NCBI GenBank assembly: GCA_013359255.1
Contig: JABWCF010000013.1
Span: 1 to 64,000 of the forward strand
DNA: 64,000 nt
Direction: 5' to 3'
Origin: Flavobacteriales bacterium
GTDB lineage: Bacteria > Bacteroidota > Bacteroidia > Flavobacteriales_E > Vicingaceae
Position 1 is the first letter of the stretch. Each line of letters starts with the position of its first letter. A model generated the notes under the pieces. The model saw nothing but the letters and a program-made list of their open reading frames with translations. It made no database searches and was not told the DNA's origin. Of this stretch, positions 1 to 64,000 are shown piece after piece. Both the position numbers and the translations under genes were made by a program.

Positions 1-21
1 TCTGTTCCTATTTACTCCGAA

Positions 22-217
22 TTAAAAAGATTGCTTCGGCTCTTGCACACAAGCCTCGTCTATTGCCTCGCAATGACGGTAGGGCTTTTGACTTGTCATT
101 GCGAAGGAGGTACGACTGAAGCAAACCATACACCGTCATTGCAAGGTACGCAGCACCGAAGTAATCCTTTCATTCTTGCTTCGCATTAAAAAGATGGCTT
201 CGCTTCGCTCGCAATGA
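22..217. repeat. Cluster of four short palindromic intergenic repeats
   Basis: Four related segments built on GTCATTGCGA...GAAGCAATC lie in alternating orientation: about 22-78 (minus), 95-124 (plus), 134-170 (plus) and 188-217 (minus). The cores GCTTCG / CGAAGC and TCATTGCG / CGCAATGA recur. Copies facing each other could fold into long hairpins. This looks like the GTCATTGCGAGGA-type intergenic repeat seen in many Bacteroidota and other bacteria. Copies are diverged from each other. No open reading frame is supported from 1 to 253. The cluster lies just downstream of the minus-strand M28 peptidase gene and may act as its 3' transcript end. Confidence 0.7.
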
Positions 218-253
218 AAAAAAAAGCAATCAAAAAGTTAAATGCTTTTATTT

Positions 254-1714
254 TTATTCCACTGCCCATTTCCATTCTTTACCCAACAATAACTTTTCTT
301 TCAACTGATGTTTTATTAAAAAATTCTGAGTTTCATTTTCTGAGAAGTGTTTGGCTGGAATTGTATTTGTATTAGCTAATGCAAATAAAAACATGCTTAC
401 AAAACGCACATTATTTACCATATCGTTTTCGTTTACCAGTTCAAAATGATCGCAACTGGAATGATAACAATTATATACCTCTTTATTCATATTGCTATTG
501 GGAGCCAATACAGGAATTCCTTCCAACATAAAAGGCTGATGGTCGCTATGAAGACCGGCAGAACTACTGTTGTTTGAAGCAAATGTGGAATCTATCATTT
601 TAATTATATTACAAATGCTGTCCGTAAAACTCATCATTTCATCACGGCCATATAAATTAAAACCATTCGCATTGCCGGTCATGTCTAAATTCAGCATATA
701 CGTTATATTTGAAATACCACCCAGCTCTTTTGCCTTTTTTACCAAGGCCTTGGAGCCTAGCAGTCCTTCTTCTTCGCCCATAAACAATACAAATTTTATG
801 GTGCGTTTGGTGGTTAAGCGAAGAGCCGAGAAAGTACGGGCAATATCAATAATAGAAAAAGAACCAATACCATTATCTATGGCTCCTGTTGCTAAATCCC
901 AAGAATCGAGATGCCCGCCAATAATAATGACTTCGTTGCTTTTTTCGGCACCCGGCCAGGTGGCCACTACATTGCGGGCCATTATTTTATTACTGTAGTT
1001 ATTCATTTCTATGCGGGCCTGTAATTTTTCGCCTTTAACCATACGTTCTCTTAATTTGTTACCACTTTCGAGCGACATACAAACCGCAGGAATACCAATT
1101 AATTCGCCTGTTACGGAAGCTGTTCCGGTAAGTAACACTTCACCGGGAACTCCATTGATAAAAAGCACTCCGGCTGCTCCGTACTTTATAGCAAGTTCTG
1201 TTTTTTCAGAGCGGTGCAAATTCATAGAAGAGGAGTCGGAAAACAGCGTATTTATATTCATTAAAACAATTTTTCCTTTTATGTTTTCCGAATATCTACT
1301 AAAATCACTTTGCAAACCGCTGCCTAAATCAATTACCTGAGCTGTAGTGTCGGCCTTCACAGGAGTATGAGCCAGACTTACGGTTTTAATTTCATCTCCA
1401 TTAATGCTGGTTTTAACGCTTAACCTTAACCAACTGTTGGCTTCAAAAGGTAAATATTGTACTTCTGAAAATCCGTATTTTTTGAAAAGCGAGAAAACAA
1501 ATTCTTCGGCTTTATTTCCGTTTTCGGTACCTGTAAGCCTATGCCCTATGGTAGCAGTAGCTTGTTGTAGATTTTGATAAGCTTCCGAATGTTTTATTAC
1601 TTCTTCGTTTATGAGAGAAAAGGCATCTGAGCAGGGTAATTCTTGTTTTTCATCATTTTTATGGTTGCAAGAAAATATAAAAATAGAAATGGCAAGTGAA
1701 AGTAAAAGTCTCAT
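254..1714 (-). CDS. M28-family metallopeptidase, lipoprotein with PA domain
   Basis: A zinc-dependent aminopeptidase/carboxypeptidase of family M28, probably on the outer membrane or in the periplasm. The start at 1714 is chosen because the protein then opens with MRLLLSLAISIFIFSC, a lipoprotein signal with Cys16 as lipidation site; an upstream in-frame start would bury this signal. A PA (protease-associated) segment covers roughly residues 120-240. The M28 metal ligands are visible: His268 (GGHLDSW), Asp280 (GAIDNG), Glu314/Glu315 (GEEEGLLG), Asp344 (NLDMTG) and His418 (CYHSSCDH). Length, 486 residues, suits PA-M28 enzymes. Divergent from the C25-like gene. Substrate is unknown; a role in peptide scavenging is inference. 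Confidence 0.9.
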   Translation of the reverse strand: MRLLLSLAISIFIFSCNHKNDEKQELPCSDAFSLINEEVIKHSEAYQNLQQATATIGHRLTGTENGNKAEEFVFSLFKKYGFSEVQYLPFEANSWLRLSVKTSINGDEIKTVSLAHTPVKADTTAQVIDLGSGLQSDFSRYSENIKGKIVLMNINTLFSDSSSMNLHRSEKTELAIKYGAAGVLFINGVPGEVLLTGTASVTGELIGIPAVCMSLESGNKLRERMVKGEKLQARIEMNNYSNKIMARNVVATWPGAEKSNEVIIIGGHLDSWDLATGAIDNGIGSFSIIDIARTFSALRLTTKRTIKFVLFMGEEEGLLGSKALVKKAKELGGISNITYMLNLDMTGNANGFNLYGRDEMMSFTDSICNIIKMIDSTFASNNSSSAGLHSDHQPFMLEGIPVLAPNSNMNKEVYNCYHSSCDHFELVNENDMVNNVRFVSMFLFALANTNTIPAKHFSENETQNFLIKHQLKEKLLLGKEWKWAVE

Positions 1715-1826
1715 ATAAAATATTTTGTTGCGAAAGATAATCATTCCTTCAAGAATAGAAAAAAAACAGAATGGTGTAAATAGAATTATTTTGTATAATT
1801 TCATGGCTTGAAAAACAATACAAATT

Positions 1827-4019
1827 ATGAAAACAAAATCTTCCCTTCTTCTGCTCTTATTACTGAGCTACCTGCCATTTATTTTTTCGCAAACCCCCGG
1901 TTTAGATAAAAGTGTGCAAGTATCAGCCACCGTGCAAAACAACCCTGCAAAAATCACCTTAACATGGCCTACCATTCCAAGTGCTACTTCTTTTTCTGTT
2001 TTCAGAAAGCTAAAAGGAGCCACTTCTTGGGGAACTGCACTAGCTACAGGATTACCAGGCAATACTACACAATGGGAAGATAATACCACACAAGTTGGCG
2101 TACTATATGAATATCGCATTTCTAAAAGCGGAGGAACTGCCGCCAACGGTTACATTACTTCGGGTATAGATATTCCCGAAGTAGAATTTAGAGGCAAACT
2201 CCTTTTGGTTTACGACACCATAAGTATGGCTACCCTTACTAATGATATTAAACAATGGGAAAAAAATGCCATTGGCGATGGCTGGGAAGTTATTCGCATT
2301 CCGGTGAACCAAAACGATGCCGTTACAGCCGTAAAAGCGAAAATTGTTACAGAATACAATAAAGACCCACAAAATGTAAAAACCATTTTTGTTCTCGGAA
2401 GAGTTCCCATTCCCTATTCTGGCGATATTGCACCCGATGGGCACGTACCCGACCACCAGGGAGCTTGGCCTGCCGATGGATATTATGCCGATATGGATGG
2501 CATTTGGACAGACAATAGCGTGAATAACACGGGTGCTTCGCAAGTAAGAAATCAAAATATACCGGGCGATGGAAAATTTGACCAGGGGGGGGTTCCGGGT
2601 AATTTAGAATTGCAAATTGCCCGGGTTGACATGCGAAACTTATCCGGATTTGGAATTTCGGAAACCCAACTTCTAAAAAAATATCTTTCAAAAAACCACG
2701 CCTATCGTCACAAACTTTTTAGTCCGGTAAACCGGGCTTTAGTTGATGATAATTTCACAGGATATGCCGAAGGCTTCTCTGCCAGCGGATGGAGAAACTT
2801 CTCTCCTCTTTGTGGAAATGCAAATATTGTAACCACCGATTACCATACCACCATGAAAGCCGATAGCTATCTTTGGTCGTACGGATGTGGTGCCGGTTCG
2901 TATAACAGTTGCAGTGGTATTGGCAACTCTACCAATTTTGTGAACGACTCCCTTCTGAGTGTTTTTACCATGTTATTCGGAAGTTATTTTGGCGATTGGG
3001 ATAGCCCAACCAATAACTACTTGCGCATGGCATTAGGAAACGGTACCACCCTTACCAACTGCTGGGCAGGGAGACCCTACTGGTATTTTCAACACATGGC
3101 CATGGGCGAAAATATTGGCTATAGTGCTTTAGTTTCAATGAACAACAACGGATATTACGAAGCCAACAACAGCTTAAAAGGCGTACACATGGCTTTAATG
3201 GGCGACCCTACCTTGCGTGCTCAAATAGTTGCACCACCTACCAACTTTACCGCAACGTATAGCAATGGAAATGGCTTACTCACATGGACAGCATCACCCG
3301 ATCAGGTGTTAGGTTATAATGTTTACAAATACAACGATACTACAAAAACATTTACTAAAATAAATTTATACTTGATAACAGGAACGAGCTACACCGATTC
3401 CTGCTTGGTTTATCAGGGAATACAAACCTATATGCTCAGAGCATTAAAATACGAAACAACACCCAGTGGTACTTTCTATAATTTAAGTACTGGGGTTTTC
3501 GATACCTTGCTAAATCCCACAAACAAAAATGTAGTAGCCGATTTTACTTTTACTCCCAACCTATTTCAGGTTACCTTTACAAACACCTCTCAAAACGCAG
3601 CCTTCTATTTTTGGGATTTTGGCGATGGAAATACTTCTACACAACAACACCCTATTCATGCCTACAATACCGATAATTCCTACAATGTAATGTTAGTAGC
3701 AAATTACAATTGCGATGGAACTGATACGGTTTACAAAACAGTAACCATAGCCACCGGTATTATAAAAAACGAGTTAGAAATAAATGCCGAAATTTTTCCG
3801 AACCCAGCCAAAGATGCCATAAACATTCGTGTTAAAAACATTTCGTTACAATCAATTTCCCTGTTTAATGCCCAAGGAAAATTAGCAACTGAAATATATA
3901 CTAACCCAAGCAATAACCAATACACAATACCTGTTTCTTCGTTTGCAAAAGGTATTTACTTTATTAGGCTATTAGATGAAAACGGAAATGCTATGAATAA
4001 AAAAATTATCTTAGAATAA
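1827..4019 (+). CDS. Secreted C25 (gingipain)-like protein with PKD and T9SS type A sorting domain
   Basis: A 730-residue exported protein. It has a Sec signal peptide (MKTKSSLLLLLLLSYLPFIFS), a fibronectin-III-like domain (about 23-120), a C25-like region (about 125-470), a second Fn3-like segment (about 475-570), a PKD domain (about 575-640, with WDFGDGN) and a T9SS type A sorting domain (about 655-730, IFPNPAKD to KKIILE). By eye, the gingipain dyad is not kept: the TGHGS histidine position reads CGAGS (Ala356) and the GNCC cysteine position reads GSYF (Tyr387). It may therefore be non-proteolytic. A run of eight G lies in the coding sequence at 2585-2592. The stop overlaps the next start by one base. 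Confidence 0.85.
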   Translation: MKTKSSLLLLLLLSYLPFIFSQTPGLDKSVQVSATVQNNPAKITLTWPTIPSATSFSVFRKLKGATSWGTALATGLPGNTTQWEDNTTQVGVLYEYRISKSGGTAANGYITSGIDIPEVEFRGKLLLVYDTISMATLTNDIKQWEKNAIGDGWEVIRIPVNQNDAVTAVKAKIVTEYNKDPQNVKTIFVLGRVPIPYSGDIAPDGHVPDHQGAWPADGYYADMDGIWTDNSVNNTGASQVRNQNIPGDGKFDQGGVPGNLELQIARVDMRNLSGFGISETQLLKKYLSKNHAYRHKLFSPVNRALVDDNFTGYAEGFSASGWRNFSPLCGNANIVTTDYHTTMKADSYLWSYGCGAGSYNSCSGIGNSTNFVNDSLLSVFTMLFGSYFGDWDSPTNNYLRMALGNGTTLTNCWAGRPYWYFQHMAMGENIGYSALVSMNNNGYYEANNSLKGVHMALMGDPTLRAQIVAPPTNFTATYSNGNGLLTWTASPDQVLGYNVYKYNDTTKTFTKINLYLITGTSYTDSCLVYQGIQTYMLRALKYETTPSGTFYNLSTGVFDTLLNPTNKNVVADFTFTPNLFQVTFTNTSQNAAFYFWDFGDGNTSTQQHPIHAYNTDNSYNVMLVANYNCDGTDTVYKTVTIATGIIKNELEINAEIFPNPAKDAINIRVKNISLQSISLFNAQGKLATEIYTNPSNNQYTIPVSSFAKGIYFIRLLDENGNAMNKKIILE

Positions 4020-4243
4020 TGTCGGAAAAGATATTGGGCATATACAAACACTATAAAGGAAAAAAATACGAAGTAATTGGCATTGCATCACATTCGGAAA
4101 CACTAGAAGAATTTGTAGTATATAAACCTTTATACCCTACCGAACATAGTCTTTGGATTCGTCCAAAGACTATGTTTTTTGAAATGGTGGAAATAAATGG
4201 AAAAAAAATAAAACGCTTTCAGAAATTTGTTAATGAGCAATGA
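4019..4243 (+). CDS. DUF1653 domain protein
   Basis: A 74-residue cytoplasmic protein that is almost entirely one DUF1653 domain: YKHYKGKKYEVIG, then HSETLEEFVVYK, then LWIRPKTMFFE. The family is small, widespread and without an established biochemical function. The ATG overlaps the stop of the C25-like gene (TAATG), and its own stop overlaps the next start (ATGA), so it is translationally coupled to both. An unusual perfect hairpin followed by a T-run sits inside the coding sequence (4143-4180) and is listed separately. Confidence 0.85.
   Translation: MSEKILGIYKHYKGKKYEVIGIASHSETLEEFVVYKPLYPTEHSLWIRPKTMFFEMVEINGKKIKRFQKFVNEQ
4143..4180 (+). terminator. Perfect 15-bp hairpin with T-run inside the DUF1653 gene
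   Basis: Bases 4143-4157 pair perfectly with 4162-4176 around a TTCG tetraloop (4158-4161), and the T-run continues to 4180. This is the shape of an intrinsic terminator, but it lies within codons of the conserved LWIRP-MFFE motif. It could terminate or attenuate read-through from the C25-like gene into the DUF4159 gene, or stall ribosomes. The fold is seen in the sequence; activity is inference. Active translation across the site would be expected to hinder termination. Confidence 0.45.
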
Positions 4244-4908
4244 ATATGAAAGTATATTTTTTTTCGGTGGTATTTTTCGTATTTTCTTTTGCACAGTCGC
4301 AAAACACCACTTATCAAATTGCATTGCTTAAATACAGTGGAGGAGGCGACTGGTATGCTAATTTAGAAACTTCCTTGCCGAATCTAATTAAGTTCTGCAA
4401 CCAGCATTTAAACACCAACATTAATAAAGAACAGGCCATTGTTGAGGTAGGAAGCGAAGATCTTTTTAATTACCCTTTTGTACATTTAACAGGACACGGA
4501 AATGTTATTTTGAATGTATCGGAAACAGAAAATCTTAGAAAATATTTAGTATCCGGAGGTTTTTTGCACATTTCGGATAATTACGGATTAGATAAATTTA
4601 TTAGAAGGGAAATGAAGAAAGTATTTCCGGAGTTAGATTTTATTGAATTACCCTTTTCTCATCCTATCTATAATCAGAGGTATAAATTTGCAAAAGGATT
4701 ACCAAAAATTCACGAACATGATAACAAGCCTCCACAAGGATTTGGCATCATTTACGAGGGACGTTTGGTGATTTTTTATGATTATGAATGTGATTTAGGT
4801 GATGGTTGGGAATCAAAAGAAGTTCATAATAACAGCGAAGAAACTCGCTTAAAAGCACTACAAATGGGAGCAAATATAATACAATATGTATTCAGCGGAA
4901 ACGAATGA
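4240..4908 (+). CDS. DUF4159 domain protein, exported
   Basis: A 222-residue protein with an N-terminal signal peptide (MKVYFFSVVFFVFSFAQSQ) followed by a DUF4159 domain. Recognisable segments are LLKYSGGGDWYAN, FVHLTGHGN (about 80-87), the glycine-rich GGFLHISDNYG (about 106-116) and the C-terminal YECDLGDGWE. The domain resembles a flavodoxin/glutamine-amidotransferase-like fold and often accompanies MoxR/DUF58 gene clusters, but none of those is next to it here. The first ATG overlaps the previous stop (ATGA); a second ATG at 4246 is equally possible and leaves a cleaner signal peptide. The 3' end overlaps the next gene by 23 bases. Function unknown. Confidence 0.85.
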   Translation: MNMKVYFFSVVFFVFSFAQSQNTTYQIALLKYSGGGDWYANLETSLPNLIKFCNQHLNTNINKEQAIVEVGSEDLFNYPFVHLTGHGNVILNVSETENLRKYLVSGGFLHISDNYGLDKFIRREMKKVFPELDFIELPFSHPIYNQRYKFAKGLPKIHEHDNKPPQGFGIIYEGRLVIFYDYECDLGDGWESKEVHNNSEETRLKALQMGANIIQYVFSGNE

Positions 4909-6109
4909 TTTTTTGGAACTTACCTCCGAAATGCTCAAATTTATTAGCGAATATGCAAATAGTAATGCTTCTGATATTTCACTAAAACTTTCTAAAAAAA
5001 AAAATTGGCCCAAAGAGTTTATTATACAACAAATAATAGGAAAACAAAAAGGAAAAAAGAAATTTCCGCTTTGGGCTTCATGTACTGAAATTGTTTATCC
5101 TTCGTTACTTGCCATAGAACAAGCCTCTTCCGAAACCTCTGCAAAATACAAAGCAAGTTTAGTTTTCGGAAAAAAATTTCTAGACCTAAGTGGTGGAATG
5201 GGTGTTGATTGCTATTTTATGGCTGCACATTTTAACGAGGTATACTATAATGAACCTAGCACCGAACTCTATGAAATAACCATTAAAAATTTGCAACTTC
5301 TTTGGAATACAAAATCCGAATACAAACAAAAAAAAATCTATTTTTATAATCAGAGTGCTGAAATTTTTTTACAAACCAACAAACAAAAATTTGATTGCAT
5401 ATACATAGATCCCTCGCGAAGAAAAGAAAACAAGAAAACAGTAAGCCTTTCAGAATGCACTCCCAATGTACTATTATTGCTACCTGAGTTAATGGAACGC
5501 AGCAATAAAATCCTTATCAAAGCATCGTGCATGCTCGATATAAAAAAAGCAGTTGAAGAACTAAAGTTTGTACAAAAAGTACATGTAATAAGCGTAAACA
5601 ATGAGTGTAAAGAATTGCTTTTTGAATGCGGAAAAATATCTGTTAAAGATTATACAATAGAATGCATTAATATAACAGCAAAAGAAACACAGCGTTTTTG
5701 TTTTACCTTTAACGATGAAAAAAACTGCCCCCCTCTTTATTCGCTGCCGCAAACCTATTTGTACGACCCTCATTCTTCTGTTACTAAAGCTGGTGCTTTT
5801 AATATTATTTCACAACAATTCCATCTGAATAAAATTGCGGCAAACACCCATCTTTATACTTCGAATAAAATTGAGAAAAACTTTCCGGGAACTATTTATA
5901 AAGTATTAGCTACGGTTTCTCTAAACAAAAAGGAAATTTTACCTTACCTCAAACAACCTGAAACAATGTGGATGTTACGCCATTCTGCTTTTACAGAAAA
6001 AGAACTGATACAAAAAACAGGCATCAAAAACAGTTCTTCCTCTATTGTTTTATTCTCAACTAGAAATCTCGAAAACAAAATAATCATCATCATTTGTAAC
6101 ATTATTTAA
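4886..6109 (+). CDS. Class I SAM-dependent methyltransferase with THUMP-like C-terminal domain
   Basis: A 407-residue protein with a Rossmann methyltransferase core. The SAM-binding loop is FLDLSGGMGVD (about 100-110) and the putative catalytic motif is YIDPSRR (about 172-178), close to the DPPW/DPPR motifs of RNA guanine-N2 methyltransferases. The C-terminal part (about 285-400) matches the THUMP-like domain that accompanies this family in Bacteroidota. RNA modification is the likely role; the target is unknown. The ATG at 4886 lies inside the preceding gene; an in-frame ATG 16 codons later would remove most of the overlap and is a fair alternative start. Confidence 0.75.
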   Translation: MYSAETNDFLELTSEMLKFISEYANSNASDISLKLSKKKNWPKEFIIQQIIGKQKGKKKFPLWASCTEIVYPSLLAIEQASSETSAKYKASLVFGKKFLDLSGGMGVDCYFMAAHFNEVYYNEPSTELYEITIKNLQLLWNTKSEYKQKKIYFYNQSAEIFLQTNKQKFDCIYIDPSRRKENKKTVSLSECTPNVLLLLPELMERSNKILIKASCMLDIKKAVEELKFVQKVHVISVNNECKELLFECGKISVKDYTIECINITAKETQRFCFTFNDEKNCPPLYSLPQTYLYDPHSSVTKAGAFNIISQQFHLNKIAANTHLYTSNKIEKNFPGTIYKVLATVSLNKKEILPYLKQPETMWMLRHSAFTEKELIQKTGIKNSSSSIVLFSTRNLENKIIIIICNII

Positions 6110-6138
6110 CATCTTTTTACCAATATGTAGTAAACTAA

Positions 6139-6690
6139 ATGCGTTCACAAAAAAACAGGCAAATCCAAAAGCATTGTATTATGTGGACATATCTTTTTAT
6201 AGGAATTTCTATTTTACCTATGTGCAAACAAAATACATTACAGTTATACCATGTAGCGTTAACAAGCTCGGTTGATAGTATTGTAGTGTACAAAAGCAAA
6301 CGCGAGATGCACGTTTTTAACAACCATCATTTACTTAAAATATATAAAATTGCTCTGGGCAGCAATCCGGTGGGTAAAAAACAATTTCAGGGCGATATGA
6401 AAACTCCTGAAGGTAAATACTCCATTAACAGTAAAAATCCTCAAAGTGCCTATTGCCTAAATTTAGGAATTTCATACCCCAATGAGAGTGATAAGGCTTT
6501 TGCAAAAAAAAATGGAAAAAGTGCAGGTGGCGATATCAAGATACATGGGCTGCCAAATGGTTCCGGAGTATTAGGAAAAGCTCATTTACTAAGCGATTGG
6601 ACGCACGGTTGCATAGCAGTAACCAATGAAGAAATAAAAGAATTATATGAATTTGTTCCTATTGGCACATCCATACATCTATATCCTTAG
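6139..6690 (+). CDS. L,D-transpeptidase family (YkuD) protein
   Basis: A 183-residue protein with the YkuD fold, which forms or edits 3-3 peptidoglycan cross-links or attaches proteins to the wall. The catalytic signature is present: His136 in IHGLPNG, then SDWTHGCIAV with His156 and Cys158. The N-terminus has a hydrophobic stretch (MWTYLFIGISILPMC) that could be a signal peptide or anchor if translation starts at the second Met (6181). The gene converges with the ABC exporter gene, two bases apart at their ends. The mature domain spans about 45-183. A periplasmic location is inferred from the family. Confidence 0.8.
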   Translation: MRSQKNRQIQKHCIMWTYLFIGISILPMCKQNTLQLYHVALTSSVDSIVVYKSKREMHVFNNHHLLKIYKIALGSNPVGKKQFQGDMKTPEGKYSINSKNPQSAYCLNLGISYPNESDKAFAKKNGKSAGGDIKIHGLPNGSGVLGKAHLLSDWTHGCIAVTNEEIKELYEFVPIGTSIHLYP

Positions 6691-6692
6691 AA

Positions 6693-9600
6693 TTATTTTT
6701 TCTTTTTAAAATAAACTAAGGATACAGCCTTTTCGATTAAATCTAGCACGCGTTTAAATACATCAAAATACAAGGTAAAAGCAAGTAGCAGGCTCATGAG
6801 CCAAACCACTACAAGATTTACAGAATACGTACTGAAATATTTTCCAAACACTAATTTACGAGGGGCAAAGAAATGAGCGCGGAAATCATCGGGGTCTAAA
6901 TATACCGGATCTGCTCTTTGGTAAAGCTTCCCATCTTTTTCTAAAATTTTATTGAATTCACTTTTGTTTGTAACCAAATCGCTAAGTGCATCATTGGTGT
7001 ACTCATCTTTCATTTTAATAAATGCTTCTTTAGCAGCAGCATCTTTATTCATAGACATGATTAACTCATCTTTCTTATCGTTGGCACTGTTGTATTTTTT
7101 TATATAATGTTCGTTTACTTTTCTAAGATAGTGCGATACTGAATCTAGAATATCTTTGCGTTTACTAACTTCCGGATACGTGAGGTTTTGCAGATGAATA
7201 AAATGCACCTCCGGCATTTTATTCATTTCTTTTGAAATTTCGTGTTGCAGCAAGATCAGGTCTTGTTTTATAGATTCTGCTTTTGATTTATCTTCCAAAT
7301 TAGTGTAGCAGTTTCCTGTTTTTTCGCGTAGTTTACTTAGCCAAAAATTCTTTTTAAAATCTGCTTTTCTTAATTCTTTATCGTATGGATAAAAAATCTT
7401 TTCGAACTTATTATTTTTAAATTGGTTAACCGCAAGTGCTTCAAATGCCCAACGAGAAGTCATTATCTCTCCTGCAATTGGCACACTGTTCTGAAGAGTT
7501 ACCACCGGATTTAATTTATCAAATTTTACAATGACTCCGCTAAGTAATAATTGAGGGATAATTAAAAAGGGAATAAGTATATAAATAGTAACAGCTGAGT
7601 TAAATGTTGCCGAAATATTAAGTCCAAGCATATTGGCAAAGCAAGAGGTAGTAAATAGTACAAGCCAGTAATCTGCCCACATTCCTTTTAATCCGAGCAA
7701 ACTATTGCCTAATAAAATAAATGTAGCTGTTTGTATAGCCGAAAGCACAAACATTATCGATATCTTAGACACCAGATAACTTCCCTTGCTTAAATTAAGA
7801 AACTGCTCACGTTTGCGAATTTTCTTATCTCGAATTATTTCTTCGGCACTAACCGTTAATCCAATAAACAAGGCCACTATCACTGCCATAAAAATATAAG
7901 CCGGCATGTTTTCATTCTCTCTGAATATGTAGCCAATTTTATTTGAGGTGTCGGTATTGTAGTACCTCACTAAAAAAGCAAGAATAAACGCTAAAACAGG
8001 AGCCTCTAGCAAATTTATAAGCATATACTGCGTATTGGTAAGTTTTGAAAGCACATCGCGAGTAATAAAAACTTTAAACTGACTTACCAAATTGGGAACA
8101 TGAAAAGTGCTTTCCGGCTTTTTTTCCGGAGGAGTATGAAGTGTAATTTTCTTTTCTATGTGTTCTAAATAATCTTGGTTCCATTCTTTGGGCGAAACCT
8201 TTCTGTAGGGAGTTGGATTACCGTACTCATCAACCACCTTAGCCTCAATAATATTAAAAATTTGCTCCGGGTTTACGTTACCACATTCTATACATTCGCT
8301 TTCATCGCTATTAACGTGGTTGGCTCTTTTCTTAAAATAAATTACGGCATCAACAGGATTTCCGTTATAGATAGGGAATCCGCCTGTATCAAGAATAAGC
8401 AGTCTGTCGAACATTTTAAATATGTCTGACGAAGGCTGGTGGATTACCACAAACACTAATTTTCCTTTAAGGGCAAGCTCTTTTAGCAAGTCCATAATGT
8501 TTTCCGAATCGCGGGAGGATAAACCCGATGTAGGTTCATCTACAAAAAGAACTGAAGGTTCGCGAATTAATTCCAAGGCTATATTCAGTCGTTTACGCTG
8601 CCCACCGCTAATGGTTTTATCTAAAGGGCTGCCAACTTTTAAATCTTTTGCCTCGTAAAGACCAATACTAGTGAGCATATCGGCCACCAACTTTACAAGT
8701 TGGGATTCTGGCATTTTGGCAAAACACAATTTGGCATTGTAATATAAATTCTGGAAAACCGTTAGCTCTTCAATGAGTAAATCATCTTGAGATACGTAGC
8801 CAATTACTCCTTCTATTTGATCGGTTTGATGATGAATGTCTATTCCGTTTATGGTAACTTTTCCTGATGTAGGAATATAGTTTCCGTTGAGTAAGTTCAG
8901 AAGGGTTGATTTTCCTGCTCCGCTGGCACCCATAATACCAACCAGCCTGCCGGACTCTTCGGAAAAATTAAGCGGATATAAACCAATATTTCCACCCTTA
9001 AATACATATTGAAGTTCATCTACTCTAAATACAATTTTTTCTTTAGAAGAGTCGCTCAAAAAGGCACTTACAATATCGCTATAATAAATAGGCTGAACTT
9101 TTGAACTTCGAACCGATGATCCATTGGTAAGGATATAGGTTCTCTCGGGAGTTATATTAATGCCATTCAAATACAATTCTGCCGTTCCAAAATACCTCAA
9201 CACATACATGCTTACGCTCTTAATTCGTAATATTCTTATGTGTCCGGTAATACCCTCTGAATAGAGGTGTCGGGCATTGGTAAGTGTATTAAATTTTTGG
9301 TTATTTATGTATAAAAAATCAACATCGTCCTGTATTTCCGGAGCTGATTTAGATTTTATAAAATTTAGACTCTTTTCAAACTCTTCTGTTTCTATATTAA
9401 ATGTTTCGGCTACTGTAGAAACAAACTCCATCTCTTGCTCAGTAATTTTTTCTCCGGCAAAAATAAATTCGAGCAAACGAATCAGTACAACTACTTTTTG
9501 CTTTTGAGCAAGTTCTTCGTTAATTTGGGTGCATATTCTTAAAACTTTTACCGAATTTACAGAGGTTCTTTTTCTTTTCTTTTTATCATCAGACCCCTTT

Positions 9601-9770
9601 TGTGCTTCTAAATAATCATCAAAAATTTTAAGATATTCTTCTACTAGTTCTTGATTTAATTGTTGTTTTAGAAAAGCTTCTACTACACTACGGCTACGCC
9701 CCGATATATCTTCGACATCGCAAACAATGGCAAAAAGTTGCATTAAGGCTTTCAGTATCCGTTCGCTCAT
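6693..9770 (-). CDS. Large ABC exporter: TerB-like, FHA-like, ATPase and ABC-2 membrane domains
   Basis: A 1025-residue half-transporter of the ABCG/ABC-2 type. Residues 1-140 resemble a TerB-like helical domain, and 165-240 may be a small FHA-like beta domain (weak). The ATPase covers about 245-480: Walker A GASGAGKST (281-289), signature ISGGQRKR (387-394), Walker B VLFVDEPTSG (407-416) and HQPSS (444-448). A CIEC motif lies at about 493-496. Transmembrane helices are near 583-603, 624-642, 668-688, 701-722, 727-747 and 985-1010, with a soluble insertion of about 230 residues before the last. Bacteroidota commonly encode such fusions; the substrate is not known. It ends two bases from the L,D-transpeptidase gene. 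Confidence 0.85.
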   Translation of the reverse strand: MSERILKALMQLFAIVCDVEDISGRSRSVVEAFLKQQLNQELVEEYLKIFDDYLEAQKGSDDKKKRKRTSVNSVKVLRICTQINEELAQKQKVVVLIRLLEFIFAGEKITEQEMEFVSTVAETFNIETEEFEKSLNFIKSKSAPEIQDDVDFLYINNQKFNTLTNARHLYSEGITGHIRILRIKSVSMYVLRYFGTAELYLNGINITPERTYILTNGSSVRSSKVQPIYYSDIVSAFLSDSSKEKIVFRVDELQYVFKGGNIGLYPLNFSEESGRLVGIMGASGAGKSTLLNLLNGNYIPTSGKVTINGIDIHHQTDQIEGVIGYVSQDDLLIEELTVFQNLYYNAKLCFAKMPESQLVKLVADMLTSIGLYEAKDLKVGSPLDKTISGGQRKRLNIALELIREPSVLFVDEPTSGLSSRDSENIMDLLKELALKGKLVFVVIHQPSSDIFKMFDRLLILDTGGFPIYNGNPVDAVIYFKKRANHVNSDESECIECGNVNPEQIFNIIEAKVVDEYGNPTPYRKVSPKEWNQDYLEHIEKKITLHTPPEKKPESTFHVPNLVSQFKVFITRDVLSKLTNTQYMLINLLEAPVLAFILAFLVRYYNTDTSNKIGYIFRENENMPAYIFMAVIVALFIGLTVSAEEIIRDKKIRKREQFLNLSKGSYLVSKISIMFVLSAIQTATFILLGNSLLGLKGMWADYWLVLFTTSCFANMLGLNISATFNSAVTIYILIPFLIIPQLLLSGVIVKFDKLNPVVTLQNSVPIAGEIMTSRWAFEALAVNQFKNNKFEKIFYPYDKELRKADFKKNFWLSKLREKTGNCYTNLEDKSKAESIKQDLILLQHEISKEMNKMPEVHFIHLQNLTYPEVSKRKDILDSVSHYLRKVNEHYIKKYNSANDKKDELIMSMNKDAAAKEAFIKMKDEYTNDALSDLVTNKSEFNKILEKDGKLYQRADPVYLDPDDFRAHFFAPRKLVFGKYFSTYSVNLVVVWLMSLLLAFTLYFDVFKRVLDLIEKAVSLVYFKKKK

Positions 9771-9797
9771 TTTATTTTTTCTTAAAAATTAAAAAAA

Positions 9798-9827
9798 AAG
9801 ACATTACACAACCTTGTATAATGTCTT
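9798..9827 (-). terminator. Rho-independent terminator of the small secreted protein gene
   Basis: Bases 9798-9811 pair with 9814-9827 (14 positions, one mismatch) around a two-base loop. Read on the minus strand the stem is followed by a long T-run (9797 down to 9791). It lies 20 bases past the stop of the gene ending at 9848 and separates it from the ABC exporter gene. Confidence 0.75.
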
Positions 9828-9847
9828 ATAAAACATTGTTTTATTTT

Positions 9848-10273
9848 TTATTGTTTAAATGCAATTAATAATACTGCACAGCCCGATGCCAAATTATTCG
9901 GATCAAGTTGTGCCTCTATGGTACAATCAAGAGTAGAATTAATTTTAAAATCCCAGTAAGGGGCATTTTTATAATCTTTATTTGTGAAGAGCAGATTCCG
10001 GTCTTGGTCGTACACTGAAAAAATCAGATTTCCGTCTGAAAGACCTGAACAAGCAGCAAAACGATATGTGCTTCCTCCATACATAGTAACCTGAAACTCG
10101 GCCATTTCTTCGTTTAACAAAAGAGCACGGTAAGCTTGCCCATCAGAAATATAGCCTTTTGTAAGGTGCTTGTTACAAATATTGGCAATCGTATCGCATT
10201 GAGAATATGCATTTGCAGAAAGTAACAAGATTGCTGTAAATAGGAGTATTGCTGTGAAGTTATTTCTTTTCAT
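9848..10273 (-). CDS. Small secreted protein, module copy A, unknown function
   Basis: A 141-residue protein with a clear Sec signal peptide (cleavage near AYSQ-C). The mature part has six cysteines and alternating beta-type hydrophobicity (EFQVTMYGG, YRFAACS, LIFSVYDQ, LLFTN) and ends in ASGCAVLLIAFKQ. It is not a family I can name. The protein encoded at 63265-63744 has the same layout: signal peptide ending at Q-C, an FxxxLL/VTMY strand, YRF/YKMC, and a C-terminal GCxxxxLxF. Each follows a gene for a homologous lipoprotein, so the two genes form a module. Here the partner ends 18 bases upstream. A beta-sandwich fold and co-function with the lipoprotein are inference. Confidence 0.8.
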   Translation of the reverse strand: MKRNNFTAILLFTAILLLSANAYSQCDTIANICNKHLTKGYISDGQAYRALLLNEEMAEFQVTMYGGSTYRFAACSGLSDGNLIFSVYDQDRNLLFTNKDYKNAPYWDFKINSTLDCTIEAQLDPNNLASGCAVLLIAFKQ

Positions 10274-10291
10274 TTTTTTTTATCTAAGGGT

Positions 10292-11173
10292 TTATCCAAT
10301 TATTTTTTCTCTTATAGCAGAAATTTTTTCCGAAATAAGTTTTAGTTGTTCTTTTGTAACTACCACTTCACTCGTACTGTTTATGGTGGTTATTTTATTT
10401 TTCTCGTCAACCGTTGGTTGTACGTATGTGTATGTGTTAGTAACCTGTGTAAATACCTCGTTCAAATCCATTAACTGATCAACCAAACCCGCAAATTCCG
10501 ATTTACTGTAATAGGGCGTTAAAATTTTTATCAGATTGTTGAGGGTATTTTTTTGCTCTCCGATTCTTCTGATTACATCGGCATTCTGCGTTTGATTGGC
10601 TACATTGGTTGCAAACCAAAGTGTTTCTATCCATCCTCCGGCAAGGATAAGAGCCCCAACATCGTTTCTTTCGTTATTTTTAAGATATGCATCAGCTCCT
10701 TGATATGCATCGGTAACCAAAACCAACAGAGAATCTTTGTTACCTAAATTTTTCTCAAAACGCTCAAGTAAGGTACGGTCAAAAGCTCCCATCACACCTA
10801 AATCATCGGCAAGGCTATTTACTGCAGTTAAAAAAGAAATAGCGTCTTGTGTCTGTTCATAAATGGTAACATACCCTAAATCGGCACCAAATACACCAAG
10901 GTTTACGGCTTTTTGGTAGTTGGAAGAGTATTTTGTTGTATTCTTTGGAGAATTAAGCAATGAGGCATTGTAGGTGCTACCTACTTTTTGTATAAGCAAT
11001 GCTGTTTGAATAGGCGATGGAACACTAAAAACTTTACCATCTATCTGCAAAAGATTAGTTTTATCGGGGTTTACAGGTTCTGTTGTATCATCGTTGGCAG
11101 AATCATCGGCTCCACCACCGCATCCTGAAATAACTAGTGCCACAAGAGATATGGCAAATAAAATTTGTTTCAT
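10292..11173 (-). CDS. Lipoprotein of the duplicated two-gene module, copy A, unknown function
   Basis: A 293-residue lipoprotein. The start at 11173 is chosen because it gives MKQILFAISLVALVISGC with Cys18 as lipidation site; a longer in-frame start would add a charged stretch ahead of the signal. A low-complexity linker rich in Asp, Thr and Pro follows. The body is mostly helical. It is clearly homologous to the lipoprotein at 62389-63261: VPSPIQTALLIQ matches LPSPLQIALIFK, and GALILAGGWIETLW matches GLVIFAGAWIEAMH, with the spacing between these blocks kept. The small secreted protein gene follows after 18 bases. No known domain is recognised; helical bundle is inference. Confidence 0.8.
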   Translation of the reverse strand: MKQILFAISLVALVISGCGGGADDSANDDTTEPVNPDKTNLLQIDGKVFSVPSPIQTALLIQKVGSTYNASLLNSPKNTTKYSSNYQKAVNLGVFGADLGYVTIYEQTQDAISFLTAVNSLADDLGVMGAFDRTLLERFEKNLGNKDSLLVLVTDAYQGADAYLKNNERNDVGALILAGGWIETLWFATNVANQTQNADVIRRIGEQKNTLNNLIKILTPYYSKSEFAGLVDQLMDLNEVFTQVTNTYTYVQPTVDEKNKITTINSTSEVVVTKEQLKLISEKISAIREKIIG

Positions 11174-11416
11174 TGTAAGTTTTTTTTTGTCCTTTTTAAT
11201 TTTCAATTTGAGGCTGCAAGTAATGAAAAAATAATGAATTCTCAAAACCTTTTTTTTCGATTAATACACAAAATAAAGGGTTTATTTTTATTAAACCGCC
11301 CACGAACCGATTTGCACTTTACAGATTGTTGTTTTTCAACAAAATAGAAATTTATATAAGTCTACAAATGGGCGTAAAATCGCCTTTTTGCACATTTCAG
11401 AGCAAGCAAATAAACC

Positions 11417-11424
11417 TATATTTG
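11417..11424 (+). promoter_or_regulatory. Probable Bacteroidota -7 element of the THUMP methyltransferase gene
   Basis: TATATTTG matches the Bacteroidota -7 consensus TAnnTTTG and ends 22 bases before the ATG at 11447. A TTTG at 11387-11390 could be the -33 element, though the 26-base gap is longer than usual. Confidence 0.45.
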
Positions 11425-11446
11425 TTGCTCATTTTTATATTAACAA

Positions 11447-12595
11447 ATGGAATTAGTAGCTAAGTGCAATGCCGGATTAGAAAGTGTTTTAGCCAATGAA
11501 CTTTATTCTCTAGGAGCCAAAAACATACGTATAGGAAGAAGGGCTGTTTTGTTTTCCGGAAGTAATGCTCTGCTTTATAAAGCAAATTTGTACCTACGTA
11601 CCGCCATTAAGGTGCTACTTCCCATTTCGGAGTTTAATGCAAACAGCTACGATGAGTTGTATGAAAAGACGAGGGCTATTGATTGGAATTGTTTTTTTAA
11701 CCCCAACTTAAGTTTTGCCATAGAACCAGTTGTAAATTCAAGTATTTTTACCCATTCTCAGTTTGCTTCGCTGCGTGTAAAAGATGCCATTGCAGACTAT
11801 TTTCGAGAAAAAAAAGGAAAACGCCCCTCGGTAAACCCCGAAAACCCCGACTTTAAAATTATACTTACCCTTTTTGAAAACCGATGCTCCGTTGGTATTG
11901 ATAGCAGTGGAGAACCCTTATTTAAAAGAGGGTACAGGCAAATGAGAGGAGCCGCCCCCATTAAAGAAGATTTAGCTGCCGGAATGGTATTATTAAGTAA
12001 TTACAAGGGGCAAACTAACCTATTTGACCCCTTTTGCGGTTCCGGAACCATTATTGCCGAAGCGGCCATGATTTCCTGCAACTTCCCTCCCAATCTTTAC
12101 AGAGAGCATTTTGGTTTTAAAAACTGGAGCGACTACAATCTCAAAGAGTTTCTAAAAATTAAAAAAGAAGCTGAAGAAGCCATTGTACCCTTTAAAAATT
12201 TCGAGTTTTATGCCTCCGACATTTCTTCTTCAGCCATTAATGCCACCACAACCAACTTAGCTTTTCTTAATAAGTTTACCACCATTAATATTTCGGTTTC
12301 TGATTTTTTTAAGAATTCACCCTCTTTGGATGGGGGTATCATTATTACCAATCCGCCTTATGGAGAACGCTTGCAGTTGGAAGAATCGATTTCATTTTAT
12401 AAGAAAATTGGCGACAAATTAAAAACCGATTTTGCCGGATTTGATGCGTGGATTATAAGTTCTAACAACGAGGCCATGAAACATATTGGTCTTAAACCAT
12501 CAGCAAAAATTCAATTATACAATGGCAAATTAGAGTGCTCTTTCAGAAAATACGAACTTTACCAGGGAACCAAAAAACAAAAAACAGATTCCTAA
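11447..12595 (+). CDS. THUMP domain class I SAM-dependent RNA methyltransferase (RlmL-N-like)
   Basis: A 382-residue RNA methyltransferase related to the m2G2445 half of RlmKL and to YpsC. An N-terminal ferredoxin-like/THUMP region (about 1-155) includes ELVAKCNAGLESVLANEL. The Rossmann domain has the SAM motif LFDPFCGSG (about 193-201) and the catalytic NPPYGERL (about 302-309) of N2-guanine methyltransferases. The single-domain length fits the Bacteroidota form without the RlmK half. 23S rRNA guanine methylation is the expected role from the family. It is followed by pfkA 31 bases downstream on the same strand. Confidence 0.88.
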   Translation: MELVAKCNAGLESVLANELYSLGAKNIRIGRRAVLFSGSNALLYKANLYLRTAIKVLLPISEFNANSYDELYEKTRAIDWNCFFNPNLSFAIEPVVNSSIFTHSQFASLRVKDAIADYFREKKGKRPSVNPENPDFKIILTLFENRCSVGIDSSGEPLFKRGYRQMRGAAPIKEDLAAGMVLLSNYKGQTNLFDPFCGSGTIIAEAAMISCNFPPNLYREHFGFKNWSDYNLKEFLKIKKEAEEAIVPFKNFEFYASDISSSAINATTTNLAFLNKFTTINISVSDFFKNSPSLDGGIIITNPPYGERLQLEESISFYKKIGDKLKTDFAGFDAWIISSNNEAMKHIGLKPSAKIQLYNGKLECSFRKYELYQGTKKQKTDS

Positions 12596-12626
12596 AAAAA
12601 CGTATGTTTTAACTAAAAATAAAAGA

Positions 12627-13598
12627 ATGAAAAAAATAGCTGTATTTACTTCAGGGGGCGATGCTCCGGGCATGAACGCATGCATTAGAGCTGTAGTACG
12701 AACTGGCATTTACCACCAGATAGAAGTAATGGGTATTTTAAATGGATACGAGGGAATGATTGATAATGCATTCGTTTCCATGAATGAAAAATCGGTATCG
12801 AATATTATACAACGAGGGGGTACTATTTTAAAAACAGCACGAAGTCAACGCTTTTTACAACCCGAAGGAAGAAAAAAAGCAATTGAAAATTTAAAAGCCC
12901 ACCAAATTGAAGGAATTGTAGCCATAGGCGGAGACGGAACTTTTAGAGGAGCCCTCGCACTTTCTGAACAGTGCCATATACCTGTTATAGGATGCCCCGG
13001 TACCATCGATAACGATTTAGTGGGAACCGATTTTACCATTGGCTACGATACTGCCATAAATACTGTAATAGAAGCCGTAGATAAAATAAGGGATACCGCG
13101 GAATCGCACAACCGCCTTTTTGTAGTAGAAGTAATGGGTCGTGATGCCGGACTCATTGCCCTAAGAAGTGGTATTGGTGCGGGAGCCGAAGCAATACTGA
13201 TTCCCGAACTCAAATCGGATATGAATGAAATGCTCGATAAGCTTGAAAAAGGAAGAAAAGATAAATCATCTAAAATTATTTTGGTGGCCGAAGGCGATGA
13301 ATCGGGTGGAGCCTACAAAGTAATGGATGCTATAAAGCAGAAATTTGGTTCAACATACGACATTAGGGTATCCGTTCTCGGCCATATTCAACGAGGAGGA
13401 TCTCCTAGCTGCATAGAAAGAGTAAATGCCAGCCGTATGGGACACGCGGCAGTAAAAGCCTTACTGCAAGGCAGAAGCAATGTAATGGTGGGGATTATAA
13501 ATGGCTGTATTACGCATACCCCTTTCGAAAAAGCAGTAAAGCATATTGTAGAAATAAAAGCTGATTTAAAAGAGTTGGCAGAAATTTTATCGATATAA
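12627..13598 (+). CDS. pfkA: ATP-dependent 6-phosphofructokinase
   Basis: Catalyses phosphorylation of fructose 6-phosphate to fructose 1,6-bisphosphate, the committed step of glycolysis. At 323 residues it is a standard bacterial PfkA. Motifs in order: SGGDAPGMNACIRA at the N-terminus (ATP-binding), GGDGTFRGA (about 93-101), PGTIDNDL and GYDTA (catalytic TIDND), EVMGRDAG (substrate loop), HIQRGGSPSC (fructose 6-phosphate binding). Gly after GGDGT favours ATP rather than pyrophosphate as donor by the usual rule. priA starts three bases after the stop. Confidence 0.95.
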   Translation: MKKIAVFTSGGDAPGMNACIRAVVRTGIYHQIEVMGILNGYEGMIDNAFVSMNEKSVSNIIQRGGTILKTARSQRFLQPEGRKKAIENLKAHQIEGIVAIGGDGTFRGALALSEQCHIPVIGCPGTIDNDLVGTDFTIGYDTAINTVIEAVDKIRDTAESHNRLFVVEVMGRDAGLIALRSGIGAGAEAILIPELKSDMNEMLDKLEKGRKDKSSKIILVAEGDESGGAYKVMDAIKQKFGSTYDIRVSVLGHIQRGGSPSCIERVNASRMGHAAVKALLQGRSNVMVGIINGCITHTPFEKAVKHIVEIKADLKELAEILSI

Positions 13599-13600
13599 AA

Positions 13601-16081
13601 TTGGCTGTTATAACAACATACTTAGATGTTATTTTGCCTTTGGCCGTTCAAAATACTTATACTTATGTACTTCCTTCACACATTGCTCTCGATACCGTAA
13701 AACCGGGTATGCGTGTGGTAGTACAATTTGGCAAAGGAAATAAAATGTATGCCGCACTCATAAAAAAAATACATTTCAATCATCCCGAAAAATATACGCC
13801 AAAAAAAATTGAAGAAGTGCTTGATGCCAAGCCTGTAGTAAATCAACATCAACTTTTATTTTGGGAATGGCTGCAAGAGTACTACATGTGTACTCCCGGT
13901 GATATTCTAACTGCCGCATTGCCTACAGCACTTCGTATTGAAAGCGAAACCAAGGTATTGAAAAACCCTCAATTTACCTACCACCCACAAGAGGTAAACC
14001 ATCAGGAATACCTCATATTAGAGGCACTTGAAATACAACCCATACTTTCTTTGCAAGAAATTTCAAAAATATTAAACCTAAAAAATGTTTATCCTCTTAT
14101 AAAAAAAATGGTAGAGAATAAAGCCATTTTATTAGAAGAAGAAATAAATGAAAAATATAAACCCAGAAAAGAAAAATACATTCGCTTAACAGAATATGCT
14201 GCCAACGAAAAAACACTTCAACTCATTTTTTCCGAATTAGAAAAAAAAGCTTTCAAACAGCTCGAATTGTTAATCCATTTTATACAGCAAACCAAAGTCT
14301 TTGAATACTCCAAAAAGGAAATGCGTAAAAACCGATTGTTAAAAATATCAGGGGCATCGGCAAGTATCATTAGCCAACTTGTAAAAAAAAATATACTGCA
14401 AGAAGTAGAAAAAGAAACCAACCGGATTGCTGCCGAAACTCATAAAACAGAAGAAGCCAAAAAACTTTCAGATGCACAATATGCTGCTTTCTGCGAAATA
14501 AAAAAACATTTTTTACAAAAAAACACGGTGCTGCTTCATGGCATTACTTCTTCAGGTAAAACTGAAATATATGTGCATCTGATACAAGAACAAATAAAAA
14601 TGGGTAAACAGGTTTTATACCTGCTACCCGAAATTGCACTTACTACTCAATTAATTACGCGACTAAAAAAATATTTCGGAAATACGATTGGTATATATCA
14701 TTCCCGTTTCAACGAAAACGAACGAGTTGAAATTTGGAACAGCGTATTACATAAAACCCAAAATAGATTTCAAATTATTATTGGTGCCCGTTCGGCTCTT
14801 TTTCTCCCCTACTCAAACCTAGGTTTAATTATTATAGATGAAGAACACGAAACCAGTTTTAAACAATACGACCCTGCTCCTCGCTACCATGCCCGCGATG
14901 CTGCATTAATGCTGGCAAACCAGCACAACGCAAAAGTAGTATTAGGTTCGGCAACCCCTAGCATCGAATCATATTTCAATGCCACCAAAGGAAAATACGC
15001 TTTGGTAGAACTAAATGAACGCTTTGGTGGCGTGCTTCTGCCAAAAATTATTTTTTGCGACATTGCAGAAGAAAGCCGCAAGAAAAAAATGCACTCACAT
15101 TTTTCTGCCATCCTGCTAGATGAAATAAAAAAAACTATCGATAACGGAGAACAAGTAATTCTATTTCAAAACCGAAGAGGTTACGCCCCTTTTCTTATGT
15201 GCCAAACTTGTGGACATGTGCCAGAATGTAAAAACTGCGACATTTCTTTAACTTACCACAAACTAAAACACAAACTCATTTGCCACCTTTGCGGATACAG
15301 CGAAACCATGACACAAAAATGCCCAGCATGCGGAAATGTAAACATGAATTTAAAAGGGTTTGGCACCGAAAAAATTGAAGAAGAAATAGGTGTTTTTTTT
15401 CCAAATGCCAAAATTGCCCGTTTAGACTTTGACTCCACGAGGGCTAAAAATGCCTACTACAACATCATTACCGATTTTGAAGAAAATAATGTTCAAATTT
15501 TAGTAGGCACACAAATGGTTACAAAGGGTTTAGATTTTGATAACGTAGGGTTGGTAGGCATTCTAAATGCTGACAATATGCTTTACTTTCCTGATTTCAG
15601 AGCCAACGAACGCTCCTTGCAGCTTATGCAACAAGTGGCCGGCAGAGCCGGCAGAAAGAACAAACAGGGAAAAGTTATTATTCAAACCTATAACCCGAAA
15701 CATGTTATTATGAACTTTGTGCAAAAACACCAATACAAAGCATTTTATAATTACGAAGTAGAACAACGCAAAACCTACCAATACCCTCCATTTTGCAGAA
15801 TATTAAAAATTACATTAAAACACCACAAACCCGAATGTCTAAACCCTGCAGCCGACTACCTTACTCTATTATTAAAAAACGATTTTGGGAGCAGAGTACT
15901 TGGTCCCGAATTTCCTGTTATATCGAGAGTACACAATTTGTATCAAAAAAACATTCTACTAAAAATTGAAAAGAACACATCGGTAAAATATAGCCGAACT
16001 TTTTTAAAAAAAGCCTTCGATACCTTTTTAGAAAGTAAATACAGAAGCACCAGAATATCCGTTGATGTTGATGCTTATTAA
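13601..16081 (+). CDS. priA: Primosomal protein N' (replication restart helicase)
   Basis: PriA is a superfamily 2 DNA helicase that recognises stalled forks and loads the replisome. At 826 residues it has the full layout: 3'-DNA-binding and winged-helix domains (about 1-270), helicase lobe 1 with Walker A GITSSGKT (about 314-321) and DEEH (about 414-417), and eight zinc-binding cysteines in CQTCGHVPECKNC...CHLCGYS...CPACGN (about 530-585). Lobe 2 includes GTQMVTKGLDF and QVAGRAGR. The only start that keeps the N-terminus is TTG at 13601, three bases after pfkA, so a non-ATG start is likely. Confidence 0.93.
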   Translation: MAVITTYLDVILPLAVQNTYTYVLPSHIALDTVKPGMRVVVQFGKGNKMYAALIKKIHFNHPEKYTPKKIEEVLDAKPVVNQHQLLFWEWLQEYYMCTPGDILTAALPTALRIESETKVLKNPQFTYHPQEVNHQEYLILEALEIQPILSLQEISKILNLKNVYPLIKKMVENKAILLEEEINEKYKPRKEKYIRLTEYAANEKTLQLIFSELEKKAFKQLELLIHFIQQTKVFEYSKKEMRKNRLLKISGASASIISQLVKKNILQEVEKETNRIAAETHKTEEAKKLSDAQYAAFCEIKKHFLQKNTVLLHGITSSGKTEIYVHLIQEQIKMGKQVLYLLPEIALTTQLITRLKKYFGNTIGIYHSRFNENERVEIWNSVLHKTQNRFQIIIGARSALFLPYSNLGLIIIDEEHETSFKQYDPAPRYHARDAALMLANQHNAKVVLGSATPSIESYFNATKGKYALVELNERFGGVLLPKIIFCDIAEESRKKKMHSHFSAILLDEIKKTIDNGEQVILFQNRRGYAPFLMCQTCGHVPECKNCDISLTYHKLKHKLICHLCGYSETMTQKCPACGNVNMNLKGFGTEKIEEEIGVFFPNAKIARLDFDSTRAKNAYYNIITDFEENNVQILVGTQMVTKGLDFDNVGLVGILNADNMLYFPDFRANERSLQLMQQVAGRAGRKNKQGKVIIQTYNPKHVIMNFVQKHQYKAFYNYEVEQRKTYQYPPFCRILKITLKHHKPECLNPAADYLTLLLKNDFGSRVLGPEFPVISRVHNLYQKNILLKIEKNTSVKYSRTFLKKAFDTFLESKYRSTRISVDVDAY

Positions 16082-16208
16082 CATTTATTAACTCCACTTG
16101 TACCGCACATTTACCAATAATGTAAATTTTAATTAATTTCAGCCCCTCTAACACAACAAAAAAAGTAAACATCAAGTTGAACAAAAAAAGTGTAGCAAAA
16201 TATAACGT

Positions 16209-16925
16209 ATGAAAATTGCACTGCTCGGATACGGTAAAATGGGTAAGGAAATTGAATCTATTGCTCAACAGAGATTACATACCGTTCCGCTTAAAATAAA
16301 CTCGTCAAACAAAAACGAAATAACCATTGCCAATTTACAAAAAGCAGATGTGGCCATTGAATTTAGTCAACCTGAAAATGCCATTGGAAATATTTTAAAA
16401 TGTTTTGAAGCCGGAATACCTGTGGTGGTGGGAACAACCGGCTGGTACGAACACTTTCAGATGATAGAATCGGAATGTAAAAAAAATAATGCCACCCTAC
16501 TATATGCTACCAATTTTAGTATTGGAGTAAACTTGTTTTTTGCTCTTAACCGCTACCTTGCACACCTTATGAAAAACTACACTGAATACCGCACCAGTAT
16601 AGAAGAAACGCACCATAGCCAAAAACTAGATTCACCCAGCGGCACAGCCATTACGCTTGCAGAGGGAATAATGAAAGTAAATTCGCACTTAAAAAAATGG
16701 GTAAACGAAACAACCGATAATACAACCGAAATACCCATTACTTCTCATCGTATTGGAAATGTACCCGGTACTCACCACATAACTTACCATTCTGCCGTAG
16801 ACAGTATTGAAATAAAACACACTGCACACAACCGTTCCGGTTTTGCCTTAGGTGCTGTGTTGGCTGCCGAATGGCTGCAACATAAAAAAGGAATTTTTAC
16901 CATTAACGATATTATAAACTTTTAA
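16209..16925 (+). CDS. dapB: 4-hydroxy-tetrahydrodipicolinate reductase
   Basis: Reduces the product of DapA with NAD(P)H in the diaminopimelate/lysine pathway, which supplies peptidoglycan precursors. The 238-residue protein shows the nucleotide loop LLGYGKMGKEIE, the active-site edge VVGTTGW, the catalytic segment EETHHSQKLDSPSGTA (His134/His135 and the Lys after it) and the C-terminal HTAHNRSGFALGA. Length and motif order are standard for Bacteroidota DapB. It is followed by lepB after two bases, suggesting one transcript. The 127 bases upstream hold no clear promoter that I can identify. Confidence 0.95.
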   Translation: MKIALLGYGKMGKEIESIAQQRLHTVPLKINSSNKNEITIANLQKADVAIEFSQPENAIGNILKCFEAGIPVVVGTTGWYEHFQMIESECKKNNATLLYATNFSIGVNLFFALNRYLAHLMKNYTEYRTSIEETHHSQKLDSPSGTAITLAEGIMKVNSHLKKWVNETTDNTTEIPITSHRIGNVPGTHHITYHSAVDSIEIKHTAHNRSGFALGAVLAAEWLQHKKGIFTINDIINF

Positions 16926-16927
16926 AA

Positions 16928-18487
16928 ATGGAAATAAGCATCAGCACTTTTATTATTTTAAGCATCATTTACTTTGCGGCCTCACACATTGGCCTATATA
17001 AACTATACGAAAAAGCCGGTATTAAAGGGTGGCAGGCCTTAGTGCCCTTTTACGGAGTGTATCTGTTGGTAAAGTTAGTTCATCGCCCACTTTGGTGGAT
17101 TGTAGTCTATTATATTCCCTTTCTTGGCTTCGTAGTATGGATGGGATTAATTGTAGATTTACTGAAACATTTTGGAAAATTCGAATTAAAAGATCACTTT
17201 TTGGGAGTTGTATTTTCGGGCATCTATCTACCAATTATTGCTTTTAAAAGCGATTTAAAATTTATCGGGCATGAAAAAGCCAAGCAATACAAAAAAACAA
17301 AAACCCGAGAATGGATTGATGCCATTGTATTTGCCGTAGTAGCAGCCACCATCATAAGAAGTATCTATATGGAGGCATTTACCATTCCCACTTCTTCAAT
17401 GGAACATACCTTAGAAAGAGGCGATTTTCTATTTGTAAGTAAGTTAAGTTATGGGCCACGAATACCCATGACACCCATTGCTTTTCCATTTGCTCACCAC
17501 ACCTTGCCTCTTACCGAAAAAACAAAATCATATCTGGAATGGATTACTTTTCCCTATTTTAAACTACCTGGAATGGGAGATGTAGAACGCTACGATTACG
17601 TTGTGTTTAATTTCCCCGCAGGCGATACTGTAGCCATAGAAAGAAGCAACGAAGTATATTATCAAATTGTTCAGGAAGAAGGCTGGCAAAATGTGCAAAA
17701 TAAATATACAGTAACCGCAAGGCCAATTGATAAGAGAGAGAATTACATTAAACGCTGCGTAGGTATGCCGGGTGATAAACTGGAAGTAAAAAACGGAGAG
17801 CTATTATTAAATAATTCTCCTGCCTATATAGGAGAGGGAATGCAACACATTTACCGTGTAACCGTAGATGGATACGGCCTAAGCGAAAAAAAACTTTTTG
17901 ATGAAAATATTACCCGAGAAAAATTTGAAAACCAACCCTCATCCCGTTATGGTGAATATTATATTACAATGACAGCTAAATCCGCTGAAAAACTAAGGCA
18001 GTTTACCAATGTTAAATCAGCAGAAAAGTTAAACAAGGAAAGGGGATACTATCAGCAACAAGCAAAATCTTTAAATATAAACTCCTTTCCTATTTACCCC
18101 AACCATCCTAACTTTGATTGGACAGAAGACAATTTTGGCCCCATTGACATTCCAAAAAAAGGAAATACAATATCTCTTACCACACAAAATTTACCTGTTT
18201 ACAAGAGAGTAATTGCCGTTTATGAAGGCAATCAATTAGATGTCGTAAACAATGATATTTTTATAAATGGAGAGAAAGCGACTTCCTACACTTTCCAAAA
18301 AGATTATTACTGGATGATGGGAGATAACCGACATAACTCACAAGATTCTCGCTTTTGGGGGTTTGTACCAAACGACCACATTGTAGGAAAAGCTGTATTT
18401 ATTTGGTTATCGCTTGACCCCGATTACCCCCTTACCCGAGGTAAAATAAGATGGAAACGACTATTAAAGATGGTTGACAAGGAATAA
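16928..18487 (+). CDS. lepB: Signal peptidase I, with extra N-terminal membrane domain
   Basis: Type I signal peptidase (S26A) that removes signal peptides from exported proteins. The N-terminal 120 residues hold three or four hydrophobic helices (LYKLYEKAGIKGWQALVPFY region, DUF5684-like), then another membrane helix, then the catalytic domain. Ser157 sits in PTSSMEHTL and Lys275 in YIKRCVGMPGD; box E is MMGDNRHNSQDSRFWG. About 165 residues are inserted between the Lys box and box E, which is long for the family but usual in Bacteroidota. It overlaps a second signal peptidase gene by one base (TAATG). Confidence 0.93.
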   Translation: MEISISTFIILSIIYFAASHIGLYKLYEKAGIKGWQALVPFYGVYLLVKLVHRPLWWIVVYYIPFLGFVVWMGLIVDLLKHFGKFELKDHFLGVVFSGIYLPIIAFKSDLKFIGHEKAKQYKKTKTREWIDAIVFAVVAATIIRSIYMEAFTIPTSSMEHTLERGDFLFVSKLSYGPRIPMTPIAFPFAHHTLPLTEKTKSYLEWITFPYFKLPGMGDVERYDYVVFNFPAGDTVAIERSNEVYYQIVQEEGWQNVQNKYTVTARPIDKRENYIKRCVGMPGDKLEVKNGELLLNNSPAYIGEGMQHIYRVTVDGYGLSEKKLFDENITREKFENQPSSRYGEYYITMTAKSAEKLRQFTNVKSAEKLNKERGYYQQQAKSLNINSFPIYPNHPNFDWTEDNFGPIDIPKKGNTISLTTQNLPVYKRVIAVYEGNQLDVVNNDIFINGEKATSYTFQKDYYWMMGDNRHNSQDSRFWGFVPNDHIVGKAVFIWLSLDPDYPLTRGKIRWKRLLKMVDKE

Positions 18488-19521
18488 TGGTAAAAAAAAA
18501 TACAACTTTTAGAGAATGGAAAAAAGCATTCTTATTGGCTCTTTTTTTCGTTCTTCTATTACGTATTTTTGTGTTTGAGGTTTTTACCGTTCCATCTACC
18601 TCTATGGAAAAAACAATACTTACAGGCGATTTTGTACTTGTAAATAAGTTGGCTTATGGAAGTAGATTGCCTATTACGCCTCTTTCTATTCCATTCTTTC
18701 ATCAATATCTTAATAAAGAAAAAAAAATTTCAGCTTACCTTCCTTGGATTAGTCTTCCTTATTTTCGTTTACCAGGCTACACAAATATTAAAAGAAATGA
18801 AGTGTTAGTTTTTAATTATCCCGCAGAAAAAAACCACCCCATAGATCAACGTTCATACTACATAAAACGTTGCGTTGCTACGCCTGGCGATTCTATAGAA
18901 ATAAAAGATAAAAATGTTTTTATTAACCATACCAAATTATCACTTCCGGAAAACGCATGTTTCAATTATCATGTATTTCCAAAAGTAGAAATTGAAAATT
19001 TATTTTGGGACTCTTTGGAAATTACAGAAGGTAGTAGAATTTTTACACTTCAAAAATGGCTATTGCAACTAACCCTGAGGCAATATAACAATCTTTTAAA
19101 TTCAAATAAAATAAATACTATTATCAGGCAATGCTACTCTCCCTCTCAATATGCCGATTTTATTTTTCCGTATGATAGTATTTTCCCATGGAATCCTGAC
19201 TATTTTGGACCATTACTCATTCCTGCAAAAGGAAATACGATAGAAATTACCCAACATAATTTTTCCATATATGCCCCACTTTTGGAGACGTTTGAAAAAA
19301 CTTTTGTATCGGCAGACTCGCTTCCTTATCAACACATTTTTTTGAACAATTATTACTTTGTACTTGGTGATAATAGAGATAATTCAAGTGACTCTCGCTT
19401 TTGGGGACTCGTTCCTGAAAACCATATTATAGGTAAGGCGGAAGTAGTTTTACTTTCTGTAAATAAAAACCCATCAGAGAAAAAAATACGATGGAATCGG
19501 ACATTAAAGAAAATACGATAA
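18487..19521 (+). CDS. lepB: Second signal peptidase I in tandem
   Basis: A 344-residue S26A signal peptidase starting in the stop codon of the preceding one. It keeps the catalytic Ser39 (VPSTSMEKTI), Lys127 (YYIKRCVATPGDS) and box E (VLGDNRDNSSDSRFWG), so it should be active. Unlike its neighbour it has only one N-terminal membrane helix (about 15-33). Its sequence has diverged well beyond a recent duplication; the segment between the Lys box and box E is shorter and unrelated by eye. Two signal peptidases may divide substrates. The 3' end overlaps the WbqC gene by 31 bases. Confidence 0.92.
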   Translation: MVKKNTTFREWKKAFLLALFFVLLLRIFVFEVFTVPSTSMEKTILTGDFVLVNKLAYGSRLPITPLSIPFFHQYLNKEKKISAYLPWISLPYFRLPGYTNIKRNEVLVFNYPAEKNHPIDQRSYYIKRCVATPGDSIEIKDKNVFINHTKLSLPENACFNYHVFPKVEIENLFWDSLEITEGSRIFTLQKWLLQLTLRQYNNLLNSNKINTIIRQCYSPSQYADFIFPYDSIFPWNPDYFGPLLIPAKGNTIEITQHNFSIYAPLLETFEKTFVSADSLPYQHIFLNNYYFVLGDNRDNSSDSRFWGLVPENHIIGKAEVVLLSVNKNPSEKKIRWNRTLKKIR

Positions 19522-20117
19522 TATTACCCTCTGCGTATTTCGGCAGTTTAGAATACTGGAAATTGATGGCATCAGAAAACCCTGTTCTTATTGATGGATA
19601 TGAACCTTTCAGAAAACAAACGCTACGTAATCGCACTCATATACTTACCCCCAATGGAATACAAATTCTAAGTGTACCGCTGCAACATAGGAAGAATAAT
19701 ACTCGTCTAAAAGACATAAAAATATGTTATGCAGAAAACTGGCAAATCAAGCATTGGAGAAGCATCGTTTCGGCTTACAACAATTCTTCTTACTTTGAAT
19801 TTTACAAAGATTACTTTTGGCCTTTTTACGAAAAAGAGAAATTTCGTTATTTGATAGATTATAATGAAGAAATACAAAAAATCTTATTGAAAATAACTAA
19901 AACTGATAAGCAAATATTATTCTCCAACAAACCGATTGAGATTAAACAGGAAAACGATTTTAGAAAAATTTTATCGAAAAAAGAGAATACATTATTTGAA
20001 CTTAAAGACTACACCCACGTATTTGATGCTAAGGTTCCTCAACGCGGGAAGTTAAGTATTCTTGATTTATTATGTAATATAGGGCCAGAAGCAAGATGCT
20101 TTCTTAAATCTACCTAG
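19491..20117 (+). CDS. WbqC-like family protein
   Basis: A 208-residue cytoplasmic protein of the WbqC family, seen by the opening [16 protein letters not shown], the central [19 protein letters not shown], the [18 protein letters not shown] block and the C-terminal [14 protein letters not shown]. Family members are found in O-antigen clusters and, in Bacteroidota, regularly next to lepB; the reaction is not established, though an aminotransferase-linked role in sugar modification has been proposed. It starts inside the end of the second lepB gene and its end overlaps the convergent mutB gene by eight bases. Confidence 0.85.
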
Positions 20118-22188
20118 AATATTTCTGAATTAAATGAGATAATATTTTACACGCAGCTTCTGGGATTTTGGTTCCTGGTCCAAAAATTTCGAATACTCCG
20201 GCTTTATATAATGCCTCGTAATCGGTAGTTGGAATAACGCCCCCAGCAATAATTAAAATATCTTCTCGGTTATATCTTTTTAATTCTTCTATCACAAGTG
20301 GTATTAATGTTTTGTGTCCTCCAGCTAAAGATGATATGCCTAAAATGTGTACATCGTTTTCTACTGCCTGTTTAGCCACTTCCTGTGGAGTTTGAAAAAG
20401 TGGTCCCACATCAACATCGAATCCCATATCAGCAAAAGATGTTGCTATTACCTTTGCTCCTCGATCGTGCCCGTCTTGTCCCATTTTTGCAATCATTATT
20501 CTTGGTCTTCGACCATCTACAGCAGCAAAAGAATCGGATAATTCTGTTGCTTTTTTATATGTTTTGTTATTCATAGATTCTGAAGAGTAAACACCGGCTA
20601 TAATTTTGGATTGGGCTTTATACCGACCAAAAACTTTTTCCATTGCATCGGAAATTTCACCCAAAGTGGCTCTTTCTCTTGCTGCATTAATGGCCGCTTC
20701 TAATAAATTCTGATGTTCCGTTTCTGCAGCAGCAGTTATTTTCTTCAAGAGTAGTTTTACTTTATCATTGTTTCTTTCGGCACGTAGTTTATTTAATCTT
20801 TCTATCTGTTGATTTCGAACTTTGGTATTATCTACATTTAAAATTTCTAATTCTGTTTTCTCGTTTGTTTTAAAAGTGTTTACTCCTACAATAATGTCGA
20901 TATCCGAATCTATTCTGGCTTGCCTTTTAGCAGCTGCCTCCTCTATTCTCATTTTAGGTAAACCATTTTCTATTGCTTTAGCCATTCCCCCCATTTCTTC
21001 TATTTCTTGTATTAAATCCCATGCCTTAGAAGCTATTTTATACGTTAATTCTTCGATAAGATAAGAACCTCCCAACGGATCAACAGTTCGGCAAATTCCT
21101 GTTTCTTCTTGTAAATAGAGTTGAGTATTGCGTGCAATACGTGCCGAAAAATCGGAGGGTAGAGCAATGGCTTCATCTAAAGCATTTGTATGTAACGATT
21201 GGGTGCCTCCTAAAGCGGCAGCCATTGCTTCGATGCATGTTCTTGCTACGTTATTATAGGGGTCTTGTTCTGTTAAACTCCAACCCGATGTTTGGCAGTG
21301 TGTACGCAATGCCATTGAATTTTCTTTTTGGGGATTGAAGGATTTTACCAGTTTTGCCCAAAGTAAACGAGCCGCCCTCATCTTGGCTATTTCTTCAAAA
21401 TGATTCATGCCAATGGCCCAAAAAAAAGATAATCTAGGTGCAAAATCGTCTATCTTTAATCCCGATTTTAAACCGGCACGAATGTACTCTAACCCATCTG
21501 CTAAGGTGTAAGCTAATTCTATTTCGGGCGTGGCACCTGCTTCCTGCATGTGGTAACCAGAAATGCTAATAGAATTGAACTTAGGCATGTATTGTGATGT
21601 AAACTTAAATATATCTGCTATTATTCTCATTGAGGGTTCAGGCGGGTAGATGTATGTGTTACGCACCATGAATTCTTTTAGAATATCGTTCTGAATAGTG
21701 CCTGCGAGTTGTTGCGGTTGAACGCCCTGCTCTTCTGCTGCTACAATATAGAATGCTAAGATTGGAATTACCGCACCGTTCATAGTCATAGAAACAGACA
21801 TTTGATCTAGAGGAATTTGATTAAACAAAATCTTCATGTCTAAAACAGAATCTATGGCCACACCAGCCATACCCACATCTCCTAGCACTCTAGGATGGTC
21901 GGAATCGTATCCTCGGTGGGTGGCCAAATCGAAAGCTACTGAGAGGCCTTTTTGCCCTGCTGCTAAATTTCTGCGATAAAATGCATTGCTTTCCTCTGCC
22001 GTAGAAAAACCGGCATACTGGCGAATAGTCCAAGGTCTAACTACGTACATACTAGCGTAGGGGCCTCTTAAAAAAGGGGGGATTCCAGCTCCAAATTGGG
22101 GAAATTTTATTTTGTTCGTAGAATTCCTTTCTGACTCTTCCTTTGAAAAATCAAATTTCAAGCTCGTATTTGAAAAATTTTTTCTCAT
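20110..22188 (-). CDS. mutB: Methylmalonyl-CoA mutase, large (B12-binding) subunit
   Basis: Interconverts (R)-methylmalonyl-CoA and succinyl-CoA using adenosylcobalamin. The 692-residue protein has the TIM-barrel substrate domain ([17 protein letters not shown], near 60-75; [24 protein letters not shown]-like active-site loop) and a C-terminal cobalamin domain with the His ligand in [10 protein letters not shown] (about 570) and SSLAGGH. It overlaps mutA by four bases (ATGA), so the two are translationally coupled and form the heterodimer. The direction of flux, propionate use or propionyl-CoA formation, cannot be read from the sequence. Confidence 0.95.
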
Positions 22189-23573
22189 TTTTTTTCATCT
22201 CTTTCTATAAATTCAGCTATTCGGTATTCTTCAAGGAACTTAGCATTTGTATCCTTTGTTATAGAAGGATTACAATGAATTAATTCGCTTTGCCTTGGAG
22301 ATGTTTCGTACTTATTTACCCCCATCAGAATTCGCTTCTTCTTTTTGTATTCCTGTAATTCTTTTTCTCGACTCTTTTTTATTTCTTTTTGTACTTCATT
22401 CTTCGAAAGCGATTCTATCAAACCACCCGATTTTTCAATTTCTTTAAAGTATGACCATGCTTTTTTTGCAAATTCTGTTGTTAAACTCTCTATAAAATAT
22501 GAGCCACAGGCTATGTTTGGATAACTAGAAAAAGAGGCTTCATGAAATAGAATGTTTCCTATGTTTCGGGCAATTCTTCTGCTAAATTCATCTGCATTCT
22601 TTAAGCTATTAAAAGGTAAAATAGAAAGTGTATTGCATCCTCCAATAAGTGCCGACATGGCTTGTGTGGTAGTTCTTAAAATATTAGTATGCTCATCTTT
22701 TACTGTATGGTATCGCCTTGATGTTTCAGCATGAATATAGCAAGGATATGCATCTATTTCATGATGATAGGTATGGATTAGATTTGCCCATAATATCTGA
22801 AAAGCCCTAAGCTTTGCTATTTCGGCAAAATAATCGGTGCTAACAGAAAAGGTGAAGTGTATTTTTGAAATAATTTCTTCTATTTTAAATCCATGCTCTA
22901 ATAGATAAACAATATACTCGTGAGCATGAGCAAGAGAAAAAGATAATTCCTGAATAAAACCTGCACCTGCATTATGGTAGATAGATGTGTTTACATGCAC
23001 GCTTTTTTGAATTGGTAAACTATGTTCTTTTATGTACTCAAAAGTTTTTTTTAATGCAAAAAGGTCATCTTTCTTTGAGACTAACCACCCACCGCTTTGG
23101 GCAAACTGCGATATTGGATCATGTTCAAGAAGATAACTTATTCTATCGCTAAATATAAATGGGGTCGATGTTAGAAACAGTTGAACATTATCCGTTATAT
23201 TAAATGATAACTGAATGTTTTGCTCTGAAAATTTTTGTGCTATTAAATTTACCTTGTTACAACTTCCGGAAAGAAGAATCGATTTAATTCCTCCACCTAT
23301 TGCTGCATTAATTTTTTCTATTGAATTGTCAGCATGGAAATCTGAAAATTTTTCTCTTAAAAAAACGGGACAATCTGAGTCTTTATTCGTTTGAAAAAAA
23401 AAATCCGATTCATTATTCGTGTTTGTATAAAACGGACGAATATATACACTATCTATTGGAGTAGACACATCTTCTAACGAAGAACCATTAGTTTCTTTGC
23501 TAATTTTTTCATTCCATTGTTCCTCTGAAATTTCTGAAAACTCCTTAAACTGTATGGATGATTTTTTTTGCAT
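22185..23573 (-). CDS. mutA: Methylmalonyl-CoA mutase, small subunit
   Basis: The partner of MutB, homologous to its barrel domain but without catalysis. The start at 23573 ([12 protein letters not shown]) is preferred over an ATG nine codons upstream. It has the conserved [19 protein letters not shown] and [18 protein letters not shown] blocks. At 463 residues it lacks the C-terminal degenerate cobalamin domain of the long small subunits, a short form usual in Bacteroidota. It follows the DivIC gene by 73 bases and is coupled to mutB. Confidence 0.9.
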
Positions 23574-23646
23574 TAAAAACAATTGATTTTCTAACCTCAA
23601 ATTTCATCATTATTTCTATAAAAAAAGAATAGAGAAAAATCATAAT

Positions 23647-23940
23647 TTACTTTTCCTCCACAATTATAAAAACATCCTCATCATCTTTTTTCATTAAATA
23701 ATTTTCTCTTGCAAATTTCTCCAGTGTTTTTGGGTTACTCGTAAGCTCATTTAAATTGACTAGGGTTTGTTTTATCTCCTGAGTATAATATTGCTTGTCT
23801 TCCAATAGTTTATTTAATTCATTTCTATAGGAAAACTGAGTAACCAGATTATTTTGGTCGAAAAATAAAATCCAAATAAAAAAAATTAAACCAGATAAAA
23901 TGTATTTGTTTTTAATGTATTTAAAAGCTATACTAAACAT
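23647..23940 (-). CDS. DivIC/FtsB-family septum formation protein
   Basis: A 97-residue single-pass membrane protein: short cytoplasmic N-terminus, transmembrane helix (YILSGLIFFIWILFF, about 13-28), a periplasmic coiled coil (about 40-70) and the signature PKTLEKFARENYLMKKDDEDVF. FtsB/DivIC proteins bridge FtsL/FtsQ at the division site. The topology and the AREN/MKK motif fit the family closely. It is the first gene of the run into mutA-mutB and lies downstream of the gldN terminator. Confidence 0.85.
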   Translation of the reverse strand: MFSIAFKYIKNKYILSGLIFFIWILFFDQNNLVTQFSYRNELNKLLEDKQYYTQEIKQTLVNLNELTSNPKTLEKFARENYLMKKDDEDVFIIVEEK

Positions 23941-24010
23941 TTAGCTAAAGTACTTTCATTATATGAAGATGTTTGTTAAAAGGAAGGAAAATCTCAACAT
24001 TATAATGTTT

Positions 24011-24048
24011 AATTAAAAAGCCATGCATAACTGCATGGCTTTTTAATT
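24011..24048 (-). terminator. Strong terminator after the gldKLMN operon
   Basis: A perfect 17-bp stem (24011-24027 with 24032-24048) around a TAAC loop, with A/T-rich flanks on both sides so that it can end transcripts in either direction. It lies 17 bases past the gldN stop. Confidence 0.9.
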
Positions 24049-24064
24049 AAATTTATTCTTCGCT

Positions 24065-24910
24065 TTAGAAGTTCCACATATCGTGTTCTAACTTAAAAAG
24101 TTCATCTTTAACTTTATCTGATTCAAGCAATTGATCTATAGGACTCAGGTATTCTACAAAATATCTTTCGTATACATTAGATCGTTTTCTGATATAACTA
24201 GTAAACATGCGTTTCCAAAAAATATCATCAAAAGTTCTTCTTTCTGCGTCATTTTGTCGATTAAATACATCGTAGTTAGCAAATACGTAACGTGCCTCTG
24301 GAAAATAAATCCAAAAAAGAGGGGCATATCCACGAACAGAAACTCCGTCAGCATCAAGCACTTCCTTCATAGGGGCTATCCCTAAAATTCTAACATCCAT
24401 GATAGAACGCTCTCTGTCGAAAATCCAATCTTCCTTAACCCAATACCTTCTCACTGCACCAGACGTTACCTCAACAAAAGCACTATCTTCAACCATATCT
24501 CCCGTTAGCGTATCTTCTCTAAATATTTTTTCCCATCCCCCCATTTTGGCTTTTGCCTCAGCTTTTGTCATAGGCAACTTAAATTCATCATCTTGCAACG
24601 GATTATCGTATGCTGTTATTGTGCCCTCTTCTACACCTTCTTTAATAACTTGAAATAAACTTTTCCGATTATTAATTGGATCTAAGGGATAATAAAGAGG
24701 ATGATTAATCTTTTCTCTTAAGTCTAACAGCCTCCATACACGTGTACTCCACATCACATCCGCTTCTCGTACGTGAGTATACGGAATAACCCTACGGGTT
24801 GGGGTATGTTCCTTAATATATATACCATCTAATATTTTATTTTGTGCCGATATCTGAATACTGATACTCGCAAAAAATAAAACAACAAGTGCTTTCTTAA
24901 GAGTTTTCAT
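24065..24910 (-). CDS. gldN: Type IX secretion / gliding protein GldN (PorN)
   Basis: A 281-residue periplasmic protein with a signal peptide (ending ISIQISAQ). GldN forms, with GldK, the ring-shaped complex under the outer membrane that is part of the T9SS. Family blocks seen: YTHVREADVMWSTRVWRLLDLREK, the PLQDDEF segment, and the C-terminal FARYVFANYDVFNRQNDAER-type stretch followed by SYIRKRSNVYERYF (given here in shortened form). It is the last gene of the block, one base after gldM. Length and position match P. gingivalis PorN and F. johnsoniae GldN. Confidence 0.93.
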   Translation of the reverse strand: MKTLKKALVVLFFASISIQISAQNKILDGIYIKEHTPTRRVIPYTHVREADVMWSTRVWRLLDLREKINHPLYYPLDPINNRKSLFQVIKEGVEEGTITAYDNPLQDDEFKLPMTKAEAKAKMGGWEKIFREDTLTGDMVEDSAFVEVTSGAVRRYWVKEDWIFDRERSIMDVRILGIAPMKEVLDADGVSVRGYAPLFWIYFPEARYVFANYDVFNRQNDAERRTFDDIFWKRMFTSYIRKRSNVYERYFVEYLSPIDQLLESDKVKDELFKLEHDMWNF

Positions 24911-24911
24911 A

Positions 24912-26576
24912 TTATATCACTTTTAAACTTACAGGAGATAATTCTCTAACCGTACCATCAGGCATTTTTACTTGAATCTTTTCAAAATAGAACTTTTGAT
25001 TCTTTTTTGCTGAATTAATATAATCTAGAGCTTTCCCTGCTAATCTGTTACCTTGTATTTTCTCTTCCACTATAGCACCTTGTATTGAAGTAGAAAAAAC
25101 GTAGGATTGAACGGTTACGCTAATATCAAAATCAAAGTTCTCCATCTTTGCCTGTATAGTTGCAGAAGCTTTTAACTGAGCCAAAGTAATTGTTTCTGAA
25201 CCTGTTTTTCCACCAACATAAGGAACAGGATTTGGAATTCTTTTTACGCGAAATTCCATATCTCCCATCTTTTTATTACTTCCATCTACTTCTGCATTTA
25301 CCGTTATCTTAGCTGTGCCTGGATTAGAAACCCTTACTACATATCCGTCTTTTCCACTTTTAGAAATGGAGCCATTGCTTATGCTTGGTCTAACCTTATC
25401 TGCGGGAACACCCGGGGCTGATACAGAAACAGGATTATCTACTCCTATATAAAAAACATTCATTTTAGTTGCTGATATTGTTGTGGTAGGCCTAGCTACT
25501 TGGAAAGTTGTCTTCCAAGGAAATTTCATAACTTTTCCCCCGGGAGCTTTGATATTAATTAGGCCTTTATATGTAACTTCACCTTCAGAATTTCCTTTTG
25601 TTCTAATTAAACCTTTACCATCGGCAGAATTTGGCAACGAGTCGTAAGCACCTTTCATAGTAGGGTTACTAGGATCTGTTAAATCAACATCGCCTCCATC
25701 TTTTGAGTAATAAATTACAGGGCTCTGGGTTGTATCAAAAGCAGCTAAGAAAACATCTGCTTTAAAAGAGTCTCCAACCAAGATATAATTAGAATTAGCA
25801 ATAACTGCAGGTGCTAGCTTATTAAACTTAAAAGAGGAGGCATCAATTGCACTCATTAAATGTTTAACAACATCTGATTCTGCATTTCTAACATCAGTCT
25901 GCATCTTGGAAAGAATAGTAATTACGGCAGCCAAAGGAATATGATAAAAATTCATTGACTCCCAGTTATTATCTGTTCCGCTAGCATCTTTTTTATTAGA
26001 AAAGTCAAATACCTCTTTTAAACTTTGGGCAATAATCGACTCAGCCGGAACATAACCCGTCAACTTATTACTAAATGCTTCCATTTTTTGTTTTAATTCC
26101 GATGCAGTTAATTCTCCAGATTTTGGCTTTCCTGGTTCTGCACCAATAAGAATATTTGTTGGTATATCGTAATTATCCTTACTGCTAACATATTTCAAAC
26201 CTAAAATAGTATCTTTTCCGTTAGCATCTTTTCCTCTAACTTTCTCTAAACTTTCTAATTTATCTGTTTGGAAAATTAAATTCGCTTTAATTTGGTCTAT
26301 ATAGTCTACTATTTCATTCGCAGATTTTCTAACATCCTGAGCTTTATTCCAATAAGGTTCAACTTTTTGTTTATTCTCGTTGAATGATTTCTCAAACGAA
26401 TTATAATCCGAATCGTTTTTATCTTTAAAATTTGATTTTGTTTTTTCTAAACCTGTATTAACCAGTATAAATGCATCTAAAATATCCTTGGATACGTTCA
26501 TCGCTAAAAGAGCGGTAAGTACCAAGTACATCATACCAATCATTTTCTGCCGTGGTGGTAATTTGCCTCCTGCCAT
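24912..26576 (-). CDS. gldM: Type IX secretion motor protein GldM (PorM)
   Basis: A 554-residue inner-membrane protein with one N-terminal helix (MIGMMYLVLTALLAMNV, about 12-28) and a long periplasmic part that spans towards the GldK/GldN ring. With GldL it forms the proton-driven rotary motor that powers the T9SS and gliding. The opening MAGGKLPPRQKMIGMMYLVL is the family hallmark. The periplasmic region is made of successive domains (about 35-220 helical, then beta domains to the C-terminus). It lies 59 bases after gldL and one base before gldN. Confidence 0.95.
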   Translation of the reverse strand: MAGGKLPPRQKMIGMMYLVLTALLAMNVSKDILDAFILVNTGLEKTKSNFKDKNDSDYNSFEKSFNENKQKVEPYWNKAQDVRKSANEIVDYIDQIKANLIFQTDKLESLEKVRGKDANGKDTILGLKYVSSKDNYDIPTNILIGAEPGKPKSGELTASELKQKMEAFSNKLTGYVPAESIIAQSLKEVFDFSNKKDASGTDNNWESMNFYHIPLAAVITILSKMQTDVRNAESDVVKHLMSAIDASSFKFNKLAPAVIANSNYILVGDSFKADVFLAAFDTTQSPVIYYSKDGGDVDLTDPSNPTMKGAYDSLPNSADGKGLIRTKGNSEGEVTYKGLINIKAPGGKVMKFPWKTTFQVARPTTTISATKMNVFYIGVDNPVSVSAPGVPADKVRPSISNGSISKSGKDGYVVRVSNPGTAKITVNAEVDGSNKKMGDMEFRVKRIPNPVPYVGGKTGSETITLAQLKASATIQAKMENFDFDISVTVQSYVFSTSIQGAIVEEKIQGNRLAGKALDYINSAKKNQKFYFEKIQVKMPDGTVRELSPVSLKVI

Positions 26577-26635
26577 TTTCTTTTTATTTTAAATAGTTAA
26601 ACTATACTTAATTTAATTTATTATATTGAGTTAAA

Positions 26636-27445
26636 TTACCCTTTGTTAATGTTCATCGCAGACAACATATTTCCATAAACCGTGTTAAGAGCAGACAGGT
26701 TTTTAGAAAGTTCAGCGATTTCTGATTTATATTTTTTAGTGTCTTCAACAGAACTATTAAGGTTTTGCAGAAGATCAGATATGCCAGCATATAAATTCGA
26801 AGTAGATTTCATGTGCTCATTTGCACCTTGTAATTGTAATTCATAAATAGCGTTAAGAGCAGAAAGATTTTTTGACATTGCTTGCAGATGTTCTCCGGCA
26901 GCAGCCCCAGCTTCGTTAGAGTTTTTCAAACCTGTTAACGATTCAGATGCAGCAGCATATGTATCAGATAATTCTCCAACCTTCGATGCTGCTCCTCTGA
27001 GGCTTGAAGCATACTCATTTGTAGCAACAGAGGCATCTGTAATATTTGTTAATTTACCTGCATTTTCACTTAAATTTCTTAATCCATTACCCAAACTTTC
27101 GATTAATTCAGGACCAATTTTTGCTTGCTCAAGCATATTATCCAACTCTTCCGTAACTGTTTTTTTCTTTCCTCCATGTCCATCTCCTCCATCCTCGTCA
27201 TGCATTCCAGCCAATTCAGGATAAACCAATGTCCAGTCTATATCCATATGAGGAGGTTCAAATGCAGAAACAGCAAAAATCAAAGCCTCTGTAAGAAGCC
27301 CTACAGTTAACATTATACCTGCACCAGGCCAGTGTTGAATTTTAAAAAGTGCACCAACAATTACAATAGATGCTCCTAATCCGTAAAGCAATCCCATTAC
27401 TGTTTTTCCTTTTTTTGTGTGGAAAAGAAATTCTACAAATCCCAT
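26636..27445 (-). CDS. gldL: Type IX secretion motor protein GldL (PorL)
   Basis: A 269-residue inner-membrane protein with two N-terminal helices (about 15-34 and 42-61) joined by a short turn containing HWPGAG, and a cytoplasmic coiled-coil tail rich in LSALN-type repeats. Glu53 in the second helix matches the conserved acidic residue that is part of the proton path in GldL. It works as the stator ring around the GldM dimer. It lies 55 bases after gldK. Confidence 0.95.
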   Translation of the reverse strand: MGFVEFLFHTKKGKTVMGLLYGLGASIVIVGALFKIQHWPGAGIMLTVGLLTEALIFAVSAFEPPHMDIDWTLVYPELAGMHDEDGGDGHGGKKKTVTEELDNMLEQAKIGPELIESLGNGLRNLSENAGKLTNITDASVATNEYASSLRGAASKVGELSDTYAAASESLTGLKNSNEAGAAAGEHLQAMSKNLSALNAIYELQLQGANEHMKSTSNLYAGISDLLQNLNSSVEDTKKYKSEIAELSKNLSALNTVYGNMLSAMNINKG

Positions 27446-27500
27446 AAGTTTAAAAATTTAATTGGTTAATAGATAGGTTTAGTTATTAATAGATAAAATC

Positions 27501-28787
27501 TTAGTTATAATCTTCTTTTGCACGACCAAGGAATGTCATTACATTTCTAAAGCCAATATAACACTTCGCAGTATCTTGATATTCGTATGTTCTTGTACCC
27601 GTTTGCAAATAATACCCAACATCTTTCCACGAACCACCTCTAATTACTTTTCTCTTTAGAGCAGGAGGGTCATTTGGATTGGCATCATAAGAATAATCTA
27701 AATTTAAATCATGGGCAAAATTATATGCTGATTCATCAAAGGCATTACTAGTCCACTCTGCAGCATTTCCGGCCATACAATATAATCCAAAATCATTCGG
27801 ATTGTAAGAATCAATTCGTACTGTATGAAATCCACCATCGTCAATATAATTACCTCTTAAAGGCTTAAAATTTCCTAAGAAACAGCCACGAGCATTTCTA
27901 ATGTATGGTCCACCCCATGGATATGGACTTAAATCTAGGCCACCACGAGCAGCATACTCCCACTCAGATTCGGTAGGCAACCTAAAATCATTCACTAGTA
28001 TAGAGCCTATTTCCAATAAATAAGAACTTAAGAGTTGTGTTCTCCAAATACTAAATGCAGTAGCTTGTTTCCATGTTACACCAACCACAGGATAATCATC
28101 GTAAGCAGGATGCCAAAAATAATTCTGAGTTAAGGGCTCATTAAATGAGTAGGTAAAATCATGAACCCACGCTAATGTATCGGGGTAAACATTTACTTCA
28201 TCTCTTTTAATAAATACGGAACGATCTGTTAAACCTTGTTCTCTGCTTTGACGAAGAGCCGCAGTTTTATAATCTATCCAATAATACTCGTAGTTTAATT
28301 TACGTGTATCTATTTCCCTTCTTCGGTAAAATCTTTCGCTAGGCTGGTAATAAAGGAATTCTAATGCCTCCCTTACTTCTTGTTCTTCCCATTTAATTTT
28401 TTTGTACCAATCAATTACAGGAGGATCCAATTCTTCACCGTAAAAATTTTCTGATATAACAAACTCTTCGTCTACCTCCTCTGCCAGTGCTCTTCTTGCT
28501 AAAGAATCTCTAACCCAGTAAACGAATTGACGATATTCATTATTTGAAATTTCAGTTTGATCTATATAAAACGCCTGAACTGAAACTGTTCTTTGACCAG
28601 ATGTTTGGGCATAAGGCACATCTTGGTCACTATTTCCCATGTTATAGCTACCCATAGGCAGGTATAACATTCCATAAGGATCTGGCTGATACCACATTTC
28701 CCTACCTTGAACACCGATTAACTCTCCTTGATTCTTGGAACAAGAAAAAAGAATGATAGCGGCAATAAATGCTGTTATTCGTTTCAT
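27501..28787 (-). CDS. gldK: Type IX secretion lipoprotein GldK (PorK)
   Basis: A 428-residue outer-membrane lipoprotein with an FGE-sulfatase (SUMF1-like) fold. The signal MKRITAFIAAIILFSC gives Cys16 as lipidation site. Fold markers are MLYLPMGSYNMGN, the WKQATAFSIWRTQL block, FRLPTESEWEYAARGG and the C-terminal RKVIRGGSWKD with GFRNV. GldK forms rings with GldN beneath the outer membrane. It is the first gene of the KLMN run and follows porP by 93 bases. Confidence 0.95.
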   Translation of the reverse strand: MKRITAFIAAIILFSCSKNQGELIGVQGREMWYQPDPYGMLYLPMGSYNMGNSDQDVPYAQTSGQRTVSVQAFYIDQTEISNNEYRQFVYWVRDSLARRALAEEVDEEFVISENFYGEELDPPVIDWYKKIKWEEQEVREALEFLYYQPSERFYRRREIDTRKLNYEYYWIDYKTAALRQSREQGLTDRSVFIKRDEVNVYPDTLAWVHDFTYSFNEPLTQNYFWHPAYDDYPVVGVTWKQATAFSIWRTQLLSSYLLEIGSILVNDFRLPTESEWEYAARGGLDLSPYPWGGPYIRNARGCFLGNFKPLRGNYIDDGGFHTVRIDSYNPNDFGLYCMAGNAAEWTSNAFDESAYNFAHDLNLDYSYDANPNDPPALKRKVIRGGSWKDVGYYLQTGTRTYEYQDTAKCYIGFRNVMTFLGRAKEDYN

Positions 28788-28880
28788 TTTACCTCCTTTT
28801 TAGTACTCTTGTTGTGATAGCTCACAATTTTGCAGTGAATAGCGTTTAACGATTAAAATTTTATAAGGTTTCAATTTATA

Positions 28881-29867
28881 TTATAAAAATCGTACACTTT
28901 TGTATCGCTGCACTTTTGGTTCTTTTGTTATCTTCTTACAATACTTTAACATAATCTCAACACTTCCGCTACTGTAATTTCTTAATTGAGATAAAGTTAA
29001 ATCATAAGCCATTCCTAATTTTAAGCCAGATAGGCTAGGTTGAACAGCAACGAAATCCATCCCAACCAAAAAAGCTGCTGCATCTTGCAATCTATAAGAT
29101 AACCCTCCCCAAAACATTTTATTGTATTCTAAATTACAATTAATATCAAACTGGGGAGATGCGGGATCTGTCTTTATAAAAACAGATGGCTGTAGAACCA
29201 TTGTGGGGTTAATTTGATAGTTGTATCCTGCCATAACATAAAGGTGGCGGGCAACAGCGTATTCTTGAGCCCAATCTACTGCTCCGGCAACGGAGCTAGT
29301 AGCAGACCCTTTTGCTTCGAATTTACCAGGAACCAAGTGCGTGGATGATAACCCCACGTACAAATCTTCTCTTTGAAAGTAAATACCAAACCCTAAATCC
29401 ATTGCCATATCGCTTGTGCCATTATCAGGAATGGAAGGATCTTTATGATAATCGTCTGTAGAAATCCAATCGTTATTAATAGACTTACTCATTAAGCCAC
29501 CTTCTAATCCTATACCTAGTTTTCCACCCATTAATCCTTTTTGCCATGCATAGGCTCCTTTTAGCATTAAAGTTTTTTCTGCACCCAACTGATCTTGCCA
29601 AACGGTTAAGCCGGCACCATGTTGCTGGCGAAATGCATAAAACCCTCCATCTACGCTAAACAACATGGTTTGAGGATTTCCTGCAAAACCCATATTTTGT
29701 TGACGAAACATTCCTACACCGCAAATTGTCCCAACCCCTCCAGTTCCGGCAACTCCTGCGTTAACGCCTAGTCGGTTAAACATGTTTTGAGTCCATTGTG
29801 GGTCTTGTTGAGACCATGCTGTTACTCCTAAAGCCAGAAAAACAGCAGATAGTAGAATTTTCTTCAT
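28881..29867 (-). CDS. porP: PorP/SprF-family outer-membrane protein
   Basis: A 328-residue outer-membrane beta-barrel with a signal peptide (to VTAWSQ). The opening QDPQWTQNMFNRLGVNAGVAG and the repeated DFGFGIYF/YVGLSSTHL strands are typical of PorP/SprF. Such proteins are associated with the T9SS, PorP with the core complex and SprF-type proteins with SprB-like cargo. The order porP-K-L-M-N matches the P. gingivalis operon, which supports the core PorP role. The arginase-like gene ends 127 bases upstream. Confidence 0.9.
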   Translation of the reverse strand: MKKILLSAVFLALGVTAWSQQDPQWTQNMFNRLGVNAGVAGTGGVGTICGVGMFRQQNMGFAGNPQTMLFSVDGGFYAFRQQHGAGLTVWQDQLGAEKTLMLKGAYAWQKGLMGGKLGIGLEGGLMSKSINNDWISTDDYHKDPSIPDNGTSDMAMDLGFGIYFQREDLYVGLSSTHLVPGKFEAKGSATSSVAGAVDWAQEYAVARHLYVMAGYNYQINPTMVLQPSVFIKTDPASPQFDINCNLEYNKMFWGGLSYRLQDAAAFLVGMDFVAVQPSLSGLKLGMAYDLTLSQLRNYSSGSVEIMLKYCKKITKEPKVQRYKSVRFL

Positions 29868-29994
29868 ATTTAGTTTTTAAATAAAAAAGTATAGGCTCTC
29901 TTTGCCTAATTGTCGGCTAAAATAAGTATTTTTATTTTTCTGTAAAAAAAGTTGAATACAATTTTATTAACTAATTGTAAATCAGCAGAATATT

Positions 29995-31170
29995 TTATCT
30001 TAATTTCTGAAAAGTAAGCCACCAACGATCCGGCATCTCGTCATCACACGCCACTTTATAATCGTTGTAGGAGCATGGAACAATTAATTGCCTTTCGTAT
30101 TGTATCTTTTGATGAGATGGGTAAGGTATGTCCATCCACCAACGTTCGCTTTTTTTACTTTTATAAAAAACGATTTCGGTTGTTCCACTTTTTAACGAAA
30201 CGGTATACTTTGTGTAACCCAATTTATCTGCTAAAGGAAATTCATTCTTTCGCGCAGATACTCCCTCTATAAAATGCCAAACTATTTGGGCATACAAGTG
30301 TGCTGTTTGGCCGTGTATATCCTTTTCGGGTGCGTATCCATAAAACCCTATACTGCTTAATTTGTCACTTAATCCGGCATATCTTGATAAAACACAGGCC
30401 TCATCTCCAAAAAAACCATTGGGTGATGGACAAAAATTACCGGGGGCATCGGATTGCCTTATAGAAGCAATATCAAATGAAATAAAATCTGCATTTCGAA
30501 TGATAGGTTCTGACTCTTGAATTGAAGTTCTTGTTACTCCTAATCTATACGTATCGAAATAAAGTTTATCAAGCAAATCGGTTTCTTGTTTGCTCACAAA
30601 ATAGGATTGGTATCCGATGTTACTGTAGTTAAACAAAAAATTGGGTTGAAAGAGAATGATTTTACTCAAATAGTTTTCAGCATTGATTTCTACTTCAGAA
30701 TTTCCAATTCGAAAAGAGGAATCAACAGCAACAAGATTAACAACCAAGTCTTTGTTCTCATATGCTAAAAAGTTTGCGTAGGTTAAATCTCTTGAACCTC
30801 CTATAATAAGGGGTAATATCTTTTTGGAAAGAAGTTCTTTTAATATATGTTTTAATGCAAAATAGGTGTCGTTTAACGTAAATCCGTTTTTTAAATTTCC
30901 CAAATCAACAATCGATACTGATGCATTGTAAGTTAAACGATACAAGTATTTTCTTATTTCATCCGGAGCCGAATCCGTTGTATTTTCATGTAAAATTCCC
31001 CGATTTTCATCCACTCCGATAATGGCAATTTTATAGTCCGTATTTAATATAAACTGGTTGGAATCGGTATTTATACTAATGCAACTACCTATTTGATGAG
31101 GTAAAAAATCCTTTTCCGATTTTATTTTTTTTAAGTCTACCGGACTTAAAAATTCATTGAACTGAAACAT
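29995..31170 (-). CDS. Arginase/formimidoylglutamase-family protein with degenerate metal site
   Basis: A 391-residue protein with the ureohydrolase fold. The start at 31170 (MFQFNEFLSPVDLKK) lies one base after the topA stop. Most manganese ligands are altered by eye: the GG(D/N)H histidine is Arg127 (GGSRD), the DAHxD motif reads D150-S-S-F-R154, and the SxDxD motif reads S-F-D233-I-A235. Two Asp remain. A normal binuclear site therefore seems impossible, so annotation as formimidoylglutamase by similarity would mislead. Its place between topA and porP-gldKLMN suggests a structural or regulatory role near the T9SS; that is inference. Confidence 0.8.
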   Translation of the reverse strand: MFQFNEFLSPVDLKKIKSEKDFLPHQIGSCISINTDSNQFILNTDYKIAIIGVDENRGILHENTTDSAPDEIRKYLYRLTYNASVSIVDLGNLKNGFTLNDTYFALKHILKELLSKKILPLIIGGSRDLTYANFLAYENKDLVVNLVAVDSSFRIGNSEVEINAENYLSKIILFQPNFLFNYSNIGYQSYFVSKQETDLLDKLYFDTYRLGVTRTSIQESEPIIRNADFISFDIASIRQSDAPGNFCPSPNGFFGDEACVLSRYAGLSDKLSSIGFYGYAPEKDIHGQTAHLYAQIVWHFIEGVSARKNEFPLADKLGYTKYTVSLKSGTTEIVFYKSKKSERWWMDIPYPSHQKIQYERQLIVPCSYNDYKVACDDEMPDRWWLTFQKLR

Positions 31171-31171
31171 T

Positions 31172-33556
31172 TTATTTCGTTTTAGCTTTCTTGACAATTT
31201 TCTTTTTAGCCTTAGCTTTTACCTTGGAGGGTGTTTTTTTTTCTTTCGTTTTACTGCTCTCTTTTTTTTCAGGAATATTAGCTATTGCAATACATTCTTC
31301 TAATGTTAGTTCTTCTGGGGTTTTATCTTTTGGGATTTTAAAGTTCTTTTTTCCTGCTTTTATATAGGCTCCATATCTTCCTCTTAAAACCTGTATTTCT
31401 TTATTTTCTTCAAATTGCTTAATCACACTATTTTTAATAGTTTCTTTCTTTAATTCTATTAATTCTATTGCTCGCTGTAGATTAATGGTCATGGGGTCAT
31501 CTCCTTCTTGTGATCGTATAGAAACGAACATATTTCCATATTTTAAGTACGGACCAAATTTTCCGATAGCGGCTGTAATGTCTATATTGTTGTATATTCC
31601 TATTTTTCTTGGTAATTTAAACAAATCGATGGCTTCTTCTAATGTTATATTTTCTATACTTTGACCGGTTCTTAGCGAGGCAAATTTCGGCTTTTCCTCA
31701 TCTTCACTACTTCCCATTTGCACCATTGGACCAAATCGGCCAATACGTACAATTATATTTTTTCCGGATTGAGAATCAATACCTAATACTCTTTCGCCTG
31801 TTGCTCTTTCTGCTGTTTCTTTTGTATTTTCCACAATAGCATGAAAGGGGTTATAAAATGCTTCGATCATTTTATTCCATTTTATAACTCCTTCGGCTAC
31901 TTCATCAAACTGACGTTCCACATCAGCAGTAAAACCATAATCTAAGATATCTTTAAAATTTTGAACCAAAAAATCTGTAACTACTATTCCAATATCTGAA
32001 GGAAACAATTTTGCTTTTTCTCTTCCTGTTATTTCTGTCTTTAATTCTTCTTTCATTTGATTTTGCTGCATGGTAAGCACCGTATAATTTCTAGCTATGC
32101 CTTCTCGGTCTTCTTTAACTACATACCCTCTTTTTTGTACGGTAGAAATGGTAGGAGCGTACGTAGATGGTCTTCCAATACCCAACTCTTCTAATTTTTT
32201 AACCAAACTTGCCTCGGTATATCGAGGAGGATGTTGAGTAAATCGTTGAGTAGCCATTATTTTTTCAACCAAAAGTTGCTGGCCTTTTTTTAATGGAGGC
32301 AGCATAGACTCACTGTTCTCTTCATTTTCATCATCGGTAGATTCAAAATAAACTTTCAGAAAACCATCGAATTTTAGAACTTCTCCCTTGGCCACAAATT
32401 GTTCGGGTTGATTGCTGATTGAAATAGAAACAGTAGTTTTCTCTAACTTGGCTTCACTCATTTGAGAAGCAATAGTTCGTTTCCAAATAAGTTCATATAG
32501 TTTTGCTTCTCTGGCTTCGCCTTCTATTTTGTGTACGTTCATATACGTTGGGCGAATGGCTTCGTGTGCTTCTTGTGCTCCTTTTGATTTGGTTTTATAG
32601 GTTCTAGGATTAGCATATTCTTTTCCATAGTAAGAAACGATTTCGTTTTTTGCCGCTTCCATAGCAAAATCAGAAAGATTTACCGAATCGGTACGCATAT
32701 AGGTTATTTTTCCCGACTCGTAAAGTTTCTGAGCAATGGTCATGGTTTGGCTAACCGAAAAACCTAGTTTTCTAGAAGCTTCTTGTTGCAAAGTAGAGGT
32801 TGTAAAAGGAGCAGAGGGTTGCTTGGTTGCCGGTTTTACCTCTAGGTCAGATACCGTAAAAGTTGCTCCAATACAATTTTCTAAAAATTTTTTCGCATCT
32901 TGCTCTTTTGGAAAACGATGTGGCAATTCTGCTTTAACCAACACCTTATCCTGATCCTGAGTAAAAAACTCAGCAGTAATTCTGAAACTTGAACTTGAAT
33001 TAAAATTATTTATTTCTCTTTCTCTTTCTACAATTAAACGAACGGCTACCGACTGTACACGACCAGCCGAAAGAGATGGCTTTACTTTTTTCCATAATAT
33101 GGGCGAGATTTCGTACCCTACCAGCCGATCTAATATTCTTCTTGCCTGCTGTGCATCTACCAAATTATAATCTACCTTTCTAGGGTTTTCTATCGCTTTT
33201 AATATGGCATTTTTGGTTATTTCATGAAAAACAATACGCTTAACTCTTTTTTCATCTAATTCCAATGCCTCTTGTAAATGCCAAGAAATCGCTTCTCCTT
33301 CGCGATCCTCATCTGTTGCCAACCATATGGTTTCTGCTTTTTTGGCTAAGCCTTTTAATTCGGCCACTAATTTCTTTTTATCGCTCGGCACCACATAGTC
33401 CGGTACAAAACCTTTTTCTATATTTATAGAGAGATTCCGTTCGGGCAAATCGCGAATATGCCCGTAACTCGATTTCACTAAAAAATCTTTTCCCAGAAAA
33501 CCTTCAATTGTTTTTGCCTTTGCTGGCGACTCCACTATAACTAGATTTTTTGCCAT
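31172..33556 (-). CDS. topA: DNA topoisomerase I
   Basis: Type IA topoisomerase that relaxes negative supercoils. The start at 33556 (MAKNLVIVESPAKAKTIE) is chosen because the family begins with this Toprim motif; 18 further codons upstream are in frame but not conserved. Other markers: ATDEDREGEAISWH (Toprim acidic triad), GRVQSVAVRLIV, and the active-site Tyr in ITYMRTDSVNLS (about 286). The C-terminus carries toprim-like repeats (GRFGPMVQMG, GKFGPYLKYG, GRYGAYIKAG) instead of zinc fingers and ends in a Lys-rich tail. 794 residues. It probably leads the transcript into the arginase-like gene. Confidence 0.95.
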   Translation of the reverse strand: MAKNLVIVESPAKAKTIEGFLGKDFLVKSSYGHIRDLPERNLSINIEKGFVPDYVVPSDKKKLVAELKGLAKKAETIWLATDEDREGEAISWHLQEALELDEKRVKRIVFHEITKNAILKAIENPRKVDYNLVDAQQARRILDRLVGYEISPILWKKVKPSLSAGRVQSVAVRLIVEREREINNFNSSSSFRITAEFFTQDQDKVLVKAELPHRFPKEQDAKKFLENCIGATFTVSDLEVKPATKQPSAPFTTSTLQQEASRKLGFSVSQTMTIAQKLYESGKITYMRTDSVNLSDFAMEAAKNEIVSYYGKEYANPRTYKTKSKGAQEAHEAIRPTYMNVHKIEGEAREAKLYELIWKRTIASQMSEAKLEKTTVSISISNQPEQFVAKGEVLKFDGFLKVYFESTDDENEENSESMLPPLKKGQQLLVEKIMATQRFTQHPPRYTEASLVKKLEELGIGRPSTYAPTISTVQKRGYVVKEDREGIARNYTVLTMQQNQMKEELKTEITGREKAKLFPSDIGIVVTDFLVQNFKDILDYGFTADVERQFDEVAEGVIKWNKMIEAFYNPFHAIVENTKETAERATGERVLGIDSQSGKNIIVRIGRFGPMVQMGSSEDEEKPKFASLRTGQSIENITLEEAIDLFKLPRKIGIYNNIDITAAIGKFGPYLKYGNMFVSIRSQEGDDPMTINLQRAIELIELKKETIKNSVIKQFEENKEIQVLRGRYGAYIKAGKKNFKIPKDKTPEELTLEECIAIANIPEKKESSKTKEKKTPSKVKAKAKKKIVKKAKTK

Positions 33557-33585
33557 ACTTCTTTTTTTTGAAATTAAAAAACGGT

Positions 33586-33619
33586 GCAAAGTAAAACGTA
33601 ACTGTTTCAATTTTCAAAA
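33586..33619 (-). promoter_or_regulatory. Probable topA promoter
   Basis: On the minus strand TTTTG (33619-33615) is followed after 21 bases by TACTTTGC (33593-33586), close to the Bacteroidota TTTG / TAnnTTTG pattern with one base less in the -7 box. It ends 29 bases before the chosen topA start. Confidence 0.45.
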
Positions 33620-33762
33620 CACCTCTTGTCATGTCAGTTGCTTTATATTATTACATAATATAATTTTTTTAAAAAATATTTTAATCGAACTCTGCCAATC
33701 TGACAGTAGTTTTGAATTTATTCATAACTTCGCAGACCCCTAAAAACGAAGAACTGCAAAAA

Positions 33763-35208
33763 ATGTTTCAAAGTCAAAATAAAGTAATAGAGGAATCCAG
33801 ACAAGGCGAAGCTACTCTTTTAAAAACAAATAATGAACACGAAAATCGTAAGGTTTACATTGAGAGTTACGGTTGTCAAATGAATTTTTCTGATAGCGAA
33901 ATAGTGGCTTCTGTGCTTAGCAAAAATGGCTATCGAACAACCGGAAACTTAAACGAAGCCGACTTAATTCTTATTAATACATGCTCCATCAGGGAAAAAG
34001 CAGAAGTTACCGTTCGAAACAGATTGAATAGTTTCAACGCACTAAAAAAAAATAATCCGAAATTACTCATCGGGGTTTTAGGTTGTATGGCCGAACGCAT
34101 GAAATCTCAATTACTTGAAGAAGAAAAATTAGTAGATATGGTAGTGGGGCCGGATGCATATCGCGATTTACCCTTATTGGTAAAAGAAGTAGATAGCGGC
34201 AGAAAAGCCGTAAATGTTATTCTTTCTAAAGAGGAAACTTATGCCGATATAACCCCCGTTCGTTTAGCAAGCAACGGAATAACTGCCTTCATTTCCATCA
34301 TGCGGGGCTGTGATAATATGTGCTCTTTTTGCGTAGTTCCCTTTACCAGAGGAAGAGAAAGAAGCCGAGACCCTGAAAGCATTCTAAAAGAAGCCCACGA
34401 TTTATTTAATGCCGGATACAGAGAAATAACCCTTCTTGGCCAAAATGTAGATTCCTACTTATGGAATAACGGTTTAGCTAAAAAAGACATTGAAAAACTT
34501 GCAGAAAACGAAAAAAATAAAAGTATTTGTTTTGCCCAACTTATAGAACAAGTAGCACTGATAAGCCCAGCACTGCGGGTACGTTTTTCCACCTCGTACC
34601 CTAAGGATATCACAGACGATTTTTTGCAAGTGATGAGGAAGTATCCAAATATCTGCAAATACATTCATCTACCTGTTCAATCGGGCAGTTCACGTATTTT
34701 AGAACTAATGAACAGAGGGTATAACAAAAACTGGTACTTAGAAAAAATAAACGCCATAAAAAAAATAGTGCCCGATTGTGCTATCTCTACCGATATTATT
34801 TCTGGCTTTTGTACCGAAACAGAAGCCGATCACAAAGACACTATTGAAATAATGAATTACACCAAGTACCACTTTGCATACATGTTTAAGTACTCAGAAA
34901 GACCCGGCACTTTCGCTCAAAGACAATTGAAAGATGATGTTCCGGAAGAGATAAAAACTTTACGTTTACAAGAAATTATAAACACTCAGCAAAATCATTC
35001 CCTAGAAAATAATCAAAAAGCTGTTGGTAATACCTATGAAGTACTGATTGAAGGAATCTCAAAAAAATCAGATCAACATTTCTATGGCAGAAATTCACAA
35101 AACACCGTTGTGGTATTTCCTAAAGAAAATGCCAAACCCGGAGAATACGTGAATGTGTTTATAGAATCGTGCACCCCCGCTACTTTAAAAGGAAAAATTG
35201 TAAATTAA
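33763..35208 (+). CDS. miaB: tRNA-2-methylthio-N6-dimethylallyladenosine synthase
   Basis: Radical SAM methylthiotransferase that adds a methylthio group to i6A37 of tRNAs reading UNN codons. The N-terminal cluster cysteines lie in [14 protein letters not shown] and GVLGCMAER; the radical SAM motif is GCDNMCSFC (Cys183, Cys187, Cys190); a C-terminal TRAM domain ends at GKIV. The start at 33763 ([11 protein letters not shown]) is preferred to a TTG 17 codons upstream. The sigma-54 activator gene starts after one base, so the two are probably co-transcribed. Confidence 0.93.
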
Positions 35209-35209
35209 G

Positions 35210-36424
35210 ATGGATATTCAACAAGTAAAACAACGTTTTGGTATTATTGGAAACTCTACTCTGCTAAACAGGGCCATTGATATTGCTATGCAAGTTGCAC
35301 CTACCGATTTAAGTGTTTTAATTACAGGAGAAAGCGGAACAGGTAAAGAAATTATGCCCCAAATTATTCATCAGTTAAGTGCCCGAAAACACGCTAAATA
35401 CATTGCGGTAAACTGTGGAGCCATTCCTGAAGGCACTATTGATTCCGAACTTTTTGGACACGAAAAAGGCTCTTTTACAGGTGCACACGATTCGAGAAAA
35501 GGATATTTTGAAGTAGCTGACGGAGGAACCATTTTTTTAGATGAAGTGGCAGAACTACCGCTACAAACACAAGTTCGCCTCCTCAGAGTGTTAGAAACCG
35601 GAGAATACATTAAGGTAGGCTCTTCGAAAGTTCAAAAAACCAATGTTCGAATAGTAGCAGCCACCAATGTGGCCGTTCCTGAATTAGTGAACAAAGGGAA
35701 ATTCAGAGAAGACCTCTATTATAGGTTAAATACTGTACCTATCATCATTCCTCCTCTCCGGGAAAGAAAAGAAGATATAGGTATTCTCTTCCGAAAATTT
35801 GCCTCCGATTTTGCATCGAAATATCGTATGCCCCCCATACAACTCACTTCTGATGCTACAGAAATAATTGAAAGCTACCGCTGGCCAGGGAATATAAGGC
35901 AGTTAAAAAATTTTGCAGAACAAATAAGTGTGATAGAAACCGAAAGAGAAATTGATGCCAAAACGCTTTATAACTACCTTCCTAAAACAGAAACCTCTTC
36001 GCCTGTACATATTCACTCTACCCCCGAAAACTTAAACGAAAGAGAAATTCTTTACAAAGTTTTATTTGATTTAAAAAGAGATTTAACCGACCTAAAAACC
36101 CTTGTTCTAGAACTAATGAAACACGGTAATGTTGGTCAACTAGAAGAAGCTTCCGGATTAATTAGTCGCCTCTATGCCGAAGATTTTTCAACTACTACAC
36201 AAGCCATTCAACTAGGTACTTCACAACCGCAGATATATAAACCCAACGAAATAAATACCCCGCATGAAGAAGTAGAAGAATCGCTATCGCTAACAGACAC
36301 CGAAAAAGAGTTAATTAAAAAGGCCTTAGAAAAACACAGAGGAAGAAGAAAAAATGCCGCCAAAGAACTTGGAATTTCAGAACGCACTCTTTATCGCAAA
36401 ATTAAAGAGTACGAAATAAAATAA
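35210..36424 (+). CDS. Sigma-54-dependent transcriptional activator without sensor domain
   Basis: A 404-residue bacterial enhancer-binding protein. The AAA+ domain begins almost at the N-terminus: Walker A GESGTGKE (40-47), the sigma-54 contact loop as GSFTGA (87-92), Walker B GGTIFLDEVAEL, and the R-finger region YYRLNTVPI. A Fis-type helix-turn-helix closes the protein (AAKELGISERTLYRKIKEY). There is no receiver, GAF or PAS domain, so activity must be set by level, partner or the linker (about 265-355). It lies in the miaB-lptE-secG run, and a near-consensus sigma-54 promoter precedes groES 1.9 kb downstream; whether it acts there is inference. Confidence 0.93.
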   Translation: MDIQQVKQRFGIIGNSTLLNRAIDIAMQVAPTDLSVLITGESGTGKEIMPQIIHQLSARKHAKYIAVNCGAIPEGTIDSELFGHEKGSFTGAHDSRKGYFEVADGGTIFLDEVAELPLQTQVRLLRVLETGEYIKVGSSKVQKTNVRIVAATNVAVPELVNKGKFREDLYYRLNTVPIIIPPLRERKEDIGILFRKFASDFASKYRMPPIQLTSDATEIIESYRWPGNIRQLKNFAEQISVIETEREIDAKTLYNYLPKTETSSPVHIHSTPENLNEREILYKVLFDLKRDLTDLKTLVLELMKHGNVGQLEEASGLISRLYAEDFSTTTQAIQLGTSQPQIYKPNEINTPHEEVEESLSLTDTEKELIKKALEKHRGRRKNAAKELGISERTLYRKIKEYEIK

Positions 36425-36427
36425 ACC

Positions 36428-36943
36428 ATGAATCGCACATTGAAAATATCTTTTCTTCTTATAACACTAGTTGTTTTACCCCTTTCGTGTAAAGTAAATT
36501 ACTCTTTTTCGGGTGCTTCTATTGATTACAATAAAGTAAAAACTTTTTCTGTAAAATACTTTCAAAACTATGCTCCGCAAGCCAACCCAACCCTAAGCCA
36601 AACCTTTACCGAAGCTCTAAAAGATGTTTTTCTTTCTCAAACACAATTAAGAATTGTACCCGATGAGGGCGATTTACAATTTGAAGGCTCTATTACAGGC
36701 TTTAATCTAAGTCCCGTTGCTATTACTGAAGGTGAAAGTGCCGCACTTACACGACTTACCATTACGGTAAACGTAAAATTCGTAAACACAAGCGATGCTT
36801 CACAAAATTTTGAAAATACTTTTTCGCGTTTTGCAGATTACAATAATTCAAGAAACTTTGCCGATGTTGAACAAGAACTGATTAAAGACATAAACAACCA
36901 GCTTTCTCAAGATATTTTCAACAAGTCGGTAAGTAATTGGTAA
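36428..36943 (+). CDS. lptE: LPS assembly lipoprotein LptE
   Basis: A 171-residue outer-membrane lipoprotein (MNRTLKISFLLITLVVLPLSC, Cys21 lipidated) that plugs and helps assemble LptD for lipopolysaccharide delivery. The pattern KVNYSFSGASI followed by KTFSVKYFQNYA and the DLQFEGSITGF strand is the Bacteroidota LptE signature. It starts three bases after the sigma-54 activator gene. Confidence 0.88.
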   Translation: MNRTLKISFLLITLVVLPLSCKVNYSFSGASIDYNKVKTFSVKYFQNYAPQANPTLSQTFTEALKDVFLSQTQLRIVPDEGDLQFEGSITGFNLSPVAITEGESAALTRLTITVNVKFVNTSDASQNFENTFSRFADYNNSRNFADVEQELIKDINNQLSQDIFNKSVSNW

Positions 36944-36950
36944 AAAACTA

Positions 36951-37811
36951 ATGGACGTTTCCTCCTTTTTTCAATACATAGAAAACCCTTCGCTGCTTAA
37001 TAATAATAGTGAGGCTGCTCTAATGGAACTCTGCAAAAAATACCCGTTTACCTCTACCCTACAATTGCTTTACACTAAAAATCTGCAAAACACAGAACAC
37101 ATTGCACTTAACGAACAACTAAAAATTGCTGCCGCTTACAGTACCGATAGAAAAACGCTTCATTCCCTGCTCCTGAACAAAAAACAACAAAACATTTTAC
37201 CTATTTCTGATTCGACTATTGCATTGGAAAGACAAACACAGGTTGAGGATAAAACAAATTACAGCCCGGCACAAAACACAGAAACAACGGTAGCTGAAAA
37301 AGAAAATAAAGAAAACGAAAAAAAACAATCCATTTCCCAAGGTAAAGAACTAGATTTTCTCGAAGAACAATATCTACAGGAGGCTCTCATAAACAGTACT
37401 TATGCCATAGAAGAAATAAATTCCGAAACAGAGAACCAAGACAACCAAACAAACTCCGAAATAGACGTAAATACCCAATTAAGCTTTTCCGACTGGCTAA
37501 ATACCATAGAGAGTGGCAAATTAACGGAAACTAAAAAATATTCGAATGTTGATTTGGTCATTAACCAACTAGAAAGCATAGAATTTACCGATTCAAACCA
37601 TAAAACAAAGTTTTTCAAGCCTTCCGAAATGGCGAAGAAAAGCGTTACAGAGAATGATGAATTAATAACCGAAACACTTGCTCACATCTACTTCCTTCAG
37701 GGAAATTACCAAAAAGCCCTAAACGCTTATAAAAAATTAAGTTTGAAATATCCGGAAAAAAAGAGTTATTTTGCCACCCAAATTAAATTAATAAAGGAAA
37801 AAAATAAATAA
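36951..37811 (+). CDS. Hypothetical protein with C-terminal TPR-like repeat
   Basis: A 286-residue protein with no signal peptide. The first 75 residues are helical (SLLNNNSEAALMELCKKYPF). The middle is acidic, low-complexity and probably disordered (about 85-165). The C-terminus has a single TPR-like hairpin (TETLAHIYFLQGNYQKALNAYKKL). Proteins of this layout are commonly found between lptE and secG in Bacteroidota, but no function is known to me. It lies seven bases after lptE and nine before secG, inside the same probable operon. Confidence 0.75.
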   Translation: MDVSSFFQYIENPSLLNNNSEAALMELCKKYPFTSTLQLLYTKNLQNTEHIALNEQLKIAAAYSTDRKTLHSLLLNKKQQNILPISDSTIALERQTQVEDKTNYSPAQNTETTVAEKENKENEKKQSISQGKELDFLEEQYLQEALINSTYAIEEINSETENQDNQTNSEIDVNTQLSFSDWLNTIESGKLTETKKYSNVDLVINQLESIEFTDSNHKTKFFKPSEMAKKSVTENDELITETLAHIYFLQGNYQKALNAYKKLSLKYPEKKSYFATQIKLIKEKNK

Positions 37812-37820
37812 AATATCATC

Positions 37821-38165
37821 ATGGATATCTTCATTTCTGCAATCATACTACTTATTTCAATATTTCTGATTTTAGTTGTGTTAGTTCAAAACCCAAAGGG
37901 AGGATTAGCTGCAAACTTTGCGTCTAGTAACCAAGTAATGGGAGTTAGAAAAACAGCCGATTTTTTAGAGAAAGCCACATGGACACTGGGTATTGCCTTA
38001 GTAGTATTAAGCATTGTATCGGCAGCCGTTCATCCAAAAAATGATGCTTCTAATCCTAACCAACAAGGCGAAGAATCGGCAATTCAAAAGCAAATAGACG
38101 AAGCCGAAAACCCAATTCAAGCTCCCCCTTCAATGCCGGAAGGAGTACCCACTCCTGAACAATAA
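37821..38165 (+). CDS. secG: Preprotein translocase subunit SecG
   Basis: A 114-residue inner-membrane protein with two helices (about 3-22 and 53-73) and the conserved cytosolic loop VQNPKGGLAANFASSNQVMG. SecG assists SecYE during export. The C-terminal tail is acidic and Pro-rich, as in other Bacteroidota. It is the last gene before the 189-base interval that carries the groES promoter. Confidence 0.92.
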   Translation: MDIFISAIILLISIFLILVVLVQNPKGGLAANFASSNQVMGVRKTADFLEKATWTLGIALVVLSIVSAAVHPKNDASNPNQQGEESAIQKQIDEAENPIQAPPSMPEGVPTPEQ

Positions 38166-38222
38166 AAGCAGGAAACATAAGTGAATATCCATACTTCAAA
38201 GAAATGTGGATGCAAATACAAA

Positions 38223-38316
38223 ATGTCAGCGTGGCATATATTATCTGTCATTTTTTTAAATAAAATGAATTTTTGACTGAAAAAAAAACAAAAATCAAAA
38301 TGGCACAAATGCTGCA
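38223..38316 (+). promoter_or_regulatory. Sigma-54 promoter of groESL, with possible upstream activator palindrome
   Basis: TGGCAC (38301-38306), five bases, then CTGCA (38312-38316) matches the sigma-54 -24/-12 consensus TGGCAC-N5-TTGCA at all but one position. The GG and GC doublets have the required spacing. Transcription would start near 38327, 28 bases before the groES ATG. An imperfect palindrome, ATGTCA-GCG-TGGCAT (38223-38237), lies 64 bases upstream of the -24 box and could be the activator site. No CIRCE element is present. Promoter use is inferred from the match only. Confidence 0.7.
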
Positions 38317-38354
38317 CGAAGCAGTGCATTAAACTTTAAAAAAATAAATTCAAT

Positions 38355-38633
38355 ATGGCAAAAATTAATTTTAAACCCAACGAAGACCGCGTGCTTGTTG
38401 AACCTGCAGCACCCGAAACACAAACCAGCTCCGGCATTATTATACCCGACACAGCAAAAGAAAAACCACAAAAAGGGAAAGTAATAGCTGTTGGAGAAGG
38501 ACTAAAAGACAAACCGGTTACAGTAAAAGTAGGCGATAGTGTATTGTACGGAAAATATTCAGGAACCGAAATTACCATTGACGGCACAGAATACCTTATC
38601 ATGCGCAACTCCGATATTTTCGGAACTATTTAA
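38355..38633 (+). CDS. groES: Co-chaperonin GroES
   Basis: The 92-residue lid of the GroEL chamber. It shows the N-terminal NFKPNEDRVLVEP, the mobile loop ETQTSSGIIIPDTAKEKPQ and KVGDSVLYGKYSGTEI. groEL follows after 27 bases. A sigma-54-like promoter precedes it (38301-38316). Confidence 0.97.
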   Translation: MAKINFKPNEDRVLVEPAAPETQTSSGIIIPDTAKEKPQKGKVIAVGEGLKDKPVTVKVGDSVLYGKYSGTEITIDGTEYLIMRNSDIFGTI

Positions 38634-38660
38634 AAACAAACCCTAAAAAAAATTAATAAT

Positions 38661-40292
38661 ATGGCAACAAAAGAAATCAGCTACAACTTAGAAGCACGCG
38701 ATGCACTTAAAAAAGGTGTAGACAAATTAGCTAATGCAGTAAAAGTAACATTAGGTCCAAAAGGCAGAAATGTAATTATTGAGAAAAAATACGGAGCCCC
38801 CTCTTTAACCAAAGACGGAGTTACCGTTGCAAAAGAAATTGAACTAGACCACCCCGTTGAAAACATGGGAGCCCAAATGGTGAAAGAAGTAGCCTCTAGA
38901 ACAGCCGATGACGCTGGTGACGGAACTACAACTGCTACTATTTTAGCTCAATCTATCATTACCACCGGTTTAAAAAATGTGGCAGCAGGTGCTAATCCTA
39001 TGGATTTAAAAAGAGGTATAGACAAAGCTACAAGTGTAGTGGTTGAAGACCTTGCAAAACAATCTCAAAAAGTAGGTGACGACAATAAAAAAATTGAGCA
39101 GGTAGCCACCATCTCTGCAAATAACGATGCTACCATAGGTAAACTAATTGCCGAGGCTATGGCCAAAGTAGGCAAAGAAGGTGTAATTACCGTAGAAGAA
39201 GCAAAAAGCACAGAAACTGAAGTAAAAACGGTAGAAGGAATGCAGTTCGACAGAGGATACCTTTCTCCCTACTTCGTTACCAATCCGGAAAAAATGGAGG
39301 CCGAATTGGACAACCCTTACATCTTAATTTACGATAAAAAAATATCCACCATGAAAGACCTGCTTCCTGTATTGGAAAAAGTAGTTCAAACAGGTCGCCC
39401 TCTACTTATCATTTCCGAAGAAGTAGATGGAGAAGCGCTAGCCACATTAGTAGTAAACAAAATCCGTGGCTCATTAAAAGTAGCTGCCGTTAAAGCACCA
39501 GGCTTTGGCGACCGCAGAAAAGAAATGCTTCAGGATATTGCCGTTCTTACCGGAGGCACTGTTGTTTCGGAAGAAAGAGGATATAAATTAGAAAATGTTG
39601 ACCTAAGTTATCTTGGACAATCTGAAAAAGTAAGCATTGATAAAGACAACACAACCATCGTAAACGGACTTGGTAAAAAAGACGAAATTAAAGCTCGAGT
39701 AAACCAAATTAAAGCACAAATAGAAACCACCACTTCCGATTACGATAAAGAAAAACTACAAGAACGCCTTGCAAAATTAGCAGGTGGAGTAGCCGTTTTA
39801 TACGTAGGTGCTGCCAGCGAAGTAGAAATGAAAGAAAAGAAAGACCGCGTGGACGATGCCTTGCATGCAACCCGTGCAGCCGTTGAAGAAGGAATTATTC
39901 CCGGAGGTGGTACAGGTTTTATTCGTGCTTTAAAATCGCTTGAAAAATTAAAAGGCGAAAACGAAGATGAACAAACAGGAATCAATATTATAAAAAGAGC
40001 CATTGAAGAACCTCTTAGACAAATTGTGGCAAATGCCGGTGGCGAAGGTTCCATTATTGTTCAAAAAGTAAAAGAAGGAAAAGCCGATTTTGGATACAAT
40101 GCCCGCACCGAAACTTTTGAAAATCTTTTTGAAGCAGGTGTAATAGACCCCACCAAGGTTGCCCGTGTTGCTCTGCAAAATGCAGCTTCTATTGCTAGCA
40201 TGTTGCTTACTACCGAATGTGTAATTTCCGAAGTAAAAGAAAAAGAAAAAGCAATGCCTGCAATGCCCGGGGGTATGGACGGAATGATGTAA
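38661..40292 (+). CDS. groEL: Chaperonin GroEL
   Basis: A 543-residue ATP-driven folding chaperone forming two seven-membered rings. Motifs: [24 protein letters not shown] (nucleotide site), the [26 protein letters not shown] stretch (in parts), and EEGIIPGGG. The C-terminus ends in [12 protein letters not shown], the usual Gly-Met tail. A strong terminator follows 19 bases after the stop, closing the operon. Confidence 0.98.
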
Positions 40293-40311
40293 TACATCTA
40301 TTGAATCAAAT

Positions 40312-40344
40312 AAAAAATGCCTGCGTTACACGCAGGCATTTTTT
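40312..40344 (+). terminator. Rho-independent terminator of groESL
   Basis: A perfect 14-bp stem (40312-40325 with 40331-40344) around a five-base loop TTACA, ending in six T. Confidence 0.92.
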
Positions 40345-40484
40345 ATTTGTAACCTCTTACTTAAATAAATCTTTTATCTACTGCTCTTCGAATTTACTCA
40401 AAAACCTACTCTGTCAATTTTTATTATTTTTGAAAAAAAACAGTTTATCTTCACTTTCCTTCTAACCACTATGCCCTTCTAAAA

Positions 40485-41981
40485 ATGAAAAAAATATTTC
40501 CTTATTTCATTTTAATGGTTGCCTTTACCGAAGGAGCCAATTTAATGGCCGTAGAGTTGGGGGCTGCCAAATTACTCGCTCCATACTTTGGAACTTCTCT
40601 GTATGCATGGGCAGCCACCTTAGGCGTTACCTTGCTGGCTTTAATGTGTGGTTATTTTGCCGGAGGTATTCTTTCTTCAAAACATTACTCGGAAAAAAAA
40701 CTCCCTCTTGTCTTATTTATCGCTTCTTGTTTTATTTGTTTGACACCGGTTTTAGCCAACTTTTTTTTACAAAAATTATACCTGCTCCCTGTTCAACTTG
40801 GTTCCACTTTAGGATTAATTTGCTATGCTTTTTTGCCTCTTTTTTTTCTAGCACTCTCCTCTCCCCTAATGATTCAATCTTATTTACCTAACACAACATC
40901 TGCCGGAAGTGCAGCTGGTTCTGTTTACGCCATTTCTACACTAGGTGGAATATTTGCTACTTTCTTTTGCGGATTCTACACCCTCCCTACCATAGGAATA
41001 GCAAATACGTTGCTCGTTTTTTCTCTTTCTCTTTTTTTACTTTCTTTTTTATTCATTTCGTACCAATCTAAAATATGGGGTATCCTGTTTATTATTTTAT
41101 ACAGCTTATGTACATTTTTTGCAGACGAATTCAAGGACGATAAAAACGCACTTTATCATTCCGAAGGTATTCTGGGAGAGATTGAAGTACATGACGACTC
41201 GTATTTCTCATTTATAAAAAATAAATGGATAGACGGACGCTCCCTAATGGTAAACGGCACAGGACAAAGCATAGCCGATAAAAGCGCCCAACCTTTATAC
41301 ACCTGGCACTACGTTGAAGTAGCCAAACAAGTAGCCCAAGAATACAAAAACAAAAAATGTTTGCTTTTAGGTATGGGAGCGGGTATTGTAGCTAAAGAGT
41401 TTGCCACATACGGTTTAACAATTACAGCGGTAGAGTTAGATGCCAGAATACCCGAAATTGCCGAAAAATACTTTATCGGAAAAAATGATTTCCACACGGT
41501 AGTAGATGATGCCAGGCATTTTATAAATTCAACGAATGAGATGTTCGACTTTATTTTTATTGATTTATTTTTTAGCGAAACACCTCCTGCTCATGTTTTA
41601 ACTTTTCAATCGTTTAGTAAAATAAAAAACCTGCTTCACACCAACGGTTCCCTTCTTATCAATCTTTATGGTTTTAGTTCCGGAAAAAATGCCCGTCCGC
41701 TATACAGCATATACAATACGCTTATACAATGCGGATTTTCTGTACAAACTATTGCTACTAAAGGAAAAGAGGCTCAACGCAATCTATTGCTACTGGCCTC
41801 TGTAAACAACAAAAAAGTTGAAATAAAAACAAATACCGAAAGTTATTACCTATTACCTTTTGAAAGCAACAAAAAATTTCCGGTGCTTACCGATGATATA
41901 AACCCTCTTGAAGTTTACTTTCTTAAACCCGCATCGGTATGGAGAAGTGGGTGGAATAAATTATTAAGTGAAAAAAAATAA
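40485..41981 (+). CDS. Membrane-bound spermidine-synthase-like protein
   Basis: A 498-residue fusion of a membrane region and a SAM-binding domain. The first 210 residues hold about six to seven hydrophobic helices (GANLMAVELGAAKLLAPYFG opening, as in fused transporter/spermidine synthase proteins). The cytosolic part (about 225-480) has the Rossmann motif CLLLGMGAGIVAKEF, the acidic AVELDARI, VVDDARHF and FDFIFIDLF, matching spermidine synthase folds. Which aminopropyl or methyl transfer it performs is unknown. Convergent with yidC, three bases apart. Confidence 0.82.
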   Translation: MKKIFPYFILMVAFTEGANLMAVELGAAKLLAPYFGTSLYAWAATLGVTLLALMCGYFAGGILSSKHYSEKKLPLVLFIASCFICLTPVLANFFLQKLYLLPVQLGSTLGLICYAFLPLFFLALSSPLMIQSYLPNTTSAGSAAGSVYAISTLGGIFATFFCGFYTLPTIGIANTLLVFSLSLFLLSFLFISYQSKIWGILFIILYSLCTFFADEFKDDKNALYHSEGILGEIEVHDDSYFSFIKNKWIDGRSLMVNGTGQSIADKSAQPLYTWHYVEVAKQVAQEYKNKKCLLLGMGAGIVAKEFATYGLTITAVELDARIPEIAEKYFIGKNDFHTVVDDARHFINSTNEMFDFIFIDLFFSETPPAHVLTFQSFSKIKNLLHTNGSLLINLYGFSSGKNARPLYSIYNTLIQCGFSVQTIATKGKEAQRNLLLLASVNNKKVEIKTNTESYYLLPFESNKKFPVLTDDINPLEVYFLKPASVWRSGWNKLLSEKK

Positions 41982-41984
41982 ATG

Positions 41985-43892
41985 CTATTTCTTTTTTCCT
42001 AAGGATCGTTGTTTGGCCATATCTTCCAGCCTTTGCTGGAATTGTGATTTTTTAACCGGTTTCTTTTTATTTTCCTGAATTTGTTTATGAATGGCCGCTT
42101 CATTAATTACCCATTTACGTATAGCCCAGGTTTGGCCTATGGTAATTAGGTTGGCCACCAAATAATAATAACTTAAACCAGCCGAATAATTATTGAAAAA
42201 GAATAACATCATAAAAGGCATAATGTACATCATAATCCGCATCTGAACTGCCATGGGGTCTTTTGAGGTGGTATCAATTTGACCGGTAGCTTTAGAGTAA
42301 AAGAAAATAGAAATTGCCATAAGAATGGTAAATAAGCTAACGTGTTCGCCATAGAACGGAATAGAAAAAGGCAATTCCAGTACCGAATCGTAAGTTGATA
42401 AATCATCGGCCCATAAAAAACCTTGCTGACGCAATTCGATAGATGCCGGAAAAAAACGGAAAAGTGCAATTAAAATAGGCATTTGTAACAAAACAGGAAT
42501 ACATCCGGCAAAAGGATTTACCCCTGCCCGCTTGTACAATTCCATTACGGCCTGCTGTTTTTTTAATGGTTCCGATTTATGCTTTTCATTCAACTCTGCA
42601 ATTTCAGGTTTTAGCACCTTCATCTTTGCACTAGAAACAAAATTTCGGTAAGTAATCGGAGAAAGCAGCAGCTTTATAAAAATGGTAAGCAGCAATATAA
42701 TAATACCATAATTTAGATTAAAACTATCTAAAAAATTAAAAACCGGAATGACCAAATACTTATTTACCCAACCTAAAATTCCCCAACCCAGTGGTATTAA
42801 TTTTTCTAATCCTAAATTATAACTGCTTAATGTTTGATAGTGGTTTGGACCAAAATAAAACTGCATACCCAATACATCTTCCTCCTTGTGCTGATAAGGC
42901 AGAGAAAGGGAAGCTGTAAGTTGTTTTACATATTTTGATGCATTGAGTTTTTTAGTTTCAATAAATGCATCGGCTTTATCAAAATACGTATCGGAAATAA
43001 TAACTGCACTAAAAAACTGCTGCTTAAATGCTACCCATTTGGTACTTGCCTCTAAGGGATTTTTTTCATCTTTCATTTCATTGATGTAGTCGGCCACCTC
43101 CTCTTTATATTTAAAATAAACGGTGGTGGTATTCTGCTGATTTTCTATGGTTTTTTCCTGATTGGGCGAATTAATCCACCAGTTTAAGTAACATAAATCT
43201 GTTCTCGGAGAAACCACATCATTCATTCCAACCATTCGCACATCAAAATCTACCATGTAGCTGTTGCCTTTCAGTGTGTATATAAACTCTATGTACTTTT
43301 CCGGCTGGTTACTTGGTAATTTTAATACTAGCACAGCCGAATCTTTTTCGCCCGAAACCCTTATATTTTGAGTTGTTGAAGGTTCAAAAAACAATTCAGC
43401 AGTATGAATATCCTTATTATCGGTTGTAAAAAAATTGAAATTGAAAAAAGAAGAATCCTTATCAAATAATACCAATGGTTCTTTATAATAGGTTTGGTAC
43501 TCTTTTAGCATTACCGTAGTAATTCGGGCTCCTTTAGTAGATATCTGAAAACTGATTTTTTCATTTTCCAGCGAAATAATTTCTTCTTTTCCGTTTGCCA
43601 CACCCGAAAAAACACCGTGTTTAGAAAGCAATAAAGCGTTTTGAACGGAATCGTTTTCAATGGGTTTTAAAAGGGTATCGGTAACAGAAAGTTCAGAAGA
43701 ATCTGTATGTAGCGTATCGGTTGTAACATTAAAAACATCGGCAGCGTTAGTCTGTTTTTCCTTTTCTTTTAATTCCGCTTCCTTCTTTGCCTTTGCTTTT
43801 TCTATTTCTTCCTTTGATGGAGCATTGATGATCCCATAAGTAATAACAATTGCAGCAATTAGTATTAGCCCTATTATTCCGTTTCTATCCAT
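41985..43892 (-). CDS. yidC: Membrane protein insertase YidC
   Basis: A 635-residue inner-membrane insertase/chaperone. It has an N-terminal helix (MDRNGIIGLILIAAIVITYG), a charged linker, a large periplasmic beta-supersandwich domain (about 95-340) and the five-helix insertase core (about 370-600: LGWGILGWVNKYLVIPVF, SPITYRNFVSSAKMKVLKP, CIPVLLQMPILIALFRFFP). The C-terminus is Lys/Gln-rich. A -7 promoter box is present 29 bases upstream. Confidence 0.96.
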   Translation of the reverse strand: MDRNGIIGLILIAAIVITYGIINAPSKEEIEKAKAKKEAELKEKEKQTNAADVFNVTTDTLHTDSSELSVTDTLLKPIENDSVQNALLLSKHGVFSGVANGKEEIISLENEKISFQISTKGARITTVMLKEYQTYYKEPLVLFDKDSSFFNFNFFTTDNKDIHTAELFFEPSTTQNIRVSGEKDSAVLVLKLPSNQPEKYIEFIYTLKGNSYMVDFDVRMVGMNDVVSPRTDLCYLNWWINSPNQEKTIENQQNTTTVYFKYKEEVADYINEMKDEKNPLEASTKWVAFKQQFFSAVIISDTYFDKADAFIETKKLNASKYVKQLTASLSLPYQHKEEDVLGMQFYFGPNHYQTLSSYNLGLEKLIPLGWGILGWVNKYLVIPVFNFLDSFNLNYGIIILLLTIFIKLLLSPITYRNFVSSAKMKVLKPEIAELNEKHKSEPLKKQQAVMELYKRAGVNPFAGCIPVLLQMPILIALFRFFPASIELRQQGFLWADDLSTYDSVLELPFSIPFYGEHVSLFTILMAISIFFYSKATGQIDTTSKDPMAVQMRIMMYIMPFMMLFFFNNYSAGLSYYYLVANLITIGQTWAIRKWVINEAAIHKQIQENKKKPVKKSQFQQRLEDMAKQRSLGKKK

Positions 43893-43920
43893 TCTAAAAT
43901 AAAATTCATTTTTGAGTGGG

Positions 43921-43928
43921 CAAATATA
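43921..43928 (-). promoter_or_regulatory. Probable yidC -7 promoter element
   Basis: TATATTTG on the minus strand, matching TAnnTTTG, 28 bases before the yidC start. No convincing -33 TTTG at the usual distance. Confidence 0.5.
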
Positions 43929-43970
43929 GTATTTATGAAAGGAATTAAATGTGGTCTAAAAGTATTTTAC

Positions 43971-44003
43971 AAAAAAAGAGGCAGCTTAAAGCTGCCTCTT
44001 TTT
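43971..44003 (-). terminator. Terminator behind the orphan T9SS tail
   Basis: A 14-bp perfect stem (AAAAAGAGGCAGC arm at about 43972-43985 with GCTGCCTCTTTTT at 43991-44003) and A/T runs on both sides. It lies 12 bases past the stop of the minus-strand sorting-domain remnant at 44016 and upstream of yidC. Confidence 0.85.
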
Positions 44004-44015
44004 TATTAGAAAAAC

Positions 44016-44127
44016 CTACTTCTCCACTACCATTTTTTTAGTAGTGATTAGTTTACCATCAGCAATAAGGCTGTAGGTGTAAACGCCACTTTGTAAGTTT
44101 TCCTCAGCTGCCACCCGGTATAGCCAG
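44016..44127 (-). pseudogene. Orphan C-terminal tail of a T9SS type A sorting domain
   Basis: On the minus strand a frame closed by TAG (44016-44018) reads ENLQSGVYTYSLIADGKL then ITTKKMVVEK, which is the classic end of a type A sorting domain. Nothing upstream in this frame resembles a cargo protein: the tail begins at a run of ten G (minus strand; 44128-44137) that abuts the left REP of the transposase element. The rest of the gene is missing. The terminator that once served it is still in place. Confidence 0.75.
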
Positions 44128-44137
44128 CCCCCCCCCC

Positions 44138-44164
44138 GCTGCCGCAAGCGTCCCGCTTGTGGTA
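44138..44164 (+). repeat. Left REP sequence
   Basis: A 27-base sequence, GCTGCCGCAAGCG followed by TCCCGCTTGTGGTA. It contains an internal hairpin: CCGCAAGCG pairs with CGCTTGTGG (one G-T pair) around TCC. Its exact inverse occurs at 44746-44772. A run of ten C (44128-44137) adjoins it. Confidence 0.85.
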
Positions 44165-44174
44165 TCTATTAACT

Positions 44175-44720
44175 TTAAATCAAACATAAGTTTACTAAAC
44201 CTTTTTCATTACAAAAGTTTTTTGCACTACTATATTTCCAATCTTCTGGTTTTTCAACAAAACCCGAAACAACAGGGTTATTGTGAACATAATTAATTTT
44301 TTGTTCTATAACTTCATTACTCCATAACTCTATCGGCTTGTTGTGCTGTTGCCAAAACTGATTTTTTGTATTGTTAGCGTTTGCTGATGCCGCTTTTTTA
44401 AACGCATTTAACATCCATTCCTTTCTGCTTTCTTGTGGGTGGGTTGTTATTAATGATATTAATTCTTTTGCGGTAAACGATTTAAAATCTCGTATTAATT
44501 CTTCAGGCTTTTGCTGGGTTGACTTAAATATCAAATGTACATGACTAGTCATTAGACACCAAGCATAGATTTCCATTCCTTTTTTAGACACACAATAGTT
44601 TAAATTCTTTACGATGCAGTCTGAATAATCTTCTCTTACAAACACATCTATCCAAAATACTGTTGCAAAACTTATAAAATAAAGCCCTTCAGGGTTATGA
44701 AATTTGTAGTTTCTGCTCAT
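44175..44720 (-). CDS. REP-associated tyrosine transposase (RAYT, Y1_Tnp)
   Basis: A 181-residue HUH single-strand DNA transposase of the IS200/REP-associated class. The N-terminus reads GLYFISFATVFWIDVF, the metal-binding HUH motif is MTSHVHLIF, and the catalytic Tyr lies in KINYVHNNPVVSGF. WCLM before the HUH motif is typical. The gene is intact and flanked by inverted REPs. Such enzymes cleave and rejoin REP hairpins and are thought to spread them; most are vertically kept single-copy genes. Confidence 0.92.
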   Translation of the reverse strand: MSRNYKFHNPEGLYFISFATVFWIDVFVREDYSDCIVKNLNYCVSKKGMEIYAWCLMTSHVHLIFKSTQQKPEELIRDFKSFTAKELISLITTHPQESRKEWMLNAFKKAASANANNTKNQFWQQHNKPIELWSNEVIEQKINYVHNNPVVSGFVEKPEDWKYSSAKNFCNEKGLVNLCLI

Positions 44721-44733
44721 GTTGGCAAATGTA

Positions 44734-45463
44734 TTATTTTTTATTTACCACAAGCGGGACGCTTGCGGCAGCTGGGGCTTCTTTTTGTGTGTTACTATTT
44801 TTTATGATGTAAAAATATACTCCATCAGAACAAGTGCTACCGTTTGTAGTTTTGCCATTCCATGCAAAGTTGATTAGTTGGCTACGAACAATTTTGTTGC
44901 CCCAACGATTAAAAATAATTACTTCATAATCGGGTAAGTTGGGTAGCTTCCATTCATCGTTAATGCCATCTCCGTTTGGGGTAAATACATTAGGTGGGAG
45001 AAATTACTCGGTAATGTCGTAAGTATAAGCTGCATCTATAAAATAATAAGATACATAAGGTTTATATTCTTCTGTACTAAATCCATATCTTCTAAGGGTA
45101 TCAGTCTGGTTATTATCATTAAAGTTTCCAATGGTTATGTACTTTTCACCACCTTCAGCTATATAAACACCCTCTACATGCATCCAGTTAATGGTATCTG
45201 TAAAAAAGTTAGGATTTTTTAAAATTACTTGAGGTGTAACAGTTAACGCAGCTATGTTAAGGCTTGTAATAGGAGTAGTTGATAAATATGCACCAAATTC
45301 GTTTATCATTAAATCGGAATATTCAGCCAACGAAATGTACATAAGTGCCATTTGCACATTGGTTAAAATAATCGGATGTGCCATAAGTTGGGGCAGCCCA
45401 ACCTATGCAATTGGTTATTTCATAAGGAGTTTGGAAAGGAGAAGAATACTCGTCAGGGGGGAA
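44734..45463 (-). pseudogene. Decayed cargo gene with T9SS type B sorting domain
   Basis: Three pieces of one protein lie in order on the minus strand. Piece 1 (about 45463-45350) reads DEYSSPFQTPYEITNC then GWAAPTYGTSDYFNQC. Piece 2, in another frame (45384-45004), reads YISLAEYSDLMINEFGAYLS through YYFIDAAYTYDITE and ends in TAA. Piece 3, in the same frame after that stop (45003-44734), is a type B sorting domain: FLPPNVFTPNGDGINDEW, IIFNRWGNKIV, SDGVYFYIIK. The signal peptide is missing, a deletion with frameshift joins pieces 1 and 2, and a nonsense codon precedes piece 3. The last codons run through the right REP. Piece 2 alone could still be expressed as a 126-residue peptide but is not credible as a gene. 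Confidence 0.75.
44746..44772 (-). repeat. Right REP sequence
   Basis: The exact inverse of 44138-44164 (27 of 27 bases), with the same internal hairpin. On the minus strand it is read in frame at the end of the decayed type B sorting domain, giving AAASVPLVV before NKK and a stop. Confidence 0.85.
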
Positions 45464-45494
45464 TTATTAGTGATAAAAAATAGATTAAAAAATT

Positions 45495-45523
45495 AAGGGG
45501 CATCATAATAGATGCCCCTTTTT
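45495..45523 (-). terminator. Terminator of the DUF4476 gene
   Basis: A perfect 10-bp stem (45495-45504 with 45511-45520), loop of six, T-rich on both sides. It lies 20 bases past the stop of the minus-strand gene ending at 45543. Confidence 0.8.
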
Positions 45524-45542
45524 CCAATCGCCCTGGAAATTA

Positions 45543-46340
45543 TTAGCCATTGAATTGGCCAATAAAATGATTAAGTTCTGCAATGCTGCTGCTAAAACTA
45601 AATGTGTTGTTTACCATGTAATAATTTTCTTTATCTAAGGTGTAGGCGTATGCATATTTTGCAAAATCTAAGCGGGTAGATTCAAAACTTAGCATACCCA
45701 ACAACTCGTTTACCTGTGCTGTAGTTACCTGATTTGCCGCTACCGCTTGTTTCATTACGGTTAATCGGGTATTATCAAAACTAGTGTTTCCAATGGTTAA
45801 TTTTAACTGAGAGAATTGCTCGGGCAACATTCCATAGGAATAACCATACCCGCCACCATTGTAATAATTACTGCCACCATTGTTGTTATACTGGTAGTTT
45901 CCGTACGTGTTACCATATCCATTGTATTGGTTTCCGTTGTAGTTATTGTATTGCCAGTTGTTTCCGTATCCATTGCCATAATACTTGTGGTGGCAAGGCA
46001 TTAAAGATTCAACCACCAACTGTCCATTCGAGTTTACAAAAGCAAGCAACTTTGTGTTGGGTTGTATACTTACCCATCCGTTGTATACCATCTTTACGTT
46101 TCCACCGTATCCGTAAGGATTAATGAAGTTGCGAAAAACTTTTAATTGATGGTTTCCCGGACGTAAATTAGCCATGGAAAAATTGGTGGTAGGAGTAGAA
46201 AACGACTGATTGTTTACAACCAATGTAAACATTCCGTTATCCCAAAGGCGGATATTCAGCTCTGATTTACCTGCATGAGCCATTGCAGATTCGGCTAGTA
46301 TTGTAAAGCCTGCAACAAGGGTAAAAATTTTTGTTTTCAT
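45543..46340 (-). CDS. DUF4476 domain protein, exported
   Basis: A 265-residue protein. The start at 46340 gives a signal peptide (MKTKIFTLVAGFTILAESAMA); 19 further codons upstream are in frame but not signal-like. The first half is a beta domain (LNIRLWDNGMFTLVVNNQSF, GNHQLKVFRN). A Tyr/Asn/Gly-rich low-complexity linker covers about 120-180. The C-terminal DUF4476 domain (about 185-265) is helical, with DNTRLTVMKQAVAANQVTT and FESTRLDFAKYAY. The family is restricted mainly to Bacteroidota and its function is unknown. Confidence 0.88.
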   Translation of the reverse strand: MKTKIFTLVAGFTILAESAMAHAGKSELNIRLWDNGMFTLVVNNQSFSTPTTNFSMANLRPGNHQLKVFRNFINPYGYGGNVKMVYNGWVSIQPNTKLLAFVNSNGQLVVESLMPCHHKYYGNGYGNNWQYNNYNGNQYNGYGNTYGNYQYNNNGGSNYYNGGGYGYSYGMLPEQFSQLKLTIGNTSFDNTRLTVMKQAVAANQVTTAQVNELLGMLSFESTRLDFAKYAYAYTLDKENYYMVNNTFSFSSSIAELNHFIGQFNG

Positions 46341-46515
46341 AAGCGTTCCTCCGTTTTTTTTTATTATTTTAACGCAAGAAACCAAGTTGTGTGCCAAATT
46401 TATTTTAACAATAATTAACCCATGTTTACACTAATAAGTTTGGCATTTTCGTAATTTCACAAATCAAAATACACCTACGGTATAGTTATTGTTTTTTTTT
46501 AGCAAAATTTCAGAT

Positions 46516-48111
46516 ATGAATTATCTTATTAGAATTACCCTTGTAGCAGTTTTTTTAATATCTGCTTCTTTTTCTTTTGCCCAAAACACAAGTTCCACTA
46601 AAAAATTTGAGCAGCTCATTCAACTTATAAAATACTCCTACGTTGACTCTGTAAACGAAGATAAAATGGTAGAAGACGCCATTGTGGGTATGCTGAAAGA
46701 GTTAGACCCCCATTCTGTATATATTCCAAAAGAGGAGCTTCAGCGAATGAATGAACCCTTAGAAGGAAATTTTGAAGGAATTGGAGTACAATTTCAAATT
46801 ATAAAAGATACCATTGTGGTTATCTCTCCCATTGTTGGAGGCCCCTCAGAAAAACTAGGAATAAGAGCAGGAGACAAAATTGTTACCGTAGAGGGAGAAA
46901 ACATAGCCGGAATTGGAATTAAAAATAACGATGTTTCTAAAAAACTAAGAGGTACCAAAGGCACAAAAGTTAAAGTAGGAATAAAACGAAATGGTTCTAA
47001 AGAAATTTTAGATTTTATGATTACCCGCGATAAAATACCCATTTATAGCGTAGATGCTTCTTACATGGTTACCCCCGAAATTGGGTACATAAAAATTAGC
47101 CGATTTGCTAAAGAAACCGTAAAGGAATACGAAGATGCTCTGAGTAAACTAAAGGCACAAGGAATGCAAGCCTTAATACTTGATTTAATGGGAAACGGAG
47201 GAGGCTATCTTAACACAGCCATTGATTTGGCAGATGAATTTTTACCCAAGGGAAAACTATTGGTTTATACCGAAGGGGTTAAACAAACAAAGCAAGAATA
47301 TAAAGCCACAAGCCGAGGTAATTTTGAATCTGGAAAAATTGTAGTGCTTATCGATGAAGGCTCTGCCTCGGCCAGTGAAATTGTTTCCGGTGCCATTCAA
47401 GACTGGGATAGAGGTTTAATAATAGGAAGACGATCTTTTGGAAAAGGATTGGTGCAAAAACCTTACCCTCTCAGTGATGGCTCTGCGGTAAGACTTACTA
47501 CGGCAAGGTACTACACCCCTTCGGGCAGGTGCATACAAAAACCTTACGATGAAGGGGCTGATGCCTACCAAAAAGAAATTAACGAACGTTTTAAAAATGG
47601 TGAATTTGTAGATCCTAGTAAAATTAAATTGCACGATTCTCTAAAATATTACACTTCGGCCAAAAGAGTGGTATACGGTGCAGGGGGAATTATGCCCGAT
47701 ATCTACACACCCTTTGATACCACTCTTTCTACCAAATACTTTCAACGCATAGCTCGCAAAGGTATTATTGGCGATTTTTCGCTCGATTACTTAGATAATC
47801 ACCGCAACGAACTTTTAACAAAATACCCCGACTTTGAAACCTTTAATAAAAGTTTTGATTCCGATTCAGAAATTTATAACGCTCTTTTACTATTTGCAGA
47901 AAAAGCCGAAATAAAACGAGAGGACATTGACAAAGAAAAAGAAAAGTCCGACTTTATTATTCAACTTAATTTAAAAGCCACCTTTGCTCGCCATCTCTAC
48001 GATGTATCGGCATATTACCATATTATAAACCATGTGAACGAAGCCTACAAAAAAGCCATTGAAGTGCTGCAAGACGATACTTTCAAAAAAATGAAACTTT
48101 CGTACAAATAA
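46516..48111 (+). CDS. S41-family C-terminal processing peptidase
   Basis: A periplasmic serine protease of the CtpA/Tsp type, 531 residues. The start at 46516 (MNYLIRITLVAVFLISASFSFAQ) yields a clean signal peptide. A PDZ domain (about 75-165, with FEGIGVQFQI and SEKLGIRAGDKI) is followed by the catalytic core: Ser in EGSASASEIV (about 280-288) and Lys in RRSFGKGLVQ (about 310). The C-terminal 150 residues are helical and common to Bacteroidota members. Likely role is quality control or processing of envelope proteins. The DUF1573 gene follows after 27 bases. Confidence 0.93.
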   Translation: MNYLIRITLVAVFLISASFSFAQNTSSTKKFEQLIQLIKYSYVDSVNEDKMVEDAIVGMLKELDPHSVYIPKEELQRMNEPLEGNFEGIGVQFQIIKDTIVVISPIVGGPSEKLGIRAGDKIVTVEGENIAGIGIKNNDVSKKLRGTKGTKVKVGIKRNGSKEILDFMITRDKIPIYSVDASYMVTPEIGYIKISRFAKETVKEYEDALSKLKAQGMQALILDLMGNGGGYLNTAIDLADEFLPKGKLLVYTEGVKQTKQEYKATSRGNFESGKIVVLIDEGSASASEIVSGAIQDWDRGLIIGRRSFGKGLVQKPYPLSDGSAVRLTTARYYTPSGRCIQKPYDEGADAYQKEINERFKNGEFVDPSKIKLHDSLKYYTSAKRVVYGAGGIMPDIYTPFDTTLSTKYFQRIARKGIIGDFSLDYLDNHRNELLTKYPDFETFNKSFDSDSEIYNALLLFAEKAEIKREDIDKEKEKSDFIIQLNLKATFARHLYDVSAYYHIINHVNEAYKKAIEVLQDDTFKKMKLSYK

Positions 48112-48138
48112 CCTATTATATTTGCATAAAAAAATACT

Positions 48139-48678
48139 ATGAATAACGATTTAAGAGAAAATATAAAAGTAGGATTGCTCGGAATTATTGCAGTAACCCT
48201 TATTGCTAATACCTTTTTATCCTATACCGAAAGCGAAGATTTAAACTCGCCCACACCCGTTAGCAACGTGGCTTCTAGTGCATTAGACAACCCTGATAAC
48301 TTGTTAGACCCACACGATCATACTAAAGAAACAGAGGTTGAAGATGATAACACCCCCAAAACCACTCTTGCCTTTGAACACATGGAATATGATTTTGGAA
48401 ATGTAAAACAAGACACAGAGAATAAACATATTTTTAAATTTACCAATACAGGAAGCAATCCATTAATTATAAAAAGTGCCACCGGCTCGTGCGGTTGCAC
48501 CGTGCCCACATTCCCAAAAGAACCTATTGCTCCGGGAGCTACCGGTAATATTGAAGTGGTTTACAGCCCCGGAAAACAAGTGGCACAGCAAAACAAAACC
48601 GTTAGCATTGTGGCCAACACAGAGCCTTCTACTATCGTGTTAAATATTAAGGCGAATGTAATTGAAGTGCCTCAATAG
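48139..48678 (+). CDS. DUF1573 domain protein, membrane-anchored
   Basis: A 179-residue protein with an N-terminal helix (VGLLGIIAVTLIANTFL, about 12-28), an acidic linker, and a DUF1573 (ASH/Ig-like) domain: FEHMEYDFGNVKQD, FKFTNTGSNPLIIKSA, GSCGCTVPTFP, and YSPGKQV. The CGC motif is typical. The helix may be an uncleaved anchor or a signal peptide. Such proteins are abundant in Bacteroidota and of unknown function. Confidence 0.88.
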   Translation: MNNDLRENIKVGLLGIIAVTLIANTFLSYTESEDLNSPTPVSNVASSALDNPDNLLDPHDHTKETEVEDDNTPKTTLAFEHMEYDFGNVKQDTENKHIFKFTNTGSNPLIIKSATGSCGCTVPTFPKEPIAPGATGNIEVVYSPGKQVAQQNKTVSIVANTEPSTIVLNIKANVIEVPQ

Positions 48679-48726
48679 TTCTTACTCTTTTTGTGTTGCT
48701 CTTTTTAAATAAACGAGATTTTTTTC

Positions 48727-49440
48727 TTAAACCCTCAAACCAATAAGGCATACATCGTCTATCTGCTCCATGCTTCCTTTCCATTGGGTAAAATTTTCAG
48801 ATAAAATCTGCTCCTGTTCTTCCATATTTTTCTGATGTATGGAAAGCAATAGTCGTTTTAAATTAGCTGCTTTAAATTTCTTACCCTTTTCACCACCAAA
48901 TTGGTCTTGATAACCATCTGTAAAGATATAAACTAAGTCTCCGTCTATTAAATCGAACCCCTGATTAGTAAAGCGTCTTACTTCTCCGCTGTGCATACCT
49001 ACTGGCATTTTATCGGGTTTATACTCTATCAATTCGTTATTTCTAATGAGCCATAAAGGATTGTTGGCAGCAGCAAAATTTATTTTTTTAGCTGTAAAAT
49101 CAATCGCACACAATACGCAATCCATACCATCTTTGCTTTCTTCTTCACTGCCTTCCGGATTTAGTGAAGACACAATAGATTCACGAACATCATTTAATAT
49201 TTCCGAAGGAACCGAAATATTTTTTTCTATAATGGCTTTGTTTAAAGAGGAAATACCCAACATACTCATAAATGCTCCAGGCACCCCATGCCCTGTACAA
49301 TCGGCTGCACACAAATAAAATATTTCGTTGGTATATGGGTGTTTATGAGTAATGGAGTAATAAAAATCTCCACTTACAATGTCTTTGGGTTTAAAAAGAA
49401 TAAAAAAATCTTTATTCTCTTTGGCTATAATATTATTCAT
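48727..49440 (-). CDS. Stand-alone SpoIIE-type PP2C phosphatase
   Basis: A 237-residue metal-dependent Ser/Thr phosphatase domain: KPKDIVSGDFYYS, AADCTGHGVPGAFMSMLG, DGMDCVLCAID, FAAANNPLWLIR and IFTDGYQDQFGGEKG, ending MEQIDDVCLIG. Metal-binding Asp and Gly residues are kept. It has no TPR, transmembrane or sensor part, whereas the full-length relative at 56358-58538 has all of these and a nearly matching C-terminus. It starts 12 bases after the M19-like gene and is probably co-transcribed. Either a naturally short enzyme or a truncated paralogue. The target phosphoprotein, presumably an anti-anti-sigma-like protein, is not in the window. Confidence 0.88.
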   Translation of the reverse strand: MNNIIAKENKDFFILFKPKDIVSGDFYYSITHKHPYTNEIFYLCAADCTGHGVPGAFMSMLGISSLNKAIIEKNISVPSEILNDVRESIVSSLNPEGSEEESKDGMDCVLCAIDFTAKKINFAAANNPLWLIRNNELIEYKPDKMPVGMHSGEVRRFTNQGFDLIDGDLVYIFTDGYQDQFGGEKGKKFKAANLKRLLLSIHQKNMEEQEQILSENFTQWKGSMEQIDDVCLIGLRV

Positions 49441-49452
49441 AGTTGTATTAAT

Positions 49453-51165
49453 TTATGCAATCAAATTATGTAGGTTATTTTCATTAGGTATTCCTTTTTT
49501 TCCGTTGATTAGGAATTCATCATGAAAATATTTTTCTAAAAAATTGAGTCCGTTTGTTAATGTAATTTTTTCAATAAAATGTGCCGGTGTTTTACCAAAA
49601 AGGCAATACGAATATACACCCCCTATCGAATTTTTATAATAAATCCATGCTTTTTCTAAATCGGCCCACAAGTATTTCAACTTATCGGCTTGAGAGTATA
49701 TATCGGCCGGATTAATCACTCCATCATAGTCTGTTCCAATGCACACATGATTCCATCCCTTTTCGCCACACAACTCGGCTACTCTGAAGAATTGCCTTAG
49801 AATTACAGCTCCGTATATCAATGTAATTTCGTTTCTTTTGTTTTCGGCCTTTTGAGTAAATGCAGTTAAAATAATATAGGCATTGTTCTTTTCCTCTTGA
49901 GACGAATTGGGGTTTTGAATAATGCTCCGTTGTTTGCTGCATTCGTTATAGACCAAAGTTAATTCTTCTCGTTTTTCTTTAAATTGCTTTTTGGTAAGGT
50001 TGCATTCGGGAGGAAGTTTATCTCCGATTATTCTTTTATCATCTAACATAATTCCTATAATGCCATCGGAATTTACGGTTTCAACAATATCTTCATCGTA
50101 TAGATTAATGTGATCTTGATTATAAAATTCGCTTTTTTCATCATCTAAAAGTTTGTAGGAATTTTCAATGGAGCGTTTTAGTTTTTTTCTACCCGAAATT
50201 GCCGTATGACTGTGTATCACAGGAATTTCATCGGGAGTGTTTTTTAGTGGCCTAATGTAATCGTAATATTCCATTCGCCCCTGCGGATTAAGGTGTTTGC
50301 AATCGGGCAAAATTCTGCGTACCGGTTTGTTTTCGCTGTTGTATTTTCCCAACATAGTGCTTAACACTTCTTTTCCATAGGGATAAATGCCAAGGTAGAA
50401 GTAACTAATTTCTTGGCCATTCGGAAGGGGTGCAAAACCATTTTGTATAGCAGGGAAACTTAATGAATGGCCAAAAAAGAAATTATAAAAGTGATGGGCC
50501 AATGTAATAAAAAAAGGAGGGTGTTCCCACTCTTTACTTTGCTGAATGTTTCGGCAGGTTCTCTTAAGAAACTCCTTGTATAATGCGGAATTTTTTCTTT
50601 GTTCCGGTTTTATCGGAATATACTCTCCACTAGGTGTGTATAAATCCTCTGCAAAGCAATGAATACCCTCTACGGTATTAATAAAACATAATGTATCGCT
50701 ACTTTTATTCAACTCATTTTTCAGTTCATCAACAGAGTTTACCATTACATAGGAATTTCCTTTTGCTGAGAATTGTGTATGTGCACGATTTTTTTTAAGT
50801 ATATCGTATTCTCTTTCCAACTCTTTGAAATAAGATTTTTTTCTATCGCGAATTTCATTGATGCGTGTAATATCAAAGCCGGTAAGTTTTGCCGTAAGGT
50901 TATTGGCCCAACCAATCCACCCCTCCGGCACTGTAAACTGGCGTTCTAAGGCATAAAGGCAATTACACACCACTCTTACATTTCCTTCGGTTAAGGCATT
51001 AAAATGAGATTGGGAGGTATAGATAAAACTTTCTTTTATTAAATCAGCATCCGAAATACCCTGTTTTTTTCTTTCATTCCACATATCAATATCGGGTATT
51101 TGTCCATTTGCACCTTTTGAGTTTGCAGGTTTAAACGCAGCATGGCAATGTAAATCAAACAACAT
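49453..51165 (-). CDS. Membrane-dipeptidase (M19)-like amidohydrolase
   Basis: A 570-residue cytoplasmic metal-dependent hydrolase. Likely metal ligands appear in the order of peptidase M19: FDLHCH (His5, His7), NTVEGIHCF (Glu), TLAHHFYN, IHSHTAISG and GTDYDG. It is longer than typical M19 enzymes (about 320-400) owing to insertions at about 100-160 and 230-330. Substrate is unknown. It lies upstream of the stand-alone SpoIIE phosphatase and diverges from the M23 peptidase gene. Confidence 0.7.
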   Translation of the reverse strand: MLFDLHCHAAFKPANSKGANGQIPDIDMWNERKKQGISDADLIKESFIYTSQSHFNALTEGNVRVVCNCLYALERQFTVPEGWIGWANNLTAKLTGFDITRINEIRDRKKSYFKELEREYDILKKNRAHTQFSAKGNSYVMVNSVDELKNELNKSSDTLCFINTVEGIHCFAEDLYTPSGEYIPIKPEQRKNSALYKEFLKRTCRNIQQSKEWEHPPFFITLAHHFYNFFFGHSLSFPAIQNGFAPLPNGQEISYFYLGIYPYGKEVLSTMLGKYNSENKPVRRILPDCKHLNPQGRMEYYDYIRPLKNTPDEIPVIHSHTAISGRKKLKRSIENSYKLLDDEKSEFYNQDHINLYDEDIVETVNSDGIIGIMLDDKRIIGDKLPPECNLTKKQFKEKREELTLVYNECSKQRSIIQNPNSSQEEKNNAYIILTAFTQKAENKRNEITLIYGAVILRQFFRVAELCGEKGWNHVCIGTDYDGVINPADIYSQADKLKYLWADLEKAWIYYKNSIGGVYSYCLFGKTPAHFIEKITLTNGLNFLEKYFHDEFLINGKKGIPNENNLHNLIA

Positions 51166-51218
51166 AAAGCAGTTTTATAAAAATAATTGTTCTGAAAATT
51201 AGCTACTTTTTTAAGAAA

Positions 51219-51250
51219 TTGAAATATTTTATTTTTATTTATTATCTTCA
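51219..51250 (+). promoter_or_regulatory. Possible promoter of the M23-LysM gene
   Basis: TTG (51219-51221), 21 bases, then TATCTTCA (51243-51250), near the TAnnTTTG box with two differences. It ends 21 bases before the start codon. Confidence 0.35.
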
Positions 51251-51271
51251 CGCCCCTGTTTAGAAATCGCG

Positions 51272-52294
51272 ATGAGCAAAATAAGAGGCATTTTACTTTT
51301 TTGGGTTGCACTTTTTGGGTGTGGTACATTTTTGTTTGCCGAAAACAATAAAACGGAAGATGTAAAACAAAAAAAAGATACCGTTAAAGCTCTTGTAGTA
51401 GATAATTGCAACTCTATTTTCGATGACTTTACAAATTATACAGGCGAAAATATAATAAATGTAATTGATTCGTTGCTGAATTGTAAAGCCATCTCTAAAG
51501 AGTGGATGCAAAAACTCAATCTCTATATCGAAAATTATTTTAATGAACCTGAAAATGCTATTTCCCTTAGCGGATTCTATGATGATTCGAATTACCCATC
51601 GGGTGCCTTTTATAAAGAATGGAATACAAGCCATGTACACCCGGAATTTAATGAAAACGATTTAGAGGATTCTGTAACCCTTGTGCTAACCGATGTTTCT
51701 AATTTTTGCCATTTTGTGATGCCCGTTAAAGGAGAAATCACATCGCATTTCGGGTGGAGAAGCGGACGACAACATGCCGGTATTGATATTGATTTAAACG
51801 TATGGGACCCTGTGGTGGCTTCATTTGACGGCATGGTTCGGTTTGCTCAAAACTATAAAGGGTATGGAAGAGTAGTAGTGATAAGACATTACAACGGAAT
51901 GGAAACGCTCTATGCCCACCTGCACAGAATAAAAGTAAAACCCGGTGATGTGGTGGAATCCGGGCAAATGATTGGATTAGGCGGAAGCTCCGGAAACTCA
52001 ACAGGAAGCCACCTACATTTTGAACTACGATACAAAAGCATTGCGTTGAATCCTCGCTACATCATTAATCTAAAAGAAGAAAAGCTGTACAGCGATACAT
52101 TGTTGTTATACAAAAACAAATGGAGTTACTCAGCCATTCCAAAAGGCACTAAACACCACACCATTCAAAAAGGAGACAATTTATACGAAATTGCACAACG
52201 ATACGGCACCACCATTAAACGGCTTTGTGAACTAAATGGCATAAGTAGAAACTCCCGTTTAGTAGTGGGCAAAAAAATACTTATTGGTTCTTAG
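51272..52294 (+). CDS. M23-family metallopeptidase with LysM domain
   Basis: A 340-residue exported peptidoglycan hydrolase of the lysostaphin/NlpD class. It has a signal peptide (ending FLFAENN), an M23 domain (about 150-265) with GWRSGRQHAGIDID, LYAHLHRI and TGSHLHFEL carrying the His/Asp zinc ligands, and a C-terminal LysM domain (about 293-338, HTIQKGDNLYEIAQRYGTT). All catalytic residues seem present, so it may cut wall cross-links or act in cell separation. Five bases separate it from the next gene. Confidence 0.93.
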   Translation: MSKIRGILLFWVALFGCGTFLFAENNKTEDVKQKKDTVKALVVDNCNSIFDDFTNYTGENIINVIDSLLNCKAISKEWMQKLNLYIENYFNEPENAISLSGFYDDSNYPSGAFYKEWNTSHVHPEFNENDLEDSVTLVLTDVSNFCHFVMPVKGEITSHFGWRSGRQHAGIDIDLNVWDPVVASFDGMVRFAQNYKGYGRVVVIRHYNGMETLYAHLHRIKVKPGDVVESGQMIGLGGSSGNSTGSHLHFELRYKSIALNPRYIINLKEEKLYSDTLLLYKNKWSYSAIPKGTKHHTIQKGDNLYEIAQRYGTTIKRLCELNGISRNSRLVVGKKILIGS

Positions 52295-52299
52295 TTTGT

Positions 52300-52647
52300 A
52301 TGTTAGAGCTAAAAAATTATAAGGAACATCCGACCGATATCCATCAAATTATTTTTTACTTTTTTACTCCCGAACAAAAAGAGCATTTTAAAACCCTTGC
52401 CTTAGAAAAAAAATTATGGTTTACCGTAGGCGAAGAACCCTACCAAAGTAAACGATACCAAACAGAAATTATTTACTTCTTCATTTTAAAAAAAACAGAT
52501 TTTGATAAAGCCAATCATTTATCTCTTTTAACCTACGCTAAATACAGAAAACCCTTTATTCAAGATAAATTTTTAAGATACTTCGTGCTAGGCTTATTCT
52601 TATTAATGCTTACCCTTGCCATAGCAGGAGTTTTACTTTCCAACTAA
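52300..52647 (+). CDS. Small protein with C-terminal membrane helix, unknown
   Basis: A 115-residue protein. A soluble part (about 1-88), with HQIIFYFFTPEQKEHFKTLA and RYQTEIIYFFILKK, looks like an alpha/beta domain. One transmembrane helix ends the protein (YFVLGLFLLMLTLAIAGVLL), so it is probably tail-anchored. No family is recognised. It starts five bases after the M23-LysM gene and may be co-translated with it. Confidence 0.7.
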   Translation: MLELKNYKEHPTDIHQIIFYFFTPEQKEHFKTLALEKKLWFTVGEEPYQSKRYQTEIIYFFILKKTDFDKANHLSLLTYAKYRKPFIQDKFLRYFVLGLFLLMLTLAIAGVLLSN

Positions 52648-52729
52648 AATACCCGCATTTTTTTAATGAATACAAACCATTCATTTATTTATGCCATAAA
52701 TGCGTGTTAGATTGATTATTTTTGACCTG

Positions 52730-53461
52730 ATGAAATATTGCAAGACATACTTTATAGCTCTGTTTTTTATTCTAAGACTAATTACACCTACATACTCGCA
52801 GGAAAATGTGGCAACTGCCGGCTTTCAAATAAAACCCATCATTCCCAGCGAAATGTTTAAAACAGGTAAAAGCAGTTTTACCGATTCTTCCGTACATTTT
52901 ACCTTACAACCCAACCTTGGTTACTGCTTTGGCATGGTTGTAAGAAAAGGAATTACTTCCACCTTTTCTTTTGAAACAGGCATAAACTACGTAAGAAGAA
53001 ATTACACGATTCGTATAGAAGACAGTACCTTTAGCACTTCCAGAAAATATAAACTAATAAGTTATGAAATTCCACTGCTCATGCTGGTATATATTCGGTT
53101 AGGGGAACAACTTTACATGAATACAGCAGCAGGACTTTCGTTAGATATGTTTCCAACCGATTTATCTACCTCAAACGACCATATAAGCCATGTAACTTTA
53201 AGAAGAAATTGGTTACAAACAGCTCTTTTAGCTAACATAGGGTTTGAATGGAGAACAGAAAAAAGTGGATATTTTTATCTCGGGGCATCCTACCACAGAC
53301 CATTCCGTGATAATGTTTTTAACAGCGTTTTATATAAAAGGTATTCGCGATTGAACGGACCCGTTTTTAATACATGGTTAAGCGGCAATTACCTCACAGT
53401 AGATTTCCGTTACTTCTTTCACGAAAATCCCGAAAAAAAATCAAAGCGAAAAACAAAATAA
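52730..53461 (+). CDS. Outer-membrane beta-barrel protein (PorT-like)
   Basis: A 243-residue predicted outer-membrane barrel. The start at 52730 (MKYCKTYFIALFFILRLITPTYSQ) gives a signal peptide; a start ten codons upstream is less likely. Amphipathic strands recur (FSFETGINYVRRNYTIRIED, YKLISYEIPLLMLVYIRL, YLGASYHRPF) and the last strand ends in an aromatic (VDFRYFFHE). A basic tail follows. Fold resembles PorT/OMP_b-brl_2 proteins; function unknown. Confidence 0.75.
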   Translation: MKYCKTYFIALFFILRLITPTYSQENVATAGFQIKPIIPSEMFKTGKSSFTDSSVHFTLQPNLGYCFGMVVRKGITSTFSFETGINYVRRNYTIRIEDSTFSTSRKYKLISYEIPLLMLVYIRLGEQLYMNTAAGLSLDMFPTDLSTSNDHISHVTLRRNWLQTALLANIGFEWRTEKSGYFYLGASYHRPFRDNVFNSVLYKRYSRLNGPVFNTWLSGNYLTVDFRYFFHENPEKKSKRKTK

Positions 53462-53473
53462 ATTTTTCACTTT

Positions 53474-54625
53474 ATGCTTTTTAATATCGAAAAATTTAGT
53501 TCGCAAAATAAGGTTCAAATTATAAAAGGAGGGTCTGTTTTCTTTAACACCCTTTTATACGAAATTGAGAATACAAAAGAAACCATCTATTTCCAGACCT
53601 ACATCTTTGCTAATGATAGCACAGGAAGTATTGTACGTAATGCACTCATTGCCGCAGCCCAAAAAAAAATAAAAATTTACATACTGTTAGATGGCTTCGG
53701 TTCTAAAGATTTTGATAAAAAAGATATTGAATTACTAAAAAATGAGGGCATCGAATTTCGCTTTTTTGCCCCACTATTATCTGGCAGAAACCTAAGCATC
53801 GGTCGTAGATTACACCACAAAGTAGTAGTTTTCGACCATCATAAAGCATTGGTAGGAGGAATTAATATAGCCGATAAATACAACGACTTAAAAGACCAAA
53901 CCGCTTGGTTAGATTATGCCCTGCTGGTAGAAGGGCAAGTGGTTTCTTACATCGAGAAAAGATGTATCGAACTTCAGGAAAAATCGTTTCACCATTTTCA
54001 AAAAAAAATAAAAACGCTACCTTCCCATTTCAGCACACCCGTAAAACTAAATGTAAACGATTATCTGCGAGGAAAAACAGACATATCGAAAAGTTATAAA
54101 AAAGCATTTGATCATGCAGAAAGAAACATTCTGATTATGGGAAGTTATTTTATTCCCGGCAGAGGAATCAGGCAACGTCTTAAAAAAGCAAAAAAAAGAG
54201 GAGTTACCGTAAAATTAATTCTTACTAAATATTCCGATGTATGGCTTTCTTCGGCCGCTTCGCGTTATTTATATCATTGGTTGCTAAAAAATAATATAGA
54301 AATATATGAATGGAAAAATTCGGTACTTCATGCAAAGGTGGCAATTGTAGATGAAATCTGGTTTACCGTGGGTTCTCATAACCTTAATTTTTTAAGCGAT
54401 TATGAAAGCATTGAAATGAATCTGGAAGTAGTTGATGAACATCTGGGTAAAAATTTCAACGCTCAACTACTACAAATAATAGAAAACGACTGTGAGAAAA
54501 TTACCTACGAACAATTCCAAAAGCTGCCTCTTCTCTACCATTTTTTAAACCGCCTTGCGTACTATCTATTACGATACACATGGCGTTTTTTCTACTCTTT
54601 TAGAGTAAATGAAAATATTAGATAA
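53474..54625 (+). CDS. Phospholipase D-family cardiolipin synthase-like protein
   Basis: A 383-residue protein with two HKD motifs: HHKVVVFDHHKALVGGINIAD (first catalytic His about 115, read in two parts as HHKVVVFD and GGINIAD) and HAKVAIVDEIWFTVGSHNLN (about 286-305). Cardiolipin synthases use this pair to transfer phosphatidyl groups. No N-terminal membrane helices are seen, as in ClsB-type enzymes. Phospholipid synthesis is the likely role, though other PLD reactions are possible. Confidence 0.88.
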   Translation: MLFNIEKFSSQNKVQIIKGGSVFFNTLLYEIENTKETIYFQTYIFANDSTGSIVRNALIAAAQKKIKIYILLDGFGSKDFDKKDIELLKNEGIEFRFFAPLLSGRNLSIGRRLHHKVVVFDHHKALVGGINIADKYNDLKDQTAWLDYALLVEGQVVSYIEKRCIELQEKSFHHFQKKIKTLPSHFSTPVKLNVNDYLRGKTDISKSYKKAFDHAERNILIMGSYFIPGRGIRQRLKKAKKRGVTVKLILTKYSDVWLSSAASRYLYHWLLKNNIEIYEWKNSVLHAKVAIVDEIWFTVGSHNLNFLSDYESIEMNLEVVDEHLGKNFNAQLLQIIENDCEKITYEQFQKLPLLYHFLNRLAYYLLRYTWRFFYSFRVNENIR

Positions 54626-54694
54626 CAAAAAAAGCAGGTGTACAAAATGTTTATAAAATTCAATCTTATCTCTTATTAAAGTAGGGTATTTTAT

Positions 54695-54702
54695 TACCTT
54701 TG
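54695..54702 (+). promoter_or_regulatory. -7 promoter element of the PorE-like gene
   Basis: TACCTTTG is an exact TAnnTTTG box followed by C, 23 bases before the ATG at 54726. No clear -33 TTTG. Confidence 0.5.
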
Positions 54703-54725
54703 CTACCCTAAAAAACTCATTATAA

Positions 54726-56273
54726 ATGAACAAAATAGCCCTTCTAGTTATTTGTATTTTCTTTGTTAATACCGGCTTAAATGCACAAGTAATAAGTGAG
54801 AAAACAGCCAACGATTATTTTTCAAAAAACAACTTTGAACAGGCTCTTAAAGAATACCAAAACCTTTTGAAAAACGACCCCTCCAACGATAAATACAAAT
54901 ACAGAATAGCCGTGTGTTACCTTAACACCAACTTAGATAAAACGAAAGCCATAGAATATTTAGAGCAAGCCGTAAAAAACGAAAGAGCTGATGCCAATAC
55001 TTATTACCTTTTGGGCAGGGCATATCATTTTGCTAACCGCTTTGACGAAGCCATCAATATGTACGAAACCTTTAAGAAAATTTCTGAGGGTACCACCTAC
55101 AATGTAAAAGATGTAGAAAAACAAATTGAATATTGCTACAATGCAAAAGAACTAGTAAAATACCCTATTGATGTTACCTTTCAGAATTTAGGTGAAAACA
55201 TTAATTCAAAATTTTCCGATTACTACCCCTTTGTTCCAACCGACCAATCGTATATTGCTTTTAATACCCGCAGAGATGACGGAAGCGGTAAAAACCCTGA
55301 AGGGAAGTACAAATCGGAAATTTATATTGCAAAAGAAAAAAACGGAAAATATACTAGGGCAAAATCAATAGGAAACAATGTAAACCATTTTGAAGGCGAT
55401 GAGGAAATCATAGGCATGTCGGCCGATGGTAAACTAATGCTTTTTTTATTTGACAATGCAGAAGAAGGTTTTGGCGATATTTTTATTGGTCATTTCGATG
55501 GTAAAGAAGTTAGTAAACTTACCAAAATGGGAAAAGAAGTAAATAGCAAATATACCGAAATAGCAGCCAGTCTAAGTTCGGATGGAGAATCTATTTATTT
55601 TGCCAGCGATCGTCCGGGGGGCTTTGGAGGTATCGATTTATATGTAACTAAAAAACTTCCAAACAACGAGTGGAGTGCTCCACAAAATTTAGGTCCTACC
55701 GTTAATACTTCCGAAGATGAAGACTTTCCGAACCTATCTCCCGATGGAAAGACCTTATATTTTAGTTCTAAGGGGCATACCAGTATGGGCGGATACGATA
55801 TTTTTAAAACCGAATGGGATACCGAAAAACGCCAATGGGTAAATCTGCAAAATATTGGATACCCTATAAACACATCAGACGACAATATGAATCTGAGAAT
55901 TTCAGAAACGGGAAGATACGGTTACATCTCGGCTTTAAGAGAGGGAGGTTTGGGCGATTTGGATATTTACCAAGTTACCTTCAATGAAATTGCCCCTCGC
56001 TTTACGGTTTTAAAAGGATTTATAAAAGATGCAGAAGGAAATTATTTGGCTGGAAATGTAAATATTTCGGTAACTGATAACCAAAGCATGGAAGTATATG
56101 GCGATTATATACCTAACCCAAACACGGGAAGATACATTATTATTTTACCCGCAGGCAACTTTAATATATTAATTGAAGCAGATGGACATTCCAACTATTC
56201 TGAAGATATAGAAATATTTGATAACAACTCGTATATTCCGGAAGTTCTTAAAGATTTTAATTTAACAAATTAA
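54726..56273 (+). CDS. TPR / PD40-propeller / CRD protein resembling PorE without OmpA domain
   Basis: A 515-residue exported protein: signal peptide (ending GLNAQ), TPRs (about 25-135), a WD40-like PD40 beta-propeller (about 150-420, with repeats such as YFASDRPGGFGGIDLYVTK and YFSSKGHTSMGGYDIFKT) and a carboxypeptidase-regulatory-like domain (about 430-505, VLKGFIKDAEGNYLAGNV). This order matches PorE, an outer-membrane-associated T9SS component, except that the C-terminal OmpA peptidoglycan-binding domain is absent; the frame closes cleanly at TAA after the CRD. It may be a PorE paralogue that cannot grip peptidoglycan. Confidence 0.82.
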   Translation: MNKIALLVICIFFVNTGLNAQVISEKTANDYFSKNNFEQALKEYQNLLKNDPSNDKYKYRIAVCYLNTNLDKTKAIEYLEQAVKNERADANTYYLLGRAYHFANRFDEAINMYETFKKISEGTTYNVKDVEKQIEYCYNAKELVKYPIDVTFQNLGENINSKFSDYYPFVPTDQSYIAFNTRRDDGSGKNPEGKYKSEIYIAKEKNGKYTRAKSIGNNVNHFEGDEEIIGMSADGKLMLFLFDNAEEGFGDIFIGHFDGKEVSKLTKMGKEVNSKYTEIAASLSSDGESIYFASDRPGGFGGIDLYVTKKLPNNEWSAPQNLGPTVNTSEDEDFPNLSPDGKTLYFSSKGHTSMGGYDIFKTEWDTEKRQWVNLQNIGYPINTSDDNMNLRISETGRYGYISALREGGLGDLDIYQVTFNEIAPRFTVLKGFIKDAEGNYLAGNVNISVTDNQSMEVYGDYIPNPNTGRYIIILPAGNFNILIEADGHSNYSEDIEIFDNNSYIPEVLKDFNLTN

Positions 56274-56357
56274 AATCTTTATCTAGATTCCAACAAAAAA
56301 TAAACCTAATTATGTTGCCTACAAAGTAAGTGTTATTTGAGTTAAAATAAACTTACC

Positions 56358-58538
56358 TTATACTCTAAACCCTACCATACACACATCATCTACCTGCTCA
56401 AAATTTCCTTTCCATTTTACAAAGGCATCATTTAGCATTTCATGTTGTTTTTTCATATTCTCGTGCTGAACAGACAGCAACAGTTTTTTTAAATTAGACG
56501 ATTTCATTTTTTTTCCTTTCTCTCCACCAAATTGGTCCGCAAAACCATCGGTAAACAAAAAAATAGTATCGCCTGCCAACAACTCTATCGAATGATTTCT
56601 AAAAGGCTTTATGTTCACAAAATTTCCGATGGGTTGCTTGTCGGCAGCAATTTCTAGCAACTTAAAACAGGCATTATCAACAATAGAGGTAAACATCTTT
56701 TCGCTCTCTTGGATTTCATTATTCTTCATATCGCATTTCCTACAAAGCCAAAGAGCGTTATTAGCCCCCGCCCATTCCATTAAATATTTTCCATTCTCTA
56801 TCCTTTCTATTTTGCACAGCGAAATATCCATACCATCTTTTACCTCCGTATCACTTTTAGAAAAATGTTCAATTACCAACTCTCTTGTTTTATCTAATAT
56901 TTTTGAGGGGATAGTAATACCGAATTCATGTATTGCTCTGTTCAGTGCATTGGAACAAACTACGCTCACCATGGCCCCCGGTACTCCATGTCCGGTACAA
57001 TCGGCTGCGGCAAAAAAAATGAACTTCTCTTTCTGTTCTAACCAGTAAAAGTCTCCGGCTACAATATCCTTTGGTTTATACAATACAAACGAATTAGGAA
57101 AAAATTTCTTAAAATCAGATATGGCAGGAAGAATAGCATTTTGTATCCGACTGGCATATTGAATACTATCTGTTATATCTTTGTTTTTGGCTTCAATTTC
57201 TTTATTTTTTTCTTCTAAAATTTTTGCATTTTTCTTTTTGTTAGAGAAATTAATATAGAGCAAGAATAATGAAAGTGAGAGTATGCCTAGCCCTATAAAG
57301 CTGTAGTTGCGTATATTTTTTTGAGTATTTAATTCGTTTTTCTTTTTTGTAATTTCTATTTCTTGCAGTAGTTTTTCTTTGCTTAAAGATTCTATTTCTT
57401 TTTCTTTTTTTTCACTTTCATATTTCTCTTGTATTTCGGCAATTTGTTTATTGGTATTTTCGTTAATGATAGAATCCTGATAAAGTGCATAAAGCGTATG
57501 GTAATGATAAGCATTGCTAAAATTCTTAAGCGAATTTTCGGTTTCTGCCATTTTTTTATACAAGTCTCTAATCAAAGGTTTCAGCTGTTCTTCCCGGGCT
57601 AAGTCTAAACTTTTCTTATAGTAGAGCAAGGCATCTAATAATTTATGCTGTGCCTGATAAACATCACCGATTAAGTAATTTGAATTAATAATTGTAGACT
57701 TATATCCCACTTTTTGCCCGTAGAAGAGGGCTAAATGCAGGTAATTGAGAGCCTCTGCATTTTGATTTAGCCCAATGTAGCAACGTGCTATATTATTCAA
57801 AATAATAGCTTGATAACGCTCTAGCTTCTCTCTTTCGTAAAAAGTATAGGCTTGTTTAAAGTTTTTTAAAGCCTCTTTAAAGTTTTTTTCTTCGAGCAAT
57901 AATGCTCCCATATTATTTTCTAAACCTGCTACACCTGCCGAATCGTGCTGCTTTATGCGATATTTCTTTGCTTCTTCAAAGCTGGCTACAGCATCTTTAT
58001 ACTTATCTTGATAATAATAGATACCGCCAATGTTTGTATGTGCAACGGCTATTTTATCAATGCTCTCAAGTTTTTCTGCAATCTCTAATGATTGAAAAAA
58101 GTATTTTATGGATAATTCATAATTTCCCAATGAGCGTTGAATTAGTCCAAGAAAATTGTATATATCGCATTTATCTACTAAAAATAAATCTGAAGAGGAT
58201 TGTTCTTCTATTATTTTTAAAAATATTTCATTTGCTTTTTTATATTCCGAGGTATTGTAATAAACTCTACCTATTGTTTTATCTATACGAGGCATGAATT
58301 TTTGAATGTTTTTTGAAACCGCAATCGATTTTACTCTTTGTAATAACTCTAGTGATAATTCGCTATCGTTAATCGCTAAAGGGCTTTTCATTACGTAATC
58401 TACAATTTCAATTATGATTGTACTATCATCAAGATGTGTAAATGTGTTATAAATACTATCGGCCTTTTGTTTTGAATTTGCATAAACAAAAAAAACATTT
58501 AGCGTCAAAAACAAGAAAAGTAAAACTCTTAACATCAT
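56358..58538 (-). CDS. TPR sensor SpoIIE-type phosphatase
   Basis: A 726-residue membrane signalling protein. Signal peptide, then a periplasmic array of TPRs (about 30-380, including AVAHTNIGGIYYYQDKYKDA and AIILNNIARCYIGLNQNAEA), a coiled coil with one transmembrane helix (YSFIGLGILSLSLFLLYINF, about 412-432), a second coiled coil and a C-terminal PP2C domain (about 485-726: KPKDIVAGDFYW, AADCTGHGVPGA, DGMDISLC, FLFTDGFADQFGGEKG). This layout is common in Bacteroidota and presumably relays peptide or protein signals to a partner-switching pathway. Partners are not in the window. Confidence 0.92.
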   Translation of the reverse strand: MMLRVLLFLFLTLNVFFVYANSKQKADSIYNTFTHLDDSTIIIEIVDYVMKSPLAINDSELSLELLQRVKSIAVSKNIQKFMPRIDKTIGRVYYNTSEYKKANEIFLKIIEEQSSSDLFLVDKCDIYNFLGLIQRSLGNYELSIKYFFQSLEIAEKLESIDKIAVAHTNIGGIYYYQDKYKDAVASFEEAKKYRIKQHDSAGVAGLENNMGALLLEEKNFKEALKNFKQAYTFYEREKLERYQAIILNNIARCYIGLNQNAEALNYLHLALFYGQKVGYKSTIINSNYLIGDVYQAQHKLLDALLYYKKSLDLAREEQLKPLIRDLYKKMAETENSLKNFSNAYHYHTLYALYQDSIINENTNKQIAEIQEKYESEKKEKEIESLSKEKLLQEIEITKKKNELNTQKNIRNYSFIGLGILSLSLFLLYINFSNKKKNAKILEEKNKEIEAKNKDITDSIQYASRIQNAILPAISDFKKFFPNSFVLYKPKDIVAGDFYWLEQKEKFIFFAAADCTGHGVPGAMVSVVCSNALNRAIHEFGITIPSKILDKTRELVIEHFSKSDTEVKDGMDISLCKIERIENGKYLMEWAGANNALWLCRKCDMKNNEIQESEKMFTSIVDNACFKLLEIAADKQPIGNFVNIKPFRNHSIELLAGDTIFLFTDGFADQFGGEKGKKMKSSNLKKLLLSVQHENMKKQHEMLNDAFVKWKGNFEQVDDVCMVGFRV

Positions 58539-58539
58539 T

Positions 58540-59283
58540 TTATTGATTATAAATTTCTTTAAAAAGCCTATTCCACTTTGCCATGTCCTTGTTGTAATAA
58601 TCGTCTATATGCACAGTATCTTTCGTTTTAAATTTTCCGCCCCACCGCAGTTGTGTATCTTTTTCTAACAATGAAATAAACTTGCCCACAGGGGCTGGTA
58701 AAGTTTTATTTGCAAGACCTTTAGAATTGCATAGTTGTTTATAATCCTTTCCATGCAGCACATTCATATCTATAGCATGCCCAACCAAATGGTTCGATAC
58801 TTTTGAAGGAGTAACAACTGTATTTGAAAGCACCTTATCGGGTTTACGCAACGAATCGATAATAAGAAGTTTCACATCAGCCTCGGTAGCGTATTGATTG
58901 ATTCTGTCTAAAGCACTTGCAAACTCATAATGCACCATGATGGGCTTACCTGTAAATCTTGAGTTTGTATATTCTACAATTAAAGGTTTTGCTTCAATAC
59001 TAGAAAATATTTTTTCAAATTCAGAGTATAATTTTTTAGCAAGTTTGGGAGTTATTTTTTTTCCATCGGTATTCTCTTTATGTAGTTGAAAAAATGTCTC
59101 TATCGCCTTAGCCGTGTAATTTCCGTACAAACCATCAACTTTTTTAAGAATATTTTTATATCCTAACTCAACAAGAACTTTCTGCAAAACGATTATTTCG
59201 TTTTTAGAGGTTGAATTAAAAAACAAAATCTTTGATACATTTTTGTTAGAAAACAATTCCTTTACTTCTTTTGTGTTATCCAT
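58540..59283 (-). CDS. M15-family peptidase with peptidoglycan-binding domain
   Basis: A 247-residue protein. The start at 59283 (MDNTKEVKELF) is preferred to an upstream in-frame one. The N-terminal half has a peptidoglycan-binding-1-like repeat (IIVLQKVLVELGYKNILKKV then DGLYGNYTAKAIETFFQLH). The C-terminal half is a VanY/DacB-like M15 domain: zinc ligands in SNHLVGHAIDMNV (HxxGxxxD) and DTVHIDDYY, with the LRWGGKF motif. No signal peptide is visible, so export route is unclear. It ends one base before the TPR-SpoIIE gene. Confidence 0.82.
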   Translation of the reverse strand: MDNTKEVKELFSNKNVSKILFFNSTSKNEIIVLQKVLVELGYKNILKKVDGLYGNYTAKAIETFFQLHKENTDGKKITPKLAKKLYSEFEKIFSSIEAKPLIVEYTNSRFTGKPIMVHYEFASALDRINQYATEADVKLLIIDSLRKPDKVLSNTVVTPSKVSNHLVGHAIDMNVLHGKDYKQLCNSKGLANKTLPAPVGKFISLLEKDTQLRWGGKFKTKDTVHIDDYYNKDMAKWNRLFKEIYNQ

Positions 59284-59314
59284 AAAGCCCTTTTTATTCC
59301 GAAAAATTACAGAA

Positions 59315-59348
59315 TTGACTCGTAACCACAAAGTAAATTCTAAATTTG
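59315..59348 (+). promoter_or_regulatory. Promoter of the DUF2279 gene
   Basis: TTG (59315-59317), 23 bases, then TAAATTTG (59341-59348), fitting TTG-N17-23-TAnnTTTG. It ends 19 bases before the TTG start codon at 59368, which supports that start. Confidence 0.5.
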
Positions 59349-59367
59349 TTTTTAAGTAATTGATTAT

Positions 59368-60303
59368 TTGAGACTATTAATTCTCCATACCATTGTTTGT
59401 TTATTCCTATGCAAAAATTGTGAGGCTCAGGATAGTTTATCTTCAAATTTTGCCTCAAGAAAAAAAACATTAGTTGTTGCTGCTGCCACAGGATATTCAG
59501 TTGCCATAATTGGACTTAACCAAACCTGGTATAAAAATTACCCTCGCAGTAAATTTCATTTTTTTGATGACAACCAAGAATGGCTGCAAATGGATAAAAT
59601 GGGTCATGTCTTTACATCGTATCAACTAGGGCGGTTCGGAATAGAAAGCATGCAATGGGCGGGTTACGATTCTGCTTCTGCTCTTTGGTTTGGCAGCAGC
59701 GTAGGAATTATTTTTTTGAGTACGGTAGAAATTCTTGATGGGTTTTCTACTCAATGGGGGTTTTCTATGGGTGATATGGGTTCTAATTTGGCTGGCATGA
59801 TGCTGGCATTAGGCCAACATGCCGAATGGGGCGAACAGCGAATTCAACTCAAATTTTCTTACCAAAAAAATTCGTTTATTAGTTACCGACCCGAAATGTT
59901 TGGAAGCACCTTACCTGAAAATATTTTAAAAGATTACAATGGACAAACTTATTGGCTTTCTGTGAATGTTCCATCTTTTTTACCCCATAGAAAATATATT
60001 CCTAAATGGTTGAATATTGCCTTAGGCTATTCGGCCGAAAATATGATTGGGGCTGAGAACAACGATAAGTTTTACGAATACGCTTGTAAAAATATAAATT
60101 GTACTACAACAGATTTATCGGGCGTAAACACTTATCGTTACAGGCAATACTTTTTATCTCTTGATGTAGATTTAACTAAAATAAAGACAAGAAGTCGTTT
60201 TCTAAAAACCATATTTTCGGTGGTAAGTATTGTTAAATTTCCGGCTCCGGCTATTGAATGGAACACGTACGGAAAACCCGTGTTCCATGGGATTTATTTT
60301 TAA
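59368..60303 (+). CDS. DUF2279 family envelope protein
   Basis: A 311-residue protein with a signal peptide (MRLLILHTIVCLFLCKNCEA), a DUF2279 core with KMGHVFTSYQLGRFGIESMQ, EILDGFSTQWGFSMGDMGSN and two or three hydrophobic segments, and a C-terminal part of beta strands. DUF2279 proteins are predicted membrane or periplasmic proteins of Bacteroidota with no assigned function. The start codon is TTG; no ATG lies nearby in frame. A promoter just upstream agrees with it. Confidence 0.82.
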   Translation: MRLLILHTIVCLFLCKNCEAQDSLSSNFASRKKTLVVAAATGYSVAIIGLNQTWYKNYPRSKFHFFDDNQEWLQMDKMGHVFTSYQLGRFGIESMQWAGYDSASALWFGSSVGIIFLSTVEILDGFSTQWGFSMGDMGSNLAGMMLALGQHAEWGEQRIQLKFSYQKNSFISYRPEMFGSTLPENILKDYNGQTYWLSVNVPSFLPHRKYIPKWLNIALGYSAENMIGAENNDKFYEYACKNINCTTTDLSGVNTYRYRQYFLSLDVDLTKIKTRSRFLKTIFSVVSIVKFPAPAIEWNTYGKPVFHGIYF

Positions 60304-60329
60304 GAAACTGGGAGTATATTCTATATTTA

Positions 60330-60419
60330 TTAGTTGTCAAAAATTAACTTGCCTCTGTATAAAATTGTTTCTTCATCACTAGAGTATAATGTAAACAAAT
60401 AGATTCCTGGAGCAGATTC
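60330..60419 (-). pseudogene. Orphan C-terminal tail of a T9SS type A sorting domain (second)
   Basis: A minus-strand frame reads ESAPGIYLFTLYSSDEE then TILYRGKLIFDN and stops at 60330. This is the closing part of a type A sorting domain (PGxY...GKLIxxN). An in-frame stop lies immediately upstream at 60420-60422 and no cargo domain precedes it: the neighbouring gene on this strand is the TSP3-repeat protein, which ends at 60442 in its own right. It is the remnant of a lost cargo gene, or of an extension of the TSP3 protein. Confidence 0.6.
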
Positions 60420-60441
60420 TTATTTAATTATATTTTTATTA

Positions 60442-61527
60442 TCAATCCATATTCAGCAACTGCCTCAACTCCTTTTTATAGCTTTCGGAAAGTGTACTTT
60501 CTATTTTTTTATAATGAGCAACAGCTTCCGAATGTTTATCGTTATATAGTAAATTTTTAATTAGTATAACATCTTCATTCAAGGTTCTACCTTTCGCATC
60601 TACTTTTATTCCTTGTGTGGTATTGGGTTCTTCATCTAAATAATCGGGTATCCCATCGGTATCAGAATCCACGGGGCAGCCTTTGATATCAACCTTTACA
60701 CCATTAGGCGTGTTCGGGCAAGCGTCATCAAAATCTATTACTCCATCTTTATCGGCATCTTCGGAAGATATGGCTTTGTGATTTACATTGCGATAATTTT
60801 TATTCTCCTCGTACAAATACGATTTCTTATCGAAACGGAAAATAAATGATGCTCCTACCAGATACAACCTATCTTTTTTTGAAGTAATAACGTAACTGTC
60901 TAATTGATCGGTTGTACTTAAGCAATACCTGAAATACATATTGATTTCGGTTTTATTTCCTGTACGCAGTAAGGCTCCTGCTGTTAGTGGAAAAAGTAAG
61001 GCACCACCTTCGTTGCCGGAAAATGTTTCGTACTTATAATCCTGATATAATGTTTTAGCTTCTATTGTATTTCCCGGAAGTTCTTCTCTGTCGCGTATGC
61101 TGCCGTCTGACCAATAAAAATATAAATTGGAATTCTCATCGGCCAAATCATAATACGTTTTGTATAGGGTATAAGCTACACCTGCACCAAGATACGGGCG
61201 AGCATTCAGTTTTTCATTTGCCAAAATATATCTGAAAGATATTTCGGGCTGTAGAATATTTGTTTTAAAATTCCGGTTTATATTAATGCTTTGCTCTGCG
61301 TACATAATGATTCCGGAAACGATGCCTAGTGAAATATCTGCTTTTTCATTTAATATTCTTTTTTCTAAAGCAAAAGAATAAGCCGGTTTCCACGAAAAAG
61401 GGTTATTACTCCGCGAAGGGTTTAAATCACCTTTGTATGTCATAAATGCGGCTCCTGCACTTACTTGTTGAGCTAATGCAGCCACGCTATTAATTAGCAT
61501 AACCAAAATGAATATTAATTTTTTCAT
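60442..61527 (-). CDS. Outer-membrane protein with thrombospondin type 3 repeats
   Basis: A 361-residue exported protein. The start at 61527 (MKKLIFILVMLINSVAALAQ) gives a signal peptide. The body is an outer-membrane beta-barrel-like region (about 20-240). Calcium-binding TSP3 repeats follow: DADKDGVIDFDDACPNTPNG and DSDTDGIPDYLDEEPNTTQG (about 250-305). It ends in a helical segment where OmpA-like proteins would have their peptidoglycan-binding domain, and that domain is absent. It starts 14 bases after the parA stop and is likely co-transcribed with it. Confidence 0.8.
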   Translation of the reverse strand: MKKLIFILVMLINSVAALAQQVSAGAAFMTYKGDLNPSRSNNPFSWKPAYSFALEKRILNEKADISLGIVSGIIMYAEQSININRNFKTNILQPEISFRYILANEKLNARPYLGAGVAYTLYKTYYDLADENSNLYFYWSDGSIRDREELPGNTIEAKTLYQDYKYETFSGNEGGALLFPLTAGALLRTGNKTEINMYFRYCLSTTDQLDSYVITSKKDRLYLVGASFIFRFDKKSYLYEENKNYRNVNHKAISSEDADKDGVIDFDDACPNTPNGVKVDIKGCPVDSDTDGIPDYLDEEPNTTQGIKVDAKGRTLNEDVILIKNLLYNDKHSEAVAHYKKIESTLSESYKKELRQLLNMD

Positions 61528-61541
61528 CGTATTAGATATTT

Positions 61542-62279
61542 TTATTTTTTCTTCGCCTCTTTCCACAACTTCTCATACATTAGAGAAGCCTCTGCATACG
61601 GATATTTATGTACTATGGGGGCTTTATAAATACCCATTTTTTCTACTTCCGAATTGTACGGTACAGCAATAGCTGCACACTCTTTGTGTTTTTTGCTAAA
61701 TTCTTCCATCACCTCATGATGCAAGGTTCTCCTACGGTCAACCATAGAGAAGAAAGGTAATAGCTTTGACGCATCAAGCCTATTTTCGGTAAAATATTCA
61801 AGTAACTGATCATAAGTTCTAACCGATAAGGTGGTAGGAATCATTGGCACTACGACCACATCCGCATTTTTTAATACATTTTCGCTCAACGGTGTTAAAC
61901 CGGGAGGACAATCGACTACCACCACATCATATTCTTTTTTTACCGGTTTAAAGAAAGAACGCAACCATTTTTTGTCTTTTTTAAGTTGCAGAATAAAATG
62001 GTCGAGTTTACTGTAATTTTTATCGGAAGGCAGTAAATCTAAATTTACAAAAGCGGTTTCCCAAATAGAGTTTTCGATTGATTTGGAACCGGAAACCACT
62101 TTTTTTACATCATCTTCTAAGCCCGATTTTATGTTTAAATAAAAACTACTTGCCGCCTGTGGGTCTAAATCCACCAATAAGGTTCTTTGTTTGTCGGCTG
62201 CAGCACAATAAGCCACATTTACAGCCGTAGCGGTTTTTCCTACTCCACCCTTTATATTAAATACTGCAATTATTTTCAT
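61542..62279 (-). CDS. ParA-family ATPase, no ParB partner nearby
   Basis: A 245-residue deviant Walker ATPase. Walker A is KGGVGKT (10-16), followed by LLVDLDPQAASSFYL and VVVVDCPPGL. ParA-family proteins position chromosomes, plasmids or protein complexes. No parB or parS-like gene adjoins it; the next gene on the strand encodes the TSP3-repeat outer-membrane protein. It could be an orphan ParA (MipZ/PpfA-like) that positions another cargo. A matching promoter lies upstream. Confidence 0.9.
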   Translation of the reverse strand: MKIIAVFNIKGGVGKTATAVNVAYCAAADKQRTLLVDLDPQAASSFYLNIKSGLEDDVKKVVSGSKSIENSIWETAFVNLDLLPSDKNYSKLDHFILQLKKDKKWLRSFFKPVKKEYDVVVVDCPPGLTPLSENVLKNADVVVVPMIPTTLSVRTYDQLLEYFTENRLDASKLLPFFSMVDRRRTLHHEVMEEFSKKHKECAAIAVPYNSEVEKMGIYKAPIVHKYPYAEASLMYEKLWKEAKKK

Positions 62280-62309
62280 TTTAACTATAATTTACGTTTC
62301 TAATTGAAA

Positions 62310-62341
62310 CAAATATAAGCATTTGAACAAATCTTATCAAA
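62310..62341 (-). promoter_or_regulatory. Promoter of parA
   Basis: On the minus strand TTTG (62341-62338) is followed after exactly 20 bases by TATATTTG (62317-62310), a full match to the Bacteroidota promoter. Transcription would start about 20-25 bases before the parA ATG. Another TATATTTG (62378-62385) faces the other way towards the lipoprotein gene. Confidence 0.7.
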
Positions 62342-62388
62342 CTTTGTATTTTTTTTTACAAACCCAATTTATAAAATTATATTTGCCT

Positions 62389-63261
62389 GTGATTTGCGTT
62401 AATAAAACATATGGCTTACTAGCCTTCTTTCTCCCTGCCATAGTTATTATTACCTCTTGTGGAAGCAATGATGAACTGGAAAACAGAAAATCGGCTATTC
62501 CATTAAGCAACACCTTAGAGAGTGTGTTTACCTCTCAGATAGACGAAAATTTATTAGAGCCCTTACCCTCGCCTCTTCAAATTGCCCTCATTTTTAAATC
62601 GGCAGGTTTAACTTTTCAAGATAGCCTAACCAATGCGTTTTCTAATGCCAGTAATTACAGCACCACCTTTAGCAAATTGCTTAATATGGGAGCCTACTCA
62701 TCTGATTTTATTTACCATGTAATTAACGAGAAGCCAAATCCCTCCAGAAACTACCTTAAGGTTATACAAGAATTGGCATCGGATATTGGCTTTGGGCAAA
62801 TTATTAATACCAAAGAAAATATAACGCGACTGGATAATAACGTAAACAACATTGACTCTTTAGCTATTATCATTTCCGATATTCAAATGAATACCGACCA
62901 GCATTTTAGAAAAAACAATGAGCATCTGAAAGGTTTAGTCATTTTTGCCGGAGCTTGGATAGAAGCCATGCATTTAGCGATTCAGAACAATGGATTTAGC
63001 CGTAATTTCAATATTCCAAAAGCTCTCATAGACCAAAGAGATATACTAAAACGCCTGCTCAAAAACCTCCATTTATGTAGAGGAAAAAAACAAAACGAAA
63101 AATTAAATGAGTTAATTGCTCATTTAGAAGCTATTCATACCCGTTTAGATGACCTTCACTTAGAATCTTTTGAGGAAAAGGATTTTTCGGAAAATAAAAA
63201 AGAAATGGATAGCCTCAGAAATACCATTCAGGCTGTTCGAAATATGGTAATTCATTCCTAA
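62389..63261 (+). CDS. Lipoprotein of the duplicated two-gene module, copy B, unknown function
   Basis: Homologue of the lipoprotein at 10292-11173. Shared blocks are LPSPLQIALIFK, the Tyr/Ser segment before LLNMGAYSSDF, LASDIGFGQI, and NNEHLKGLVIFAGAWIEAMH. The lipoprotein signal reads LLAFFLPAIVIITSC, lipidated at Cys. No ATG fits: GTG at 62389 is the best start, with TTG at 62323 also in frame. The small secreted protein gene follows after three bases. The C-terminal third differs from copy A and is richer in charged residues. Function unknown. Confidence 0.75.
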   Translation: MICVNKTYGLLAFFLPAIVIITSCGSNDELENRKSAIPLSNTLESVFTSQIDENLLEPLPSPLQIALIFKSAGLTFQDSLTNAFSNASNYSTTFSKLLNMGAYSSDFIYHVINEKPNPSRNYLKVIQELASDIGFGQIINTKENITRLDNNVNNIDSLAIIISDIQMNTDQHFRKNNEHLKGLVIFAGAWIEAMHLAIQNNGFSRNFNIPKALIDQRDILKRLLKNLHLCRGKKQNEKLNELIAHLEAIHTRLDDLHLESFEEKDFSENKKEMDSLRNTIQAVRNMVIHS

Positions 63262-63264
63262 GAG

Positions 63265-63744
63265 ATGAAAAAAGTATTTTTTTTTATAGCCATATTAATT
63301 GCTTTTAAACTAAACGCCCAATGCAATCATCTTAAAAATAAAGAAATGAAAGAAATGTTGGGCTCTTTTATTTACGATAGCTCTAGAGAAACCGCCATAA
63401 AAGAAAATGAAAATGCACAACAAATAGAATTTGAATTGCTACTATTTAAAAGCAATATGTATAAAATGTGTTGGGAAATTTCTGAATTACCCCCAAATAG
63501 CACAATTAAACTATATGAAAAAACAAACAACGGAGGAAAAAAAATTATATTCAATTCCGAAACCACCGAACCCGATAAAAACTTTTATTCAGTTGTGTTA
63601 AAAGATATTTCCCGTTCGGTAATAGTTACTTACAATATTCCGGAATCAGCCACTGGAGGATGTGTTAAATATGTACTTGGTTTTTCTATGAAAAACGAAA
63701 TAAAACAAGAAAAAAATCCAAAAGCACGCGTTAAAGTAAACTAA
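63265..63744 (+). CDS. Small secreted protein, module copy B, unknown function
   Basis: A 159-residue protein with a signal peptide (MKKVFFFIAILIAFKLNAQ, then Cys). It parallels the protein at 9848-10273: mature N-terminal Cys, a beta-strand pattern IEFELLLFKSNMYKMCWEIS, KLYEKTNNGG and a C-terminal GGCVKYVLGF. Homology is weak by identity but supported by gene order, length and Cys placement. Unlike copy A it has a basic tail (KNPKARVKVN). It is tightly linked to the lipoprotein gene and precedes hemN by ten bases. Confidence 0.75.
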   Translation: MKKVFFFIAILIAFKLNAQCNHLKNKEMKEMLGSFIYDSSRETAIKENENAQQIEFELLLFKSNMYKMCWEISELPPNSTIKLYEKTNNGGKKIIFNSETTEPDKNFYSVVLKDISRSVIVTYNIPESATGGCVKYVLGFSMKNEIKQEKNPKARVKVN

Positions 63745-63754
63745 TACATTGCAG

Positions 63755-64000
63755 GTGAATATAGAACTAGTAAGAAAATACAACGTAGCAGGGCCTAGAT
63801 ACACTAGTTACCCCACTGTTCCGTTTTGGAACGAATCAGGAATTAAAACCCAAGAATGGATTCAATCGGTTAAACAATCATTTAAAGAAAGTAACCAAAA
63901 AGAAGGAATTAGCCTATACGTTCACATGCCATTCTGCGAACAACTTTGCACCTTCTGCGGATGCAACAAACGCATTACAAAAAATCATTCGGTAGAAGAA
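63755..64000 (+). CDS. hemN: Oxygen-independent coproporphyrinogen III oxidase, 5' part
   Basis: Radical SAM enzyme that converts coproporphyrinogen III to protoporphyrinogen IX in haem synthesis without oxygen. Only the first 82 codons are inside the window. The opening NIELVRKYNVAGPRYTSYPT and the cluster motif CEQLCTFCGC (Cys61, Cys65, Cys68) identify it. The start is GTG at 63755; a TTG two codons earlier is possible. Confidence 0.9.
   Translation, partial: MNIELVRKYNVAGPRYTSYPTVPFWNESGIKTQEWIQSVKQSFKESNQKEGISLYVHMPFCEQLCTFCGCNKRITKNHSVEE

Follow-up and report, generated by a model that had tools for sequence, protein, structure and literature searches.

The closest described counterpart of the locus analysed here is in Flavobacterium psychrophilum, where transcription starts with sigma-54 motifs (SM4) have been mapped at groESL, lon, dnaK, grpE-dnaJ, htpG, skp and clpB (PMC9723704, main text). 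A 2025 survey, in its main text, predicts that GroEL, GroES, DnaK and GrpE are under sigma-54 in Bacteroidota (PMC12316311). The sigma-54 core of our locus is not new, since earlier work had placed such starts at groESL, dnaK and grpE-dnaJ of F. psychrophilum; sigma-54 control of chaperones is established in the phylum, and the locus is a new instance of it. Besides an identical -24/-12 class at the same chaperone genes, F. psychrophilum also has the gene pair of a sigma-54 regulator and lptE. However, the main text of PMC9723704 names neither an activator of the SM4 chaperone promoters nor an enhancer, and that of PMC12316311 offers promoter predictions only; we found in it neither an enhancer motif nor an activator dedicated to the chaperone genes. 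The TGTCA element, or TGNCA-N3-TGNCA dyad, described below does not appear in either main text (the search covered the main texts), and it is the part of this work for which we found no earlier description there. The sigma motif SM5 was considered as the same element and rejected, being a -7-box variant.

Two better-known systems offer further comparison. HrcA/CIRCE likewise sets chaperone levels, acting through an inverted repeat that is conserved ahead of groES and dnaK, but both HrcA and CIRCE are absent here, and control would be by positive sigma-54 activation rather than repression. PspF-type activators resemble the activator at our locus in combining an AAA+ domain with a Fis-type helix-turn-helix (HTH) and no sensor domain, and in autoregulation at their own promoter, which we propose here; they differ in that our protein scores below the PspF model cut-off, has a longer linker with a conserved helix and is linked to groESL, not psp. 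HrcA is nearly absent from the class sampled here, and what is known of how Bacteroidota control their folding machine has come mainly from one fish pathogen's transcript map. A named activator with a readable enhancer would allow the regulon to be predicted and tested across a phylum that is dominant in gut and ocean.

The groES promoter and its conservation

We analysed a 64,000-nt stretch (the window) of a Bacteroidota genome of 2.92 Mb in 34 contigs. The features that matter here are:

33693–33705 (+): TGNCA-N3-TGNCA (TGCCAATCTGACA), putative autoregulatory site upstream of the miaB-activator run
33725–33732 (+): TAACTTCG, probable sigma-A -7 box (consensus TAnnTTTG) of that run
33763–35208 (+): miaB, first gene of the activator's run (Pfam UPF0004, Radical_SAM, TRAM; likely ATG at 33763, ORF listed from TTG at 33712)
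35210–36424 (+): sigma-54 activator (EBP; Pfam AAA+ at residues 12–178, lid 184–264, Fis-type HTH 361–401)
36428–36943 (+): lptE, conserved neighbour (Pfam LptE; synteny)
36951–37811 (+): gene for a TPR-containing protein, conserved neighbour
37821–38165 (+): secG, the gene before groES (Pfam SecG; synteny)
38224–38236 (+): TGNCA-N3-TGNCA (TGTCAGCGTGGCA), putative groES enhancer (UAS), centre 71 nt upstream of the -24 T
38245–38257 (+): third half-site CTGTCA with T-run, the degenerate 3' arm of the relatives' hairpin
38301–38316 (+): sigma-54 promoter, -24 TGGCAC at 38301–38306 and -12 CTGCA at 38312–38316; predicted start near 38327
38355–38633 (+): groES (Pfam Cpn10)
38661–40292 (+): groEL (Pfam Cpn60_TCP1)

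Between the end of secG and the groES ATG stands TGGCACAAATGCTGCA (TGGCAC-AAATG-CTGCA, + strand), in which the GG-N10-GC spacing of a -24/-12 promoter is exact, as an earlier note on this DNA had read it. Counting from C(-12) at 38315, transcription would begin near 38327 and leave a 28-nt leader before the groES ATG at 38355; the earlier note had the right figure of 28 bases but took it for the distance from the box to the start window, and the region it singled out, 38223–38327, runs from the upstream element to the predicted start. The rpoN gene on which its reading depended is present in the genome in a single copy. Its statement that CIRCE is missing also held, as none was found in the window at up to three mismatches, which does not fit HrcA/CIRCE control.

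Taken alone, the box is at chance level, with one strict match observed in 64 kb and 0.69 expected; weak sigma-70-like hexamers also exist, and groESL might instead be transcribed from a sigma-A promoter or by read-through from secG. The 64-kb count by itself is no proof, and the significance of the box comes from its conservation across the class Bacteroidia. From an even class sample of 149 genomes, groES upstreams were read in 90, and the box, with a class-wide profile of TGGCAY-N5-NTG, was found in 86 by pattern and in two more by eye (L221, TGGCAGTATTTTTGCA; L181, CGGCACAATCTTCGCC). The raw pattern matches 87, but L154 was counted out, as it matches solely through an overlapping CIRCE. 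The box is thus kept upstream of groES in 86–88 of 88 non-HrcA genomes sampled. In this count, as in the others given here, the genomes are related and the cases not independent. Among loci with relatives of the activator, a TGG[CT]A box lies 25–95 nt before groES in 62 of 63 upstreams, window included.

Both exceptions, L154 (G115) and L161 (G047), have CIRCE in the place of the box (TTAGCACTC-N9-CAGTGCTAA and no box in L161), and they are two of the three genomes among the 149 that carry HrcA, all of one genus. This looks like the replacement of one control system by another, CIRCE for the sigma-54 box, and of all the evidence for control of groESL by the box, this swap is the strongest. Matches to rpoN were found in 145 of 149 class genomes. 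The other four are draft assemblies, two of which (G027 and G129) still have the box, so that rpoN may sit in assembly gaps there. With the box conserved at a set place throughout the class and exchanged for CIRCE only in the HrcA genus, and with a sigma-54 groES start mapped in the relative F. psychrophilum (PMC9723704, main text), whereas that of the window is predicted from sequence, a coincidental box is extremely improbable. The groES and groEL genes of this Bacteroidota host are almost certainly driven by sigma-54 RNA polymerase and not by the usual heat-shock controls. The earlier note had called such an arrangement unusual, which is true against other phyla; within the class Bacteroidia it is the rule, published for one species. 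The same note also raised a possible link from envelope or secretion stress to GroEL.

Other chaperone genes carry related boxes. Of 30 dnaK upstreams fetched, all 29 from non-HrcA genomes have one, mostly TGGCAY-N5-TTGAC and 41–75 nt before dnaK (TGGCACAATCATTGAC at 57 nt in the window's own genome), and the single HrcA genome among the 30 has no dnaK box. At grpE, a variant resembling TGGCAA-N5-NTTG was found by pattern in a majority of upstreams (18/30). The strict pattern TGGCAY-N5-YTGCW is a poor regulon finder, because six of its eight matches in the own genome (against one in a reversed control) fall within ORFs; it also misses dnaK, with its TTGAC. One strict match outside genes, TGGCATAATTTCTGCT (L009:1501-1516, own genome C31:24030), lies 60 nt before a putative lipoprotein gene and is a possible further sigma-54 target.

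A dyad shared by chaperone genes and the miaB-activator run

An imperfect palindrome upstream of the box had been proposed earlier as a possible activator site. The palindrome, TGTCAGCGTGGCA...CTGTCATTTTTTT at 38224–38257, is real, being a degenerate version of an element that is strongly conserved, and its use by the activator has strong circumstantial support. The groES upstreams have AAATGTCAGNATGTCANNNNATNCTGACATTTTTT in common and the miaB upstreams of relatives TG[CTA]CATTTTG[TA]CA, and both elements fit TGNCA-N3-TGNCA, which is dyad-symmetric under reverse complement. With near-duplicates removed, the motif occurs in 88 of 144 groES upstreams (0.63 in shuffles, maximum 3), in 31 of 34 at miaB (0.07 in shuffles) and, in strict form, in 12 of 29 at dnaK (0.13 in shuffles), the own-genome dnaK motif being one mismatch off. 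At grpE, TGNCA-N3-TGNC is found at N3 in 26 of 30, close to the box. We collected the dnaK and grpE upstreams only when the motif was already known, so its recurrence there bears out a prediction.

In these upstreams few matches have a spacing other than N3, apart from those at N7, a spacing that agrees with the third half-site. Across 920 kb of neighbouring sequence there are 107 matches at N3, 66 at N7 and 14–35 at most other spacings. The distance from motif centre to the groES -24 T has a median of 72 nt in relatives, against 71 in the window. Exact TGTCAGNNTGKCA has exactly two matches in the own genome, at groES and miaB; one-mismatch matches to the motif lie mostly within ORFs. Three matches to TGNCA-N3-TGNCA occur in the window, against 0.78 expected, two of them at groES and miaB; the third, TGGCATTTTGGCA at 8709–8721, may be chance. 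A narrower pattern, ATGTCAGNNTGTCA, present about once per genome in ten genomes, looked confined to groES and so spoke against an enhancer common to several genes; recognition of the looser dyad at miaB, dnaK and grpE overturned that argument. In G003, a second ATGTCAGNNTGTCA copy on another contig (L106, G003:C90:7419) may mark another groES region or reflect contamination.

In the 13 miaB promoters in which a TAnnTT[TC]G box was found, it begins 16–19 nt downstream of the motif, and the spacing to TAACTTCG in the window is 19 nt; the motif therefore overlaps the -33 region, a placement that would suit autorepression. In L032 a Flavo-1 RNA (Rfam RF01705; 4355–4461, − strand) lies just upstream of miaB, beside TGNCA-N3-TGNCA.

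Of 83 relatives that have the motif upstream of the box, 52 have it within a hairpin followed by a T-run, a short way downstream of secG, and a G+C-containing stem with a T-run is seen in many relatives; no known Rfam family was found at the groES hairpins. Such a structure could end the secG transcript, and the upstream element might then be a secG terminator alone, conserved as a hairpin. We regard this as very improbable. Conservation of the exact TGTCA letters and of the N3 spacing goes further than pairing would demand, no terminator was scored in the window, and the motif recurs without a hairpin at miaB, dnaK and grpE. The two genes are separated in L046; there a hairpin of another kind accompanies secG, and groES retains the TGTCAC-type sites. 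From the recurrence at miaB and dnaK and the sites that stay with groES in L046, the hairpin is not only a terminator. In the Blattabacterium Bge genome, a 33-bp stretch upstream of groEL was missed by pyrosequencing, probably owing to secondary structure (PMC2768785); it may be the same hairpin element.

The activator and the proposed circuit

The activator gene ends 1.9 kb upstream of groES. Its description in the earlier note as a sensorless sigma-54 activator agrees with the Pfam scan, which found Sigma54_activat (PF00158, 225 bits; Walker motifs and a GAFTGA-like loop, with GESGTGKE, FLDE and GSFTGA conserved) and a Fis-type HTH (PF02954) at residues 361–401, but neither a receiver nor any other sensor domain. 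Across 24 aligned sequences the AAA+ core is conserved and SERTLYRKI, in the HTH, does not vary; a linker helix at about residues 277–305 is conserved as well; beyond this helix, an AlphaFold model of moderate quality (pLDDT 66.7) has no extra folded sensor domain in evidence. No NCBIfam equivalog was found: the PrdR, NtrC, NifA, NorR and PspF models all fall below cut-off, with a PspF score of 282.7 bits against a curated cut-off of 443.6.

Called at E ≤ 1e-70, the activator is present in 146 of 149 class genomes, and it adjoins groES in 29 of 38 class genomes checked. Among 80 loci with its relatives, 62 include groES, all in the order EBP-lptE-secG-groES, with EBP and groES a median of 2.0 kb apart. 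The activator also persists in the HrcA genus, whose groES and dnaK have neither box nor motif; the protein must therefore have other roles there.

In the circuit that we propose, sigma-54 RNA polymerase would transcribe groESL from the -24/-12 box at 38301–38316. Such transcription requires an ATP-driven activator, for which the sensorless EBP is the best candidate. Its binding site would be TGNCA-N3-TGNCA, which lies some 70 nt before the -24 element at groES and recurs at dnaK and grpE; the chaperone genes would then form a sigma-54 regulon that takes the place of HrcA/CIRCE or sigma-32 control. Binding to the motif in its own operon promoter, over the -33 region, would provide autoregulation, which is known for PspF and NtrC. 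Lacking a sensor domain of its own, the EBP is presumably regulated by a partner, which might be a chaperone and would act through the AAA+ domain or the linker helix. The box, its conservation, the motif and the activator are read from sequence, and the sigma-54 starts come from a relative; the binder, the autoregulation and the signal are our deductions. TGNCA-N3-TGNCA is probably both the enhancer and the autoregulatory site of the activator, and binding of the motif by the window's own protein is, in our judgement, likely. We hold the circuit as a whole (sigma-54 groESL, EBP on a shared motif, autoregulation) to be probable as well, against which must be set that the motif is strict in just 12 of 29 dnaK promoters, near the box at grpE and in a hairpin in 52 of 83 relatives, and that the HrcA genus has the activator but neither box nor motif at groES and dnaK.

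That the position of the motif varies, from about 70 nt upstream of the -24 element at groES to near the box at grpE and over the -33 region at miaB, would fit a repressor or other factor. Sigma-54 might thus drive groESL while another dimeric regulator (an HrcA-like repressor or an unrelated activator) binds the motif and the EBP acts elsewhere. We consider this rather unlikely, as these genes have no link to any other regulator, whereas the EBP is adjacent and near-universal, has a Fis HTH of dimeric type and has the motif marking its own operon.

The own genome encodes a second full sigma-54 activator (weaker PF00158 matches, of 34 bits or less, were taken as other AAA+ proteins), and only that of the window has an HTH. 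The second (L010:1081-2244, on C4 at about 101 kb) has a receiver and an AAA+ domain, lies between ppx-like and engB-like genes and is about 5 kb from grpE. Activators without a DNA-binding domain are known elsewhere, such as FlgR of Helicobacter pylori, and this one could activate groESL from solution, in which case the motif would not be an enhancer; that option counts against the proposed circuit. It leaves both the shared motif and the EBP-groES synteny unexplained, and we think it quite improbable.

A reduced genome and the retention of rpoN

G034, a single-contig genome of 490 kb, has retained rpoN, the activator and the boxes at groES and dnaK; its activator adjoins miaB and lies about 300 kb from groES. 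A first pattern was too loose there (72 matches), and the analysis was kept to its 14 TGGCAY sites. Two of these are copies of one site in an apparent rRNA repeat, and otherwise only the groES and dnaK sites fall outside genes. The dnaK upstream holds TGCCATTTAGTCA, one mismatch from the motif, the grpE upstream TGTCAAAATGTCA and the groES upstream TGTCAG and TGTCA. A chaperone role appears to be the simpler reading of rpoN in G034.

Retention of rpoN in the flavobacterial symbionts Walczuchella, Uzinura and Blattabacterium has been called unusual, with a nitrogen role put forward tentatively for Walczuchella (PMC3971599). G034 suggests a reason why flavobacterial insect symbionts keep the gene, which we extend to the named symbionts by extrapolation, and the circuit makes this old oddity testable. 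We lean slightly towards the broader view that the sensorless activator and sigma-54 form a general chaperone (heat-shock-like) regulon of the class Bacteroidia, with a TGNCA-N3-TGNCA enhancer code and autoregulation, and that chaperone duty, not nitrogen, keeps rpoN in flavobacterial insect symbionts. Elsewhere in the window, an ORF at 44175–44720 (−) resembles, by eye, a REP-associated transposase.
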